DNA from: Verrucomicrobiota bacterium
GTDB taxonomy: Bacteria > Verrucomicrobiota > Verrucomicrobiia > Palsa-1439
NCBI GenBank assembly: GCA_003164675.1
Contig: PLTX01000113.1
Coordinates: forward strand, 1-59,816
DNA: 59,816 nt
Direction of reading: 5' to 3'
The notes under the pieces are model-generated. The model made no database searches. It was not told the DNA's origin and worked only from the letters and a program-made list of their open reading frames with translations. Numbering within the stretch: position 1 is the first letter of the stretch; each line of letters opens with the position of its first letter. The position numbers and the translations under genes are program-made. Of the stretch, positions 1 to 59,816 are shown in pieces.

Positions 1-65
1 GCACCATCACTGTGCCTGCCCCGTAGACATGGGGATGGGAAAAATCCCACCGACGAAAGAAGGCG

Positions 66-203
66 ATGGCAAACGGCAAAGAAAAGCAGAGGCGGCAGAA
101 TGACGGCAGCGAAACGTCGCGCGGCGAAGGGCCGTGGTGGAAAAGGGATGGTCAAAAACCGTCCGGCCGGTCGCAGTATCATGAAGACGTAGCGACTAAT
201 TAA
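66..203 (+). CDS. small basic hydrophilic hypothetical protein (45 aa)
   Basis: ATG-started 45-residue ORF ending TAA. The product is very polar (many Lys, Arg, Gln, Gly, Ser) with no membrane segment or signal peptide. A weak purine-rich stretch (GAAAGAAGG) precedes the ATG. A perfect 13-bp hairpin lies 18 nt after the stop and could terminate its transcript, which is the main reason to take the ORF seriously. I do not recognise the family. It may be a small stress protein like its neighbours, or chance. Confidence 0.35.
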   Translation: MANGKEKQRRQNDGSETSRGEGPWWKRDGQKPSGRSQYHEDVATN

Positions 204-221
204 CCGTCAGGAGCAAGACTC

Positions 222-260
222 GCAACGCGCCGGGATTGATCATCTGACCCGGCGCGTTGC
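222..260 (+). terminator. perfect 13-bp inverted repeat, terminator-like
   Basis: GCAACGCGCCGGG at 222-234 is exactly complementary to CCCGGCGCGTTGC at 248-260, leaving a 13-nt loop. Only a weak T-rich tail (CATTTCTC) follows, so an intrinsic terminator is plausible but not classical. It lies after the 45-aa ORF and overlaps any ATG start at 257 for the next reading frame. Confidence 0.5.
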
Positions 261-274
261 CATTTCTCGGGGGA

Positions 275-571
275 GTGACCGGCTGCGCCAGCAGTCGCTA
301 CACGCAAAGCACAGGCGAACGGATTGATGACCGTGCCACTTCTTCCCGGGTGAGCGCAGCACTGGCAGAGGTCCGGCAATACAAGCATTTCGACACGATC
401 GAAGTCACGCCGGACGACTTCCGCGCCTTGATGCAAGAGCGTGCGGACAAGGTGCGGAATTATCTGCTGCAGACCGGCCAAGTCGCCGCCGAACGGATGT
501 TCATCGTTGCGCTCAAACCCGTCGATCCATCATACCAAGGGCAAAGCCGAGTGGACTTGTCGCTGGAGTGA
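275..571 (+). pseudogene. truncated lipoprotein remnant: lipobox/BON-like N-terminus joined to a DUF748-like C-terminus
   Basis: The frame begins at a lipobox-like GVTGC followed by the opening typical of BON lipoproteins (YTQSTGERIDD), but the BON domain stops after about 30 residues. The rest (ALMQERADKVRNYLL, then GQSRVDLSLE) resembles the extreme C-terminus of large DUF748 envelope proteins. No proper signal peptide can be read, because the upstream sequence is the hairpin at 222-260. I infer a fusion remnant of two envelope genes. A functional short lipoprotein starting at GTG 275 is possible but less likely. Confidence 0.4.
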
Positions 572-579
572 GTATTGGA

Positions 580-628
580 GGTAGGGTTTTGCCCCATAGC
601 GAAGGGTCAGCCCATGGCGTAGCGTGCT
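580..628 (+). promoter_or_regulatory. GGTAGGG/CCCCAT repeat element, copy 1
   Basis: GGTAGGGTTTTGCCCCAT (580-597) is followed by a tail ending in ATGGCGTAGCGTGC. The whole about 50-bp block recurs at 6790 with a few substitutions and one indel, and its core recurs at 2954. It lies 71 nt upstream of the BON-protein start in the intergenic region. Position and recurrence beside stress-type genes suggest a regulatory site, but the binding factor is unknown. Confidence 0.5.
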
Positions 629-667
629 TCCAACCCAAAGATGTAACAACAGAAGGAAGGAAGTGTC

Positions 668-1447
668 ATGAGAGTATCATATCCATTGGTGCTTTTAGTG
701 GCTGTGGCCGCCCTGGTGGGCAGCAGCACACCATTGCGCGCGTCCGAGACGGATGACCGCGTCGAGTCCTCGTTCAAGAAGACCTACATCTATAAGACGT
801 ATCTGAAGGACGAACATATCAAGATCAGCTCCAAGGATGGAGCCGTCACCTTGTCGGGCGACGTCTATAACGCAACCCACAAACCGATGGCCCAGGACAC
901 CGCCGCAGCGTTGCCCGGGGTCACGAGCGTGGACAATCGTATCACAGTCGTAGGCGACCAACCCGCCGAGAGCTCGGATACGTGGATCAGCATGAAAGTG
1001 AAAGCGGCACTGCTGTATCGTCGTAACGTCAGCGGCACCAAGACCGAGGTGTATGTGAAAGATGGCATGGTGACATTGAAAGGCGTGGCCGCCAACCAGG
1101 CCCAAAAGGACCTGACCACCGAATATGCCAAAGACATCGACGGTGTGAAAGGCGTGGAGAACGAGATCGTCGTCTCCAAGAACCTGGATACACGCGGCGA
1201 AACAACGGGCGAAAAGATTGATGACGCATCGATCACCGCCCAGGTCAAGGGATCGTTGCTGTCGCATCGCTCGACCAGCGTGCTCAACACCAAGGTCACG
1301 ACCAACGATGGTGTGGTCACGGTGAGCGGCAAAGCCAGGAACGAAGCCGAAAAGGCTTTGGTCACCAAGCTCGTCACCGACATCAACGGTGTCCAGAGCG
1401 TGGTCAACGACATGACGATCGAGGAGGCCGCGCCCAAGAACAACTAG
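668..1447 (+). CDS. periplasmic protein with three BON domains (OsmY-like)
   Basis: 259 aa with a strong ribosome site (AAGGAAGGA) before ATG. Residues 1-25 form a cleavable signal peptide (LLVAVAALVGSS...LRA-SE). Three BON repeats follow at about 28-95, 103-172 and 183-253, each with the pattern 'DG.VTLSG.V.N..', 'A....GV..V.N.I'. BON domains bind phospholipid or envelope structures, and OsmY-type proteins protect the envelope under osmotic or folding stress. The second and third repeats are typical; the first is most diverged. Its neighbours (LEA-like, Lmo0937-like) also point to stress. The GGTAGGG element upstream may control it. Confidence 0.85.
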   Translation: MRVSYPLVLLVAVAALVGSSTPLRASETDDRVESSFKKTYIYKTYLKDEHIKISSKDGAVTLSGDVYNATHKPMAQDTAAALPGVTSVDNRITVVGDQPAESSDTWISMKVKAALLYRRNVSGTKTEVYVKDGMVTLKGVAANQAQKDLTTEYAKDIDGVKGVENEIVVSKNLDTRGETTGEKIDDASITAQVKGSLLSHRSTSVLNTKVTTNDGVVTVSGKARNEAEKALVTKLVTDINGVQSVVNDMTIEEAAPKNN

Positions 1448-1456
1448 GCGTTAACT

Positions 1457-1502
1457 CACTGCTCGCTGGTGCGAGGGTAACCGGGCGCATCAGCCGTCAG
1501 TG
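1457..1502 (+). promoter_or_regulatory. 46-nt structured 5' leader hairpin, copy 1
   Basis: The outer stem CACTG/CAGTG and inner stem GCTGGTGCG/CGCATCAGC are separated by a 3x3 internal loop. The apical loop reads GAG..GTAA..GG. An equally long hairpin of the same geometry lies at 2264-2309. Both end about 30 nt before an ATG and share AACTGNAAGG around the ribosome site. There is no T-run, so it is unlikely to be a simple terminator. It starts 10 nt after the BON gene stop, so it could also act as an intercistronic processing or stability element. Confidence 0.6.
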
Positions 1503-1532
1503 AATCCAAGGCGAACTGAAAGGAAAACAGGC

Positions 1533-2111
1533 ATGAAGACAGAACACGCAGGAATGATTGAAACGGTAAAAGATGAAATTGTTGCCGCGATCCAAGGGAC
1601 GGGTGACATCGTCCAGGCGACGGTGGACACCATCACCAAAACGCTCGCCGCAACGTTCAAAGATTCCGGTAAGGCCGGCACGTCCGCAACCGATGCCATT
1701 GCCGACGTCGCGAGCGGTGCGATCCGTGGCGGCGTGCAGGTCGGCGCCGACCTGGGGCATGCCGCGAAAGGGATCATGGTCGGGGTACTGCGCGGCACCA
1801 AAGAGGCTGGCACGAAAGTCCTGGATACCATCAGCCACACCGCCCATGTCACGATCCGAGACACGGCCGCGGTCGGTGGCAACCTTGGGGCCGCTGCCAC
1901 CGGTCTTGTTGAAGGGGCGATTGCAGGCGCCAAGGAAGTGGGAGTCAGCGTTGAGGACGCTGCGTCGGCGGCAGCCGATGGGGCCTTGAAAGCGGCCGGC
2001 AAGGTAGGCTCGACCGCCGTGGAGACGGTTCGCAACGCGGTGACCAAGACCGCGCATGGCGCCAAGGTCGTGCTGAAACAATCCAAAGGTGGCCGGCCAG
2101 TAACAAGTTGA
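1533..2111 (+). CDS. Ala/Gly/Thr-rich amphipathic LEA-like protein
   Basis: 192 aa from ATG 1533, preceded by AAGGAAAA. A GTG at 1500 in frame would add 11 residues but lies inside the conserved leader hairpin, so I reject it. The protein has no signal peptide and is built of loose 11-residue-like amphipathic segments rich in Ala, Gly, Thr, Val and charged residues (for example AKEVGVSVEDAA), resembling LEA or apolipoprotein-like proteins. Such proteins protect membranes or proteins during desiccation or osmotic shock. That role is inferred from composition and neighbours; I do not recognise a named family. Confidence 0.7.
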   Translation: MKTEHAGMIETVKDEIVAAIQGTGDIVQATVDTITKTLAATFKDSGKAGTSATDAIADVASGAIRGGVQVGADLGHAAKGIMVGVLRGTKEAGTKVLDTISHTAHVTIRDTAAVGGNLGAAATGLVEGAIAGAKEVGVSVEDAASAAADGALKAAGKVGSTAVETVRNAVTKTAHGAKVVLKQSKGGRPVTS

Positions 2112-2116
2112 GGGCG

Positions 2117-2246
2117 TGTTGCCCAAACGAGTTTTAGCGCGTTTTGGTGTAGCGGCGCTTCTATGAAGCGCCGAATTTGTTCGGAAAATCAACGGCCCGC
2201 GCTTCGCAGCAGCGCGGCTGCAACAGCAAAAGGCATTTGGGCAACA
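2117..2246 (+). repeat. 130-bp REPIN/MITE-like element with 11-bp terminal inverted repeats
   Basis: TGTTGCCCAAA (2117-2127) and its exact complement TTTGGGCAACA (2236-2246) bound the segment. Inside lie two hairpins: GGCGCTTC-TAT-GAAGCGCC and CCGCGCT-TCGCAGC-AGCGCGG. No ORF fits. The arrangement of outer repeats plus GC-rich palindromes is that of a small non-autonomous palindromic repeat. It sits between the LEA-like gene and the second leader hairpin. Confidence 0.55.
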
Positions 2247-2263
2247 GGCCCTTGACATTAGAC

Positions 2264-2309
2264 CACTGCCCGCTGGTGCGAGAAGTAAATGGGGCACCAG
2301 CCGGCAGTG
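2264..2309 (+). promoter_or_regulatory. 46-nt structured 5' leader hairpin, copy 2
   Basis: CACTGCCCGCTGGTGC pairs with GCACCAGCCGGCAGTG with one mismatch, around a GAG..GTAA..GG-type loop. Compared with copy 1 at 1457, the G-T wobble becomes G-C and two internal-loop positions become C-G pairs, so pairing is kept while sequence changes. It ends 31 nt before the ATG of the Lmo0937-like gene (30 nt in copy 1). A TTGACA lies just upstream (2252-2257), but I see no good -10 box. Confidence 0.6.
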
Positions 2310-2340
2310 AAAAACAAACCAAACTGCAAGGGAGAATCAT

Positions 2341-2490
2341 ATGTTGTGGACGATTGCTGTAGTACTTCTCGTTCTGTGGGCGCTGGGACTGGTGACCAGT
2401 TACACGATGGGAGGGTTCATTCACCTCCTGCTGGTGGTTGCCATCGTCATGGTCCTGATCAACATCATTAGCGGACGGAGAGCCATGTAA
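2341..2490 (+). CDS. Lmo0937-like small membrane protein (49 aa)
   Basis: ATG preceded by AAGGGAG. The 49 residues form two hydrophobic helices (about 3-19 and 26-43) separated by SYTMGG, ending in a basic SGRRAM tail. This pattern (MLWTIAVVLLVLWALG... then GGFIHLLLV) is that of the Lmo0937 family of tiny inner-membrane proteins found across stress clusters. Molecular function is unknown. The preceding leader hairpin suggests coordinated control with the LEA-like gene. Confidence 0.85.
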   Translation: MLWTIAVVLLVLWALGLVTSYTMGGFIHLLLVVAIVMVLINIISGRRAM

Positions 2491-2529
2491 TAAAGTGGTT
2501 AAAGAAGAAAAGGGAACCAGAGGTTCGAA

Positions 2530-2742
2530 ATGAATTCAAAAACGATTGCAGTCATACTGATCGCACTCGGCATCGTGGTGCTTGCCTACTCGGGCATCAC
2601 GTACACGACAAGAGGAAAGCCCGTCAACATTCTCGGCGCGCGCATCGAGACCACGCAAAGCCACTTCATCCCCCCAGTGGCCGGGGCGCTCGTGCTGGCC
2701 GGTGGGATCGTGTTGTTCGCCGTGAATCCCAGGAAAACCTGA
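2530..2742 (+). CDS. small two-helix membrane protein
   Basis: 70 aa, ATG following CAGAGG. Helix one is about residues 5-22 (IAVILIALGIVVLAYSGI) and helix two about 48-65 (VAGALVLAGGIVLFAV). Between them is a short polar loop, TTRGKPVNILGARIETTQSH. Proteins of this shape accompany BON, CsbD and Lmo0937 genes in environmental bacteria. No function is established. It starts 39 nt after the Lmo0937-like gene and is probably co-transcribed. Confidence 0.75.
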   Translation: MNSKTIAVILIALGIVVLAYSGITYTTRGKPVNILGARIETTQSHFIPPVAGALVLAGGIVLFAVNPRKT

Positions 2743-2927
2743 GTCAAGGCGGAGATGACGCGCCGTCGACAGGGTAGTGGAGGGATATCGTACGGGTGAT
2801 TGATGAAATCGCGGAGCGTCGTGCGCCCATGATCCGCGGTCACTGTCTGACTATTGCCCCGCGTCCATAAGGCGAAAACTTACCGATCGGACCTGCTGAT
2901 TTTCTGTCGGCGCGCGAGGATAGGTCC

Positions 2928-5294
2928 TTGAAGAGCACGACCCATCCATTCGAGGTAGGGTTTTACCCCATACAAAGCGGATGGCACACGGCGCACAATG
3001 TGACAGACAAACTTGTGGACGAGCCATCTCAGATTCGGAAAATTGCATTTCTCGGCGATTACCTGCCGCGCAAATGCGGCATCGCCACGTTCACGTCCGA
3101 CGTGCTTTCCGCCGTGGCGGCCGAGCACCCGCAAACACAGTGTTTCGCTGTACCGGTGAATGACATCCCGGGCGGCTATGAGTACTCCGATGTAGTTCAT
3201 TTCGAGATCGAGGAACAGGATTTGTCATCCTACCAGCGCGCCGCGGATTTCCTCAACATCAGCAATGTCGACATCGTCAGCCTGCAACACGAGTTTGGGA
3301 TTTTTGGCGGACCGGCGGGAAGCCATCTGCTGGCGTTATTGCGCGAGTTGAGAATGCCGGTCGTTACGACGCTTCACACAGTACTGCGCGAGCCCAACGC
3401 CGACCAGCGGCGTGTGATGCAGGAACTCATCACGCGATCGACGCGGTTGCTAGTCATGGCCGAGCGCGGACGGCAGCTATTGCAGGACGTTTACCAGGCG
3501 CCGCCGGGCAAGATCGATTTCATCCCCCATGGCATTCCCGACATTCCATTTGTCGATCCCAACTACTACAAGGACCAGTTTGGCGTGGCGGGGAGAGTGG
3601 TGTTGCTGACGTTCGGGTTGTTGTCGCCGAACAAGGGAATTGAGCATGTGCTCAACGCACTGCCGCAGATCCTGGCGGAGTTTCCCGACGTGGTGTACCT
3701 CGTCCTCGGGGCCACGCACCCAAACGAAGTGCGCGAGCAAGGTGAGGCCTATCGTCTGCGACTCGAACGCCTCGCCAAGAGGAACAAAGTCCAGAAGAAC
3801 GTCATTTTTTACAACCGGTTCGTGGAACTCGATGAGCTCAAGGAGTTCATCGGCGCGGCGGATCTGTACATCACGCCGTATCTTAACGAAGCGCAAATCA
3901 CCTCGGGCACGCTGGCCTACACGTTTGGGGCTGGCAAGGCCGTGATCTCGACTCCCTACTGGCACGCGACCGAGTTGCTGGCCGACGGGCGCGGCGTGCT
4001 GGTGCCGTTCGGCGACGCCAAGGCGATTGCCCAAGAGGTCATTGGCTTGCTGCGCGACGACACGCGGCGGCACGCGATGCGCAAGAACGCGTACAAGCTC
4101 GGACGCGAGATGGTCTGGAGCAACGTGGCCCGGCTCTACATGCGCTCATTCGAACTGGCGCGGATCGAGCGCGCGGTGTTATCCCGAAAATCGTTTGCCA
4201 CGAAGACGCTCGACCAGCAGCCACGAGAGTTACCCGAGTTGAAACTGGATCACCTGGCGCGGATGACCGATTCGACCGGACTGTTTCAACATGCCCTTTT
4301 TACCGTGCCGAATTTTTCCGAAGGCTACTGCACGGATGACAACGCCCGCGCCTTCATTCTCGCTGTCCTGCTGGACGAGTTGGGAGAAGGAACAGAGCGC
4401 GTGCGGACGGTGGCGACGATCTACGCGGCGTTTCTGCATCACGCGTTCGATTCCAAGACGAAGCGGTTCCATAACCACATGAGTTTCGACCGTCGTTGGC
4501 TCGATGAACAGGGCTCTGAAGACTCTCACGCGCGGGCGTTGTGGGCACTGGGCATGGGCGTGGGACGCTCGCCCTACCGGAGTTTCCAGGTCATGTCGGG
4601 ACAAATCTTCGCCGAGGCGCTGCCGGCGGCGATCGAGTTCACATCCCCGCGCGCGTGGGCGTTCAGCCTGCTTGGCATTCATGAATACTTGCAACGGTTG
4701 AGCGGCGATCGGACCGCCAGCCAGATTCGTGACACGTTGACCACACGGCTCATGGAGCTGTTCCATCGGACCGAGCAGCCGGACTGGCCGTGGTTTGAAG
4801 ACGTGCTTTCCTACGACAACGCGAAGCTTGCGCATGCCCTGATCGTGAGCGGGAGAGCCACGGGACAAAAGCTGGTGTTTGAGCGGGGGCTGCAGGCGTT
4901 GCGCTGGCTGGCGGAAGCGCAAACCGCGGAGAGCGGCGACTTCCGCCCCATCGGCAGCAACGGATTTCATCGGCGAGGCGGGCCGCGCGCGACATTCGAT
5001 CAGCAACCCATCGAAGCGCAGGCCATGGTGTCCGCCTGTCTCGAAGCCTATCGGGCCACGTCGGACGCGTGGTGGTATGCGGAGGCGCAGCGCGCTTTCG
5101 ATTGGTTTCTCGGCTGGAATGACCTCGGCCTAGAAGTCTACTCGCCGAGCACCGGCGGTTGCCGCGATGCGTTGCACGTGGACCGCGTCAACCAAAACCA
5201 GGGCGCGGAATCCACCCTGGCCTTCCTGCTCTCGCTGGCGGAAATGCAACTCATGCAAAACGCCGTCACCGCGTTCAATCAGCCGATTTCCTAG
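2928..5294 (+). CDS. GT4 glycosyltransferase fused to an (alpha/alpha)6-type toroid domain
   Basis: 788 aa. Residues about 35-420 are a GT-B glycosyltransferase of family 4. They include the N-terminal 'LPRKCGIATFT' loop, LLTFGLLSPNKGIEH at the start of the nucleotide-sugar domain, and HATELLADGRG near the donor site. Residues about 430-780 form an all-helical, Trp/His-rich region like the six-hairpin toroids of glycoside hydrolases (DDNARAFILAVLLDE, GSEDSHARALWALG). TTG 2928 has a GAGGA site 8 nt away. However, the frame then reads through the repeated GGTAGGG element, so GTG 3000 is an alternative start. Coupled to a GH130-like gene 13 nt downstream; the pair probably makes or remodels a mannose-type glycan (inference). 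Confidence 0.8.
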   Translation: MKSTTHPFEVGFYPIQSGWHTAHNVTDKLVDEPSQIRKIAFLGDYLPRKCGIATFTSDVLSAVAAEHPQTQCFAVPVNDIPGGYEYSDVVHFEIEEQDLSSYQRAADFLNISNVDIVSLQHEFGIFGGPAGSHLLALLRELRMPVVTTLHTVLREPNADQRRVMQELITRSTRLLVMAERGRQLLQDVYQAPPGKIDFIPHGIPDIPFVDPNYYKDQFGVAGRVVLLTFGLLSPNKGIEHVLNALPQILAEFPDVVYLVLGATHPNEVREQGEAYRLRLERLAKRNKVQKNVIFYNRFVELDELKEFIGAADLYITPYLNEAQITSGTLAYTFGAGKAVISTPYWHATELLADGRGVLVPFGDAKAIAQEVIGLLRDDTRRHAMRKNAYKLGREMVWSNVARLYMRSFELARIERAVLSRKSFATKTLDQQPRELPELKLDHLARMTDSTGLFQHALFTVPNFSEGYCTDDNARAFILAVLLDELGEGTERVRTVATIYAAFLHHAFDSKTKRFHNHMSFDRRWLDEQGSEDSHARALWALGMGVGRSPYRSFQVMSGQIFAEALPAAIEFTSPRAWAFSLLGIHEYLQRLSGDRTASQIRDTLTTRLMELFHRTEQPDWPWFEDVLSYDNAKLAHALIVSGRATGQKLVFERGLQALRWLAEAQTAESGDFRPIGSNGFHRRGGPRATFDQQPIEAQAMVSACLEAYRATSDAWWYAEAQRAFDWFLGWNDLGLEVYSPSTGGCRDALHVDRVNQNQGAESTLAFLLSLAEMQLMQNAVTAFNQPIS
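2954..2971 (+). promoter_or_regulatory. GGTAGGG/CCCCAT repeat element, copy 2
   Basis: GGTAGGGTTTTACCCCAT, differing by one base from the copy at 580 and by one from the copy at 6790. The downstream tail is only loosely similar. It lies inside the 5' end of the glycosyltransferase frame if translation starts at TTG 2928, or 28 nt upstream of the alternative GTG 3000. Confidence 0.45.
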
Positions 5295-5307
5295 GCACGA
5301 TCACCCG

Positions 5308-6762
5308 ATGCGGGCAACCAACATCCGACGCACCAATGTTATTCTTTATCCGGACCGCTCGCGGGTGCTGCTCCGTCCATTCCTTCTGACGTACGACCGG
5401 CGAGCGATCAGGCTTTGCGCCCAGGTCACGGCCCTTTCCGAAAGCGACGTCCACACACTGCTACAGCAGGTACAGGCCGATTTTGGGGATCGCCACGTGA
5501 AAATCGATGAGTTCCTGAGACGGCGGTTCGACCGGGTCCGTCCCTGTTTGCGAACCAACGAGGAACCGTCGGACGAAAGGAAGTTGCTACTCGGAGCGTA
5601 TTTCAGCCATGAATACTCGCTCGAAGCCGCGGCGCTGTTCAATCCCTCGATCGTGCCGCACCTGGACCAATCGGATCTTCCGTCGGGCTCGTTACGGTTC
5701 ATTCTCAGCCTGCGGGCGACCGGCGAAGGTCACATTTCCTCGATCACCTTTCGCACCGGGTATTTGGACGCCGATGGCAACATCACCATCAACGCGCCCA
5801 CGCGGTACTGCCTTGAGCCGGCACAAGTGCCCAATACATCGTACGAGAAAGCGTTGTTCAACCGGCAACTTCATGAACAGGGTCTGGCAGACGACTTTAG
5901 CCGCGAGGTGTTGCAAGTCCTGGGCGACTCATTCACGCTGCCTCAGCTGCGCAGCAGTGTCCTGGCGACCGTGAAACACCTTCGGGCTCGTGATGAGGAA
6001 CGACAAGCCGCGGCGCGAAAAATCCTGATGCTGGCCCAATCGAATTACGAGGTGCAATTCGCGCCGGACACACGCCTGTCCGAACGCGTGTTGTTTCCCA
6101 CCACACCGTCGCAGAGCAACGGGATCGAGGACGCCCGCTTTGTTCTGTTTCACAACGAGGACGGCACGAAGACCTATTACGCCACGTATACCGCGTACGA
6201 TGGCAAGTTGATCCTGCCGCAATTCATCGAGACGCCCGACTTTCTCCATTTCAAATTCATCACGCTCAACGGTCCGGCGGTGCAGAACAAGGGCATGGCG
6301 CTGTTCCCGCGAAAGGTCAATGGCCGCTACGCCATGCTCGGGCGCCAGGATTCCGAGAACCTGTACATGATGTATTCCGACCATTTGCATTTCTGGCACA
6401 CGACGCAACTGCTCCTGAAGCCGAAATTCCCATGGGAATTCATCCAGTTGGGCAACTGCGGCTCCCCGATCGAAACCGACGCGGGCTGGCTCGTCCTGAG
6501 CCACGGTGTCGGGCCGATGCGGAGGTATTGCATCGGCGCGTTCCTGCTCGACCGGGACGACCCGACTCGGGTCATTGGCCGGCTGCGCGAGCCACTGATC
6601 AAGCCCAACGAGAACGAGCGTGAAGGCTACGTGCCCAACGTCGTGTATTCCTGTGGCAGTCTCCTGCGCGGCCGCCAACTCATCATCCCCTACGCGATGT
6701 CCGACTACGCCACCACGTTTGCCACGCTGCCGCTCGATGACGTACTGGCTGCGATGGAATAA
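5308..6762 (+). CDS. GH130-like glycoside phosphorylase/hydrolase
   Basis: 484 aa, five-bladed beta-propeller type. The GH130 hallmark GIEDAR lies at residues 272-277, with Asp275 matching the catalytic acid. FPRKVNGRYAMLGRQD and GWLVLSHGVG follow in the order expected for the family, and EGYVPNVVYSCG near residue 435 is the blade-5 motif. The N-terminal about 110 residues are an extra domain. Characterised GH130 enzymes act on beta-mannosides, often by reversible phosphorolysis. The start 13 nt after the GT4 gene implies an operon. The exact substrate cannot be read from sequence. Confidence 0.8.
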   Translation: MRATNIRRTNVILYPDRSRVLLRPFLLTYDRRAIRLCAQVTALSESDVHTLLQQVQADFGDRHVKIDEFLRRRFDRVRPCLRTNEEPSDERKLLLGAYFSHEYSLEAAALFNPSIVPHLDQSDLPSGSLRFILSLRATGEGHISSITFRTGYLDADGNITINAPTRYCLEPAQVPNTSYEKALFNRQLHEQGLADDFSREVLQVLGDSFTLPQLRSSVLATVKHLRARDEERQAAARKILMLAQSNYEVQFAPDTRLSERVLFPTTPSQSNGIEDARFVLFHNEDGTKTYYATYTAYDGKLILPQFIETPDFLHFKFITLNGPAVQNKGMALFPRKVNGRYAMLGRQDSENLYMMYSDHLHFWHTTQLLLKPKFPWEFIQLGNCGSPIETDAGWLVLSHGVGPMRRYCIGAFLLDRDDPTRVIGRLREPLIKPNENEREGYVPNVVYSCGSLLRGRQLIIPYAMSDYATTFATLPLDDVLAAME

Positions 6763-6789
6763 ACGCCGCGCTGTGGTCGTCCGCGACAC

Positions 6790-6838
6790 GGTAGGGTTCT
6801 ACCCCATGGCGCACGGTTGGCTACATGGCGTAGCGTGC
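6790..6838 (+). promoter_or_regulatory. GGTAGGG/CCCCAT repeat element, copy 3
   Basis: GGTAGGGTTCTACCCCAT followed by a tail ending ATGGCGTAGCGTGC, closely matching 580-628. Here the core contains GGTAG-GGTT-CTACC, a perfect 5-bp inverted repeat. It lies 41 nt upstream of the GTG start at 6848. Confidence 0.5.
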
Positions 6839-6847
6839 CTCTGTCTC

Positions 6848-7912
6848 GTGATTACACCAAAGAAACGACATAGAGTCAGCAAAGTTACCCTGACAGGTCT
6901 GATGGGCGGATTCTTGGTAGTGGCCGCGGTCGCGACGGCGTCCGATCCACTGGAAGGTGTGAAACGGTTCAGTGATTTTGCCGCAACCGATCTTCGTCAC
7001 GTACTTGACGGTGACATTCTCGGGGCCCGCGGTTCGCTGATGAATTTCCCCACCGGGCTCTCGGCGCAGACCTGTTTCGTGACGCCGGAGGCGGCGGCGG
7101 AGACGGCCCGGCGATTGCGGGTCTGGGATCCATTGCCGCACGATGCGCTGAACGTGTTCGCATATTAAGCGATGCGTGGGCGGTGCGAGGCTGCGGATTT
7201 TCAAAGCCTGAACCTGAAGTCGAATCAGGGCGCCATCCGTTGGTTGTTGGACAAGACCCTGGCCACCACGGCCGACAAATCCGATCTCAACTTGACACGC
7301 GCCGAAGCGCAACAGCTGGCGAACTGTGCCAGGAGCAATCCCGATCCGCAAGACATCGGCGCCTGTTGGGGGGAATTGTTGCACGAACGCGCTGCGGCAT
7401 TCCAGCGGGAGGGGTTCGACGGCCTGCCGCCGTACGAAGCCAACGGCGTAACGGTGTCACCGGGGACGCAGCTCCGCGACATGTTGCGCGACCAGCCGGC
7501 AGTTGCCCGGCAGTTCGCAACACTGCTGCGGGAGAGCGGGCTGCTGGGTAGCGAGCGGGCAGAGTCGCTCACGCCAACGCTATACTGGACCCTGTTCGAG
7601 GCCAACCATCACGCCACGTTGAGCCTCGGGGCCATCTATTTGTTGCCGCAGGATGATCACTACCAACTCATGGACGTGCAGTATTACGTCAGCGGCAAGT
7701 ACTACGCGGCCGCGACACTGAGCGAGATCTGGCCGATCCGTGTCGGTGAGAAACTTGGTGCGCTGGTCTGGCGGGGTGATTTCGTTGCCGCGCCGACGTT
7801 GGCGTTCACAAAGGGAACCGATCGAATCATCTACGGCGCGATCCTGCTTCAGGAGGTCAAGAAGGTGGTTCGTTGCTTCCAGGATGATTTGAAGGTGAAA
7901 CAGCTCCGCTAA
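6848..7912 (+). pseudogene. secreted conserved hypothetical protein interrupted by an in-frame TAA
   Basis: GTG 6848 opens a frame with a basic N-terminus and hydrophobic segment (LTGLMGGFLVVAAVATA) typical of a signal peptide. The frame stops at TAA 7166-7168 and continues in the same frame, with ATG 7172 as the next start, to TAA 7912. Both halves read as one protein of about 354 residues: coding-like sequence runs right up to the stop on either side. A single-base nonsense mutation, sequencing error or recoding could explain it. Function unknown. The cytoplasmic-looking second half alone has no signal peptide. Confidence 0.6.
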
Positions 7913-8013
7913 CCGCTGCTCTGCGAATCTGAAACCGCAAGGTTTGCAAGCAGTTCAAAGGAGAGAGGCGGGCGGAGCGCTTCGGATCCATCACGGGTAT
8001 CTCCCGCTGGCTG

Positions 8014-8147
8014 TTGACGCTACGCTTGACTTGCCTTTCATCGCGTTGGAAAATCCCACGGTAAACGTCGGTACGGCTTGAACAGCAGGGGCAGTCACCA
8101 ACATAAGCGAGCGTTTGATGCGCGCGGGTCATCCGGGCTGCCTTCAC
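8014..8147 (-). pseudogene. 5' stub of a tyrosine integrase (remnant of an earlier element)
   Basis: Reading leftward, residues match the first about 45 residues of the intact integrase at 16184-17347: VGDC...SSRTDVY..IFQRD..QVKRS is shared. Homology then ends and no catalytic domain follows. DNA similarity continues rightward into the partial tRNA at 8224, so 8014-8263 is a diverged direct repeat of about 17213-17473. This is the right-hand end of an older element integrated at the same tRNA. Confidence 0.8.
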
Positions 8148-8164
8148 GATAACAACGCCATAAA

Positions 8165-8174
8165 CATTGCAACA
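8165..8174 (+). repeat. integrase arm-site-like repeat in the old element end
   Basis: CATTGCAACA, 59 nt before the partial tRNA, at the same offset as the copy at 17378 before the intact tRNA (60 nt). The partner repeat expected 13 bp to the left has degenerated here. Confidence 0.5.
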
Positions 8175-8223
8175 CAATCGATTTGCGCGGACAATTTCCA
8201 TAGAACCCTAAAAATAAAAGTCT

Positions 8224-8263
<40 letters not shown>

Positions 8264-8391
8264 TCCCACCGACAATTTTAGCCTGTGTTCGCTCACGTTT
8301 GCTGGAGTCCTCTAGCCCAATAATCACCTAGGTTTCCGGCCTTTTGAGCGTTTGCTCGCATTTGCCTGAAACCACTCAAATTCAGCCGCGA

Positions 8392-8414
8392 CATTGCAAC
8401 AAAACATTGCAACA
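8392..8414 (+). repeat. left integrase arm-site pair
   Basis: Two direct copies of CATTGCAACA at 8392-8401 and 8405-8414, spaced 13 bp start to start. The right end (17365-17387) has the same pair, orientation and spacing, with one base different in the linker. This is the arrangement of arm-type binding sites of tyrosine integrases. Confidence 0.7.
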
Positions 8415-8483
8415 CGTAATTCATACGCCACGGCACGCTGCACGTCTCAGGCCACAGTAAGCTTGCGAACTCTGCGCCCGCTC

Positions 8484-8512
8484 TTGACATGGGTGGGATT
8501 TCCCACCATATT
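8484..8512 (+). promoter_or_regulatory. toxin-antitoxin promoter with palindromic operator
   Basis: A consensus TTGACA (-35) at 8484-8489 and CATATT (-10) at 8507-8512 are 17 bp apart. The spacer is filled by GGTGGGATTTCCCACC (8492-8507), a palindrome with 7-bp arms. An operator covering the spacer is what an autorepressing antitoxin would use. Confidence 0.7.
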
Positions 8513-8518
8513 ACCACC

Positions 8519-8809
8519 ATGCCAACTACTATTATGCGGCGACGGAAACCAGCCCGCGGCATCACCGTGGTCGCTGACTACGACGTGGCCGCCGACGCCA
8601 AGAAGCGGATCAGCCTGCGGAACGCCACGACGAAGTATTACCGCGTCAAGGCGCTCTCCAACGGCTGTTTTCTGCTGGAACCGCGAGTGCTGGTCGCGTT
8701 AGACGCCATACCGGCGCGGACGCGCAAGATGCTGGATCAGTCCGTCAAGAACTTGAAAGACGGGGTGGCCTCACCGCCGATTGACCTGACACCATTTCTG
8801 AAGGAGTAA
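8519..8809 (+). CDS. probable antitoxin of a type II toxin-antitoxin pair
   Basis: 96 aa from ATG 8519; ATG 8534 (91 aa) is equally possible because no ribosome site is visible and the mapped -10 box would put the RNA start close to 8519. The core (DVAADAKKRISLRNA, YYRVKALSNGCFLLEPR) is short and beta-rich, like AbrB/MazE-fold antitoxins, and the charged C-terminus ending PPIDLTPFLKE could be the toxin-binding tail. It ends 7 nt before the toxin start. The palindromic operator in its promoter supports autorepression. Confidence 0.65.
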   Translation: MPTTIMRRRKPARGITVVADYDVAADAKKRISLRNATTKYYRVKALSNGCFLLEPRVLVALDAIPARTRKMLDQSVKNLKDGVASPPIDLTPFLKE

Positions 8810-8816
8810 GGGCGGC

Positions 8817-9212
8817 GTGGCATTTCGCATCCGCATGGGTGTGCCGGAGATGGAGGCGTATTGGAACGACATCTCAACCCGGAAACTCGCCAGCAAGCTC
8901 GACAAGGACGAGGAGAAATTCTTCAAGAAACTTGTCAAGACTCTGAGATTCCTCGGTCAGAACCCGCGCCATCCGGGGTTGGAGTCGCATGAGATAGACG
9001 ACCTGACAAGGAAGCGCGGAATCAAGATTTTCCAATCCTATCTGGAAAACAACACTCCGGCGGCGGGGCGATTGTTTTGGGCTTACGGGCCGGAGAAAGG
9101 GGACATCACGATTCTGGCCATTGAGCCGCATCCTGAAGACCAGAAGCGCGGGGCCTACCAGCGAATCAAGTTGTCCAACTTGCCTTCCCGTACTCAGGGG
9201 CAAGGCATATAA
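8817..9212 (+). CDS. RelE/ParE-superfamily-like toxin
   Basis: 131 aa, GTG start with AAGGAG overlapping the end of the antitoxin gene. The sequence has the RelE-like order of a helical N-terminal half (KLDKDEEKFFKKLVKTLRFLGQNP), then beta strands with basic and aromatic residues (KIFQSYLEN, AGRLFWAYGPEKGDITILAIEPHP). RelE/ParE toxins block translation or gyrase; which applies here is not visible. Paired with the upstream gene it would stabilise the element. Confidence 0.75.
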   Translation: MAFRIRMGVPEMEAYWNDISTRKLASKLDKDEEKFFKKLVKTLRFLGQNPRHPGLESHEIDDLTRKRGIKIFQSYLENNTPAAGRLFWAYGPEKGDITILAIEPHPEDQKRGAYQRIKLSNLPSRTQGQGI

Positions 9213-9290
9213 TCGTCAGATAACCGTCAGATGAAACCGGGTAATCGTCAGATTTGGCCTGTGCCTTAACCGGTTCCGGAATCGTCAGAT
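9211..9290 (+). repeat. four direct repeats of AATCGTCAGAT
   Basis: Copies at 9211-9221, 9222-9232 (AACCGTCAGAT), 9243-9253 and 9280-9290. Start-to-start spacing is 11, 21 and 37 bp. The first overlaps the toxin stop codon. Iteron-like protein-binding sites are possible, but the irregular spacing argues against a CRISPR or a strict tandem repeat. Confidence 0.5.
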
Positions 9291-9515
9291 GGTCGCCAAC
9301 TAGCAGCAAACGTCGAGGTCAAACCCGTCATAAACCCGCCAAATCCGCCATTCAACTTCCCGCACCGACCGTTGGGAAACAGGACATGAACAGGACAATG
9401 CTCTCGAAGTCCGGAAAGGGGACACAAAGGGGACAAACGAGACACTGGAGAAACCCGACATTGAGCCTGCCGTAAACGGGACACACCTGTTGCTATCGTA
9501 GAAAAGTCGAGCGCC
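9291..9515. other. non-coding stretch of the element
   Basis: No convincing ORF on either strand. It contains several GGGACA-type short repeats (about 9418-9485) and otherwise looks like decayed sequence between the toxin gene and the truncated beta-helix gene. Confidence 0.4.
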
Positions 9516-9920
9516 TCACCGAAAACCGGATAGAGGCAGGAATGACAGCAATTTCAATCGGCCGAGAGATCGTGGAAGAGGATCAGCGGGGCAAACGTCG
9601 CGTGGGGTACTGTTGACAGGCCCAGAGAACATAATCCCAGAGCCGGTGTTGATATCACTCGTGAGAATCGTTGACGCGACCACGGCCTGATTTGTCGGGT
9701 CAATTGACCGCAAAGTGATGTTCTTGGAAATTCCGATCGGCGGCGTGTTAGTCCAAGTCCCAGGTGACACTATGACCTCGTCACCGTCGATGGCGGCGTT
9801 AATGGCCATCTGGATCGTGGGATAGTCATTGGGAACACTGATGACTGCGCCAAACGTCGCTTGTGTGAAAAATACTGCGACCATTATGCAAAGTGGCGTG
9901 TTCAAATTTACATATTTCAT
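9516..9920 (-). pseudogene. truncated secreted beta-helix (pectate-lyase-like) protein, N-terminus only
   Basis: Start ATG 9920 has a strong GGAGG site. Residues 1-24 form a signal peptide (CIMVAVFFTQATFGA). Then comes SVPNDYPTIQMAINAAIDGDEVIVSPGTW, the classic opening of right-handed parallel beta-helix proteins, with ITLRSID as the first coil. After about residue 100 the repeat pattern gives way to unrelated sequence and the frame stops. Intact members are several hundred residues, so this is a broken or passenger fragment within the mobile element. Confidence 0.65.
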
Positions 9921-9936
9921 CGCGTTACCTCCATCC

Positions 9937-10821
9937 TTACTCACAGGGATGCCGACTTCTCATTCCGATAAACGAGAGATTCGCTCCGGGAAGCATTTTC
10001 AAACCCGTAAACTCAACTGAGGATTGGGAAATAGCTCCGTGCTTACGCGGCTCGTTTAGAAGTCTTGCGGTGTTTCTCTCTTGTTCTGCATCGAGTTTCG
10101 TCCGCGAATAGATCGCGCTAGAAGCTTGCCGGCATTGGTTCCTGTTCAGAAGCTCGTCATCCGCTTGGGTCGTATGACCTGGGCGAATCTCAATAAACCG
10201 CTGATCAAAGGCGACAGCTAGATGGCCCGGAGTAATCGGTAGCAAAGCGTAATGACAATCGTGCCGATCATTCGTGGTGAAAATCATCGCCGGATTATCT
10301 GAAGTTATGAATTCGCTGTCAGCGCTGGGGACGATAATGTTGACTCGCCAATGCGTTTGCAGATGTGACTTCAGTTCGCGCTCGTCTGGAGTTCCTTCAC
10401 TTCTGCCCAAAAACATGTCTCTGAGGAAAAGAAAGAGTCGCGTCCGGTAGGCTTCGAGATTGTTCTGGGTCGTCAAATTCTGTTGTGCCTTGTTTCGCAG
10501 GTGCAAATCGAAAACCATCAGGATCAGGCCGAAGTATTCTTGGAACGTTGGCCTGTGCGCCGCTCCAGCTACAATCTTCCTCACGCATCCATCGTATAAG
10601 GTTTCAATCTGGTTGAAGCAATCTTCCGCTTCTTTCGCACACGCGATTGAATAGAAGAACTTGTCGCTGCATTGGCTTTCGACTGGAACATCCCTGTTTA
10701 TTGATCCGTCAAATCGCCACACCTTGGACTTGCTCCGTTTTGAAGCATCGGAAGAGAAGTGCTTCAAGTAGACGCACGGGAGCCAATGCTGTTTCTGCGG
10801 TTGCATACGTTGTTTCCGCAT
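9937..10821 (-). CDS. DUF4238 domain protein
   Basis: 294 aa; ATG 10806 is an alternative start that puts the family signature at the very N-terminus. QKQHWLPCVYLKHFS near residue 9 matches the DUF4238 opening (QHw.P..YLk.F). FITSDNPA (about residue 170) and the C-terminal half with YALLPITPGHLAVAF also fit the family. DUF4238 proteins are soluble, of unknown activity, and often carried on mobile DNA. It is the only clear cargo gene in the element besides the toxin-antitoxin pair. Confidence 0.75.
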   Translation of the reverse strand: MRKQRMQPQKQHWLPCVYLKHFSSDASKRSKSKVWRFDGSINRDVPVESQCSDKFFYSIACAKEAEDCFNQIETLYDGCVRKIVAGAAHRPTFQEYFGLILMVFDLHLRNKAQQNLTTQNNLEAYRTRLFLFLRDMFLGRSEGTPDERELKSHLQTHWRVNIIVPSADSEFITSDNPAMIFTTNDRHDCHYALLPITPGHLAVAFDQRFIEIRPGHTTQADDELLNRNQCRQASSAIYSRTKLDAEQERNTARLLNEPRKHGAISQSSVEFTGLKMLPGANLSFIGMRSRHPCE

Positions 10822-10944
10822 TCTTTAGCCCCGCAACGCGAACGCTTCACACCTGATCTTACGCGCCCTCATGCCGCTTCTACTTCAACGCTTCCGAGAT
10901 TACTCCCGGCAGAGATTCCCCCACAAGCTCAGACTAGCGCGGCT

Positions 10945-10974
10945 GGGCGGCCACGCTCGATCGCGTGACCGCCC
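10945..10974. repeat. GC-rich inverted repeat
   Basis: GGGCGG-C-CACGC, loop TCGATC, GCGTG-A-CCGCCC: 11 paired bases with one mismatch and a self-complementary loop. It sits in a 250-bp gap without genes (10822-11074) between DUF4238 and the relaxase operon. There is no T-run. It may be a bidirectional stop or a protein site. Confidence 0.4.
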
Positions 10975-11074
10975 TCCGCTGTCCTTCATTCACGCCGCGC
11001 ATGGGTTTGCGGCGGTTTCGGGGCCGCGGCTACAAATGACCCACACTCGAAGAATGCTGTCTTGCACAGCCCAT

Positions 11075-11467
11075 CTACAACGGGCTTTTGCTGAGCGGGG
11101 TGATGATGATGGAGGCGACGAAAGGTCTGTCGCGGTCGAGATCGGCATAGCGTTTGGACAGGACGTGGACCGTGGCGAGTTCGTTTTCGCGGAGCAAGTC
11201 GGCCAGCCGACCGAGACGCCAGCCCAGAATCACCACGTCAGCGGTGGAGAAACCGAGCGCGAGTTTTTGCGGCGGGGCGTTCTTGTCCTCACCGGCGTCC
11301 GGGTTGGGTTCCAGGGTGTAATCAATCAACTGACTCGTGTGGAAGCCACGTCGGCGCTCCTCGTCGAGATGGAACTCGATGCAAGCGCAATACTTGTTGG
11401 TAGTGGTATAGCAGTCGTCTTTGGTGGGGTGCATGGGGTGATTGAGGGTTGAAAGTTCAGATACCAA
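11075..11467 (-). CDS. hypothetical protein coupled to the relaxase gene
   Basis: 130 aa if started at TTG 11467, which overlaps the relaxase stop by 11 nt and suggests translational coupling; ATG 11434 gives 119 aa. It contains CYTTTNKYCACIEF (three Cys), a mixed alpha/beta core with ADVVILGWRLGRLADLLREN, and a short Ser/Pro-containing end. No signal peptide or membrane segment is visible. I do not recognise the family. Its position makes a role in mobilization plausible. Confidence 0.55.
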   Translation of the reverse strand: MVSELSTLNHPMHPTKDDCYTTTNKYCACIEFHLDEERRRGFHTSQLIDYTLEPNPDAGEDKNAPPQKLALGFSTADVVILGWRLGRLADLLRENELATVHVLSKRYADLDRDRPFVASIIITPLSKSPL

Positions 11468-14462
11468 TGCCGCGAGAATGCCCGATGTCGCCGGCCGGGG
11501 TGATGCCCCAACCGAGTTTGCGGCGCGCAGCCGGTTTTTCTCGGAGAGCTTCTTTGACCGTGCGTGACCGTTTGATTTTCTGAGTTGGTCTGACAGTCAC
11601 AGGCTGTTTGATGGATTCGGTTTGCGGGAGCTTCTCCGCGACAACTTCCTTTTGCTCAACGCCGGACCGTTCGCGAAGCCAGCGATGCACATCCTCGACC
11701 ACCTGAGCCAGCCGTTGCACCGAAGATAAACGCGTGGCGCGGAACACTCGCGGCGTCTGACGCATCATGCGCACCGTGCGAAAATCTTGGCCTACCGTCG
11801 TTGCCGGGATTACGGTGTCCTGTTCTTGCTGACGTTGCCGCAGGAAACCGAGTTTCGCCAGGTCATCGCGCAGGCCTTGGAGTTCGACGGCAGCCTTGCG
11901 TTCGTGCGAATCGGTCACGCGACGCGCGAGCAGTTCGACATCATCGGTGAACACATGAACACACTTGCGCCCGCGCGAAATGGAAACATAGAACTGTTCA
12001 CGGTTCACCGCGCCGAAGGAGCGCGACGATGCGACCAAGAGCACGTCATCGACGGTTTTGCTTTGTGATGAGTGCGAGGTGACGGCGTAGCCGTGGGTGA
12101 AGGTGTTATAAGTGCTGGGCAACTCCCGCCCATCCGCCAGTTTAATACAGCCGTTGCGGATCTCCCGGACTTGCACTCGCTCACCGTTGATGAACTCTTT
12201 GCCGTGATTGGCTTGTAGCAATAGCCAATCGCCAACGGCGACTTTCAACTCGCGGGACGCGCCCACGTCGAACGAAGCGGCAGCACCGGCCGGGATGAAA
12301 TCCATTTCCGTTCCATCGGGACGGCGAACGCGCAAGCCGTTCTCCACGACAGCTACGACCTGCACCGTTTCACCCCGGTCAAACGTTCTCGTCTTACGAA
12401 CAAACCGCAGGCGTTGACACGGTTCGTACTGGTTAGTATTCTTCTTTTGCGCTTGCGTCCACGAGAACGAATCGAAAACGCACACTGTCTGCTCATCCTG
12501 GGTGACGACACCCTCAACTTTCAGAACCTCGCGCACTTTCTCGGTCACCGCCTCAATCTCGGCCCAAGTGGGCGAGACCAGCAATGCGGACCTGCCTTGT
12601 TTGGTCGCCGATAGGTATGCCTCAGCCGCCCGCTGGTAAAGCTGCCCATCATCCGTCGCCGCCTCCGTGACCGCGCCAAGTTCCACGAGCTTGGCGAACG
12701 CCTTGGCGGTCTGTTTGGCAGCGGCCAGTTCGACGACCTGACGGAAGGCGGCGGGCTTCTGGCGGCGGATCGTGGTTAGTTCACTGAAGCGATAGGACGA
12801 GTATTGTTCGAGGATGCGTAGCGCATCGCCACGAGCCACGGAACCGTGCTGGCCGGTGTCGCCGGAGAGCACCGCGCGAGCGCCGGTAGTAGCGGCCAGG
12901 TCGAACAGCTTCACCATGTCATCGAGGCCAACCGCGCCGGCTTCATCCAAGACAATTACGCTGCGGGCGGAAAGCGTTTGCTGCATGGCCGGATCCACCA
13001 GTAGCTTGGCGAGTGTGACGGCTTCCAGCTTGTCCTTGCGTAGCGTATCAGCAGCGGCAGCGGTCGGAGCACAGAACACAGCCTCAAATCCTCCCTTGCC
13101 GAGGACGCCATTCAGCTCGACGAGCGCCGTACTCTTGCCAGTGCCGGCCAAGCCACGGAAGCCGGTGAACCGGTCCGTGCTGGCGAGTACGTGTTCCAAT
13201 GCGTTGCGTTGATCGGGGCCGAGCCGGTCAGGTGGTTCGTAGCGGCTGGTCATCGGCGCGACCGTGTCGATGGTGGCGTTGACCATACGAATCAATGAAA
13301 GCTCCTTGGTGAGAATGTCCCGCGTGGAGAACTCCGCGCCCACGCGCACCAGTTCGGAGCGTTCCGCCAGCGCATTCTTTAGCATGGGCAGGTGCAGTTG
13401 GCCACAGCCTTTGACCAGCGCGGCTTCCAGAATCCTGTGTTGCGGCGCGACTGAAGCGCGCTCGAAAACATGCGCGATGCCGTGCTCAACAGCTTCACGT
13501 GTCGTGACCCCGTGGGTGAACTCTCTGGACTGGCCGTTGGCCGCTTCGACCACCTTGCGCAGTGCCCGTTTCTCGAAGAAGCCGATTTCCCCAAGTTGTT
13601 GGCGGCGCACCTGATCGTCGGATGCTCCCTTGAGTTTTTTGGGGCGGCACTGATGGACAACACGAGCGATCTCCTGCTTGGTCAGTTTGCGACCGAGCTT
13701 CATCTCCTGACGTTTCACGGCCACGTCTCGTTCCTGGGACCGTTTTGAGAACCGCTCGATCAACTCAGGGGCGACACCATCAATCTCGAATCCGTTTGCC
13801 GCCTTCCGTGTTTGATAGCCGAGATGGTGGAGCCGCTTGGCCAGTTCGTTGCGGTAGACTGCCGTACCGTAGTTGAGCGCACCGAACATATCGCCGGTTT
13901 GGAGCGCCTTCCACCGCTTTTCGGTCTTGTCCCAGGTGCAGTTGAACAGGACGAAGTGCGTGTGCAGTTGCGGGTCCAAAGCGCGGGAAGCCGTGTGCAA
14001 GAACGCCGCGCCAACCAAATTGCCGGTGGTGCGATCCTGATCCTCGATGCCCGCCTTGCGGATGCGCGTGGCGGCAAACTGCTCCAGCTCGCGCAGCGCC
14101 ATGGTGGACGCTTCCTTATGGGCCTCGATGATACGCCGGTCATTCATCGTGACCGCGAGAATCGACACCGACTTGGGAGGCGAACAGACGAAATCGAAGT
14201 AGAGCCGACGGCTGCGGAATTGCTGCGGAGTGAGTTGTTCGCCAGTCATCGGGTGCAGGTTATCGCAGAGCCGCAGGAACGCTTCTCGGGTGACGGCCTC
14301 ACCCGGCACCAATCCTAACTGTTCCGCGCCGATACCAATCCAATGCCCACCTTGATCGTGCGCCAATACTTCGCCCTGGGTGTAGTAGTCGTTGTGGGAC
14401 AGGTGCTCGTCGAAGTACGTCGTGGCAGCGGCTCGATTCTTTTGTGGGATGGCGCTGAACAT
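11457..14462 (-). CDS. MobF-family conjugative relaxase-helicase (TrwC/TraI-like)
   Basis: 1001 aa from ATG 14462; upstream in-frame ATGs at 14531 and 14621 would extend past the usual N-terminus. The relaxase domain (about 1-300) has catalytic tyrosines Tyr16, Tyr26 and Tyr27 (TTYFDEH, NDYYTQ). The metal-binding histidines lie in LDPQLHTHFV near residues 164-172. A RecD-like helicase follows, with GLAGTGKST (Walker A, about 437) and VIVLDEAGAVG. It nicks oriT and unwinds the strand during transfer. Length matches TrwC (966 aa). The C-terminal tail is basic. The gene looks intact. Confidence 0.9.
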   Translation of the reverse strand: MFSAIPQKNRAAATTYFDEHLSHNDYYTQGEVLAHDQGGHWIGIGAEQLGLVPGEAVTREAFLRLCDNLHPMTGEQLTPQQFRSRRLYFDFVCSPPKSVSILAVTMNDRRIIEAHKEASTMALRELEQFAATRIRKAGIEDQDRTTGNLVGAAFLHTASRALDPQLHTHFVLFNCTWDKTEKRWKALQTGDMFGALNYGTAVYRNELAKRLHHLGYQTRKAANGFEIDGVAPELIERFSKRSQERDVAVKRQEMKLGRKLTKQEIARVVHQCRPKKLKGASDDQVRRQQLGEIGFFEKRALRKVVEAANGQSREFTHGVTTREAVEHGIAHVFERASVAPQHRILEAALVKGCGQLHLPMLKNALAERSELVRVGAEFSTRDILTKELSLIRMVNATIDTVAPMTSRYEPPDRLGPDQRNALEHVLASTDRFTGFRGLAGTGKSTALVELNGVLGKGGFEAVFCAPTAAAADTLRKDKLEAVTLAKLLVDPAMQQTLSARSVIVLDEAGAVGLDDMVKLFDLAATTGARAVLSGDTGQHGSVARGDALRILEQYSSYRFSELTTIRRQKPAAFRQVVELAAAKQTAKAFAKLVELGAVTEAATDDGQLYQRAAEAYLSATKQGRSALLVSPTWAEIEAVTEKVREVLKVEGVVTQDEQTVCVFDSFSWTQAQKKNTNQYEPCQRLRFVRKTRTFDRGETVQVVAVVENGLRVRRPDGTEMDFIPAGAAASFDVGASRELKVAVGDWLLLQANHGKEFINGERVQVREIRNGCIKLADGRELPSTYNTFTHGYAVTSHSSQSKTVDDVLLVASSRSFGAVNREQFYVSISRGRKCVHVFTDDVELLARRVTDSHERKAAVELQGLRDDLAKLGFLRQRQQEQDTVIPATTVGQDFRTVRMMRQTPRVFRATRLSSVQRLAQVVEDVHRWLRERSGVEQKEVVAEKLPQTESIKQPVTVRPTQKIKRSRTVKEALREKPAARRKLGWGITPAGDIGHSRGIGI

Positions 14463-14603
14463 GGCTGCGGAGGTTACCGAAACCGTGTCGTAAAGTTGTT
14501 CCCAAACAGGAACAACTTGGCAGGTCCGCATGTGGTGATATAGGCGGCGTTGAAATGGCCATCTGTCATCGGTCTGCAGTGTCGCACGAAAGCTGGCGTG
14601 TGT

Positions 14604-14620
14604 TGTGTATCTGCTACACA
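14604..14620. other. candidate oriT hairpin beside the relaxase gene
   Basis: TGTGTA-TCTGC-TACACA, a 6-bp stem with 5-nt loop, 142 bp upstream of the relaxase start. A near-identical hairpin lies at 15683-15701. MobF relaxases recognise a hairpin adjacent to the nick site, usually next to their own gene, so this is the best oriT candidate. The nick position cannot be read. Confidence 0.45.
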
Positions 14621-14866
14621 CGATAACGAGGTCGGCCGGGCTATAACGCCGCCGATGTCAGCAAGGCTCATGCGGCAAATTGTAACGGGAAGCGTCAGTC
14701 CGATTGTTCGCAAGTGCGAACAAGCTGAACGGGCCAAGTGTGGCAAAGAAAAGGAAGAAATGAGCAGGACACTTACCCCGCCTGAGAGCGGTGACGAAAT
14801 TGCTCGGCGGATGCCGGTCTGGTCGCTTGGTGGACAACGCATGACCGCATCGCGGACTGACGAGCG

Positions 14867-14910
14867 GACATCGCTTGGACACCGCTCAGATGTCGCTCGG
14901 ATGCCGCATG
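14867..14910 (+). repeat. four tandem 11-bp repeats (consensus GAYRYCGCWYR)
   Basis: GACATCGCTTG, GACACCGCTCA, GATGTCGCTCG and GATGCCGCATG follow one another without gaps from 14867 to 14910, roughly one helical turn each. They lie between the relaxase and the divergent accessory gene, 66 bp before the latter's ATG. Tandem sites phased like this usually bind a regulator or oriT accessory protein. Confidence 0.55.
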
Positions 14911-14975
14911 GCCGCAGGAGTCGGCGAATCACGCGCGCTGGGATGCCAACCACAAATCAAACCAAGGAAATGACC

Positions 14976-15374
14976 ATGAGCACAACGATTGATTATACGA
15001 AACTCGCCGCGACGCTGGACTACGCGGCGGTGGAAAAGAAACTGGAGCAATTGACGCAGCGCGATCCGCCGAGGAAGCGCAAGACTGTCGCCGACGTGTT
15101 GAAGCCGCTGCGCCAACGGTTGCTGGACCTTCACAGCAAAGGATGGAGTGCAGGCCAACTGGCTGACGAGTTGAAAACTGCCGGCGTGATGGTAAGTCCC
15201 GCACGGTTGCGCGAGTGTTTGAACTACTGGGCCGCAGGCGGAGACGGAGCCGCGAGATCGCGCTCGCCCCGCCGATCCAAACGCACCGAGGCAAACAGGC
15301 AGCCTACGATTGCGGCGGGCCACTCTGAACGGGGCAACGAGTCTCAGACCGGGCAACGGGTGACGACACGGTGA
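14976..15374 (+). CDS. putative mobilization accessory DNA-binding protein
   Basis: 132 aa from ATG 14976, 8 nt after AAGGA; ATG 14970 is too close to that site. Residues 40-85 (LKPLRQRLLDLHSKGWSAGQLADELKT.GVMVSPARLRECLNYW) form a helix-turn-helix-like segment of the kind often found beside relaxase or integrase genes. The N-terminus is helical and Lys-rich; the C-terminus is basic and disordered. It is transcribed divergently from the relaxase, next to phased 11-bp repeats, so it may bind oriT or repress the operon. The role is inferred. Confidence 0.6.
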   Translation: MSTTIDYTKLAATLDYAAVEKKLEQLTQRDPPRKRKTVADVLKPLRQRLLDLHSKGWSAGQLADELKTAGVMVSPARLRECLNYWAAGGDGAARSRSPRRSKRTEANRQPTIAAGHSERGNESQTGQRVTTR

Positions 15375-15921
15375 ACGCATCCACGTGGAATCTTTGCCGG
15401 TCATTCGCCGGCAGAATGCTGGCGGACCCGGCGCGACGGTCGCTCATATCGCGTCCCGCTCGCCGCGTCCGCCTCGCTGCTAGGGCGCATCGATCGTGCG
15501 ACGCTGTCCGTGGCTGCGCGTCGCCCGCCACCGACAGCCAGCAGCGACCGTCAGTTGCCGGTCAGGCCCTCCAGGGACAGTCCGTAGTCGCGGTCACACT
15601 CTGTCTACGCAACGTCAGTTTCGCAAGCTCCGACCATCCCGCTCGCCGTCTGTGGAGGTTGCCGGGTAATCCCTCACACATCTTGTGTACTTGCTACACA
15701 ATCACGCGACTTCCCTGTGCTACCGGTGGTCGAATGATTGCGCCTTATCAGTCATCGACTTTGCGTGACGTGCCGTTTCGATTGTACGGCTCGCTGCGCG
15801 CCGTCAAGGTTGTGCGTCCCTATCGCCCTGACGCCTCCACCGTGACTGCGCTCGCTCCGCCGGTCGGCCCTGCTTCTATGGCTTCACGCTGGGGCAATCA
15901 CAGCCGAAATGTTTTTTAGAC
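15375..15921. other. 547-bp intergenic region of the element
   Basis: The long open frame here has no coding character (Arg/Ser/Ala-rich, no start site). The one clear structure is the hairpin at 15683-15701. The 3' part before the excisionase gene contains no visible promoter. Confidence 0.4.
15683..15701. repeat. second copy of the oriT-like hairpin
   Basis: TTGTGTACTTGCTACACAA has a perfect 7-bp stem and 5-nt loop. It matches the hairpin at 14604 in stem and orientation and is 1.08 kb away. The pair brackets the accessory gene and the 11-bp repeats. Confidence 0.5.
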
Positions 15922-16146
15922 ATGAATGATTGTAACGCAAAACAAGAACTCGCCATGCAGACGAACAATAAGGAATTTCGACTCGCGCTAACGCGACAAG
16001 AAACGGCAAAAGCCTTGGGGGTGACACCTATCACGGTTGACCGCCTTGTTGCCCGCGGACTACTGCGACCATGCCGCGCATTGCGGCGACCGCTCTTTCC
16101 GATCCCCGAGATCGAGCGATTTCTAAAGGAAACGAGCGCTGAATGA
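15922..16146 (+). CDS. excisionase-like small helix-turn-helix protein
   Basis: 74 aa from ATG 15922; ATG 15955 gives 63 aa and neither has a clear ribosome site. LTRQETAKALGVTPITVDRLVARGLLRP..........FPIPEIERFLKE is the winged-helix layout of the MerR-like excisionase/AlpA family (HTH_17): recognition helix VTPITVDRLV, then a wing, then an EIERFL helix. It lies convergent to and 37 bp from the integrase, so it probably directs excision or regulates integrase. Confidence 0.75.
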   Translation: MNDCNAKQELAMQTNNKEFRLALTRQETAKALGVTPITVDRLVARGLLRPCRALRRPLFPIPEIERFLKETSAE

Positions 16147-16183
16147 CAGCCCTTTGGCCGAGCCGCTCGTTGGACTCGCCCGC

Positions 16184-17347
16184 CTATTTCCGGGCCGCCA
16201 TGGGCACCACATTTTCAGGTTCGACCGTGGATGCCCCCCAATTCATGCGCTTGGCCATGGCGGCGCTGTGTTCGTTGCGTAGATGGCCATACGTGCGGGC
16301 GACCAAGACGCCGCCGTCTTTGTGGCCCAGCCAACTGGCGATGACTTTGAAGTCAATTCCAGCTTCGATGGCGTTACTGCAAAAGAAGTGTCGGCAAGTG
16401 TGGTGTCCGTACTGCGGCAGCCCGAGCTTCTTGCAGGCGCTCTCGATGGCTTTCTTCGCAGAGTCTATCAGGATAATGCGCTCGTCTGGTTTCGTCGGCG
16501 CCGGCCGGCGTGACTGTAGCTCCCGCAAGAAATTCTCCATCGCCGGGAAAAGCGGCACAGTGCGTGGCTCGTGGTTCTTTGACCGCGTGATAGTGAACAC
16601 TTTCAACGCAAAGTCCACGTCGCGCCAAAACATCGGTGGCTTGGAGTATTTGGCATCGCCGACGATCTCCCCCTTGCGGCAGCCGGAGTACGCGAGCAAT
16701 TCGGCCAAGTCCGCCGAAGCTTTCCCGCCATTATCGCGCATGGTATCAAGCATCTTGCGGAATTGTTCTTTTGTCGGGATGGTGATTGGCTTCTTATGAG
16801 GTTTGCACCGTTTGATCTTGCGGGCAGGGTTCTCCATGAGAATGCCATGTTCCGCACCGTAGTCCAGAATGCGCCGCAGGGTTTCGAGTTCGTAGTTGAA
16901 CGTGCGGGCAGAGCAGGCATCACGGCGGGCCGTTGCCCACTGCTCCAACGTACGCAAGGTGACGTTGCGGACGGTCAATCCGCTAAGGTGTTGGTTGAGG
17001 TTTCTTATCACCCCAAGCATTCGGTCGCGGCTGCTCGCTTCCATCGTGCCGCCGGCAATCTCAATCCATCGCTTTGCCAACCCGCCGATCAATTCCTTGG
17101 TCTTGGCATCGTATTCGGCAAACGGCAGGTTTTTGGCGCTGTCGCTGTTCAGCCGCTCAACCTTCTGGCGATGTACCTCCCGCCGACGCTTGGCGAGCTC
17201 GGGGTCGGTCGTCTTGAGGCTGCGCTTGACTTGCTTGCCGTCGCGTTGGAAAATCGCATAGTAAACGTCGGTGCGGCTTGAACGATAGAGGCAGTCGCCA
17301 ACATGAACGAGTTTTTGATGCTTGCGGGTCGTTGGGGTGGCTTTCAT
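16184..17347 (-). CDS. tyrosine-family site-specific integrase
   Basis: 387 aa. The N-terminal arm-binding domain (1-70, including RTDVYYAIFQRDGKQVKRSL) is followed by a core-binding helical domain (80-180) and the catalytic domain. Catalytic residues are all present: Arg224 (SGCRKGE), Lys257, His316 and Arg319 (HTCRH), His342 (LGHKD) and nucleophile Tyr353 (RTYGH). The gene starts 90 bp from the tRNA and reads away from it. The start lies next to its presumed arm sites at 17365-17387, which may allow self-regulation. Confidence 0.95.
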   Translation of the reverse strand: MKATPTTRKHQKLVHVGDCLYRSSRTDVYYAIFQRDGKQVKRSLKTTDPELAKRRREVHRQKVERLNSDSAKNLPFAEYDAKTKELIGGLAKRWIEIAGGTMEASSRDRMLGVIRNLNQHLSGLTVRNVTLRTLEQWATARRDACSARTFNYELETLRRILDYGAEHGILMENPARKIKRCKPHKKPITIPTKEQFRKMLDTMRDNGGKASADLAELLAYSGCRKGEIVGDAKYSKPPMFWRDVDFALKVFTITRSKNHEPRTVPLFPAMENFLRELQSRRPAPTKPDERIILIDSAKKAIESACKKLGLPQYGHHTCRHFFCSNAIEAGIDFKVIASWLGHKDGGVLVARTYGHLRNEHSAAMAKRMNWGASTVEPENVVPMAARK

Positions 17348-17364
17348 GGTGAAAACATCCTAAC

Positions 17365-17387
17365 CATTGCAACAAACCATTGCAACA
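17365..17387 (+). repeat. right integrase arm-site pair
   Basis: CATTGCAACA at 17365-17374 and 17378-17387, direct orientation, 13-bp spacing, matching the pair at 8392-8414. It lies between the integrase start and the tRNA and overlaps the likely integrase promoter. Confidence 0.7.
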
Positions 17388-17437
17388 CAAAAATAAGACA
17401 CGGATAATTGACATGGAAGCCAATAAAATAAAGGCTT

Positions 17438-17514
<77 letters not shown>

Positions 17515-17525
17515 GTTTCGGGAGC

Positions 17526-17915
17526 ATGAGCATGAACATTCGGGAAGATCGACGGTTTTTTTCGCCGGAAGTCAGACGCGCAATGGTGATGAGTCTGGCA
17601 ACGGCGCTCCTGTCGGGTTGTTTGGGAAGCGGCGCGACCGCCCCGGCCGGAACTCCCGCTGCACCCGTCGGCGCGCACCTCGAACCGTCGTCGTCGGAAA
17701 CAGGGGTGGCCAGGGTCGCCTCGGTGAATTCGGAACTCGGTTTTGTGGTGGTCGATTTCTCAGCGCAGACGATGCCGCCCGTGGGAACACGGGTCAATGT
17801 CTACCGTGGCGATAAACGGGTCGGCACGGTGCGGATAACCGAGCCGGTGCACGCCCCGCTGGCGACCGCCGATGTCGTGGACGGCGAAGCGCGCGTGGGC
17901 GATGAAGCCCGTTAG
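17526..17915 (+). CDS. small predicted lipoprotein
   Basis: 129 aa. Arg-rich N-terminus then hydrophobic MVMSLATALLSGC, a good lipobox with Cys near residue 32. Beyond a Pro/Ala linker the C-terminal 65 residues (GVARVASVNSELGFVVVDFS...VNVYRGDKRVGTVRITEPVH) form a small beta-barrel-like domain found repeatedly in PVC-group lipoproteins. It starts 12 nt after the tRNA and ends 12 nt before moeA. Function unknown. ATG 17532 is an alternative start. Confidence 0.7.
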   Translation: MSMNIREDRRFFSPEVRRAMVMSLATALLSGCLGSGATAPAGTPAAPVGAHLEPSSSETGVARVASVNSELGFVVVDFSAQTMPPVGTRVNVYRGDKRVGTVRITEPVHAPLATADVVDGEARVGDEAR

Positions 17916-17926
17916 GCGGAGGAAAC

Positions 17927-19144
17927 GTGCTGACGGTTGCTGAAGCGAAAGAGGTGATTCTGGCGGCGGTCCGTCCGCGCGCTGAGGTCGCCGCGCCGCT
18001 GGCGGAGACGCTGGATTGCGTGCTGGCGCGGGATGTGGCGTCCCCGGTCAATCTGCCCATGTGGGACAACAGTGCGGTGGACGGCTACGCGGTGCGCGCA
18101 TCGGATGTGTCGGAGGCCAATGAGAACAACCCGATTCATCTGCGTGTGGTGACGAGGGTCCCCGCCGGGACAACGGCGAAGGTGACCGTCGAGCCTCGGA
18201 CTTGCGGGCGGATTTTTACGGGAGCGCCGATTCCGGAAGGCGCGGACGCGGTCGTCATGCAAGAGGACACGCATCCTCATCACGAAGGCTATATTGCGGT
18301 GACCGAATCCGTCGAGCCGGGAGAGAACATCCGTCGCGCCGGCGATGATGTGACAAAGAACGAGGTCGTGTTGCGCGCGGGCACGCGGCTGGGGCCCCCA
18401 CAATTGGGTCTGGCGGCTGCCCTGGGAATGTCGCAACTGGTGATCCATTCACGTCCGCGCGTGGGCGTGCTGGTGACGGGCGCGGAAATTGTCGAGCCGG
18501 GCAGGGCCGTGCGCGACAGTCAGGTTTATGATGCGAACAGTTATGCCCTGTGCGCGTTCGTGAAACAGGCGGGATGCGAGCCGGTGGAGCTGGGCATTGC
18601 CGATGACACGCGCGAGGATTTGCACGAGAAGATAGATTACGGGTTGAGCGAGTGCGACGCCGTGATTACGGTCGGCGGCGTGTCGGTGGGTGAACACGAC
18701 CTGGTCAAGGACGTGCTGACGGAACTCGGCTGCGAGCAGAGGTTCTGGAAGATCGCGATGCGCCCCGGCAAGCCGTTCGTGTTCGCCAAACGCGAAGCGA
18801 AACTGGTGTTCGGACTGCCGGGGAACCCAGTGAGCGCGGGGGTGACATTCCTGATGTTGGTGCGGCCCGCGCTGCAAAAAATGCGGGGACTGACTGAGAT
18901 CGATTTGCCGACAGTGACCGCGGAAGCGGCGGAGGATTTTGTGAACAGCGGAAATCGCCCACATTATATGAGGGCCAGTCTGCAGCGGCATGGCGAGAAG
19001 TGGCTCGTAAAACCAATGCCGAACCAGGGTTCCCACGCGATTTCGTCGTTCGCAAACGCTGGTTGCCTCGTGGAAGTCCCCGAAGCAACAACGATCCCGA
19101 GCGGGCAGTCGGCAAGAGCGATTCGACTTTTCGGAAGCGACTGA
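17927..19144 (+). CDS. moeA: molybdopterin molybdenumtransferase MoeA
   Basis: 405 aa, GTG start with GGAGG 4 nt upstream. All MoeA parts are present: DNSAVDGYAVRA near 45-58, GAPIPEGADAVVMQED, RVGVLVTGAEIVEPG at about 178, TVGGVSVGEHDLV, and FGLPGNPVSAGVTF near 300. The C-terminal beta-barrel domain IV ends with IPSGQSARAIRLF. It inserts molybdate into adenylylated molybdopterin in the cytoplasm. No other moa or mob genes lie in the window. Confidence 0.95.
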   Translation: MLTVAEAKEVILAAVRPRAEVAAPLAETLDCVLARDVASPVNLPMWDNSAVDGYAVRASDVSEANENNPIHLRVVTRVPAGTTAKVTVEPRTCGRIFTGAPIPEGADAVVMQEDTHPHHEGYIAVTESVEPGENIRRAGDDVTKNEVVLRAGTRLGPPQLGLAAALGMSQLVIHSRPRVGVLVTGAEIVEPGRAVRDSQVYDANSYALCAFVKQAGCEPVELGIADDTREDLHEKIDYGLSECDAVITVGGVSVGEHDLVKDVLTELGCEQRFWKIAMRPGKPFVFAKREAKLVFGLPGNPVSAGVTFLMLVRPALQKMRGLTEIDLPTVTAEAAEDFVNSGNRPHYMRASLQRHGEKWLVKPMPNQGSHAISSFANAGCLVEVPEATTIPSGQSARAIRLFGSD

Positions 19145-19189
19145 CAGGCGGTGGATGGGCCACCGTCCAAGCTTGAAAAATCGGCTCCA

Positions 19190-19841
19190 CTTCCCACACT
19201 GACTGTCGCCAGGCGCGAGACCGTCCATGTCCCGAACCATCCACTCGCCCAGAGTTTCCCGACCGACATCCGCGATAAAGAATCCGACCGCGCAATCGTT
19301 CGCAGCCGCATCCGTTCTCTCTCGGTGCTGCTGTTCTATGAGGCGACGCGTGACCTGCCGCGAGAATCCATGGGAGTGACGACGCCGCTGGCGCAAACGC
19401 AAGGTGCGCACGTCGGGGGAAGTGTCGGACTGGCGCCGATTCTGCGGGCGGGACTCGAGATGGTGGACGGAATCCTTGAATTTCTGCCGGAAGCGCGCGT
19501 GTAAGCACCTCGGGTTGTTCGGCGACAAGAAGACGCTGGAGCTGGTCGAGTGCTACAGCAAATTTTCCGGGCACAAGCCCGTGGACCTCGCGTTCGTGCT
19601 CGACCCGATGTTGGCCACCGGCGGTTCCGCGTGCGTCGCCGTCGCGTGACTCAAGTCGTGGGGCGTGAAGAAGATCAAGTACGTCGGTCTGTTTGCCGCG
19701 CCGGAGGGGATCAACAAACTTTCGGAAGCGCATCCCGATGTTGAAATCCACCTCGGGAGCGTCGATTCCCACCTCAAACAGCGCGGCTGCATTGTGCCCG
19801 GCATGGGCGACGCCGGCGACCGGCAGTTCAGCGGGGAGTGA
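19190..19841 (+). pseudogene. upp: decayed uracil phosphoribosyltransferase
   Basis: Three pieces in order match Upp: VPNHPLAQ...LLFYEATRDLP...VPILRAGLEMVDG-like (LAPILRAGLEMVDG) in one frame to TAA 19504; then a shifted frame with VDLAFVLDPMLATGGSA, the PRPP-binding loop, to TGA 19647-19649; then, in that same frame after the stop, [18 protein letters not shown] and [15 protein letters not shown]. One frameshift near 19500 plus one nonsense codon. The protein would have salvaged uracil to UMP. Too degraded to function. Confidence 0.85.
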
Positions 19842-19848
19842 ATGCCGC

Positions 19849-21066
19849 TTACGCCCCGAACTTATCGAGCCGCCTGGCGTTGGCCTGCATGTGGCGGATC
19901 AGGTATTTTGCGTCGAACACGCCCAGGGAACCGAGATTGGCGGTGCGTTCGGTGAACCGGTCCTGGCCGTCCCAGCCGGCGATCTCACCGCAAATCATCA
20001 CGGGTTGCGGGTGCCAACTGTGGCCTTTCACGGGCACCGGCGTACTGTGATCACCGGTCACCGCCAGGACATCGACATGGGGCAGAAGTTGACCAAGCGC
20101 GGCATCGGCTTCCTCGATGGCTTTGACTTTCGCGTCGAAATTTCCGTCTTCGCCGGCCATGTCGGTCCCTTTCACGTGGACGAAAACGAAATCGTAGGCT
20201 TTGAGGGCGTCAACGGCGGCTTCGAACTCCTGTTGCACGGTGTTTGGGCCTTCCACCTTTTTCATGCCGACGAGTTGGGCGAGGCCTTTGTACATCGGAT
20301 AGATGGCGATCGCGGCGGCCTTGAGTCCGTAGCGTTCTTCAAAAAGGGGAATCTTCGGCTGGTGCGCGATGCCGCGGAGCAGGAAACCGTTGGCGGGCTT
20401 GCAATTCTTCAGCAATGGCAGCGCCTGCTTGTAAAATGCCGCGAGCACCTTGGCCGTCTTTGCCGCCTTGGCGGATTTGGTGAGCGGTTTGACCGTGGCA
20501 ATGGGCAGGCCTTCCCGATGCGGGTCGCTGTCCCCGAGTTGACCTTCGAGTCCCTTGCCGCGAAGCACGACGACGAAGCGATGACCTTTGCCGGCTCGAA
20601 TAATGACTTCGACGTCGCCGATTTTTTTGATTTTGGCGGCGAGCAGCGTGCATTGCGCCTCGCAAACCTTGGTGTCGATGCGACCGGCGCGGCGGTCGGT
20701 CACGATCCCTTTCGCGTCGAGTGAACAAAAGTTTGCGCGCGCGGCCATGTCGCCATGTTTGAGGTCGATGCCAAGCCCGAGCGCCTCGATGACGCCGCGT
20801 CCCACTTCATATTCGAGCGGGTCGTAGCCGAACAACCCCAGGTGACCGGGGCCGCTGCCGGGCGTGATGCCGGGAGCGACGGCAATCATGCGGCCCAGCG
20901 CCGAGCGTTTGGCCAGAATGTCGAGGTTCGGAGTGCGGGCGACTTCCAGTGGCGTGCGGAAGCCGGTCGACTCGGTGGCGATGTCACCAAGTCCGTCCAA
21001 GACGACAAGCGCCAGTTTGGAGTCATTCGGAACCAACAACTTGTGATAGAGTTGATCTGAATTCAT
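19849..21066 (-). CDS. apgM: cofactor-independent phosphoglycerate mutase, archaeal type
   Basis: 405 aa. Alkaline-phosphatase-superfamily layout: ALVVLDGLGD (metal Asp) near residue 20, ARTPNLD, then ITPGSGPGHLGLFGYDP near 67-83 carrying the nucleophilic Ser. KGTDMAGEDGN and TGDHSTPVPVKGHSWHP supply the C-terminal metal ligands. It interconverts 3- and 2-phosphoglycerate in glycolysis. Length fits the ApgM family (about 400 aa). It is divergent from the sensor kinase, with paired TTGACA boxes between them. Confidence 0.93.
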   Translation of the reverse strand: MNSDQLYHKLLVPNDSKLALVVLDGLGDIATESTGFRTPLEVARTPNLDILAKRSALGRMIAVAPGITPGSGPGHLGLFGYDPLEYEVGRGVIEALGLGIDLKHGDMAARANFCSLDAKGIVTDRRAGRIDTKVCEAQCTLLAAKIKKIGDVEVIIRAGKGHRFVVVLRGKGLEGQLGDSDPHREGLPIATVKPLTKSAKAAKTAKVLAAFYKQALPLLKNCKPANGFLLRGIAHQPKIPLFEERYGLKAAAIAIYPMYKGLAQLVGMKKVEGPNTVQQEFEAAVDALKAYDFVFVHVKGTDMAGEDGNFDAKVKAIEEADAALGQLLPHVDVLAVTGDHSTPVPVKGHSWHPQPVMICGEIAGWDGQDRFTERTANLGSLGVFDAKYLIRHMQANARRLDKFGA

Positions 21067-21116
21067 GAAGAATCTCTCTGTTTTTGGCTTGAAACCGCCC
21101 CCCGTCTAGAGTCATG

Positions 21117-21143
21117 TTGACACACAACTCCAGGTCCTGTCAA
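21117..21143. promoter_or_regulatory. divergent promoter region with TTGACA-N15-TGTCAA
   Basis: A perfect -35-like TTGACA on each strand (21117-21122 and, inverted, 21138-21143), 15 bp apart, between apgM and the kinase gene. No clean -10 is seen for either direction, so the inverted repeat could instead be an operator. Confidence 0.4.
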
Positions 21144-21200
21144 AGACGAAAACTTCTGCAATCATAACGTAGTTGCACAATGACGTAACTGAAAAACCGA

Positions 21201-22385
21201 GTGAAAGCTTCCTTCCTCGACAAGTTGATCGGCCGGATTGAGCGGGTTGATCCTCAAAGCCTGCAGAGCGTGGTGCTCAAGCTTGCGCGGGAGAAGGGTT
21301 TTCTGGAAACGCTCTTCAATACGATCCAAGAAGGCGTGATTGTGACCGACGCGGATGGGCGCATTACCTATATGAACGCCGCCGCGGGCCAACTTCTCGG
21401 CATTGATCCCGAGCGGGCGGTGCGTGAGCCGCTGTCGCACTATCTCCGCGACCTCGACTGGCAGAAGATCTGGTCGGCGGACAAGGACGAGTGGCGGAAG
21501 GTGTTCACGCACGAACTGGAAGTGTTCTATCCGCAACAGCGTTTCCTTGGGTTTTATATCGTGCCCGTGGCCGACGAGCAAAACTCGGTGGTAACGGGCA
21601 TGGCAATCATTTTGCGCGACGTCACGGAGACGCGCCAGCGCGCGGCAAGCGCCATTGAATCCGAGAAGCTGTCGGCGATCACCCTGCTCGCGGCGAGCGT
21701 CGCCCATGAAATTGGCAACCCGTTGAATTCGTTGAACATTCATCTCCAGCTCATGGAACGGGAATTGAAGAAGTTGCCCGCGGCGCAGGGCGAGCGACTC
21801 GGGGAGGATTTGCGCGTGGCCCGCGACGAAATCGCGCGCCTCGACCAGATTATCAATCAGTTTCTGCACGCGATTCGACCCACGCAGCCGGAGTTGCAGC
21901 CGACCAACGTAAACGAGGTGGTGGCCGAGACGCTGACGTTGATGGAGCGGGAGCTTGGTGACCGCGACATCCTGGTTGAGCGGGAGTTGGCGGCGGGGTT
22001 GCCGCGCATTCTGCTGGATCGCGCCCAACTCAAGCAGGCGTTCTACAACATTATCAAGAACGCGTTACAGGCAATGCGGTCGGGCGGCATTCTGCGCATT
22101 CGCACGGAAGCAGACGACACGCACGTCAGCATTTCGTTTGTCGACAGCGGGCACGGCATCGCACCCGAACAGATCGGGCAGTTGTTCGAGCCGTATTTCA
22201 CCACGAAGCAGAATGGCACGGGTCTCGGGCTGATGATCGTGCAGCGGATCGTGCGGGAACACGGCGGCACCATCGAGGTGGAAAGCGACAAAGGCCACGG
22301 CACGACGTTCCGCATCAAACTGCCCATTCACGAGAAGCGAACACGGCTGCTGGAAGCCTCGCGCGACGAAAGCCTCACGACATGA
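21201..22385 (+). CDS. NtrB-like sensor histidine kinase with PAS domain
   Basis: 394 aa, GTG start. No membrane segments, so it is cytoplasmic. A PAS domain at about 35-145 (VIVTDADGRITYMNAAAGQLLG) precedes HisKA with phospho-acceptor His169 (SVAHEIGNPLNS). HATPase follows with NIIKNALQAM (N box), DSGHGIAP (G1) and GTGLGL (G2). It shares a 4-nt overlap with the response regulator gene, so they act as a pair. The stimulus is unknown; PAS suggests an internal signal. Confidence 0.92.
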   Translation: MKASFLDKLIGRIERVDPQSLQSVVLKLAREKGFLETLFNTIQEGVIVTDADGRITYMNAAAGQLLGIDPERAVREPLSHYLRDLDWQKIWSADKDEWRKVFTHELEVFYPQQRFLGFYIVPVADEQNSVVTGMAIILRDVTETRQRAASAIESEKLSAITLLAASVAHEIGNPLNSLNIHLQLMERELKKLPAAQGERLGEDLRVARDEIARLDQIINQFLHAIRPTQPELQPTNVNEVVAETLTLMERELGDRDILVERELAAGLPRILLDRAQLKQAFYNIIKNALQAMRSGGILRIRTEADDTHVSISFVDSGHGIAPEQIGQLFEPYFTTKQNGTGLGLMIVQRIVREHGGTIEVESDKGHGTTFRIKLPIHEKRTRLLEASRDESLTT

Positions 22386-23767
22386 CAACAAAACCGCCGA
22401 GCATTTTGATTGTGGACGACGAGCGCAACACGCGCGAGGGACTGCAGCGCGCCCTCCATGATCGCTATGACGTCCTGCTGGCCGAAGACTCGCAGAAAGC
22501 GATGCAAACGCTCGAATCCACACCGGTCGATGTGATGCTCACCGATCTGCGGATGCCCGGGGTTGATGGGATGGGGCTGTTGCGCCGCGCCATGTCTCTG
22601 ACCAACCCGCCCGTGTGCATCATGATGACGGCATACGGCTCGATCGAAAACGCCGTGCAGGCGATGCAGGCGGGCGCGTATCACTACGTGACCAAGCCGG
22701 TGAACCTCGACGAGTTGGAATTGGTCGTCCAGCGGGCACTCAACAGCCGCCGCATCGAGTCCGAGAACGTCAGCTTGCGCAAGCAGATTGAGCACAAGTT
22801 TGGGCTGGAGAACATTATTGGTGAATCACCCCCGATGCAGCAGGTGTTCGAGATTGTGCAGCAAGTGGCGCCGAGCCGGGTGACCGTACTAATCACAGGG
22901 GAGACGGGGACCGGCAAAGAACTGATTGCCAAGGCCGTTCACAATCTCAGCCCGCGCAAGACCGGCCCGTTTGTGGCGGTGCACGCCGCGGCGCTACCGA
23001 GTTCCTTGCTGGAAAGCGAATTGTTTGGACACGAGAGGGGCGCGTTTACGGGGGCGGTGGAACGGCGGATCGGGCGGTTCGAGCTGGCGGACGGGGGAAC
23101 TCTGTTCCTCGACGAGATTGGGGAACTGGAGCCGCCGATGCAGGTCAAGTTGTTGCGGGTGCTGGAAGAGCGAGCGTTCGAGCGCGTCGGGGGGTCGAAA
23201 ACGTTACAGGTGGATGTCAGGTTGGTCGCAGCCACCAACAGGGATTTAAAAAAGCTGGTCAGTGAGGGCAAGTTCCGCGATGATTTGTTTTATCGGCTCA
23301 GCGTCGTGACGGTTGACTTGCCACCGCTACGGGAGCGGCGAGATGATATCCCGCTGTTGGTGAAGGCGTTTTTGGATGAGTTCGGCCGGGAGAACAACAA
23401 GCAGGTCCGCGAACTGACGCCGGAAGCGTTGAACGTGCTTCTGGCATACGACTGGCCGGGCAACGTGCGGGAATTGCGCAACGCCATTGAGCAGATGGTG
23501 GTTTTGGCGCGTGCGGAACGGTTGACGGTGCGTGACGTACCGTCGGCAATCCGCGAGGGGGCGGACCTGAGCAAGATCAATGTGGTCCGCGACGGAATGA
23601 CTGTCGAAGACGCCGAACGGCTAGTGATCGTGCAGGCATTGAAGGAGACAGACGGGAACCGCACGAAAGCGGCGCAGAAGATCGGCATCAGCCGGCGGAC
23701 ACTGCATCGGAAATTGAAGGAGTACGGGCTCGAGAATTTGCAGGGCGAAGCGAGAATCGGAGAATAG
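22382..23767 (+). CDS. NtrC-family sigma-54-dependent response regulator
   Basis: 461 aa. Receiver domain 1-125 with Asp55 (VMLTDLRMPG). AAA+ domain about 145-380 with Walker A GETGTGKE near 173 and the sigma-54 contact loop GAFTGA near 220. The C-terminal Fis-type HTH (TKAAQKIGISRRTLHRKLKEYG) sits at 420-450. Once phosphorylated it would activate sigma-54 promoters. The downstream GT39-like gene, 11 nt away, may be in the same operon. No obvious -24/-12 promoter was found in the window. Confidence 0.95.
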   Translation: MTTKPPSILIVDDERNTREGLQRALHDRYDVLLAEDSQKAMQTLESTPVDVMLTDLRMPGVDGMGLLRRAMSLTNPPVCIMMTAYGSIENAVQAMQAGAYHYVTKPVNLDELELVVQRALNSRRIESENVSLRKQIEHKFGLENIIGESPPMQQVFEIVQQVAPSRVTVLITGETGTGKELIAKAVHNLSPRKTGPFVAVHAAALPSSLLESELFGHERGAFTGAVERRIGRFELADGGTLFLDEIGELEPPMQVKLLRVLEERAFERVGGSKTLQVDVRLVAATNRDLKKLVSEGKFRDDLFYRLSVVTVDLPPLRERRDDIPLLVKAFLDEFGRENNKQVRELTPEALNVLLAYDWPGNVRELRNAIEQMVVLARAERLTVRDVPSAIREGADLSKINVVRDGMTVEDAERLVIVQALKETDGNRTKAAQKIGISRRTLHRKLKEYGLENLQGEARIGE

Positions 23768-23778
23768 GAGCAGACAAC

Positions 23779-25737
23779 ATGGCGCGATCAACGGCACCGG
23801 AAGCGACGATCCAGACGGCGGTTTTTCAAATTGAGATTGGGCGGGGCAGGAAGATCATGCATTGGCTGTTGTTGATCCTGCTGGCCGCGACGGTAAGTCT
23901 CATTTATACGGCGGGACAATTTCGCGGGCTCAACAAGCGGGAATCGATGGATATGGCCCAATTGGCGCGCAACATTGCGCACGGCCAGGGCTTCACCACG
24001 TATGTCATCCGTCCGCTCAGCCTTTGGCAACTCGAACAAAATGGCTGGGACATTCGGGACAAAGCCACACGGGCAAGATTGATTATGAACCACCCCGATA
24101 TTTGCAACCCGCCGCTGTATCCGATGGTGTTGGCGGGTTTGTTCAAGATACTTCCCGCAAAGGTGTTCACTTACGACTCGGCGGAACACGTTTACTACCC
24201 CGAGCGTTGGGTCATCCTGCCGTTCAACCAGCTTTGCCTCTTTGCCTGTCTGCTCCTCACCTACGTGTGGGCGAAGCGACTCTTTGACCGGCGCGTGGCC
24301 ATCATGGCGGCCTGGCTGATGTTCTTTTCTGACACGCTGTGGTCGTATGGCGTGTCCGGATTGCCGACAAACTTCCTGATGCTGCTGTTCTTGCTGGCAA
24401 CGTACTGTTTGTTTGTCGCCGACGGCAAACTCAATCCCGACGGACGGCCCGAGAGTGCTTCGGCTGATCCCGCACCAGCACCAGCGACCGGACGGGCAGT
24501 GCCCTGGGTGCTCGCCAGCGCGGTGTTGCTGGGGCTGTGCTTTTTGACCCGGTATCTGGCGGCGTTTTTTCTTCTGCCGATGGTCATTTACGTGATGCGC
24601 ATCTTTCGGGGGTGGGCAGCAGCGATGTGGGCGGCTGTCTATGTGGCGATTTTCGCGGCGGTCGCGACTCCGTGGCTGGTCCGCAACTATCACATCTCGG
24701 GCAACACGTTGGGTATCGCGCGGTACGAGTTGGTTGATCGCTCCGGGACGTTTCGCGGAGAAACCCTGCCACGCTCTTACAAACCCGACTTCCGGAACGC
24801 TTACTCGTCGCGGGCGCTCTCGACAAAATTCCTGACCAACGCGCGCGTCGTACTGTTGAATAATCTACGCCTCGTCGGCACCGATTTTCTGGTGTTGTTC
24901 TTTGGGGCCGGAGTGTTGTACGGCTTTCGCCGGCGCGATGTGTCCCGGTTGCGAGGGTTGGTGCTGGGGGTGATCGCTATGGCCATCATTGCCATGTCGC
25001 TCATCGGGTCGGCCCCGGAACGGAACGGCCCGGATGTGGGCGGGGGCAACCTGTTGGTGTTGCTCTTGCCGATCATCGCGGTTTACGGGACCGCGTTCTT
25101 TTATTTGCTCCTGGATCGGATACCCTTTCAAATCAAATTGACACGAGGCATGGCGATTGGCGGTTTCGTGTTGTTGAACGTGTCGCCGATGATCTTCACA
25201 TTGTTGCCCCCTCGTCTGGGGATGTTTCCTTACCCGCCGTACATCGCGCCAGTCGCGCGCTTTGTCTCAGCTCAATTCGAACCCGACTCGCTGGCCTGCA
25301 GTGATCTGCCGTGGGCCGTGGCTTGGGATGGGGAACGGCGAACCGTGTGGATCCCGCTGACCCCGGACGATTTCTACGAACTGCATGATTTCGTTGCGCC
25401 GAAGGGTTTCCAGTACATGATCCTCACGCCGTATATCATCGACGCCCGCCCGCAAACGGAGGTAGCCAAGGGTGAATACAAGGGATGGGAGTCGTTCCTG
25501 CGCGGTCAGGTACCGGCGAGTTTTCCACTCAAGGCCTACAGCCCGTTGCCACCAGACAACGACCAGGTTCTTCTGGCCGACCGTGCCCGCTGGGCAAACC
25601 AGAAGAACGTAGCGACCGAGCTTGAAAACAATGTGTTCACCGTGCCCGGCATGACGAATGCCCCCGCGCCTTCCCCGGGAACAACGAACCCACCGCCGAG
25701 TTCAACCGGCGCGGCACCGGCACCGGCGACACGCTAG
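23779..25737 (+). CDS. GT39/ArnT-like membrane glycosyltransferase
   Basis: 652 aa, ATG with GGAG. After a cytoplasmic N-terminus there is a first helix (about 28-48), then the GT-C hallmark acidic loop (NKRESMDMAQLARNIAHGQGF). About ten more hydrophobic segments follow to residue 490, then a periplasmic domain and a Pro/Ala-rich tail. Such enzymes move sugars or mannose from polyprenyl phosphate to proteins or lipids at the periplasmic face. Substrate unknown. The start follows the NtrC-like gene by 11 nt. Confidence 0.7.
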   Translation: MARSTAPEATIQTAVFQIEIGRGRKIMHWLLLILLAATVSLIYTAGQFRGLNKRESMDMAQLARNIAHGQGFTTYVIRPLSLWQLEQNGWDIRDKATRARLIMNHPDICNPPLYPMVLAGLFKILPAKVFTYDSAEHVYYPERWVILPFNQLCLFACLLLTYVWAKRLFDRRVAIMAAWLMFFSDTLWSYGVSGLPTNFLMLLFLLATYCLFVADGKLNPDGRPESASADPAPAPATGRAVPWVLASAVLLGLCFLTRYLAAFFLLPMVIYVMRIFRGWAAAMWAAVYVAIFAAVATPWLVRNYHISGNTLGIARYELVDRSGTFRGETLPRSYKPDFRNAYSSRALSTKFLTNARVVLLNNLRLVGTDFLVLFFGAGVLYGFRRRDVSRLRGLVLGVIAMAIIAMSLIGSAPERNGPDVGGGNLLVLLLPIIAVYGTAFFYLLLDRIPFQIKLTRGMAIGGFVLLNVSPMIFTLLPPRLGMFPYPPYIAPVARFVSAQFEPDSLACSDLPWAVAWDGERRTVWIPLTPDDFYELHDFVAPKGFQYMILTPYIIDARPQTEVAKGEYKGWESFLRGQVPASFPLKAYSPLPPDNDQVLLADRARWANQKNVATELENNVFTVPGMTNAPAPSPGTTNPPPSSTGAAPAPATR

Positions 25738-25849
25738 TGGGTTGAGGCCGGGAGCTGTTGGGTCGGATCGGCATTGGGCGACCCGTCGGGATTTGACTTT
25801 CGCGAGGGGCGCGACGCGGTTATAGTGGCCCGGCACGCATCCAGGGGAA

Positions 25850-26686
25850 ATGAAACCGGCAGCGGCATTCTCGATCGGGTTGTGGACGGGGGCAGCGGTC
25901 ATCGCGGCCGTCGGCCTGTTTACCGTGCAGCAATTCGAGCGGGCGCATAGCGGCGCCGCGTCGGTGACGGGTTCCAACCTTGTCGCCGCCAGCGAACAGG
26001 TCCAACTTCTGGAACAGGACAATGCCCGGCTGAATGCGGAAGTGCAGCGTCTCAAGGAGACAGCGGCGGCACTGAAAAGCGATCTGGAGGAAAAGTCCAC
26101 GTTGGAAACCCGTCGCCGCATTCCATTCCGGGTTCCGTTCTCGGAGGCGGAGATCCCGCCTCCGCCCGGCGCCTCCAGCAATTGGATGGAACAGGCCGTG
26201 GCCGATGCCGATGCCGGCGCGTTGCCCGAATTGGAAAAAGCGGCGCGCGGCAACAATCACCGCGCCTTGGAAGCGATCGCGCTTTTGGCGGACCGCGACC
26301 AGTCGGCAACGCTCACCCGGGTATGGCGTTCGGGCGCGCTGACGCTGCCCAATCTGGTGGATGCGACGCGCTATCTTGCCGCCACGATGGAGGTCAACCC
26401 CGACGCGGAGCAACTGTTGCGCGGACTGGCCAGCGATCCCAATACTGATTCGCGCTTGCTTTACGCAGCTGTCGACGGCATCGCGAACCCCGTCTTTCGG
26501 GTAAGTTTCGGACGCGCCGCGCCGGTTCCTGCGCCGCCGCATTTCAAACCGGATTACGCAGCGCGGATGCGAATGTTGGAAAGCCTGCGATCGTCCTTCA
26601 CTGACAACGACCTGCGCGCGTATATCGACCAGGCAAAGGCCGAACTGCAAGCGCGTTGGGCAGAGACAAGTCCGGTGTTGCCGTAA
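25850..26686 (+). CDS. membrane-anchored coiled-coil protein of unknown function
   Basis: 278 aa, ATG after AGGGGAA. Residues 7-27 form an N-terminal membrane anchor. A coiled coil (EQVQLLEQDNARLNAEVQRL) spans about 45-80. The remaining about 170 residues are helical and HEAT-like (ALPELEKAARGNNHRALEAIALLADRD). A periplasmic scaffold is plausible. No family recognised. It begins a run of three anchored proteins leading to the MacAB-like operon. Confidence 0.65.
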   Translation: MKPAAAFSIGLWTGAAVIAAVGLFTVQQFERAHSGAASVTGSNLVAASEQVQLLEQDNARLNAEVQRLKETAAALKSDLEEKSTLETRRRIPFRVPFSEAEIPPPPGASSNWMEQAVADADAGALPELEKAARGNNHRALEAIALLADRDQSATLTRVWRSGALTLPNLVDATRYLAATMEVNPDAEQLLRGLASDPNTDSRLLYAAVDGIANPVFRVSFGRAAPVPAPPHFKPDYAARMRMLESLRSSFTDNDLRAYIDQAKAELQARWAETSPVLP

Positions 26687-26866
26687 TGCGCAGTCGTCCG
26701 AATAAGGGATTGCGCGGACGCGGCGAGATGTGCCACGATTTGGATTCGGCAAACAAAGGAGATCTGTGCAAGGTGCCGCGCGTTGTTTTTCGGCGCATCA
26801 CGAAGGTGTCAACACGCGGGGACGGCATGGCGCCGTTGGGACCCTGAATCGGATGGTGCTAGGCCG

Positions 26867-27382
26867 GTGAATCGACGCATTCAAAAGCTGGTGGCCGTGA
26901 TTACCTTGGCGGTCATTGGGGTGAGCTTCGGCCTGCTGGCTTTGCTGCGGGTTCAGGAGGCGAAGGAGTTCCGCCGTCCGCATACCGTGCAGACCTACGG
27001 CGGAACGAACTATGTCGTGCAGTTGACGGAAGTCGTCGTGGGCAAGACCGAGACCGGTTGCGTGTTGATTGTGTACCTGCGGTTGAAAAACCCGAATCCA
27101 TACGACGTGACCTTGCGCCGCAACTGGTTTGTTCTCGCGGACCACGCCAAGGATTACTATCTGCCGTCGACCACCGGCACGCAGACCGAATTGATCAAAC
27201 TACCCGCCAAGGGTGTCGTGGATCGAGAGATGCTCAGTTTCACGGTTGCGGACGACGCGTTCGCCGGCGCCGTGGCGCTCATGGTGGGCCGGCAGTATAT
27301 GGTTTTGTTGAAGGACGAGGAACCGTTCGAGGTGCGACTGCGTGACGGAGAGTTCCGGTCGTTCCGGCGACGCCACTGGTAG
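26867..27382 (+). CDS. membrane-anchored hypothetical protein with Ig-like beta domain
   Basis: 171 aa from GTG 26867; the longer frame upstream to 26783 is Arg/Trp-rich and non-coding in character. Residues 6-27 form an anchor (LVAVITLAVIGVSFGLLALL). The rest is beta-rich with CVLIVYLRLKNPNPYDVTLRRNWF, typical of DUF4352-like immunoglobulin-fold domains on the cell surface. Function unknown. It ends 21 nt before the DUF4230 gene. Confidence 0.6.
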   Translation: MNRRIQKLVAVITLAVIGVSFGLLALLRVQEAKEFRRPHTVQTYGGTNYVVQLTEVVVGKTETGCVLIVYLRLKNPNPYDVTLRRNWFVLADHAKDYYLPSTTGTQTELIKLPAKGVVDREMLSFTVADDAFAGAVALMVGRQYMVLLKDEEPFEVRLRDGEFRSFRRRHW

Positions 27383-27403
27383 ACGTCGAGGCCCCAGACG
27401 TTC

Positions 27404-28021
27404 ATGTGGAAAACAATCAAGTTCTATACGGTCAGCGCTATCATCCTTGCGCTTGGCGGCGCCTGTCTTTACCTGTACTACTTCGGCGGGCGGCGCGCCG
27501 TGATGCGTCGCGTGGTGGACGCGCCGGCGGTTGTGCGGGAAATCCAGGAACTGAGCGAATTGGTCACGGTGAGATACAGCATCCAGAAAGTAGTCGGCCT
27601 TGAAGAGGAAAAAGTGCCGTTTGGGGCTGAGCGGATCCTGCTGTTGGTGCAAGGGAATGTTCTCGGTGGAGTGGATCTGGCGTTGTTGTCCACGAACGAT
27701 GTTCAGGTGTCTGCGGATGACGTGGTCACGGCCCGTCTTCCGCAACCGAAGGTCATGCATGTGTATGTGGACGAAAAGCAAACCCGGGTGTGGGACCGCT
27801 CCAAGACATGGTGGACGCCGTGGGAGCCCTACGATCCCGAACTGGAGCAAAAGGCCCGTCTGGCAGCGCTGGAAGCGATCCAGGCCGCCGCATTGCAGAT
27901 GGGGATTCTCAGCAATGCGCAGGTCAACGCCGAGAACACTGTCCGGAAACTGCTCCGCACCACCGGTGCGAAGTCGGTGCGATTCTTGACCTCGGGGAAC
28001 GGTAATGCGCTTGCGCCATAG
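27404..28021 (+). CDS. DUF4230 domain protein
   Basis: 205 aa. An N-terminal membrane anchor (residues 8-28) is followed by the DUF4230 pattern: ELSELVTVRYSIQKVVGLEEE, LLLVQGNVLGGVDLALL, a short beta segment with LPQPKVMHVYVDEKQTRVWDR, and a helical end with ALEAIQAAALQMGIL. DUF4230 proteins are surface or periplasmic with no known activity. Likely co-expressed with the preceding anchored gene. Confidence 0.8.
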   Translation: MWKTIKFYTVSAIILALGGACLYLYYFGGRRAVMRRVVDAPAVVREIQELSELVTVRYSIQKVVGLEEEKVPFGAERILLLVQGNVLGGVDLALLSTNDVQVSADDVVTARLPQPKVMHVYVDEKQTRVWDRSKTWWTPWEPYDPELEQKARLAALEAIQAAALQMGILSNAQVNAENTVRKLLRTTGAKSVRFLTSGNGNALAP

Positions 28022-28135
28022 GGCTGCGTTTTACGGATGGGACATCTTGCGGCGGTTGTTGTAACATTTGGGCTGGTGTCAGCGTCTAATGCTGGAATAG
28101 GCTTCGGCTAGAAATCACGAACGGTGGAAGAAACG

Positions 28136-29359
28136 ATGACGAATACGACCAAACGACGTTCTTGGAGGCGATGGGGATTGATTGGGGGCATCGTCCTGTT
28201 GATCGGGCTTGGCGTTTGGTACGTGAAGTTCCGCAAGGACAGCGGCCCGCAATACCTGACCGCCACGGTCGCGCGCGGCGACCTGACGCAACTGGTCACG
28301 GCGGCGGGCCAACTCAATCCGGTCACCAACGTCCAGGTGGGTTGCCAGGTTTCGGGAACCATCGCGAAGATGTACGCGGACTATAATTCGCCGGTGACGA
28401 ACGGACAGCTCGTTGCGCAGCTCGACCCGTCGATGTATCTGGCCGATCTCCATTCAGCCGAGGGCGATCTCGCCAACTCGGAAGCGGCCCTGGAACTGGC
28501 GAAGGTGAATGAAGAGCGCTCGAAAGAGTTGTTGACCAATCGGCTGATTCCCCAATCGGACAACGATCAGGCCGTGGCCACCCTTCACCAGGCACAGGCA
28601 ACCGTGCAGATCAAACGCGCGGCGGTGGAAAAGGCGCGGGTGAATCTGCAGTATTGCACGATTTATTCGCCGGTGGACGGCATGGTGATTTCCCGCAACG
28701 TGGACGTCGGGCAGACGGTGGCGGCGAGCCTGAATGCGCCCACGCTGTTCGTTATCGCGAACGATCTGACCAAAATGCAGATCGATACCAATGTCGGCGA
28801 GTCTGATGTCGGTGGTGTGGAGGAAAAGCAGAAGGTGGATTTTACTGTGGATGCGTTTCCGAATCGAACGTTCCACGGCATCGTCGTGCAAGTTCGGAAC
28901 TCGCCGACCAACGTCCAGAATGTCGTCAGCTATGACACCGTCATCGGGGTCAATAACGCTGATTTGAAACTCAAGCCCGGCATGACGGCCAACGTTTCGA
29001 TTATCGTGGCCGAGCGCAGTAATGTGCTCCGGGTCCCCAACGCGGCGCTGCGCTTCCGGCCTCCGGAATCGACAACGAACGCGCCGCCAGCAGGGGCGAC
29101 GGCCGGCGGCGGCCCACCCGCGGGCAACGCTCCCTCCGGCCAGCATCCGAAGGGGGAACATCGCCCCACGCGGCCTGTTTACGTTTTGAAGAATGGCAAA
29201 CCGGAGCCCGTTCAGGTCAAGATAGGCATCACAGACGGGGTTTACACCGAGATCACCGACGGCCTGAGCGAAAGCAACAACGTGGTCACGTTTGCCTCAT
29301 TCAAACAGGGCAGCACTTCGGCGCAGGCGAACAATCCATTCGGCATGAGGAGATTCTGA
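28136..29359 (+). CDS. MacA-like periplasmic adaptor (membrane fusion protein)
   Basis: 407 aa from ATG 28136 (GGAAG upstream); GTG 28124 is less likely. An N-terminal anchor (about 13-30) is followed by the lipoyl half-motif, a long alpha-hairpin (about 95-180) and the second half (VDGMVISRNVDVGQTVAAS). The beta-barrel and membrane-proximal domains come next, with a Pro/Gly-rich insertion near 320-345. It links the ABC pump downstream to an outer-membrane channel. The order adaptor, ATPase, permease, TolC-like channel is that of MacAB-TolC systems. Confidence 0.9.
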   Translation: MTNTTKRRSWRRWGLIGGIVLLIGLGVWYVKFRKDSGPQYLTATVARGDLTQLVTAAGQLNPVTNVQVGCQVSGTIAKMYADYNSPVTNGQLVAQLDPSMYLADLHSAEGDLANSEAALELAKVNEERSKELLTNRLIPQSDNDQAVATLHQAQATVQIKRAAVEKARVNLQYCTIYSPVDGMVISRNVDVGQTVAASLNAPTLFVIANDLTKMQIDTNVGESDVGGVEEKQKVDFTVDAFPNRTFHGIVVQVRNSPTNVQNVVSYDTVIGVNNADLKLKPGMTANVSIIVAERSNVLRVPNAALRFRPPESTTNAPPAGATAGGGPPAGNAPSGQHPKGEHRPTRPVYVLKNGKPEPVQVKIGITDGVYTEITDGLSESNNVVTFASFKQGSTSAQANNPFGMRRF

Positions 29360-29372
29360 GGAGGCGAAGCCC

Positions 29373-30134
29373 GTGACAGCCGTCATCAAGCTGGAGAATG
29401 TGCATAAGACCTATCACACCGGCGACGTGGAAGTGTTGGCCGTGCGTGGGGTCACCCTGGAGATCGCCCCGGGCGAATTCGTGGCCATCATGGGCGCCAG
29501 CGGCTCGGGTAAATCCACGATGATGAACATCATTGGCTGCCTCGACCGTCCCACGGAGGGCGCTTATTTTTTGGATGGCGTCGACGTCTCTCATCTGGAT
29601 CGCGACGAACTGGCCGCCATCCGCAACAAGAAATTGGGCTTTGTCTTCCAAGGGTTTAACCTGTTGTCGCGCACGTCGGCGCTGGAGAATGTGGAACTCC
29701 CAATGTTGTACACACACGACCGCCTCAGCTCCGCGGTGCAGCGCGAGCACGCGATCCACGCGCTGCAAATCGTCGGTCTGGCCGACCGCGCCGACCATTA
29801 TCCCAATCAACTCTCCGGCGGCCAACAGCAGCGGGTCGCAATTGCCCGGGGGCTGGTCAACCATCCGGCGGTATTGCTTGCCGATGAACCGACGGGTAAT
29901 CTGGACACGCACACGAGCGTGGAAGTCATGGGGGTGTTCCAAAAACTCAACGAGGCGGGCATCACCATTGTCATGGTAACGCACGAACTCGATATCGCGG
30001 CGTTTACGAAGCGCAACGTGATCATGCGGGACGGCCTGGTGGTCAACGACACGCTGGTCGAGCGACGGTCGTTTGCCGAAGAGGCACTCCGCCGCCTCGA
30101 TCAGGCGCATCAAGCCGTGAAACTTTCCGCATGA
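29373..30134 (+). CDS. MacB-type ABC transporter ATPase
   Basis: 253 aa, GTG start with GAGGAGG. Walker A GASGSGKST near residue 44, Q-loop FVFQGFNLL, signature LSGGQQQRVAIARGL, Walker B VLLADEPTGNLD and H-loop VTHE are all intact. The ATPase is a separate polypeptide, not fused to the permease as in E. coli MacB. Stop overlaps the permease start by 4 nt. Confidence 0.95.
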   Translation: MTAVIKLENVHKTYHTGDVEVLAVRGVTLEIAPGEFVAIMGASGSGKSTMMNIIGCLDRPTEGAYFLDGVDVSHLDRDELAAIRNKKLGFVFQGFNLLSRTSALENVELPMLYTHDRLSSAVQREHAIHALQIVGLADRADHYPNQLSGGQQQRVAIARGLVNHPAVLLADEPTGNLDTHTSVEVMGVFQKLNEAGITIVMVTHELDIAAFTKRNVIMRDGLVVNDTLVERRSFAEEALRRLDQAHQAVKLSA

Positions 30135-31348
30135 GAATTGCCGCCACACTGCGAATGGCCCTGCGCGCGCTACGGCGTAACAAGATGCGCTCGATGCTGA
30201 CCGCGCTGGGTATCATCATCGGCGTCGGCGCGGTCATTGCCATGGTCGGTATCGGCAATGGCGCGAAGTCACAGGTTGAAGCGCAAATCGCCAGCTTGGG
30301 GCAGAATGTCGTCCTCGTGTTTGCCGGGAATTGGTCCAGCGGCGGGGTGCGGAGCGGTTGGGGCGGCGCCGGTACGATGACCGTCGACGATGCGCTGGCG
30401 ATCTCCCGCGAAGTGCCCGGAGTCATCAACGTCAGCCCGGAAGTACGCGACCGCCAGCAGATACAGGCCAACGGTCTGAACTGGAACACGCAAATCCTCG
30501 GGGAGGGACCCGACTATCTGGATATCCGCGAGTGGCCGCTGCAGGACGGCGCGATGTTTACCGACCAGGATGTGCGCGGCACCACCAAGGTCTGCATTGT
30601 CGGGAAAACCATCGTGACCCAGCTTTTCCCCAACGAAGGGCCGGTCGGCAAGAGCCTGCGCATTCGCGACATTCCTTTCAAAGTGCTCGGCGTGTTGTCT
30701 CCCAAGGGTCTTTCGGTCATGGGCTCAGACCAGGATGATGTCGTGATTATTCCCTACACCAGTGAAATGAAGCGCGTCTCCAAGCGCACCAATCTCAGCT
30801 CGATCAGTGTGCAATCCTCCTCGCCCGAGTTTTCCGACATCGTGCAACGGGGTATCTCGGACCTGCTCCGGCAACGTCACCGCCTCGGGGCAAACCGGGA
30901 CGACGATTTTACCATCCGTGGACAACAGGAGATTGCGGACGCCGCGACGGCGACCACTCGCATCATGACCGTGCTGCTCGGGGCAATTGCCAGCGTGTCG
31001 CTTATTGTCGGCGGTATTGGCATTATGAACATCATGCTCGTTAGTGTCACCGAACGCACCCGGGAAATCGGAATCCGCATGGCGGTCGGCGCCCACGGTC
31101 GCGACATCCTGTTGCAATTCCTCATCGAGGCGATCACGCTCAGTTCACTGGGCGGGGTGATCGGGATTGTGCTGGGAGTTGGCTCGGCGAAATTGTTGTC
31201 TGCCATCGCGGGTTGGCCCACGCTGGTTTCGGTGACCTCGGTGGTGCTGGCGTTTTTGTTCAGCGCCGCCGTCGGCGTGTTCTTTGGATTTTATCCGGCA
31301 CGCAAGGCTTCCAACCTCGACCCGATTGACGCCCTACGCTATGAATAG
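30131..31348 (+). CDS. MacB-type ABC transporter permease (FtsX fold)
   Basis: 405 aa. Helix one (about 25-45) follows ALRALRRNKMRSMLTALGIIIGVGAVIAM, split here as the MacB_PCD start. A large periplasmic domain spans 50-275. Three C-terminal helices include GGIGIMNIMLVSVTERTREIGIRMAVGA, the FtsX coupling motif. With the upstream ATPase it forms a mechanotransmission pump for lipids, peptides or antibiotics. Substrate unknown. Confidence 0.93.
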   Translation: MRIAATLRMALRALRRNKMRSMLTALGIIIGVGAVIAMVGIGNGAKSQVEAQIASLGQNVVLVFAGNWSSGGVRSGWGGAGTMTVDDALAISREVPGVINVSPEVRDRQQIQANGLNWNTQILGEGPDYLDIREWPLQDGAMFTDQDVRGTTKVCIVGKTIVTQLFPNEGPVGKSLRIRDIPFKVLGVLSPKGLSVMGSDQDDVVIIPYTSEMKRVSKRTNLSSISVQSSSPEFSDIVQRGISDLLRQRHRLGANRDDDFTIRGQQEIADAATATTRIMTVLLGAIASVSLIVGGIGIMNIMLVSVTERTREIGIRMAVGAHGRDILLQFLIEAITLSSLGGVIGIVLGVGSAKLLSAIAGWPTLVSVTSVVLAFLFSAAVGVFFGFYPARKASNLDPIDALRYE

Positions 31349-32876
31349 ACCCATGAACTCCCCCTTTCGCCCGACATTTTTGAAACCGCATCTGGTTGGA
31401 GCCGCACTGCTGTTGGTCGCGGGCATGGCCCGGGGACAAGTCACCAACCAGGCGAGGTCGCTCACATTACAGGAGTGCATCGAGCGCGCGCTGGAAAACA
31501 ACCTGGAGATCCGGTCCCAGCGCATCACTCCGACCATTCAGACCTGGGGCGTCATGGGCGCGCAGGGCGTGTACGATCCGGTGCTTTCGGGCGGCATCAA
31601 CAACCAGAGCACCACCACGTGGCTGTCATCCTCGGACGCCCAGGGGTTGGGCACGACGAACATTACCCAAAGAACCAGGAGCTGGCTGACGAGCGCCGAC
31701 CTCAGCGGGAAACTGCCCAGCGGCGCGACCTACGATTTTTCGGCAGCGGGCGATCATAGCTATGGTAATTCATCCTCTAATTCGTTCAGCACGTTCAGCG
31801 GTGACACGGGTGTTACTCTGACACAACCGTTGCTGAAGAATTTCGGGTTCGGGGTCAATGCGGCGACCATCCGGATTGCGCGGGAGAACCGGACCATCGC
31901 CATCCAGAATTTCGTCCAATTTGTGATGACCACCATCAGCAGTGTGGCCAACGCCTACTATGAATTGGTGTATGCCATCGAGAATCACAAGTCCGCGGTG
32001 GAGACCCGCGAACTGGCCCGGGAATTACTCGATCAAAATCGGATCCAGGAACGGGTTGGCACGATGTCGCCGCTGGATGTGATTCAAGCCGAGGCGGGCG
32101 TGGCCGAGAGCGAGCAAAGTGTCATCACGACCGCGCGCGCAATCAAAGACAACGAGAACACACTGAAACGACTTATTTGCCAGCAGATCTCGGAATTTGG
32201 CAGCGCGACGCTGGTGCCGGTGGATTACCCGCCCGTGCAGATGATCGCCCTGGACGTGGCCGAGAGCACGCGCCGGGCATTGGAGATTCGTGCCGATTAC
32301 CAGAGCGCCTACCACGCGTTGGAATCACAGAACATCACCGTTCAGTTCAATCGCAACCAACTGTGGCCGGAAGTAAACCTCACGGGCACGTATAACTTGA
32401 ATGGCCTGGGCTACAGCTTCAGCAGTTTCGGCGACAACCTGACCAGCACGCGGAGTCCCTACTGGAATGTCGGCGTCGTTGTTTCGGTACCCTTGGGCAA
32501 CCGTCAAGCCCGCGCCAATTACCACACGGCGAAACTGGACGCCGATCAGTTGTTGCTCAGCCTCAAGTCCCTCGAACAGAATATCGTTGTGGCGGTGGAT
32601 GACGCCGTCGGCCATGTGGAAACCAATTTGAAGAGTGTCGAAGCCGCGCGCGCCGCCACTCGTCTTGCCCAGGAATCACTCGACGCGGAAAAGAAGAAGC
32701 TTTTGGCGGGCACATCCACGACGTTCCTCGTGTTGCAGGCGCAGACGACACTGGCCACGCAACGATCCGCACAGATCCGCGCGGAGGCGGATTACCACGA
32801 GTCGCTGGTGGCGTTGGACCTGGCGGAGGGCACCATCCTGGCGAAGAACAACATCGTGCTCGACGAGAAGTATTAG
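31341..32876 (+). CDS. TolC-family outer-membrane efflux channel
   Basis: 511 aa from ATG 31341, which overlaps the permease stop by 8 nt; ATG 31353 is an alternative and neither has a clear ribosome site. A signal peptide (AALLLVAGMARG) ends near residue 35. Two OEP repeats follow, each starting with the ECIERALENN-type helix and containing long heptad helices (ESEQSVITTARAIKDNE; AARAATRLAQESLDAEKKKLLAGTSTTFLVLQAQ). It completes the MacAB-like exporter. Confidence 0.88.
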   Translation: MNRPMNSPFRPTFLKPHLVGAALLLVAGMARGQVTNQARSLTLQECIERALENNLEIRSQRITPTIQTWGVMGAQGVYDPVLSGGINNQSTTTWLSSSDAQGLGTTNITQRTRSWLTSADLSGKLPSGATYDFSAAGDHSYGNSSSNSFSTFSGDTGVTLTQPLLKNFGFGVNAATIRIARENRTIAIQNFVQFVMTTISSVANAYYELVYAIENHKSAVETRELARELLDQNRIQERVGTMSPLDVIQAEAGVAESEQSVITTARAIKDNENTLKRLICQQISEFGSATLVPVDYPPVQMIALDVAESTRRALEIRADYQSAYHALESQNITVQFNRNQLWPEVNLTGTYNLNGLGYSFSSFGDNLTSTRSPYWNVGVVVSVPLGNRQARANYHTAKLDADQLLLSLKSLEQNIVVAVDDAVGHVETNLKSVEAARAATRLAQESLDAEKKKLLAGTSTTFLVLQAQTTLATQRSAQIRAEADYHESLVALDLAEGTILAKNNIVLDEKY

Positions 32877-32885
32877 GAGCCCGCC

Positions 32886-33653
32886 GTGCATCCCGAGTTT
32901 ATCCGCCTCGGACCGCTCGACATCCACACCTACGGCGTGTTCGTAGCCATCGGATTCATCCTCGGGCTGGCCGTGGCATCCCGACGCGCTCGCCGCGAAG
33001 GCATCGATGCCGAACGAATCACCGACCTGGGTGCGTGGCTGATCATTTCCGGGATGCTGGGGGGCAAACTTTTTCACATCATTTTTTTCTGGAACGATTT
33101 TCTCTACGGTTGGCGCGAGGGGGGAATACGCTCGCTACGGGAGGGATTCGTGTTTTACGGCGGGTTCATTGTGGCGTCGCTTACGGCAGTGATCTACACG
33201 ACCATGAAGCGGATGCCGTTCTTTCGGGTGGCGGATATCTTTGCGCCCTCGATCGCGCTGGGGCACGCCTTTGGCCGCATGGGGTGTTTCTTCAATGGGT
33301 GTTGTTACGGCAAACCATGCTCACTTCCGTGGGCGGTGAAATTTCCGCCGCCGCACGTAATGGCCGGCATCCCCGTGCATCCCACGGAGATTTACGAGGC
33401 GCTGGGGAATCTCGCCATCTTTGCCGGACTCAGCGCGGTTTATCGCCACAAGCGCGCTGACGGCCAGATTTGGTGGCTGTACGTGTTGAGCTACGGCGTC
33501 TTGCGATTCGCAGTCGAATTCTTTCGGGGCGACTACGTCACGCATTACTTCGGCGTTCTGACCTTGGGACATCTCGTGGCGTTGGTGATGATCGCGGTGG
33601 CCGCGGTCGCCCTGGCCTGGCTTCCACGGCGCGTCGAATTGCGCACCGCGTGA
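32886..33653 (+). CDS. lgt: prolipoprotein diacylglyceryl transferase
   Basis: 255 aa, GTG start with AGGAG. Seven hydrophobic segments. The Lgt signature GHAFGRMGCFFNGCCYG lies at about 122-138 and includes the essential Arg and Asn, and HPTEIYEALGN follows near 160. It transfers diacylglycerol from phosphatidylglycerol to the lipobox Cys of prolipoproteins in the inner membrane. It starts 9 nt after the channel gene, probably same operon. Confidence 0.95.
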   Translation: MHPEFIRLGPLDIHTYGVFVAIGFILGLAVASRRARREGIDAERITDLGAWLIISGMLGGKLFHIIFFWNDFLYGWREGGIRSLREGFVFYGGFIVASLTAVIYTTMKRMPFFRVADIFAPSIALGHAFGRMGCFFNGCCYGKPCSLPWAVKFPPPHVMAGIPVHPTEIYEALGNLAIFAGLSAVYRHKRADGQIWWLYVLSYGVLRFAVEFFRGDYVTHYFGVLTLGHLVALVMIAVAAVALAWLPRRVELRTA

Positions 33654-33748
33654 CGCGTTGATTTGACTTTGAAAGCGGGGCGCTTCCCTGTAGGTTTCGC
33701 GCCATGCCGATTTTCGAGTTCATGGCGGGTTTGTAGATCGGTGATACG

Positions 33749-34666
33749 ATGCCGGCACACGTGGTTCCAGATGAAGCCGCGGGGCTGCGGCTCGACCAAT
33801 TCCTGCGGCGGGAATTGCCGGAACATTCGCGCGCCTTCCTGCAGAAGTTGATCGAGCAGGGTGACGTGCGGGTCAACGGCAAGCCCAGCAAGGCGAGTCA
33901 TACCGTGCGCGCCGGTGATGAGGTCGGTATTGAAATTCCGCCGCCGCGTCCGCTCGAAGCGCGTCCCGAGGAAATCCCGCTCGACGTTCTCTTTGAAGAC
34001 AACGACCTGATCGTGGTGAACAAGCCGGCGGGATTGGTGGTGCATCCGGCGGCGGGAAACCAGGAACACACATTGGTGAATGCGTTGTTGCATCATTGTC
34101 GCGGTCAACTTGCCGGCATCGGCGGCGTCGAACGGCCGGGCATTGTCCATCGGCTCGACAAGGGCACGAGCGGGTGCATTGTCGTGGCGAAGACGGATTT
34201 CGCGCACCAGGCGTTGGTCGCGCAGTTCAAGTCGCGCGGCGTGAAGAAGATATATCGTGCGGTATGCTGGGGCAAATTGGAGCGGCCGAGCGGTCGCATC
34301 GAGACGGTGATTGGCCGCAGTGAGCGCGACCGCAAAAAGATGTCCGCGCGCGTGGCGCGGGGTCGGCAGGCCGTGACGGATTACCACGTATTGAAACAAT
34401 TTCCAGACTTCGCGCTGGTGGAGCTGCACATTCACACGGGACGGACGCACCAGATTCGCGTGCACATGGCGCACATCGGCCATCCCGTGGTGGGCGACAC
34501 GACGTACGGGCACAAATCGGGGACCGGGAATTCGAAATCCAAGATTGCGGTTGTCCGGTTGATGTTGCACGCCTATAAACTGGGGTTCACGCACCCGCGA
34601 ACGCAGCAGCTTGTCGAGTTTACCGCGCCGGTGCCGGAGGATATGGTGGAATTGTGTCAGACCTGA
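33749..34666 (+). CDS. RluD-type 23S rRNA pseudouridine synthase
   Basis: 305 aa. An N-terminal S4 RNA-binding domain ([32 protein letters not shown]) spans 10-60. The catalytic domain has HRLDKGTSG near 134-142 with the nucleophilic Asp, and [23 protein letters not shown] near 232-252. Members modify helix 69 uridines or related sites. RluD itself is likely but RluC-like specificity cannot be excluded. The gene overlaps the UDG gene by 13 nt. Confidence 0.9.
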
Positions 34667-35487
34667 ACAACATCATCGATGAAACGATCAAGGTGCTCGA
34701 AGATATGAAACGTTCCGGGGTGACGCATGTTGACGTGTCGCGCGAGACGCTGGAGGAGTTGGGAAGGGCGCCTCGCGGAACGCGCGTGGAGAGCGGGCCT
34801 CCCGGCGAGCCGCGAAGGATGACGTCAACACCGCGTGAGGGCACGCGGCCTACAACAACTTCGCACAAGCAAACGGCGGCAGGCGGACCGCCTACCCTGC
34901 ATTCGGTTGGGAACGTCGCTAGCGAACTCGCAGAGATCGAGGCGCGGGCGAAGGTGTGCGTGAAATGCGGCGAGTTGTCGCGGTGCCGGCACAGCGTCGT
35001 GTTCGGCGTCGGCAATCCGCGCGCGGAAATCATGTTCGTCGGCGAAGCACCGGGACGCGACGAAGACATGCAGGGCGAACCGTTCGTCGGCCGCGCCGGC
35101 GAGTTGCTCACGAAGATCATCGCGGCGATGGGCTTCAAGCGCGAAGACGTATACATCGCCAACGTGCTGAAATGTCGTCCGCCGGAGAACCGCACGCCAT
35201 TGCCCGACGAAGTGACGAATTGCCTGCCCTACCTGCTGTCCCAGATCGAACTCATCAAACCAAAGCTCATCGTGGCCCTCGGCGCGACGGCGGTCCGCGC
35301 GTTGCTCGATGTGCAACTCGGCATCACCAAAATGCGCGGTCACTGGTACACATTTAGAGATATCCCCATCATGCCCACCTTCCATCCCGCCTATCTGCTC
35401 CGCAATCCCCCGGCGAAGAAGGAAGTGTGGGAAGACATGAAGGCGGTGCTGGAAAAGCTGGGACGGCCAGTGCCGAAGGGACGGTGA
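34654..35487 (+). CDS. family 4 uracil-DNA glycosylase (4Fe-4S)
   Basis: 277 aa. The first about 85 residues are an extra helical then disordered Arg/Pro/Thr-rich extension. The UDG-4 domain follows: [10 protein letters not shown] (cluster ligands), [21 protein letters not shown] (uracil pocket and Asp region), [11 protein letters not shown] (third cysteine), [13 protein letters not shown] and [12 protein letters not shown] (catalytic His motif). It removes uracil from DNA to start base-excision repair. GTG 34654 gives a good helical N-terminus. Confidence 0.93.
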
Positions 35488-35518
35488 TTTGCGCTGCCTT
35501 GTGGATGAGAGTCGACAA

Positions 35519-36043
35519 TCAGAGATCTCGAAATAATTCATCGATGTCGATTTCTCTGTGCGAAGCGGCTGTAGATCTATCACCGTCCCAATCTGGCTCT
35601 GAAGGTCTTTCCCCTTCAAGGCGTTCCGCTTCCGAATCGAGGTGTTTTGCGACTTTAGTGAGGGTATTAGAAACAGTCGAATCTACACTCAGAAAGGTGA
35701 CTTCCATGTGAAAAAGCAGGCCGTAGGCGTTCTTGCCGTAGCGGAAGGCCTGGCGGGCGGTGGGGGCGGAAGAAGCCAGCAGCGTGGCACCGCGCGGAAG
35801 ATCGAGGATGTCGCGGTGCCAGTGGAACCCCACAAGGGAACTCGGTTCCCCCGAGAAGAGATCACGGCCACGAGCAGGGACGCTCGCGCTACCAACGGCA
35901 GAATTGCTACGGGCAACCCAGTGCCGGGCGATTTCCTTTTGTCTTCCGGGACAAACATTTGCACCCAGCACGGCGATGCAGCTCAGGACATCCGCGATAA
36001 GACCGAGACCCTCGCAGGGGTGATGCATGGGTAATGCTAACAT
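35519..36043 (-). pseudogene. decayed class I glutamine amidotransferase
   Basis: Read leftward, GLIADVL...LGANVCPGRQKEI matches the segment after the nucleophile elbow of GuaA-like amidotransferases. GFHWHRDILDLPRGATLLASSAPTARQAFRYGKNAYGLLFHMEVT matches their C-terminal His-Glu region. The nucleophile elbow is disrupted (CEGLGL, with an SCIAV insertion), and the N-terminal 80 residues are missing, being cut off before the adjacent epimerase gene. Non-functional remnant. Confidence 0.7.
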
Positions 36044-36087
36044 GTTTGGGTGGCTTTTCCATTGGCAAGGGGGTAGTTTGCCACATT

Positions 36088-37083
36088 GTGCAACGGGTAT
36101 TGATCACCGGCGGGGCAGGATTCATCGGATCGCACCTAGCAGAGGCATTGGTGACGGAGGGCAAGGAGGTCTTCGTTATCGACGACCTGAGCACGGGTTC
36201 GATCGCGAACATCGCCCAACTGCAGGACAATCCACGATTCCATTTCACGAAAGGGTCCATTCTCAGCAGCGACATTCTGGAGCCGCTGGTCGATCAGGTT
36301 GATTTTATCTATCACCTGGCGGCGGCGGTCGGCGTGGAACTGGTGGTGCGCAGCCCGGTGTTCACCATTGAGAACAACGTGTGCGGCACGGAGAGCGTGT
36401 TGGCAGCGGCGGCAAAACGCAAGATCGGCTTGCTGCTGACCTCGACATCAGAGGTTTACGGCAAAAGTGAACATGACCGTTTTCGAGAAGACGACGATCT
36501 GTTGATTGGTCCGCCGACGTTCGCGCGCTGGAGTTATGCGTGTTCCAAATTGCTGGATGAATTCCTGGCGTTGGCTTACTGGCGCGAGAAGATGATGCCG
36601 ATTTTCGTGGTGCGGCTGTTCAATACCGTCGGACCGAGGCAAACGGGGCGATACGGGATGGTGGTGCCGCGGTTTGTGCAGGCGGCGCTGCACGACCAGC
36701 CCATCTTGATTCATGGGGACGGCAAGCAGACGCGTTGTTTCTGTCACGTGACGGACGTGGTGCGGGCGTTGGCCGCGCTGCCCAACCAAATGCGGGCGGC
36801 TGGGCAGGTTTACAACGTCGGCAGCACCGAAGAGGTTTCGATTGTGGAGCTGGCACAACGTGTCAAACGACTGACAGAAAGTCAGTCGGAATTGCGGTTC
36901 ATTCCATACGAGCAGGCGTACGCGAAAGGCTTTGAGGACATGCGTCGGCGGGTACCGAGCACCGACAAGTTGTACCAATTAATGGGTTGGCGACCGACGA
37001 AGTCGTTGGACGAGATTTTGCGGTTGATGATTGAGTTTCAGCGCGCCGCGGGCGCGCAAGTGCTTGGACGCCAAGGGAACTGA
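36088..37083 (+). CDS. NAD-dependent sugar epimerase/dehydratase (extended SDR)
   Basis: 331 aa from GTG 36088, where the family usually starts (VLITGGAGFIGSHLAEAL); ATG 36034 would add 18 unrelated residues. Rossmann glycine motif at 7-13, NAD-ribose Asp in VIDDLSTG, and the YxxxK catalytic pair in WSYACSKLLDE near 150. The C-terminal half contains VRLFNTVGPRQTGRYGMVVPRF and NVGSTEEVSI, like UDP-glucuronate decarboxylases and UDP-glucose epimerases. Exact sugar unknown. Confidence 0.85.
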   Translation: MQRVLITGGAGFIGSHLAEALVTEGKEVFVIDDLSTGSIANIAQLQDNPRFHFTKGSILSSDILEPLVDQVDFIYHLAAAVGVELVVRSPVFTIENNVCGTESVLAAAAKRKIGLLLTSTSEVYGKSEHDRFREDDDLLIGPPTFARWSYACSKLLDEFLALAYWREKMMPIFVVRLFNTVGPRQTGRYGMVVPRFVQAALHDQPILIHGDGKQTRCFCHVTDVVRALAALPNQMRAAGQVYNVGSTEEVSIVELAQRVKRLTESQSELRFIPYEQAYAKGFEDMRRRVPSTDKLYQLMGWRPTKSLDEILRLMIEFQRAAGAQVLGRQGN

Positions 37084-37155
37084 GCCGTTGCTTTTGAGGA
37101 TGTCGTATGGTATGCACCCAAGCGAGCACCGCAATGGTATGGGCTATGCTTCCGT

Positions 37156-37401
37156 ATGAGAATGTGGCAAGAAAGTTTGGCCGTGAGTGATACACGCGAT
37201 ATGGCTGGCGATTCGAGAGAGATCGTGATGAACTCGGCGCTGTACCGGGAGTTTCTGGCCGAACGCGAAGAGATCTTGCGTCACAAGTGGCTGGAGAGCG
37301 AGAAGGTGGGGTACGACATCGGGTTTGAGCGTGCGCTGCTGGATTGGATCGTGAAACATCGGTCGAACTGGCGCAGGTCCCGAAAGCAATCGCATTCGTA
37401 G
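37156..37401 (+). CDS. small conserved hypothetical protein
   Basis: 81 aa from ATG 37156; ATG 37228 gives 57 aa and holds the conserved-looking part. That part, LYREFLAEREEILRHKWLESEKVGYDIGFERALLDWIVKHRSNWR, is highly charged and helical, with a basic tail. No signal peptide. No function known to me. A strong terminator follows at 37490. Confidence 0.6.
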   Translation: MRMWQESLAVSDTRDMAGDSREIVMNSALYREFLAEREEILRHKWLESEKVGYDIGFERALLDWIVKHRSNWRRSRKQSHS

Positions 37402-37489
37402 TCAGGCAGGGACGTTGGGCGCGCCTTTACGTTGGCGCTGAGAGGTCTAACAAGGGGCAGAAGAGAGCGCGCGGATCAATTGGATATGG

Positions 37490-37521
37490 CCGTTTGCCTT
37501 GATGAGGCGAACGGTTTTTTT
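37490..37521 (+). terminator. Rho-independent terminator
   Basis: CCGTTTGCC pairs with GGCGAACGG (9 bp, one T-G wobble) around a 7-nt loop, followed directly by seven T. It ends the transcript of the 37156 gene. Confidence 0.85.
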
Positions 37522-37526
37522 GTGTC

Positions 37527-37943
37527 GTGAGCGCCCGGGTGCTTATGAACGGCGGGGCGCTGGAGCGGGCATTGACGCGAATGGGGGAGGTTTCGATCTT
37601 CGGGATTTGCCCAAGCTGCCAGATTCCTGGTTTTTCAGTTGGCGGAAGAACGTTCAGATTGAAATTTGGTTATCGAGGCGCAAACAACCCCGTGAACGGC
37701 TTGCCCAGCGGCAAAGTTTCCATCACATCAGAGAAGCGCGGGTTCGGGGTGGGTCCCAAGAGCCTGAAATCAGGCGATGTGGAAATGACGCAGATCAACT
37801 TGAACGACCAGAGTGTTGAAGCAGTGCGACACAAAAAGCATCCTGTTTTCAGTGTTCAATATCACGCGGAAGCGTCTCCATGGCGGCATGATGCAGATTG
37901 TTTGTTCGATGGATTTCGCGAGTTAATTCTTGACAGCGCCTAG
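37527..37943 (+). pseudogene. carA: C-terminal fragment of carbamoyl-phosphate synthase small subunit
   Basis: 139 residues matching only the glutaminase half of CarA: VSIFGICPSCQIPGF (the nucleophile region, normally GICLGHQ), GGRTFRLKFGYRGANNPV, GFGVGPKSLKSGDVEMTQINLNDQSVE and HPVFSVQYHAEASPWRHDADCLFDGF. The N-terminal about 230 residues are absent and the elbow is altered, so it cannot work. The frame begins right after a terminator. Confidence 0.85.
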
Positions 37944-37970
37944 CAATATATCGGCAAAGGACGTTCGGTC

Positions 37971-39791
37971 CTATGGCTTGCCAGATCGCTTAAGCCAAAC
38001 GAGCAGTATGGCGATATCCGCAGGAGTGACTCCAGGAAGACGTGAGGCCTGACCGATCGAGTCCGGGCGGAAGCGGGTCAGCTTTTGACGGGATTCAAAT
38101 CGCAGTGCCGAAATTTTCTCGTAATCGATCCACGGCGGAAGGATTTTATCTTCAAGCTTTTTGAAACGGTCGATTTGTTCAAGATCACGAGCGATGTAGC
38201 CTTCATACTTAATCTGGATTTCGACTTCCTGGGTGACGTCGTCCGAAAGACTTTGATCGGCAACGGGCAATGACGCATACGAGATCTCGGGGCGACGGAG
38301 TATCTCTGCATAGGTGCTGGATCCGTCGCGTATCTTTCGAAGGCGGTCAATCTCGGTCTCGATGAATTGCTGTTTCCCTTGAAATACCTGCCAATGGTTC
38401 TCGTCGACCAAGCCGACCTTTCTGCCGAGCGGCGTGAGCCGCATGTCGGCATTGTCCTGTCGGAGCAGCAGCCGATATTCCGCGCGCGAGGTGAACATGC
38501 GATAAGGTTCATCAGTGCTTTTGGTAATCAGGTCATCGATCAGGACGCCGATGTAACTATTTGCGCGCGTGAGGATTAGCGGCGATGAACCCTTGATTTT
38601 CAAGGCGGCATTTGTTCCAGCGATAAGACCCTGTGCTCCCGCTTCCTCGTACCCGGACGTGCCGTTGATTTGGCCGGCGAAGTAGAGATTCTCAATCCGC
38701 TTGGTTTCCATCGTCGGATGGAGCTGATGTGGGAGACTGTAGTCGTATTCGACGGCGTAGGCCGGGCGCATAATCTGGGCGTTCTCAAGGCCGGTGATCG
38801 TATGGATCATTTGAAGTTGAACATCTTCGGGCAGGCTTGTGGACGCGCCGTTGACGTAGAACTCATCAGTGGCGCGGCCCTCCGGCTCGAGGAAGATCTG
38901 ATGACGTGGCTTCTCGGCGAATTTCACGATCTTGTCTTCGATGGATGGGCAGTAACGGGGGCCAACGCCATGGATTTGACCGGAATACATCGGCGAGCGG
39001 TGTAAGTTCGCCTGGATGACTTCACGGGTCTTGTCAGTTGTGTACGTCAGGTAGCACGGCAATTGTTCCACGTGGAACGTTCGCGGCGTGCGGTACGAGA
39101 AGAACGGAACCGGGTCGTCCCCCAGTTGGACATCCATTTTGGAGAAGTCGATTGATCGTCGATTAAGTCTGGGGGGCGTGCCCGTCTTCAGGCGGCCAAG
39201 TTCGAATCCGAGCCTCTTCAGGCTATCGGAAAGCGAGTATGCAGCCGGCTCCCCGGCGCGTCCGGACTCCATCTTTGATTCGCCAATATGTATCAAGCCT
39301 CGCAGAAAGGTCCCCGTCGTGACGACCACGGTCTCACCATCGTATCGGACACCCATCTTGGTGACAACCCCGCACACCGTGTCGCCATCCACCAGGATCT
39401 CATCGATCATCGCCTGTTTCACTTCCAAGTTCGCCTGCTGCTCAACGACCCATTTCAAGCGGAATTGGTACGCCTTCTTATCGCACTGGGCGCGTGGAGC
39501 CCAGACGGACGGTCCCTTCTTCGTGTTGAGCATTCGGAACTGAATACCCGTGTGGTCCGTGTTGATCCCCATCTCCCCGCCGAGCGCATCAATTTCCCTG
39601 GCAAGATGACCCTTGGCAAGCCCGCCAATTGCTGGATTACAAGACATCTGGCCGATGGTGTCGAGGTTTGTCGTCAGGAGAAGGGTCTGGCAGCCAATGC
39701 GCGCACTGGCGAGCGCCGCCTCGGTTCCCGCGTGACCGGCGCCGACCACAATGACATCGTAGCGTTTCGGATATGTAAACGTGTTGCTCAT
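37971..39791 (-). CDS. mnmG: tRNA uridine-5-carboxymethylaminomethyl modification enzyme MnmG
   Basis: 606 aa from ATG 39791, whose ATGA overlaps the MnmE stop. FAD-binding [17 protein letters not shown] at the N-terminus, [21 protein letters not shown] and [14 protein letters not shown] (with the conserved Cys) follow. [18 protein letters not shown] and the helical C-terminal MnmE-binding domain complete it. With MnmE it builds the cmnm5 group on wobble U34. Confidence 0.97.
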
Positions 39792-41152
39792 TTGCCGATG
39801 CAAAACGTGGCAAAAATCCGTTCGAGTATATCGTCTGTGCTGGTCTTGCCGATGACTTCACCCAGGCAGTCCAAGCTCCTGCGCAATTGCTGGGAGACTA
39901 TCTCTAGCGGCTCTGACGCACGAAACATACGTATCGATTCTGTCAAGGATTTATTGGCTGACTCGAGCGAAGCCTTGTGTCGCTGGTTAATGGCGACATC
40001 CACGTGAGCACTGCCGACGTTGCCGGAATATGCCATTTCAACCAGCTTGGTGCGTAGTATGTCGAGTCCGTCACCTCGGGTGGCTGACACACGAATGCAC
40101 TCTACTTTGTCTTGAAGCGGTGCGGGCAGATGGAACCGCTCCTTCAGATCCGCTTTGTTCAATACCAAGATGCTGCGCTTGCTGCGGCACGAGGATACAA
40201 TGTCGGAGTCGGCAGCGGTAAACGGTTGAGATAAGTCGCACACATGAAGCACGATGTCGCTTGATACCAACGCCATGCGACTGCGAGCCACGCCAATCTT
40301 CTCCGCCGCTCCATGGGACCGACGAATACCGGCCGTGTCGGTGAAGCGAAACGGAATGCCGCTGATGCTGACGATCTCGTCGACGGTGTCGCGAGTGGTT
40401 CCAGGGGTCGGCGTGACAATCGAGCGGTCTCTGCCGACGAGCGCATTGAGCAAGCTAGATTTTCCAACGTTTGGGCGTCCAACGATTGCCACGGAAATGC
40501 CTTCTCGCAAAATCTTGCCTTCGCGGGCAGTCGCCAGCAGCGTTTGGACGAAGTTGATGATCTCCTCGGTGTCGCGAATCAAATCGTCACGGACTTCCGG
40601 GCCGATATCGTCATCGGGGAAGTCGATGTGGGCCTCGATATGGGCTAAAATTGTCAAGAGTTTATCCCGGGCCGCATTGATCTTGCCCGAGAGGTGCCCT
40701 TCGAGTTCGTGAAGTGCAGCCGTATGGGCGCGGTCGGACCTGGCGCGGATCAAATCCATCACGGCTTCGGCCTGGGTCAGGTCGAGTCGGCCGTTGAGAA
40801 AGGCGCGCTTGGTAAATTCGCCCGGCTCGGCCAGGCGCGCGCCGCTTTGGAGGCAGAGCGCGAGGACTCTGCGGGCGGTCAGCACTCCGCCGTGGCAGTT
40901 GATCTCGACGGTATCTTCCTTCGTGTACGTGCGCGGCGCGCGCATGACCGCGAGCATTACCTGGTCGATGATGTCATCGTTGGCGCGGACGGTTCCGAAA
41001 TGCAATGTGTGCGTCGGAAATTCGGACGGCTTGCCTCGACGCGAACGAAAAATCAGATCGGCGACATCAAACGCGCGCGGACCGGAGACGCGAATGATGG
41101 CGATACCGCCTTCACCGATCGGAGTGGAAATAGCTGCGATTGTGTCTTCCAT
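39788..41152 (-). CDS. mnmE: tRNA modification GTPase MnmE
   Basis: 454 aa from ATG 41152; the frame runs upstream but [24 protein letters not shown] is the standard start. Formyl-THF domain 1-115, helical domain, inserted G domain with [12 protein letters not shown] (P-loop, about 220), DTAG and NKAD, and the invariant C-terminal FCIGK. It forms the MnmEG complex with the overlapping next gene. Confidence 0.97.
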
Positions 41153-41645
41153 GAACTCGTCCTCGCGCCGAAAGCATTCGGAGTGAACCCGCAAACAGCC
41201 GTGTAGTATAGCAGGGGTACGGCGAATTTCAACGGGCGTACGATATTTGCCCCACTACGGTGATGGGCTACGGTCGGGCGGGTCGTCTTTTGGTGCGAGG
41301 GTTGTCCCGACCCCCAGACGTAGTACTTGGTGAAGCCGTCACACCCCGTCGGCGACACGAAAGGAAGTTGTCATAAATGCAGCCTGTGTCCGGCCCGGAT
41401 ATCGGCAGACGATAACTGTGTTGGACTCGGCCCGGCGTTGATGGCATGGTCGGTTCGTGACATTGGACTCGTGTTGCACTTGCTCGCGCCGGCTCGGCCC
41501 GCCTGCGGCGTTGCGTTGCGCCGCCGGCACATACTCGGGGCGCCTCTCGTCGGACCCGGTTTCGCTACGCTTCGGCTCCGTCGCATTTGCGGCACCAGCG
41601 AGTCTGTGGCATTGGCGAAGAAGGCGGCGAGCGGTTGGGGGCGAG
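41153..41645. other. 493-bp intergenic region
   Basis: No ORF with coding character, no tRNA and no clear ncRNA. It is GC-rich, with many CGGC/GCCG inverted motifs (about 41485-41530). It must contain the mnmE promoter, read leftward from about 41210, but no convincing boxes were found. Confidence 0.4.
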
Positions 41646-42584
41646 TCAGCGCGGGCTGGACGGGGCGCCGTAGTTCACGCCGGGGATGGATTCTTCGGAG
41701 ATGGCCTGTTGCAGTGAAGCCAATGCGTCCTGACACAAGAACATCACCTTGCGCTTCTGGTCCAGTGAGATGGCCAGAGAGCGGACGTTGGTATTCTCGC
41801 GCGAGAGCGGGATAATCTTCGCCCTGACTTCGCTGAACCGGGCGTAGGCCGAGGCGGCGGTGGCGAGATCGGCATCTCCGTTGAACATCGGAAGCGCGGC
41901 CATGCCGTCGAGGTCTTTGCGGACTTCTTGATCGTCCCTGGTCATCCGCGCTTCCATCGCGTCCATTTTCGCGTCGCTTTCTTCGGCAATGTGGGGCGCG
42001 AGCAAGGCTTGTATGCGCAACGCCGCGGTTTGGGCTCCAAAGGCAAGCGGCGCCACGGCGCGGGCATCGGGCGTGGGGGCGCTCTTCGACACGAGCCGCG
42101 ACAGGGCGTCATTCATCTCCGTGATCGCGTCCGCCGCCGGGCCGAATGCGAGATTGTAAGCCTTGATATTGGTGTTCTTGACTGCCAGGGCCAGCAGGTC
42201 ACTGTCGACGCGCTGGAAGTCAGTGAAGGATTTGGAGAATTGCGCGAGCGTGTCCTTCTCGCGCTGGGTGCCGCCTGCGTCGAGGAGTTGGCCCAACTCG
42301 TTGCGTTCTCGTTCCACATCGGCGGTGGCCGCGCGGGCCTGGTCGGCGTACTTCTGCGAGTCCTCGTCGGTGATGGCCATGACCGCGCTCTTTTCCGCTT
42401 CCGAGGCCGAGGCAAGGGCCAGACGCATCCGTTCCACCATATCAACCCGTTTGGCCTTGAAGGCCAGTAGTTCGGCGGGGCTCTGGCCTTTTTGGAAGTG
42501 CAGCGCGACCAGTACGATCGCGAGTAGCAAGACGGCTCCGAAGACCATCCAAAGAAAGTCCTTGATGCTCGGCCTGATGGTCAT
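41646..42584 (-). CDS. membrane-anchored four-helix-bundle sensor-like protein
   Basis: 312 aa with strong AGGAGG before ATG. One membrane helix (residues 10-28) is followed by about 250 residues of amphipathic helix (ERMRLALASASEAEKSAVMAI; TDFQRVDSDLLALAVKNTNIKAYNLAFGPA), the pattern of the 4HB ligand-binding domain of chemoreceptors. There is no HAMP or signalling domain. It may be a stand-alone sensor or structural partner for the nearby pilT/PilZ genes. Confidence 0.65.
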   Translation of the reverse strand: MTIRPSIKDFLWMVFGAVLLLAIVLVALHFQKGQSPAELLAFKAKRVDMVERMRLALASASEAEKSAVMAITDEDSQKYADQARAATADVERERNELGQLLDAGGTQREKDTLAQFSKSFTDFQRVDSDLLALAVKNTNIKAYNLAFGPAADAITEMNDALSRLVSKSAPTPDARAVAPLAFGAQTAALRIQALLAPHIAEESDAKMDAMEARMTRDDQEVRKDLDGMAALPMFNGDADLATAASAYARFSEVRAKIIPLSRENTNVRSLAISLDQKRKVMFLCQDALASLQQAISEESIPGVNYGAPSSPR

Positions 42585-42718
42585 GATGACCTCCTGACGC
42601 CACGTGCAGGGACTGTTGGCGCAGCCATGGTTCTTCGTTTCCTAGCACGAAGCGATTCCGAGTGCGAGCGCAATCCATGGGCGCAGTTCTGGCTCTGGCC
42701 AACAGAAACAGGGAGCCG

Positions 42719-43813
42719 TTAGTCGTTGGCGAGGATGCGACGGGATTCGTCGAGGAAGATGCCGCGGAAGTTCATCTTGAGGGCTTCGGGATTGGTGGCC
42801 TTGTTGAGGGCCTCTTCTTCCGTGATCGCCTTGGCCTTGACCAGGTTGAAGAGGGCCTGATTGAAGGTCTGCATACCTCCGTCCGTGCTGGTCTCGATCG
42901 CCGCGGCGAGTTTGTCGAGCAGGTTCTGCTCGAGAAACTTCCGGACGGTCGGCGAATTGATCATGATTTCGACCGCGGGGACGACGCTGCCCGCGATGGA
43001 CGGCACCAGCCGCTGACAGACGACCGCGCGGAGGTTGGAAGCGATCTGGCGGCGGATCTGGTCACGTTCGTGGGCGGGGAAGAAATCGAGCGTGCGCCCG
43101 ATTGCCGAGGACGCCGTCGTCGTATGCAGTGTCGTAATGACGAGGTGGCCGGTGTCCGCCGCCGCCAGCGCGGCCATGAACGATTGGCTGTCGCGCATCT
43201 CGCCGATCATGATGACATCGGGGTCCTGGCGCATGACGTGGACGAGTGCCCTCTCGAAACTCAGCGTGTCCAGCCCGATTTCGCGCTGTTCGATGATCGA
43301 TTGTTTGTCCTCGAAAATGTATTCGATCGGGTCTTCCAGCGTGATGATGTGGCACTTCTCGTTTTCGTTGATGTACTGCACCATCGCGGCGAGGGTGCTG
43401 GATTTGCCGCAGCCCGTCGGCCCCGTGACGAGGATGATCCCGCGCTCGGCTTTCGCGATGCTCCCCAGTTGCTCGGGGAGATTCAGTTCTTTGAAGGAAG
43501 GCACCTTCGTTTTCACGTAGCGCATCGCAAAGCTCAGCAGTCCGCGCTGGTAAAAGACGTTGACGCGGAACCGGCCCAGCGCCGGGTCGATGTACGAAAA
43601 ATCCGCTTCCTTCTCGCGTTCCAGCCGCGACTCGAGGTGTTTCGGAAGCATGACCTTGACGATTTCCTCGACTTGCTCCTTTGTCGGAGGATCGACCTGC
43701 ACAGGAAACAACTCACCTGAGATACGGATCGTGGCATGGTGTTCGGGCTTTACGTGGACGTCGGAGGCGCCCATGTTGACGGCGAATTTCAGGAGGCTGT
43801 GAAGGTATTCCAT
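42719..43813 (-). CDS. PilT-type twitching-motility ATPase
   Basis: 364 aa from ATG 43813 (MEYLHSLLKFAVNMGASDVHVKP), the usual PilT start. Walker A GPTGCGKSS near 135, Asp-box EDPIEY, Walker B-region VIMIGEMRDSQSF, His-box GHLVITTLHTTTA. The end has the PilT/PilU helical region. It powers type IV pilus retraction. PilU is the alternative. A PilZ gene lies 5 nt upstream, so c-di-GMP control is likely. Confidence 0.9.
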   Translation of the reverse strand: MEYLHSLLKFAVNMGASDVHVKPEHHATIRISGELFPVQVDPPTKEQVEEIVKVMLPKHLESRLEREKEADFSYIDPALGRFRVNVFYQRGLLSFAMRYVKTKVPSFKELNLPEQLGSIAKAERGIILVTGPTGCGKSSTLAAMVQYINENEKCHIITLEDPIEYIFEDKQSIIEQREIGLDTLSFERALVHVMRQDPDVIMIGEMRDSQSFMAALAAADTGHLVITTLHTTTASSAIGRTLDFFPAHERDQIRRQIASNLRAVVCQRLVPSIAGSVVPAVEIMINSPTVRKFLEQNLLDKLAAAIETSTDGGMQTFNQALFNLVKAKAITEEEALNKATNPEALKMNFRGIFLDESRRILAND

Positions 43814-43817
43814 AAAG

Positions 43818-44186
43818 TTAGCGTGAGATCGAGATGCTGAGGGGGGCGACAACGGAGGGAGCGACGCTGAGCTGGGCTTGCGCCCGCTTTGGCAGGTCAA
43901 GGAACATCAGCACCACTTTGAAGCCCTTGCCCTGGCCACGTCGTGCACATTGCACGACCACGCCGCGACATCCAATATCCAGCCGCTGATCCCTGCGCGC
44001 TCCCAACTGGGGCAAGCGCATCTCCACGCCAACTTCCATCCACTCGGGCATGAACGTATCGGTCAAAAACGTGATGCCCTTGGGACTCAGATCGAAAACC
44101 TTGTCGAGAATACCAACCTTGCGCGAGCGTTTACGATTCAACTCCGCATCAAATACCCCGGAAACATCTCTTCTGGTTGCACCCAT
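43818..44186 (-). CDS. PilZ-domain protein
   Basis: 122 aa. NRKRSRKVGILDKVFDLSPKGITFLTD carries the PilZ pattern: an RxxxR-like basic loop before DLSPKG (D/N-x-S-x-x-G). The beta-barrel continues with EVGVEMRLPQLG and GCRGVVVQC. PilZ domains bind cyclic di-GMP. It ends 4 nt before the pilT start, so they form an operon. Confidence 0.8.
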   Translation of the reverse strand: MGATRRDVSGVFDAELNRKRSRKVGILDKVFDLSPKGITFLTDTFMPEWMEVGVEMRLPQLGARRDQRLDIGCRGVVVQCARRGQGKGFKVVLMFLDLPKRAQAQLSVAPSVVAPLSISISR

Positions 44187-44256
44187 CGTTTCTCACCAAG
44201 GTCGTCCCGCAATCTAGCACCAGCCGACCTCCCTGTCAACGAGGGGGCGACCTGGG

Positions 44257-45294
44257 TTACCACTGGATGACACACGAAGCCCAGGTCAGGCCGCTGCCGA
44301 ACACGATCAACAGAATCAGGTCGCCGTGCTGAAACCGTCCTTCGCGGGCCGCTTCATCGAGCGCAATGGCGACGGATGCGGCGGATATATTGCCGTAGCG
44401 ATGGAGGTTCACGTACAGCTTGTCCATGGGCGCGCCGAGACGCTCGGCGAGCACCTCCAAAATGCGGATGTTTGCCTGGTGCGGAATCACACACTTGATG
44501 TCATTGATGGTCAGGTTACAGCGACGGAGCGCTTCTTCCGCGGCCGTCTGCATGGCGATGACCGCGCTTTTGAACACCTCTTTGCCGGCCATCTTCAAAT
44601 GATGCATTCCCGCGCCCACCGACTCCTTCGAAGCCGGGTAGCGCGCCCCACCCGCCGGCATCATCAGAATATCCGCCTGTGAACCGTCTGCGCCCATGCA
44701 CGTCGTCAATATCCCGTGTCCGTGTTCCTCGCCGCGGCAGCGCAAAATCGCCGCGCCCGCGCCATCGCCGAACAGGACGCACGTGCTGCGATCCTGCCAG
44801 TCGATGATGGTCGACAGTTTTTCCGCGCCGATGATCAGCACCGTGTTGTACGTCCCCGACGTGACGAATTGTTGACCGATTTCGAGTCCGTACAGGAATC
44901 CGGAGCAGGCCGCCTCCACGTCGAAGGCGGCGGAGCGCTTTGCGCCGAGCTTTTGCTGAATGAGACACGCCGTCGCGGGAAAAGGCATGTCGGGCGTGAT
45001 CGTCGCGCAAATGATCAAATCGATTTCATCCTCGCGCACATTGGCCTGTTCCATCGCGCGGCGGGCAGCCTCGACGGCCATGTCGGACGTGCACATCCAA
45101 TCGGGCGCAATGCGCCGCTCCTTGATGCCCGAGCGCGTGGTGATCCACTCGTCGGTGGTATCGACCAGCTTTTCCAGGTCGGCGTTCGTGAGCACGCGAT
45201 CCGGCACGTAGGAGCCCGTGCCGACGATGTGCACGGGCCTAAGAAGGTGCTTCGACCTGGGATTGCGCAAATGAGTTTTGCTGGACTTTATCAT
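44257..45294 (-). CDS. fabH: 3-oxoacyl-ACP synthase III
   Basis: 345 aa from ATG 45294, overlapping plsX by 56 nt. A GTG at 45234, just after the plsX stop, would start at HIVGTGSYVPDR and is an alternative. Catalytic Cys in EAACSGFLYG, His in VIPHQANIRI and Asn in RYGNISAASVAIALDEA are present. It condenses acetyl-CoA with malonyl-ACP to start fatty-acid synthesis. Confidence 0.95.
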   Translation of the reverse strand: MIKSSKTHLRNPRSKHLLRPVHIVGTGSYVPDRVLTNADLEKLVDTTDEWITTRSGIKERRIAPDWMCTSDMAVEAARRAMEQANVREDEIDLIICATITPDMPFPATACLIQQKLGAKRSAAFDVEAACSGFLYGLEIGQQFVTSGTYNTVLIIGAEKLSTIIDWQDRSTCVLFGDGAGAAILRCRGEEHGHGILTTCMGADGSQADILMMPAGGARYPASKESVGAGMHHLKMAGKEVFKSAVIAMQTAAEEALRRCNLTINDIKCVIPHQANIRILEVLAERLGAPMDKLYVNLHRYGNISAASVAIALDEAAREGRFQHGDLILLIVFGSGLTWASCVIQW

Positions 45295-46288
45295 GGAACT
45301 TTCTGATTTCCTCGACCATGTGCTCGTTGAACCCGGACTCGACAAACTCGGTGGCCACACGAATGGCGTTCTTGACCGCCTTCGGCGAGCTGGCCCCGTG
45401 CGCCTTGATGCAGATGCCGTTGATGCCCAACAACACGGCTCCGCCATATTCATCTGGATCCGCCTTGCGTTTCAGTGATCGGAACGCGCCCGAAGCAAGC
45501 AGACCGCCCAACATCCGCAACGGATTCTTGGCGATCTCGTCCTTCAGCCAGCAGGCGACCAAACGCGCCGTGCTCTCGCAGGCTTTCAAGACCGCGTTGC
45601 CAACGAACGCATCGGTCACGATCACGTCGGCATGATTGGAAAACAAGTCGTGGCCGTCAATGTTGCCGACGAAATTCAGGTTGGTCTGTTTCAGCAGGCG
45701 ATGCGCTTCCAGCGTCAGCTCGTTTCCCTTGATGTCTTCGGTGCCGATGGAGAGCACCGCCACCCGCGGCCGTTCGTATCCGAGGATTTGTTTTGAAAAC
45801 ATGCTGCCCATGATGGCGTACTGGACGAGGCTTGAGGGAGCGGGTTCGAGGTTGGCGCCCGCATCCATCAGCACGAACACGTTTTGGGGTGCGGGAAGAA
45901 GCACGGCCAGCCCGGCGCGATCCACGCCATCGAGCGTGCGCAGTTTGACCTGCGAAGCCGTGAGGAGCGCGCCGGTATTGCCGGCGGAAACGATGGCGTC
46001 CGCATCTCCGCGCTTGACGAGGTCGATGGCGCGATTCATCGAACTGTCCTTCTTGCGCCGGACGGCTTGCACTGGCGGATCATTCATTTCGATGACCTCG
46101 CTGGCATGAACGATCTCGATGCGGTTGTCGGAAACGCGGAGCTTGTGCAATTCCGCTTCGACGCGCGCCTGATTGCCAACCAGATACAGGTGGTCAATGT
46201 GGCTGTTGTCGCGGAGTGCTTCCACCGCCCCCGCAACGATGTTCTGGGGGGCAAAGTCCCCACCCATCGCATCGATGGCGAGTTTCAT
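45239..46288 (-). CDS. plsX: phosphate acyltransferase PlsX
   Basis: 349 aa. KLAIDAMGGDFAPQNIVAGAVEAL at the start is diagnostic. DADAIVSAGNTGALL and ERPRVAVLSIGTEDIKGNEL follow. The C-terminus has GGAVLLGINGICIKAHGASS. It makes acyl-phosphate from acyl-ACP for phospholipid synthesis. The order rpmF-plsX-fabH is a widely conserved operon. Confidence 0.96.
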   Translation of the reverse strand: MKLAIDAMGGDFAPQNIVAGAVEALRDNSHIDHLYLVGNQARVEAELHKLRVSDNRIEIVHASEVIEMNDPPVQAVRRKKDSSMNRAIDLVKRGDADAIVSAGNTGALLTASQVKLRTLDGVDRAGLAVLLPAPQNVFVLMDAGANLEPAPSSLVQYAIMGSMFSKQILGYERPRVAVLSIGTEDIKGNELTLEAHRLLKQTNLNFVGNIDGHDLFSNHADVIVTDAFVGNAVLKACESTARLVACWLKDEIAKNPLRMLGGLLASGAFRSLKRKADPDEYGGAVLLGINGICIKAHGASSPKAVKNAIRVATEFVESGFNEHMVEEIRKFHDKVQQNSFAQSQVEAPS

Positions 46289-46297
46289 GCGGGAAAA

Positions 46298-46483
46298 CTA
46301 ACCAGTGGTTATCGATACGACCTGACGACCCTTGTAATAGCCGCAGGACGGACACACGCGGTGGGGCCGCACCCGCGCACCACACTGGGAACACACCGAC
46401 AACTGCGGTGGCGACTTTGGACGGTTCGCCGCCTTGCGAGTGCGCAGGCGCATCTTGGACATTCTACGTTTCGGGACGCCCAT
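46298..46483 (-). CDS. rpmF: 50S ribosomal protein L32
   Basis: 61 aa. MGVPKRRMSKMRLRTRKA is a clear L32 N-terminus. The C-terminus has CSQCGARVRPHRVCPSCGYYKG: four cysteines in two CxxC pairs, so this is the zinc-binding (C+) form. Nine nt from plsX. Confidence 0.96.
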   Translation of the reverse strand: MGVPKRRMSKMRLRTRKAANRPKSPPQLSVCSQCGARVRPHRVCPSCGYYKGRQVVSITTG

Positions 46484-46498
46484 AAGAAATGGTCTCCG

Positions 46499-46963
46499 TT
46501 ACTTCAATTTCAGTTTCAAGTTATCCAACGCGTGCCACCGCAAATCGCCCTCCGACGGCTTGCATCGGCACGAACCCTTATTTAAATCCTTGCCACAATG
46601 CGGGCACAATCCCTTGCAACCCTCGGCGCACAGCGCCCGTTGTGGAAGCTCTAGGATAATATCTTCCCGCATATTGGTCGTCAAGTCCACGAAGTCCTCG
46701 CCATGGAGTTCCTGGTGAAACACAAACTGGTCCACCCGCACGGGGAAATCGAACACCCGCAGGCAGCGGCTGCATCGCAAGGTCGCCGGGGTGCGCAACT
46801 GACCCGTGACAAGCAGCGCATTCCCTTGGAGTTGCGCCAGCAATTCATACTCCACGTCGTGTTCGAATCGGGTATCAGGTTCTTCCAATTCCATGATCGA
46901 GGAAGGGTCGCTACCGGCCAACGTTTCCCCATCCGGGGGGATGCACTTTACGTTGATTTTCAT
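46499..46963 (-). CDS. DUF177 (YceD) family protein
   Basis: 154 aa. The middle LRTPATLRCSRCLRVFDFPV and the C-terminal CAEGCKGLCPHCGKDLNKGSCRC are the DUF177 pattern, with extra cysteines that may bind zinc. DUF177 proteins sit upstream of rpmF across bacteria and in plants assist 23S rRNA accumulation. Same operon. Confidence 0.9.
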   Translation of the reverse strand: MKINVKCIPPDGETLAGSDPSSIMELEEPDTRFEHDVEYELLAQLQGNALLVTGQLRTPATLRCSRCLRVFDFPVRVDQFVFHQELHGEDFVDLTTNMREDIILELPQRALCAEGCKGLCPHCGKDLNKGSCRCKPSEGDLRWHALDNLKLKLK

Positions 46964-47002
46964 GATGCCCCTTTCGCCCCGGCGACCGGATCCTTGATCT
47001 GG

Positions 47003-47485
47003 TTACCGGGAGCCAAACTTGCGTTTCATCGCACGTTCGACACCGCGCGGCACAAAATCGCTCACATTCCCGCCCAATTCGCCGATCTCCTTGACCAAGC
47101 GGGAGCTGATAAACGTGTATTCGTCCTTCGTCATCAGAAAGATCGTTTCGATGCTGGGATCCAGCTTCCGATTCATCAGGGCCAGTTGGAACTCAAACTC
47201 GAAGTCCGAAACCGCCCGCAATCCCCGAACCACCGCGGTCGCCCGTTTGCGCCGGGCGTACTTGATAAGCAGTCCTGCAAATTCATCCACGGACACGTTT
47301 TGCAGACCCTTGACGGCATCAACGGCCAACCGCCGACGTTCGTCCACGCTAAACAGGGGCTTTTTTTCCGTGTTGATTGCCACCGCAACAATCACGCGGT
47401 CAAACATTTGGCCAGCGCGGCGGACAATGTCGAGATGACCATTGGTGATGGGATCGAAACTGCCGGGATAGACCGCAATCTTCAC
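47003..47485 (-). CDS. coaD: phosphopantetheine adenylyltransferase
   Basis: 160 aa from GTG 47485, preceded by GGGAGG; upstream frame is rejected. AVYPGSFDPITNGHLDIVRRA holds the T/HxGH motif. VVRGLRAVSDFEFEFQLALMNRKL and ISSRLVKEIGELGGNV are typical. It makes dephospho-CoA, the penultimate CoA step. 39 nt upstream of DUF177 and likely the first gene of the lipid operon. Confidence 0.96.
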   Translation of the reverse strand: MKIAVYPGSFDPITNGHLDIVRRAGQMFDRVIVAVAINTEKKPLFSVDERRRLAVDAVKGLQNVSVDEFAGLLIKYARRKRATAVVRGLRAVSDFEFEFQLALMNRKLDPSIETIFLMTKDEYTFISSRLVKEIGELGGNVSDFVPRGVERAMKRKFGSR

Positions 47486-47641
47486 ATAAACCTCCCTGAC
47501 ATCGTTACAGACGATAATTTTAGCGTCTGCATTTTGCAATCTTTTCTTTTGGACAACTATGGACAACGCGTGATTGTTGAGCACAGCCGCTAGTGCTGCG
47601 ACGCACTTGATTTGATGGGTGCGTCACCGCTGGAAAACGAA

Positions 47642-47728
47642 CCCTCACCCTGACCCTCTCCCTTTAGAAGGGCGAGGGGACCGCGCTTCGTCTCCTCTCC
47701 CCTCCGGGGGAGAGGATTAAGGTGAGGG
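47642..47728. repeat. CCCTCACC...GGTGAGGG dispersed palindromic repeat
   Basis: Outer CCCTCACC/GGTGAGGG arms enclose two hairpins (CTCCC...GGGCGAG and CCTCTCCCCTCC-GGGGGAGAGG). This is the well-known 'CTCTCCCC-GGGGAGAG' type of dispersed repeat found in many GC-rich genomes. It lies between coaD and the pyk remnant. Confidence 0.75.
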
Positions 47729-47824
47729 GGCAGCCCGTCAAATGAACTGTGGCGGTGCACTAGGTTCCATCGGCAAGAGGTAGCGTGCAATTTGCCATAA
47801 ACGAGTTCACCGAAGGCGGGAGAC

Positions 47825-48661
47825 AGCTTCGAGTTTGCCGTCAAGGGCGCGCAGAGCGAGGAATAGAAGTCCATTGACGTCAATTGCCCCAACTTGGTCA
47901 ACGACATCCATGCGGGCGAACCATCCGAGTGGACAACGGGGTCATTTGTCTCCGCATGCTCGAGAGACTGCACCGGCGTGTGCATTGCGATGTGCTTACG
48001 AAGGGGGAACTGGGTTCCCGTCAGCGCGCCAATCTTCTTGGTGTGAAAATCAATATGCCCTCCATCACTGAAAAAGACCGCCAGGATGTTGAGTCGGGGA
48101 TCTCGTTGGGGGGACCTGATTGTGCGATTCCTCGTTCGCGAACGCCGTGTTCGAGCGGGCGGATTCGGTCATGCTTTCCGGGTGAGACGACCGTCGAGAA
48201 GTATCCCCTCGAGTGTCTAACGGTGCTCGATCGCATCGCGCAGCGTATCGAACGGAGCGGCGACGCTCGCTATGCCGGAAAAGTCGATCTTACCGAGAAA
48301 CGACGCAAGATCGTCCGCTCCGCCGTAATCGTGGCCAATGAACTGAAGACCAGGGGAATTTAGGGGTTCACACGCCACGGTCACATGGCACAATATATGA
48401 CCTGACTGCGGCCGGAGCCTTTTCCCGTCTTCGCGTTTACGAATTCCGAACGCCTCCGCAACCAGCTCAAACTCTACTGGAGCGTCACGCCCCAGGTTGT
48501 CGAATTCAGCGCTGACTCTGAGGTCACCATTCTTCGGGCCGAACAATCCATGCTGGAGAGAAGGCTTCTCGCCAAAGGTGACCATGTGGTCATCATCTCC
48601 GACATCCTCGCACGCGATAAGCTCACTAATGAATGCCGTCCAGATGCGCATTGTCGAGTGA
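47825..48661 (+). pseudogene. pyk: pyruvate kinase remnant
   Basis: Ordered fragments in shifting frames: SIDVNCPNLVNDIHAGE, then VDNGVICLRML..VHCDVLTKGELGSR (B domain), INMPSITEKDRQDVESGISLG, then after a large deletion GETTVEKYPLECLTVLDRIAQRIERSG and LTEKRRKIVRSAVIVANELK. In another frame, PVFAFTNSERLRNQLKLYWSVTP...KGDHVVIISDIL and finally NAVQMRIVE with TGA 48659-48661. The N-terminus and the catalytic lysine/metal region are gone. It must be inactive. Confidence 0.85.
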
Positions 48662-48764
48662 CCCGCGAAAACCTGGCGTTCAGAGTGGGATGCGCCAAGT
48701 TCAGGCGATGGGGAACGGGGTGGCCCACCGGCTGCTTATAAGAATCGCGCAAGGTTCAAGATTT

Positions 48765-49604
48765 ATGCAGCATCATCTCGCTAAGTGGTTGATACAACGT
48801 CAGCAACAAGCCGTCTTACGCAAACCGGACCATCCAAAAGCGTGGTCAAAGCTCTATTCGATTTGCACTCAGGAGAACAAATCGACAGAGTTTCTGCAAT
48901 TCTGCGAGGACATCATCCGTGTCCACCCCGGCAACCGGCACGCCTGGACCTTCCTCCAGCTCGCCGGCAAAGAGGAATCGTCCCCCATCGATTTGCTGAC
49001 CCTCTCGAAGGAGGTTATCCGCCTTCATCCCGACGACGAGCGCGCATGGTCGCGTCTCGGTGCCGCGTATGAAAAGGACGAGGATGATCTCGACTTGATT
49101 GATTTCTGCCAGGAAATCGTCAAACAGCACCCGGGTAATTCTGGGGCGCTGGGGCGCCTGTCTGTGGCCTACAAGAAACAGGGCAAATACACCGAGTTGA
49201 TCTCCACGTGTTTCGAACTGCTCACCGCCCGGCCCGGCGATGCCCAAACGTGGTGCAATCTTGCTGATGCCTATGCGGCTCGCTGCAAGTACGATGACGC
49301 CATCGGCGCGTATGAGAAGGCCATTGCCCTGAAACCAAACTTCGTCGTCGCCTGGAACAACCTCGGCAACGTCCATCACCTTCAGGCACAGTACGACCGG
49401 GCGGTGCAGGCCTACCAGAAAGCGATCTCGATCAACTCCGGCGACGCCGCGCCGTGGGTCTGGCTTTGTCTCGCCTACGCTGAGATGGGCAAGGCAAAGG
49501 AAGCGCACGACGCTGTCAAGAAGGTGGAGAAACGGCTTCCGCTTGTCGCCAGTATGCTCAGCGAAGAGTTGGCTGAGAAGTTCTCAACCGTGGCGGTCGG
49601 TTGA
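48765..49604 (+). CDS. tetratricopeptide-repeat protein
   Basis: 279 aa from ATG 48765 (upstream in-frame ATGs lie in the pyk remnant). Seven or so TPR/half-TPR units follow, each with a W/G/A/P pattern ending in HPG or KPN (AWSRLGAAYEKDEDDLDLIDFCQEIVKQHPGN; AWNNLGNVHHLQAQYDRAVQAYQKAIS). No signal peptide. A protein-interaction scaffold. Its 3' end overlaps rsmD tail-to-tail by 21 nt. Confidence 0.8.
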   Translation: MQHHLAKWLIQRQQQAVLRKPDHPKAWSKLYSICTQENKSTEFLQFCEDIIRVHPGNRHAWTFLQLAGKEESSPIDLLTLSKEVIRLHPDDERAWSRLGAAYEKDEDDLDLIDFCQEIVKQHPGNSGALGRLSVAYKKQGKYTELISTCFELLTARPGDAQTWCNLADAYAARCKYDDAIGAYEKAIALKPNFVVAWNNLGNVHHLQAQYDRAVQAYQKAISINSGDAAPWVWLCLAYAEMGKAKEAHDAVKKVEKRLPLVASMLSEELAEKFSTVAVG

Positions 49605-50162
49605 CATGGCGTTGACCCGCAGGAAGTCCACCCGCGTGTCTCCGTAAATCAACCCGCGCACCCGTTCCCAGGGCTCGCTGACCGTCATCACATTGCGTTT
49701 CGCCGACTCCAGTATCAGAAAGCCGTCATTCGCCAGTAATCGCGGCAGATTTGTCTCACGCAACAATTCCTGCGCCGCCTCACCGTAGGGCGGGTCGGCG
49801 AATACGAGTTGGAAGATTTCTCCATTCGCCGCAAGTTTCCGGAGCTGCTCGGCAACTGCCGAGCGTGCCACCGCAAACGAGCAGTCCACTTCGCGGTTCC
49901 GTTGGTATGCCTGAATGTTTTTCTCCAGAGACTCCAGCGCTTCACGCGCCCGTTCGACAAATGTCACCGACTTTGCCCCACGACTCGCCGCTTCCAAACC
50001 CAGCGCACCGCTCCCAGCGAACAAGTCCAACACGCGCGCGCCGACCACGCGCGCGCCCAAACTGGAAAATACCGCCTCGCGGATGCGATCCGTCGTGGGC
50101 CGCACACCCGTGCGCGGCACAGCCAGCGTCATTCCCTTGGCGAGACCGGCGATGATACGCAT
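49584..50162 (-). CDS. rsmD: 16S rRNA (guanine-N2) methyltransferase RsmD
   Basis: 192 aa. MRIIAGLAKG, RPTTDRIREAVFSSLG and VLDLFAGSGALGLEAASRGA (SAM loop) lead to the catalytic FADPPYG motif near 122. It methylates G966 of 16S rRNA. The gene often sits by coaD; here it is nearby but not adjacent. It starts 2 nt after the AsmA stop. Confidence 0.93.
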   Translation of the reverse strand: MRIIAGLAKGMTLAVPRTGVRPTTDRIREAVFSSLGARVVGARVLDLFAGSGALGLEAASRGAKSVTFVERAREALESLEKNIQAYQRNREVDCSFAVARSAVAEQLRKLAANGEIFQLVFADPPYGEAAQELLRETNLPRLLANDGFLILESAKRNVMTVSEPWERVRGLIYGDTRVDFLRVNAMSTDRHG

Positions 50163-50164
50163 GC

Positions 50165-51544
50165 CTACCTGAGAAGTTTTTGCAAGCCCTTCTCCAGCAG
50201 TTGGTGGCCCAGGCTCTGGGCAACGCGTTTCGCCAAGTCGGTCTTCGGTGAGTTATACGGACCCGTGACTTTGAAATTCAACGTCAGCGAGCCGTCCGTC
50301 TGTTCCGCGAACAGGCCACGGATGGCATCTGGCGCGCGGTCGAGAGCCCCCTTGGCGAAGATGAGCGTCATGTTGTGGTTCAACGTATAATCACTGAGTG
50401 ACATAGAGCCCCTGCCGTCAATCTGGATCTGCGGCGACGTAAGCCGAATCATCGGCGTCTGCATCACGTTGTTGCTGATCGAATACTCCAATAAACACTG
50501 GTCGAAACTCAAATCGCGGAGCGCGTCCACTTGCAGCAGGGTGGCCAACAAGTTCAAGAGCGGAACCTCCATCAGCTTGCCGTTGTCGATTTCGACGCGA
50601 CCGTTGCCGATGATCGTTGGCACCCCGCCCGTGCCGTGCATTGAGGTCATGACGTTGAGCTTCCCGCTGATCACTTGTTTCGTGCCTGCATCTTGCAACA
50701 ACCTGGCCACGTCGCTGTTCGTCAACTGCACGCTCACGGCGTACTCGAGCCCGGTGCCAAAGTTGACGGACACATCTCCCGAGACCGCGCCGCCCGCCAA
50801 CTCGCCGCGTAACGACTGTAGCGCCACGCGATCTGATCCCAGTTGCACCAGTGTGGTTACCTTCTCCACAAACAGCTTCTCGGACAAATCAATTTTGTCG
50901 ATGCCCGCTTTGCCGCTGCCGGCGAGTTTGTTGCCGGTGAGACTCACGGAACTGGAAAAACTGATCCCCTCCAGCTTCACGAGCGGTTTGTTGCTGTCGC
51001 TCACCATGGACACCGCGCCCTGCGTAATGGCGAGTTTGGAGAGGACAATATCCAGCGGGACGGTCTTTCCGGATTTTGCTGCCGCAGCCGGTGACGGTGT
51101 TGTCGGGGGCGATGTTATGGGCGCGGGCTTGGTTTGGGTCTCGGGTGCGCCAACCTTCTCGTAGTTCCACTCGCCCCTGGCATTTTGCGAGAGAGTGATC
51201 ACAAGCTTGTCGAGCGACAGCTCTTCAATCTCCACGCGACGGCTCAACAGCGGGAGAAGCCGGTATCGCAATGCGAATGCGTTCGCCGTGACCAGATTGC
51301 CGGGAAAACCGGGCGGGTTGCCAATGGTTACGCCGCGTAACTCCACACCGCTGAAGAGCGACACCTTCAAATCGTCGATCCGCACATCCGCGCCCAATTC
51401 ATTGTGCGCGGCCTGCAATGCCTGCTCCTTGAACGCCGGCGATTGCAGGTAGCGATTGGCAAAATAGATTCCCGCGCCAACCACGATGATGGCCAGCGCA
51501 ATCGCAACAGCGACGATAATCAAAATCACTTTGATCGCCTTCAT
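50165..51544 (-). CDS. AsmA-family envelope protein
   Basis: 459 aa from ATG 51544. One N-terminal helix (IKVILIIVAVAIALAIIVVGAGIYFA) then AsmA domain features: RYLLPLLSRRVEIEELSLDKLVITL near 95, a Pro-rich linker around 145-165, and the C-terminal beta-rich repeats (GRVEIDNGKLMEVPLLNLLATLLQV, IQIDGRGSMSLSDYTL). AsmA-like proteins bridge the periplasm and may carry lipids to the outer membrane. Confidence 0.85.
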   Translation of the reverse strand: MKAIKVILIIVAVAIALAIIVVGAGIYFANRYLQSPAFKEQALQAAHNELGADVRIDDLKVSLFSGVELRGVTIGNPPGFPGNLVTANAFALRYRLLPLLSRRVEIEELSLDKLVITLSQNARGEWNYEKVGAPETQTKPAPITSPPTTPSPAAAAKSGKTVPLDIVLSKLAITQGAVSMVSDSNKPLVKLEGISFSSSVSLTGNKLAGSGKAGIDKIDLSEKLFVEKVTTLVQLGSDRVALQSLRGELAGGAVSGDVSVNFGTGLEYAVSVQLTNSDVARLLQDAGTKQVISGKLNVMTSMHGTGGVPTIIGNGRVEIDNGKLMEVPLLNLLATLLQVDALRDLSFDQCLLEYSISNNVMQTPMIRLTSPQIQIDGRGSMSLSDYTLNHNMTLIFAKGALDRAPDAIRGLFAEQTDGSLTLNFKVTGPYNSPKTDLAKRVAQSLGHQLLEKGLQKLLR

Positions 51545-51568
51545 TATCTGTCTCCACAAGTTCGTATT

Positions 51569-51597
51569 TGGCTTGCCCGGGATTCTCGCCTACAATA
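51569..51597 (+). promoter_or_regulatory. sigma-70-type promoter for the lipid kinase
   Basis: TTGGCT (51569-51574), 17-bp spacer, TACAAT (51592-51597), 16 nt before the ATG at 51614. It also lies in the divergent gap with the AsmA gene. Confidence 0.5.
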
Positions 51598-51613
51598 GAC
51601 GCGCTTTTCAACC

Positions 51614-52516
51614 ATGGACAAGCTCTTCGTTATTTTGAATCCAGCTGCGCGCGGCGAGAAATCGCGGCGGGTTCAACGTTTTCTGGAAGCGAAGGCCGGT
51701 CCCTCTGTCACCCTGATGCCCACACAGCGCGCCGGCGAAGCGCAATCGCTGGCCGCCTGCGCCGTCACGCAGGGGTACAAGGTCATCGTCGCCGCGGGCG
51801 GCGATGGCACCATCAACGAAGTCATAAACGGCATCGGCACATCCGGAGCGGCGCTCGGTGTGTTGCCGCTCGGCACGGTTAATGTCTTCGCGCAGGAGCT
51901 TCGCATCCCCCGCAAACTCGAATCCGCGTGGGGCGTCATCCGCGGCGGGCACACGCGTACGATCGATTTGGCGCGAGCTCAGGCCAGCGGCTCGACCCGC
52001 TATTTCGTCCAGCTCGCAGGCGTTGGTTTCGACGCCCACGCGGTCCGCACCGCCAGTTGGGAGCTGAAGAAAAGAATCGGTCCGCTCAGCTACGTCTGGG
52101 CGGGGCTCAAGGCGCTTTCGAAACCGCACCCGCCCGTCGAAGTTTCGGTGAACGGAAGCGGCCCGCTGGGCAGCGGCGTGGCCGTGCTCGTTGGGAACGG
52201 GCGCTTTTACGGCGGGCGCTTCGCGCTCTTCCCCCGGGCGCGCATGGACGACGGGCTGCTCGATATTTGCGTGTTTGAAACAGTTGGTTATTGGGACGTG
52301 TTGCGCTACGGGCAGGGCATCCTGCGCGGCGCGCACATCGACCTTGGTGACGTGAAGTACTTCCAAACGGAGAGCCTCGTGTGCCGCGCGCCCGCTCCGA
52401 CCCCGTTCGAGCTGGACGGAGAGGATGCGGGCGATGCGCCGGTGACGTTCTCGGTTGTGCCGCGCGCATTGCAGGTGGTCGTGCCGAAATCGGACGAAGG
52501 AGACAATCATGCTTGA
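51614..52516 (+). CDS. YegS/DgkB-family lipid kinase
   Basis: 300 aa. LFVILNPAARGEKSRR at the N-terminus and VIVAAGGDGTINEVINGI near 60 give the diacylglycerol-kinase nucleotide loop. GVLPLGTVNVFAQEL (GTxN) and a C-terminal beta sandwich (DDGLLDICVF; ELDGEDAGDAPVTFSVVPRAL) fit the fold. It phosphorylates diacylglycerol or a related lipid. Stop overlaps the dehydrogenase start. Confidence 0.88.
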   Translation: MDKLFVILNPAARGEKSRRVQRFLEAKAGPSVTLMPTQRAGEAQSLAACAVTQGYKVIVAAGGDGTINEVINGIGTSGAALGVLPLGTVNVFAQELRIPRKLESAWGVIRGGHTRTIDLARAQASGSTRYFVQLAGVGFDAHAVRTASWELKKRIGPLSYVWAGLKALSKPHPPVEVSVNGSGPLGSGVAVLVGNGRFYGGRFALFPRARMDDGLLDICVFETVGYWDVLRYGQGILRGAHIDLGDVKYFQTESLVCRAPAPTPFELDGEDAGDAPVTFSVVPRALQVVVPKSDEGDNHA

Positions 52517-53774
52517 TGAGTTACTGCAATCCCCCGCGTATGTCATGGCCTGCCAGCAATACGACCGCGTTGCCGACTTCCTCGATATTGGTCAGAGCGA
52601 GCGGGTCCGCACCAAAATGCCCAAGCGCGCCTTCATAGTGTCGGTCCCGACGCGCATGGATGACGGGCACACGGAGATGTTCACCGGCTACCGCGTCCAA
52701 CATCACCTCTCGGTCGGGCCGACCAAGGGCGGACTGCGCTATCACCCCGATGTGACGCTCGGCGAAGTCGCCGCGCTGGCCATGTGGATGAGTTGGAAAT
52801 GTTCGCTGTCTGGATTGCCCTACGGTGGCGCCAAGGGCGGCATCACCTGCGACCCGCGCAAGATGAGCCGTGGAGAACTGGAGCGCATGACCCGCCGATT
52901 CACCCAGGAGATGATCCCGTTCATTGGCCCGCACGTTGACGTGATGGCGCCGGATCTGGGCACCAACGAACAGGTCATGGCGTGGATGATGGATACGTAC
53001 TCGATGCATGAAGGGAACCCGGTTCCCCAGATCGTGACCGGCAAACCTCTTTCCCTCGGCGGTTCCGCCGGGCGACGGGAAGCGACCGGCCGCGGTGTCG
53101 CCTACCTCGTGAATCGCGTGCTGGACCATCTGAACATGAAATCGGAAGGCACGCGCGTCGTGGTCCAGGGTTTCGGCAACGTTGGGTCCATCGCGGCGCA
53201 ACAACTCTATCGGTTTGGCGCGAAGATTATTGGGGTCAGCGATTTCTCCGGCGGCATCCACAATCCGAATGGCCTCAATGTCAACAAACTCATCGACTAC
53301 GCGGCGCAGCACGGGACCCTGGAAGGATCTCAGGAGGACGGCGACCGGGTCACGAACGAGCAATTGCTGCAACTCGAATGCGACGTGCTTGTCCCGGCCG
53401 CGCTCGAACGGCAAATTACGGAAAAGAACGTTGGCAAAATTCGCTGTCGCATCTTGGCCGAAGCTGCGAACGGGCCGACGACCATCGAAGCCGACAATGT
53501 CCTGCGGCAGCGCGACGATATCTTCCTCATTCCCGACGTGCTCTGCAACGCCGGCGGCGTGATCGTCAGTTATTTCGAGTGGGTGCAGGATTTGCAGAGT
53601 TTCTTCTGGACCGAGGCGGAAGTGAACGACAAGTTGTATCGTCAACTGGAAGCCGCGTATCAGCAGGTGCTTCAAATGGCCCGAAAGAACAAGCTCTACA
53701 TGCGCGACGCCGCGCTGGCGCTCGGCATCAGTCGCATCGCCTTGGCAAAACAGGTCCGCGGGCTGTTTCCCTGA
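52509..53774 (+). CDS. Glu/Leu/Phe/Val dehydrogenase (probable glutamate dehydrogenase)
   Basis: 421 aa from ATG 52509 with AAGGAG. VGPTKGGLRYHPDVTLGEV and LPYGGAKGGI hold the substrate and catalytic lysines, DVMAPDLGTNEQVMAWMMDTY the catalytic Asp. The Rossmann domain has VVQGFGNVGS. C-terminal NAGGVIVSYFEWVQD. Length and sequence match hexameric NAD(P) glutamate dehydrogenases. It links 2-oxoglutarate and glutamate. Confidence 0.93.
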   Translation: MLDELLQSPAYVMACQQYDRVADFLDIGQSERVRTKMPKRAFIVSVPTRMDDGHTEMFTGYRVQHHLSVGPTKGGLRYHPDVTLGEVAALAMWMSWKCSLSGLPYGGAKGGITCDPRKMSRGELERMTRRFTQEMIPFIGPHVDVMAPDLGTNEQVMAWMMDTYSMHEGNPVPQIVTGKPLSLGGSAGRREATGRGVAYLVNRVLDHLNMKSEGTRVVVQGFGNVGSIAAQQLYRFGAKIIGVSDFSGGIHNPNGLNVNKLIDYAAQHGTLEGSQEDGDRVTNEQLLQLECDVLVPAALERQITEKNVGKIRCRILAEAANGPTTIEADNVLRQRDDIFLIPDVLCNAGGVIVSYFEWVQDLQSFFWTEAEVNDKLYRQLEAAYQQVLQMARKNKLYMRDAALALGISRIALAKQVRGLFP

Positions 53775-53836
53775 CACTACCCGCGGATGCAACACCTTGA
53801 CTTTACGTGGTTTTGCGGTCACATTCGGCTTATCTG

Positions 53837-54124
53837 ATGAAATCGCGGGTAATTACTATAGTGGTCTGCCAGTTCTATGTCATGGTCGTGATGGCGTTTG
53901 GTATCGTCCACCATCACGGACGGATATGGGATCCCACTCACCGGCAGGACAATTGCGCGGCCTGCGCGTGGCAACTCTATGCCGTTACCGATGTTCCCAA
54001 TGTAACGCCGTTCATCTTCGGTTGTGTCCTGGAAAACCCGCTGCAGGTATTTCGGGCAATTTCACATTCCAGTCCCGTATTCTCTTTTTCACAAAGTCGT
54101 GCCCCTCCTGCCGCCCTGGCATAG
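53837..54124 (+). CDS. small membrane/secreted His-Cys protein (DUF2946-like)
   Basis: 95 aa from ATG 53837. Residues 4-22 are hydrophobic (signal or anchor). Then HHHGRIWDPTHRQDNCAACAW: a His cluster and a CxxC-like pair suited to metal binding. The C-terminus ends SRAPPAALA. It resembles DUF2946-type short secreted proteins that sit beside metal genes. It precedes the ABC-DUF3299-MerC operon, which supports a metal role. Confidence 0.5.
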   Translation: MKSRVITIVVCQFYVMVVMAFGIVHHHGRIWDPTHRQDNCAACAWQLYAVTDVPNVTPFIFGCVLENPLQVFRAISHSSPVFSFSQSRAPPAALA

Positions 54125-54273
54125 CTTCATTGGTTTCGTTCAATTGATTGGAAAATCCGGACCGTCGTATCGGCCGGGAAAAGCGGTACTTTGGGAATAA
54201 TTCACATGAAACAAATGTCTTTGCGGTGTCACAGACAGTTAACGGGCGTCTGGTGCCTGCCAGGGGAGAAGAA

Positions 54274-54936
54274 ATGAGCGCCATTCTCGAGCTTCGCGGC
54301 GTGCACAAGAGCTTTCGCGGAGCTGATGGCAATCTGATTGAAGTGATCCGTGTGAAGCAGTTTGCGCTGGGCACGGGCGAACAAACCGCGCTGGTTGGCC
54401 AGAGCGGCTCGGGCAAGAGCACGCTGTTGAATCTGATCGCGGGGATTCTGTTGCCGGACGAGGGCGAAATCCTCGTCAACAGCACCAATCCCACGCAACT
54501 CAGCGAGGCGGCGCGCGACCGGTTCCGCGCGGCCAACATCGGGTACGTGTTCCAATCATTCAACTTGCTGCAAGGGTTCACCGCCTTGGAAAACGTGTTG
54601 CTGGGACAGATGTTTGGCGGCGGCAACGGCGGTACGGACCGGGCGGTCCAATTGTTGAACAACGTCGGTTTGGGGCATCGTCTTCACCACAAGCCGCGGG
54701 CTCTGTCGGTCGGCGAGCAGCAACGCGTTGCCATCGCCCGAGCGTTGGTGAACGCGCCAACGCTGGTCTTGGCCGACGAACCCACCGGCAGTCTCGACTC
54801 GAAAAACGGGACGGCCGTGTTGGAGTTGCTCCGCCGCGTTTGCACGGAGGGCAAGCACACCCTCCTGCTGGTCACGCACGACCCGCACGTGATGGAGAGG
54901 TTCGAGAAGGTGGTGCGCCTGGAGGATCTGCAATGA
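54274..54936 (+). CDS. ABC transporter ATPase (LolD/MacB type)
   Basis: 220 aa from ATG 54274 with GGGGAGAAG; the frame upstream to 54148 is non-coding in look. Walker A GQSGSGKST near 42, Q-loop FQSFNLLQG, a slightly unusual signature LSVGEQQRVAIARAL (V for G), Walker B VLADEPTGSLD, H-loop VTHD. Overlaps the permease by 4 nt. Confidence 0.92.
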   Translation: MSAILELRGVHKSFRGADGNLIEVIRVKQFALGTGEQTALVGQSGSGKSTLLNLIAGILLPDEGEILVNSTNPTQLSEAARDRFRAANIGYVFQSFNLLQGFTALENVLLGQMFGGGNGGTDRAVQLLNNVGLGHRLHHKPRALSVGEQQRVAIARALVNAPTLVLADEPTGSLDSKNGTAVLELLRRVCTEGKHTLLLVTHDPHVMERFEKVVRLEDLQ

Positions 54937-56294
54937 ATCTGGTGAAAATTGTGATCAAGAACATGCGGCAGCGCGCACTGGCCACGTGGTTGACGGGCGC
55001 CTCGGTGATGCTGGGAGTAGCATTGGCGGTGGCGATCCTGCTGATCAAACTGGGTGTCCAACAACGCTTCGAACAGGGCACGCTCGGTTACGAGATGGTC
55101 GTCGGCGCCAAGGGCAGCCCGCTGCAGTTGGTGCTCAACGTGGTGTACAACCTCGACATCTCGCTGGGAAACATTTCGTGGAAGTTGTTCGAGCAATTGC
55201 GCAACGACAAGCGCATCAAGCTCGCCGTGCCGTTCTCGGTCGGCGACAACTACAAGGGCTTTCGCATCGTGGGCACAACCGACGCGTTCTTCAAGGACTT
55301 CGAGTTCGAGCCGGGCCGTAAGCCGGAGTTGGCGGCTGGGCGCATCTTCAACTTCTCCGAGGATGCGTTGAAGAGCGCGTTTCAGGAAGCCGCGGAACGA
55401 GCGCGCGAGCGCGAGGCCAAAGAGCGCGGGGAAGAGGTCAAGCCGGCCCCGGAACCCGCGCCTGTGGAACATCCGTTTGAGGCCGTGGTCGGTTCGACAG
55501 TCGCGGAGCAAACAAGTTTGGCCGTCGGTCAGAAATTTATCGCGGCGCACGGCGTCCAACCGTCGGCAGAGGCCAAGGAGCACACCGAAAACCCGTGGAC
55601 GGTTGTCGGCATTCTCAAACCAACGCACACTGCCGTTGACCGCGCCATCTATATCAATCTGGACAGTTTCTACCACATCGAGGGACACGAACTCCGAGGG
55701 CCAACCGCGCCGGAAAAATCGGAAGAAAAGGACAACGACCCGGACCCCGGACAGGTCTCCTCCATCGTGTTGAAGCTGCGCAGTCCGATTACCGCTTTTG
55801 GCCTATATCGCGAGATCAACGATCGGGAGGACGCAATGGCGGCATTCCCGGCGGCGGAAATCCGCAAGCTGTTCGATATCGTCGGCAACATCGACCGCCT
55901 GCTCCTGGCCCAGGCGATCCTCATCCTGATCGTGGCGGGCGTTGCCATCGCCGTGTCGATTTACAATTCGATGAGCGAACGGAGGCGGGAAATTGCCATC
56001 TTGCGCGCGCTGGGCGCGAGACGGGCGACAATCTTCTCCATCGTGCTATTGGAAGCTGTGACTATCTGCCTCTTCGGGGCAGCCGCGGGTCTTGTGGGCG
56101 GACATTTGGTCGTCGGCTTGGCCAACGGGGCTCTGTATAAGGCGTCCGGGTTTGTTATTCCGGCGTTTCACATTCAGCCTCTGGAATGGTATATTCTGGC
56201 AGTGGCTGTTATATTGGGAGCGGTGGCGGGGCTCGGGCCGGCGGTTGGCGCATACCGCACGGATGTGGCCAAAAACCTGGCTCCCACCAGTTAG
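54933..56294 (+). CDS. ABC transporter permease (FtsX/LolE type)
   Basis: 453 aa. First helix at 18-38 (LTGASVMLGVALAVAILLIK). A large periplasmic domain follows, with an Arg/Glu-rich charged coil (about 145-175). Three C-terminal helices include YNSMSERRREIAILRALGARR, the coupling motif. It pairs with the preceding ATPase. In proteobacteria, ABC pairs of this class beside DUF3299 genes are part of zinc-responsive loci (recalled, not tested). Confidence 0.88.
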   Translation: MNLVKIVIKNMRQRALATWLTGASVMLGVALAVAILLIKLGVQQRFEQGTLGYEMVVGAKGSPLQLVLNVVYNLDISLGNISWKLFEQLRNDKRIKLAVPFSVGDNYKGFRIVGTTDAFFKDFEFEPGRKPELAAGRIFNFSEDALKSAFQEAAERAREREAKERGEEVKPAPEPAPVEHPFEAVVGSTVAEQTSLAVGQKFIAAHGVQPSAEAKEHTENPWTVVGILKPTHTAVDRAIYINLDSFYHIEGHELRGPTAPEKSEEKDNDPDPGQVSSIVLKLRSPITAFGLYREINDREDAMAAFPAAEIRKLFDIVGNIDRLLLAQAILILIVAGVAIAVSIYNSMSERRREIAILRALGARRATIFSIVLLEAVTICLFGAAAGLVGGHLVVGLANGALYKASGFVIPAFHIQPLEWYILAVAVILGAVAGLGPAVGAYRTDVAKNLAPTS

Positions 56295-56306
56295 GAACAT
56301 CGGTTT

Positions 56307-56870
56307 ATGGGCATGGCGATAACAAAGCAACAGGTGAAAACGTTCAGCACGGGCGCGATCGTCATCGGCCTCGTGTTGCTGCCGGGGCTGGCGAGTTTCA
56401 TTCAACAACAACTGTTGCAGCGGAAGATGACGAAGTTGAACATGGTGCAAAACGCGATGGCCAGCGCCCCGGTGCCAGCCCCTGCGGCCGACCCGGCGGA
56501 TTCCAAGTATGCGCGGCTGCAGTTCGACACGCTGAAAAGCTGGACGTATATCGAGGGCAAGACGCCCATACCCGACTTCATCCAGAAGCTCAATGGACAG
56601 AATATCGAGATGGTCGGGTTCATGATGCCGTTGAGCGAGGTGAAAAACATCACGGAGTTCATCCTCGTGCCGTCGCTCTGGGGGTGCTGTTACGGCCAGC
56701 CGCCGGCGGTCAACCACGTCGTCGTGGTGAGGATGCCGCCCGGACAGACGACGAAGTTCTTCAACGATGTCATCCGCGTGCGCGGAAAATTCAGCGTGGG
56801 CGAGACCAAACAGGACGGCTACACGGTGAGTCTCTACGTGCTCACCGTGGACAAGATCGACGGGCAATGA
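56307..56870 (+). CDS. DUF3299 domain protein
   Basis: 187 aa. One N-terminal helix (15-33), then the DUF3299 core: IEMVGFMMPLSEVKNITEFILVPSLWGCCYGQPPAVNHVVVV, with the conserved CC pair. The C-terminal half has RVRGKFSVGETKQDGYTVSLY. Periplasmic, function unknown; related proteins are linked to metal transport loci. 12 nt after the permease, 4-nt overlap with MerC. Confidence 0.88.
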   Translation: MGMAITKQQVKTFSTGAIVIGLVLLPGLASFIQQQLLQRKMTKLNMVQNAMASAPVPAPAADPADSKYARLQFDTLKSWTYIEGKTPIPDFIQKLNGQNIEMVGFMMPLSEVKNITEFILVPSLWGCCYGQPPAVNHVVVVRMPPGQTTKFFNDVIRVRGKFSVGETKQDGYTVSLYVLTVDKIDGQ

Positions 56871-57352
56871 GCATCGATACGAAGGAAACGTTCGCTCCGA
56901 TCGCGGAAGCTGCTCACGCACCACTGCAGCCCCTCGGTGCTTGCGACGCTCCGGTCCATACCTATGCAAAATTGGATCGGCTGGGGATGTGGTTATCCGC
57001 GATCTGTGCCGTGCATTGCGCGGTGATGCCTGTCGTAACGATCTTTTTTCCTGTGCTGCTGATGATGAAATGGATCCGGGTGAGTCGCACCATGGACATC
57101 GTCACGCTTGGTGTGGCCGCGGTCTTCGGATTGGGCGGTTGCCTGCTTGGCTTGCGTCATCATCGAAACTTGACGCCGTTTCGCCTGGTGATTACGGGCT
57201 TGCTGCTAAATATTGCGGGTCGCTTTTTCTCGGTATACCTGGGTCCGTACGTTACGCCATCACTGCTTGTTGCCGGGGCTCTGGTCATGGCGTACGGCCT
57301 GTGGAGAGATCGACAGTTGTGCAAGTGCACTAATCCCGCCCACTCTCATTGA
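56867..57352 (+). CDS. MerC-domain membrane protein
   Basis: 161 aa. Four hydrophobic segments between residues 40 and 150. The MerC signature ICAVHCAVMPVV (Cys-x-x-His-Cys) lies in the first. The C-terminus CKCTNPAHSH is a possible metal site. MerC proteins carry mercuric ions or other heavy metals across the inner membrane; here the DUF3299 and ABC context suggests zinc or a similar metal rather than a mer operon, since no merA or merR is seen. Confidence 0.85.
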   Translation: MSIDTKETFAPIAEAAHAPLQPLGACDAPVHTYAKLDRLGMWLSAICAVHCAVMPVVTIFFPVLLMMKWIRVSRTMDIVTLGVAAVFGLGGCLLGLRHHRNLTPFRLVITGLLLNIAGRFFSVYLGPYVTPSLLVAGALVMAYGLWRDRQLCKCTNPAHSH

Positions 57353-57393
57353 TTGCGGTCCATCTTCGCGTGTGTCCCCATCATTGGTGTCAT

Positions 57394-57399
57394 ATAATC
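57394..57399 (+). promoter_or_regulatory. TATAAT box next to the glycerate kinase start
   Basis: A consensus -10 box only 5 nt before GTG 57405. Transcription would begin at about the start codon, giving a leaderless mRNA. No ribosome site is present. The matching -35 (TGTGTC at 57371) is poor. Confidence 0.4.
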
Positions 57400-57404
57400 G
57401 GCGC

Positions 57405-58550
57405 GTGAAGATTGTTGTCGCGCTCGACAAATTCAAAGGCAGCCTCACTGCGCCTCGGGCGTGCGAGATCGTCCGCAACGCAATCCATTCCATCCAACCC
57501 GGCGTGACTATCATCTCAAAACCCATGGCCGATGGCGGCGACGGCACCGCCGAAGTATTTCGTTTGGCTCTCGGTGGCGAGTGGGTTCAGCACAAGGTGA
57601 CCGGGCCGTTGCCGAGAACGCTTGTGAACGCGAGATACCTGTGGCTGCCACATGAACGCCTCGCAGTCGTCGAGATGGCGCAGGCCAGTGGACTGGTGTT
57701 GCTGAAACCTGAGCAACGCAATCCATTGCGAACCCATTCACACGGGACCGGTGAACTGCTTTGTTATGCGGCATCGCAGGGCGCGCAGCGGATTCTGCTG
57801 GCAGTTGGGGGCAGCGCGACCATTGACGGCGGCGTTGGTGCCGCGAGAGCGGGGGGCTGGCGGTTTGTCGGCGCGAACGGCGAGCAGGTCGAACTGGGTG
57901 GCGGCGAACTGGAGCGCATCTTAAAGATCGAAGATCCGAAGTCGGACACAGAACTGGACGAGGAGGATTTCTTGAATTTCTCACTGGAAGTCCTCTGCGA
58001 CGTGAATAATCCGCTGTGCGGTGAGTACGGAGCGGCACACGTATTCGGTCCGCAAAAAGGTGCGACGCCGGAGATGGTTCAGCAGCTCGACGCTGGGTTG
58101 CGTCACCTCGCGGAATTGGTGAAGACACAACTCGGCAAGGATATCGCCGATGTGCCTGGCGCGGGCGCGGCGGGCGGACTGGCATTCGGCGCACTCGCGT
58201 TCATGGACGCGAAGCTGATTCCCGGAGTTGAAGCCGTCGCGGAGGCGATTGGTTTGGACGCCGAACTTTCCGATGCGGATTGGGTCGTCACGGGCGAGGG
58301 ATGTTTCGACAAGCAATCATTGCGCGGAAAAGTTCTGTCGGGTATCACCAAGCGCGCTCAAAAATACGGGGTGAACGTCGCCGTGATTGCGGGCAATGTG
58401 CGGGTTTCCGAAAGCGCCTGGCGTCGCGAAGGAATTGAAGTGGCGCTGTCTGCGATGGACCCGGGAGTGGAATTGCACGAAGCGATGGCGTCGGCGGAGA
58501 GGCTTCTGGCGCTTACGGCACGCCAGTTGGTTGCCCGGATCCTGATTTAG
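57405..58550 (+). CDS. glycerate kinase
   Basis: 381 aa from GTG 57405 (VKIVVALDKFKGSLTAPRAC), the normal family start. PMADGGDGTAEVF near 43-55, VAVGGSATIDGGVGAARAGGW-type loop near 128, GPQKGATPEMVQQLD and GAGAAGGLAFGALAF follow. WVVTGEGCFDKQSLRGKV near 295 is diagnostic. It phosphorylates D-glycerate to 2- or 3-phosphoglycerate, feeding the step served by apgM. Confidence 0.93.
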   Translation: MKIVVALDKFKGSLTAPRACEIVRNAIHSIQPGVTIISKPMADGGDGTAEVFRLALGGEWVQHKVTGPLPRTLVNARYLWLPHERLAVVEMAQASGLVLLKPEQRNPLRTHSHGTGELLCYAASQGAQRILLAVGGSATIDGGVGAARAGGWRFVGANGEQVELGGGELERILKIEDPKSDTELDEEDFLNFSLEVLCDVNNPLCGEYGAAHVFGPQKGATPEMVQQLDAGLRHLAELVKTQLGKDIADVPGAGAAGGLAFGALAFMDAKLIPGVEAVAEAIGLDAELSDADWVVTGEGCFDKQSLRGKVLSGITKRAQKYGVNVAVIAGNVRVSESAWRREGIEVALSAMDPGVELHEAMASAERLLALTARQLVARILI

Positions 58551-58737
58551 TCATCTCGTAAATGGCCGCGGCTTCTGAGTGCGGCGGCTCGTGTCTTGTC
58601 GGACTCAGCTCGCGGCCTATAGCGGAATACTATCGGTGAGAAATTGGCTCCCCGCTTTGGACGATTTGCAAACCTTTGGACTTGAACTTTCAAGGGGTTG
58701 CGATGCTGGCTAACGCTCGAACTGAGCAGCGCGGGCG

Positions 58738-59280
58738 TTAGCCAGCGTTCGCTCCAGTGATTGGTTCGGCCTGCTTCCGAACATTGTCCCAGACGGTGGT
58801 TTTCGGCATACCGTCGAGAAATGCAAGTCGCCAATACGCTCCTTCCTTGACTACAAACGCAGGTGCTCTACCAACATTTTGGTTGGGGGTATTCAGAATA
58901 ACGCCTTCGATAGATTTCTTTAAGCGTTCGCCATCCCCAAAAACGGCCGATTCTTCATCAATAGCCTTATGCGATCTAACTTCAAACTCTGTGCTCTTCT
59001 CATCAAACGGCTGCATTTGTTCAATGTTCTGGAGTTTGACTAAGTAGTCCTTATCCGTGGCAAGCAGCTTTTCGACAAACGCGCGCGCCTCCTTGCTGAG
59101 GACCTGTTTGAACTTCTCAAACTCTCCCTTCCTAAGATAAACGCACTTCAAGAACACCGGCTTACCTTCATCGGCAATACCTTTGCGCGCCTCAGCGTAA
59201 AGCTGCGCGTCTGTCATGTCTGCGGCGCGCACGAATGCGGAGGCCAGCACCAGCATCGCTACGGTGATTACTTTTTTCAT
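58738..59280 (-). CDS. secreted hypothetical protein
   Basis: 180 aa from ATG 59280 with AAGGA. Signal peptide (VITVAMLVLASAFVRA-AD) ends near residue 20. The rest is a mix of charged helices (EFEKFKQVLSKEARAFVEKLLATD) and strands ending NVGRAPAFVVKEGAYWRLAFLDG, an NTF2-like or DUF4878-type layout. No function recognised. Confidence 0.65.
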   Translation of the reverse strand: MKKVITVAMLVLASAFVRAADMTDAQLYAEARKGIADEGKPVFLKCVYLRKGEFEKFKQVLSKEARAFVEKLLATDKDYLVKLQNIEQMQPFDEKSTEFEVRSHKAIDEESAVFGDGERLKKSIEGVILNTPNQNVGRAPAFVVKEGAYWRLAFLDGMPKTTVWDNVRKQAEPITGANAG

Positions 59281-59611
59281 AACCAATTCCTTTCAGCCGA
59301 ACGATAAAGCTCAACGACAGGGCACCAGCCCTGAGTCACTATCCCCCACAACGGTCAAGTGTGCGAACCCCATTAAACCTCTGATCTAACCGCGAGGAAA
59401 GCACAAAAAGGCCCCCACCCCCTCAGCAGAGGTTCCCCACTGACTTCTATTCTGCCGCAGGCAATCGACGCATGCGTTGACGTGTCCTACCGCGACAACC
59501 GCTTCGTTTACGCACAGGGGACAACATCAGAGATTCTTCGCTTCGCTCAGAATGACAGAAGGACGGGAATCACAGCAAGACTGTCGAGCGGGGCGCTGGC
59601 GATACTGACCT
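59281..59611. other. intergenic region with a dispersed repeat
   Basis: No coding frame. It includes the promoter side of the secreted protein gene and, at 59531-59561, a copy of the dispersed AGATTCTTCGCTTCGCTC / AGAATGACAG-type repeat common in environmental bacterial genomes. Confidence 0.45.
59531..59561. repeat. dispersed 'TTCTTCGCTTCGCTCAGAAT' repeat
   Basis: Contains a self-complementary core, GATTCTTCGCTTCGCTCAGAAT, with TTCT/AGAA and GCTTCGC-type arms. The same motif is recalled from many unrelated genomes as an intergenic repeat. It sits 50 bp from an IS end. Confidence 0.5.
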
Positions 59612-59816
59612 TGCCCCCTGAAACTGGACAGTTTCCAAAGAGAGTCTTGGCTAATAAAGTGGCGGGAGCCACGAGGAGCCAAGATGAAACGGAAGCGATT
59701 CAGTGAAGAACAGATTATTGGGATTCTCAAGCAGGCCGAGGGCGGTTTGCCACTGCCCGAGTTGATCCGTCAGCACGGGATCTGCGAGGGGACCTACTAC
59801 CGCTGGAAGAGCAAGT
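59612..59816 (+). mobile_element. IS3-family insertion sequence, left end (cut by window)
   Basis: TGCCCCCTGAAACTGGACA begins at about 59612 and resembles the IS3/IS407-group left terminal inverted repeat. The transposase OrfA starts 72 nt inside. The rest lies beyond the window. Confidence 0.7.
59684..59816 (+). CDS. IS3-family transposase OrfA (partial)
   Basis: 44 residues to the window edge: MKRKRFSEEQIIGILKQAEG then LPLPELIRQHGICEGTYYRWKSK. This is the N-terminal HTH_Tnp_1 helix-turn-helix of IS3-group OrfA, which binds the element ends. ATG has GAGGAG 7 nt upstream. The frame is open at the edge. Confidence 0.9.
   Translation, partial: MKRKRFSEEQIIGILKQAEGGLPLPELIRQHGICEGTYYRWKSK

What the first reader, a model, noticed from the sequence alone, without database searches (positions are those of the whole stretch)
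1457..2309. Repeated 46-nt RNA hairpin leader in front of two stress-type genes
Hairpins at 1457-1502 and 2264-2309 have equal length, the same stem layout, a similar GAG..GTAA..GG loop and compensating changes (G-T to G-C; internal-loop bases to C-G pairs). Each ends 30-31 nt before an ATG, with a shared AACTGNAAGG around the ribosome site. The two genes encode unrelated proteins (LEA-like and Lmo0937-like), so the hairpin is not explained by gene duplication. It looks like a cis-acting RNA element, perhaps a stress thermosensor, protein-binding leader or stability element.
Basis: partly seen in the sequence, partly recalled or inferred. Interest (0 to 1): 0.7.

Follow-up and report, generated by a model that had tools for sequence, protein, structure and literature searches.

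The report
RNA hairpin between linked stress genes
A 46-letter hairpin occurs twice between neighbouring stress-type genes in this bacterium, and hairpins of the same family lie at matching gene boundaries in other bacteria; it is predicted to fold in the messenger RNA and would likely shield one gene's message from decay, so that genes probably copied together are made in different amounts.

Summary
In detail: two 46-nt hairpins (1457-1502, 2264-2309) share their stem layout, fold better than shuffles and match no Rfam family. Comparison changes the reading. The element is mostly a gene-junction element rather than the leader of particular genes: of 43 curated copies, 31 start right after the stop codon of an OsmY-like BON gene (median 6 nt), and the next start codon follows 13-35 nt after the stem. 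What comes next varies (DUF5670/lmo0937, DUF3309, DUF883, CsbD-like, BON, LEA-like). Strong stems follow 27 of 43 BON gene ends against 18 of 193 other gene ends. Stem pairs covary in a 27-sequence alignment and in 12 further BON-junction sequences. Copies occur in Verrucomicrobiota, in six Desulfobacterota-type loci and in one Omnitrophota contig. Hairpin 2 in the window looks displaced from the LEA-like stop codon by a 142-bp element with two further full copies in the genome. Absence of a U-tract, a ribosome site outside the stem and clustering at these junctions argue against terminator, thermosensor and REP element. Best-supported role, inferred only: an intercistronic mRNA-decay barrier or processing boundary giving unequal output within a stress operon. 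New member of a known kind.

The parts
580..601 (+). Promoter- or operator-like motif GGTAGGGTTTTGCCCCATAGCG ahead of the BON gene
   Evidence: Repeats in the window; 13 hits in the genome against 2 for the reversed control pattern
668..1447 (+). OsmY-like gene with BON domains (259 aa), upstream partner of hairpin 1
   Evidence: PF04972 E 1.2e-46, above cut-off; best NCBIfam match OsmY, below its cut-off
1457..1502 (+). Hairpin 1, 9 nt after the BON stop codon
1503..1532 (+). Spacer with ribosome site before the LEA-like gene (30 nt)
   Evidence: Conserved spacer in the 27-sequence alignment; length
1533..2111 (+). LEA-like gene (192 aa), no recognised family
2111..2252 (.). 142-bp inserted element with inverted ends that separates the LEA-like stop codon from hairpin 2
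   Evidence: Two further full copies, 99-100% identical; ends from comparison of flanks
2264..2309 (+). Hairpin 2
2310..2340 (+). Spacer with ribosome site before DUF5670 (31 nt)
2341..2490 (+). DUF5670 / lmo0937-family small membrane protein gene (49 aa)
   Evidence: PF18919 59.7 bits; NF033488 64.5 bits, both above cut-off

Best explanation
The two repeats are copies of a conserved hairpin, predicted to form in RNA, that lies between neighbouring genes of OsmY/BON-type stress gene clusters, and it likely acts as an mRNA-decay barrier or processing boundary that would keep the upstream message longer-lived and let one transcript yield unequal amounts of each protein. Shown by sequence: the place between a stop codon and the next ribosome site, stem covariation, a tighter link to BON genes than to any one downstream gene, no U-tract, a variable loop. 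Inferred and untested: that the genes are co-transcribed, that a nuclease cuts in the A-rich spacer or beyond, that the stem then blocks 3'-to-5' decay of the BON message, and that this matters under stress.
For: Of 43 curated copies 31 lie directly after BON, median 6 nt from the stop, with eight kinds of following gene among the 43 counting two unrecognised ones as separate kinds. Starting from BON: of 47 gene ends, 18 of 20 followed by a recognised stress ORF have a stem of -20 kcal/mol or better within 20 nt (the two without have gaps of 15 and 42 nt), and 11 of 27 others do. Gene ends with a stem of -24 or better: 27 of 43 BON, 18 of 193 non-BON. Covariation: 12 of 15 pairs with changes on both sides in 27 sequences; 13 double-change cells against 4.9 in shuffles in 12 further sequences. 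At most 3 U in the 9 nt after the stem in 41 of 43. In G002:C45 an LEA-like gene that comes first behind the promoter-like motif keeps the spacer but its leader folds no better than shuffles. Precedent: intergenic processing sites with 3' stem-loops in operons (PMC4423207, abstract).
Against: No transcript, decay or expression data. The stem sequence, not just its strength, is conserved (CCGGCTGG..CCAGCCGG), which a plain barrier would not need. Twelve of the 43 copies are not directly after BON, among them hairpin 2, and some precede DUF5670 without BON. The sense strand is the more stable in only 30 of 43. Background gene ends come from neighbouring loci with crude ORF calls.
Confidence: 0.47

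Rival explanations
1. It is a 5' regulatory leader of the downstream small gene: the stem controls translation or protects the 5' end of the downstream message, perhaps through a bound protein or a stress signal.
For: The spacer and ribosome site after the stem are conserved in alignment. Twelve of 43 copies are not directly after BON, several of them before DUF5670. Stem bases are conserved beyond pairing.
Against: The downstream gene changes while BON stays. Among 99 DUF5670 loci, a hairpin at the right distance is found in 14 of 20 with BON within 300 nt (16 if two copies missed by the even-length scan are added) and 14 of 79 without, where the same scan may also have missed some. The ribosome site is outside the stem; its predicted unpaired probability has median 0.58 over 43, with 14 under 0.5, so pairing elsewhere is not excluded.
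Confidence: 0.22
2. It is a partial terminator or attenuator that lets only some polymerases reach the downstream gene.
For: It sits where a terminator would sit after BON; some BON gene ends in other families carry stems followed by T-rich runs (for example G066).
Against: At most 3 U in the 9 nt after the stem in 41 of 43; the two exceptions have 4 and 5.
Confidence: 0.13
3. It is a DNA-level palindrome: a protein-binding site or a REP-like or mobile repeat that happens to lie between genes.
For: Palindromes look alike on both strands; 12 of 43 copies are more stable on the antisense strand and one ties. GC-rich stems of this kind recall REP elements (recalled).
Against: In the own genome six of seven R2 matches are listed: five hairpins at stress-gene junctions and one antisense duplicate; the seventh is not shown. 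In G002 four strong R1 hits lie before DUF5670, the other two rows being an antisense duplicate and a weak hit inside an open frame. G-U outnumbers A-C, 68 to 30 and 19 to 9.
Confidence: 0.1

Closest known systems
Intercistronic stem-loops that set mRNA segment stability (Rhodobacter puf operon; cip-cel operon of Clostridium cellulolyticum)
   Same: Stable hairpin between genes read in one direction, no U-tract, upstream gene first in the row
   Different: Those have measured decay or processing (PMC4423207, abstract; puf as cited in PMC7509114, passages); here nothing is measured. Here the hairpin is conserved as a sequence family with changing downstream genes
E. coli osmY-ytjA junction
   Same: BON gene, then a stem starting 11 nt after its stop (-23 kcal/mol for the 48-nt piece, 0 of 200 shuffles as good), then a tiny membrane-protein gene
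   Different: Unrelated stem sequence; gap of 126 nt; DUF1328 instead of DUF5670 or DUF3309; function of that stem not established in what I saw
REP elements
   Same: GC-rich palindromes between genes (recalled)
   Different: REP elements are dispersed in many copies; listed hits here cluster at stress-gene junctions
RNA thermometers and other 5' regulatory leaders
   Same: A hairpin upstream of a start codon
   Different: Thermometers hide the ribosome site in the stem; here it lies outside

Membership tests
Intercistronic mRNA-stabilising stem-loop | Stable stem between two genes in the same direction | tested here: met
   31 of 43 curated copies directly after a BON stop and 13-35 nt before the next start
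Intercistronic mRNA-stabilising stem-loop | Genes on one transcript | not testable with these tools
   No transcript data; spacing and shared direction only
Intercistronic mRNA-stabilising stem-loop | Unequal decay or processing at the stem | not testable with these tools
   Needs RNA-seq or Northern blots
Rho-independent terminator | U-tract after the stem | tested here: not met
   At most 3 U in the next 9 nt in 41 of 43
RNA thermometer | Ribosome site inside the stem | tested here: not met
   Stem ends 13-35 nt before the start codon; site lies in the spacer. Other weak pairing of the site not excluded
REP element | Many dispersed copies in one genome | tested here: not met
   Own genome: 7 R2 matches at E up to 0.05, 6 listed, five hairpins, all at stress-gene junctions
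REP element | REP-associated transposase gene | not tested
   No search made
Riboswitch | Conserved unpaired ligand-binding core | tested here: not met
   Single stem; loops 3-14 nt and variable
Any Rfam 15 family | Covariance-model match | tested here: not met
   None at gathering score over the window except a tRNA; none at either hairpin with E up to 5 in 1400-2400

The most novel reading that the evidence does not exclude
A portable mRNA joint: a hairpin module that travels with OsmY-type BON genes, is copied to new gene boundaries as the operon gains genes, and is recognised by a dedicated RNA-binding or cleavage factor that fixes the ratio of BON protein to the small proteins encoded after it, in several phyla.
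Probability: 0.25. Interest if true: 0.72.

Novelty: new member of a known kind. Interest (0 to 1): 0.5.

Why it matters
Intercistronic hairpins are usually described one operon at a time. A family with covariation, regular spacing and changing downstream genes makes it testable whether mRNA segment stability is a reusable, evolved part of bacterial stress operons. It also gives the poorly known DUF5670, DUF3309 and DUF883 proteins a shared post-transcriptional setting with OsmY-like proteins.

Tried and rejected
Rfam: no family. On fetched loci R1 also reached Syntrophaceae L100 (E 0.0015) and Syntrophus L082 (E 0.0064). R2 at E up to 0.05 'matched' 129 of 387 genomes, but most of the weak rows that I looked at resemble only the ribosome-site end and were not counted; rows between 1e-5 and 1e-3 are mixed (G138 and G058 at BON ends, G324 and G166 before DUF3309 and CsbD-like genes without BON seen, others unrelated). 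Of 13 distinct places below 1e-5, one (G406) is not at such a junction and three are training sequences. A fuller strand test weakened the first result: 22 of 27 sense-stable became 30 of 43 with one tie; G357, G178 and G402 are clearly more stable on the antisense strand. L117 has only a weak stem (-9.6). Of the 20 BON ends with a recognised next ORF, 12 went into the second covariation alignment; left out were the two training copies, two without a hairpin, and G058, G328, G179 and G125, which I did not align. One of 48 BON hits (G239, a fragment) was dropped, and two hits in one G066 frame share a stop. One search crashed and was rerun corrected; that scan used even hairpin lengths and missed at least two copies. 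Thermosensor, terminator, REP and riboswitch readings were tested and set aside. Literature searches listed no paper on a hairpin at BON junctions; only listings were seen except for PMC4423207 (outline and abstract), PMC10100675, PMC7509114, PMC5437024 and PMC3946193 (passages). Most subscription journals are not held.

Full report
Observation. The two hairpins are at the stated places. They align without gaps over 46 nt; their 50-nt segments fold at -25.7 and -30.3 kcal/mol with none of 200 shuffles as stable, while the 93-nt pieces with flanks and spacer give 15 and 1 of 200. A probe of the 5' arm finds only these two in the window. Rfam has no match. The window is contig C45 of genome G000. 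A genome of the same genus, G002, has two contigs with the lengths of contigs of the Verrucomicrobia MAG palsa_1439.

Gene setting. The order is BON gene (668-1447), hairpin 1, a 192-aa LEA-like gene (1533-2111), a 142-bp element (2111-2252), hairpin 2, DUF5670/lmo0937 gene (2341-2490), 70-aa protein gene (2530-2742). The element has two further full copies in the genome, 99-100% identical, whose flanks place its ends at 2111 and 2252 (the left end from one copy exactly, from the other with one mismatch). TG precedes and follows it in the window, compatible with a short target duplication. By eye, without it the LEA-like stop would lie 8 nt before hairpin 2; the BON stop lies 9 nt before hairpin 1.

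Spread. A model from the two copies (R1) gave four strong hits in G002, each about 30 nt before a DUF5670 start. Reading upstream of 21 DUF5670 genes from relatives and of 80 named loci showed the same layout in further Verrucomicrobiota families, in six Desulfobacterota-type loci (L100, L082, L061, L105, L044, L117; the last weak) and in one Omnitrophota contig (L084). Twenty-seven such leaders, chosen by eye, align with a shared stem, spacer and ribosome site. A second model from them (R2) searched over 387 Verrucomicrobiota genomes gave 13 distinct places with E below 1e-5, an antisense duplicate aside. Three are training sequences. Of the other ten, nine lie directly after a BON stop (G000:C21, G309, G402, G347, G197, G200, G272, G255, G178) and one (G406) does not.

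What it is tied to. Downstream genes change: among 43 curated copies, DUF5670 25, DUF3309 10, BON 2, and one each of DUF883, CsbD-like, LEA-like, a small lipoprotein-like ORF, an unrecognised 271-aa ORF and a 10-codon remnant that begins like the LEA-like gene (remnant in G000:C21). The upstream gene is BON, directly, in 31; one more has BON 279 nt upstream with a small ORF between; 11 have something else or nothing recognised. Stop-to-stem distance after BON has median 6 nt and stem-to-start is 13-35 nt; boundaries were set by best energy. Starting from BON instead, 48 hits in 36 of 387 genomes gave 47 examined gene ends. Of 20 followed by a recognised stress ORF, 18 have a stem of -20 kcal/mol or better within 20 nt of the stop, and the two without have gaps of 15 and 42 nt; of the 27 others, 11 do. 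Stems of -24 or better follow 18 of 193 non-BON ORF ends in these loci (9%) and 27 of 43 BON ends (63%). For DUF5670, a hairpin at the right distance is found in 14 of 20 loci with BON within 300 nt (16 if two copies that the scan missed are added) and in 14 of 79 without, where the scan may also have missed some.

RNA or DNA. On the 27-sequence alignment 12 of 15 pairs show changes on both sides, and 82.9% of cells pair against 22-44% when one arm is slid. On 12 BON-junction sequences not used for the model, 90.7% of cells pair; 13 cells have double changes against 4.9 in shuffles, 6 pairs against 3.6 (18 of 500 shuffles reach 6), and one pair shows six standard types. G-U outnumbers A-C (68 to 30; 19 to 9). 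The sense strand is the more stable in 22 of 27 but 30 of 43 in the wider set: positive overall, weak outside the window's own family. RNA on the coding strand is the better reading, not a proven one. Relatedness of the sequences is not corrected for in any of these counts.

Mechanism. The stem is strong, sits between a stop codon and a ribosome site outside the stem, has at most 3 U in the next 9 nt in 41 of 43, has a variable loop of 3-14 nt, and in its own genome the listed hits lie at stress-gene junctions. This matches intercistronic stem-loops that slow 3'-to-5' decay of the upstream segment and allow unequal output from one transcript (PMC4423207, abstract; puf operon and 3' hairpins as cited in PMC7509114, passages). 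In G002:C45 an LEA-like gene directly behind the promoter-like motif keeps the 3' arm and spacer, but its leader folds no better than shuffles (145 and 158 of 200 as good), which fits a junction role better than a leader role; it is one case. Co-transcription, cleavage and stabilisation are all inferred. E. coli osmY-ytjA has a similar layout with an unrelated stem. In PMC10100675 (passages) osmY and ytjA appear next to each other among genes raised by fluoride; stabilisation was shown there for REP-containing transcripts, not for these two.

Novelty. The kind of element is known. This family has no Rfam match, and no paper describing it appeared in the ten searches named under Tried and rejected. 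I file it as a new member of a known kind, unusual for its conservation and its changing partners.

Noticed in passing
window 580-601, 2954-2975, 6790-6811: Near-palindromic motif GTAGGGTTNTRCCYCATRGCG, 13 hits in the genome (up to 3 mismatches) against 2 for the reversed pattern. By eye it precedes BON gene clusters, a sigma-70-like gene, an efflux-type and a pump-type gene, and it also stands before BON in L050 and before the LEA-like gene in L157: a candidate stress-regulon promoter or operator.
   Followed up: partly
window 2111-2252: 142-bp element with inverted ends, three full copies at 99-100% identity in the genome: MITE-like, recently moved, inserted at the stop codon of the LEA-like gene.
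   Followed up: partly
L152 1000-2100 (G000:C21): A short BON gene, a hairpin, a long BON gene, a hairpin, then a 10-codon remnant starting like the LEA-like gene: a sister copy of the window locus that seems to have lost that gene.
   Followed up: partly
L157 4478-4588 (G002:C45): The LEA-like gene stands first behind the promoter-like motif and keeps only the 3' arm and spacer of the hairpin leader.
   Followed up: yes
L223 1203-1328 (E. coli K-12 osmY-ytjA): A stable stem 11 nt after the osmY stop codon, before the tiny ytjA gene; two Verrucomicrobiota BON genes (G179, G125) are also followed by a DUF1328-like gene.
   Followed up: partly
window 2530-2742: 70-aa protein gene that follows DUF5670 in most of the related clusters shown; only a weak DUF202 match below its cut-off.
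   Followed up: no
L123 1241-1306 (G309): The DUF3309-like frame after the hairpin is only 21 codons long, so that gene looks broken or the assembly is faulty there.
   Followed up: no
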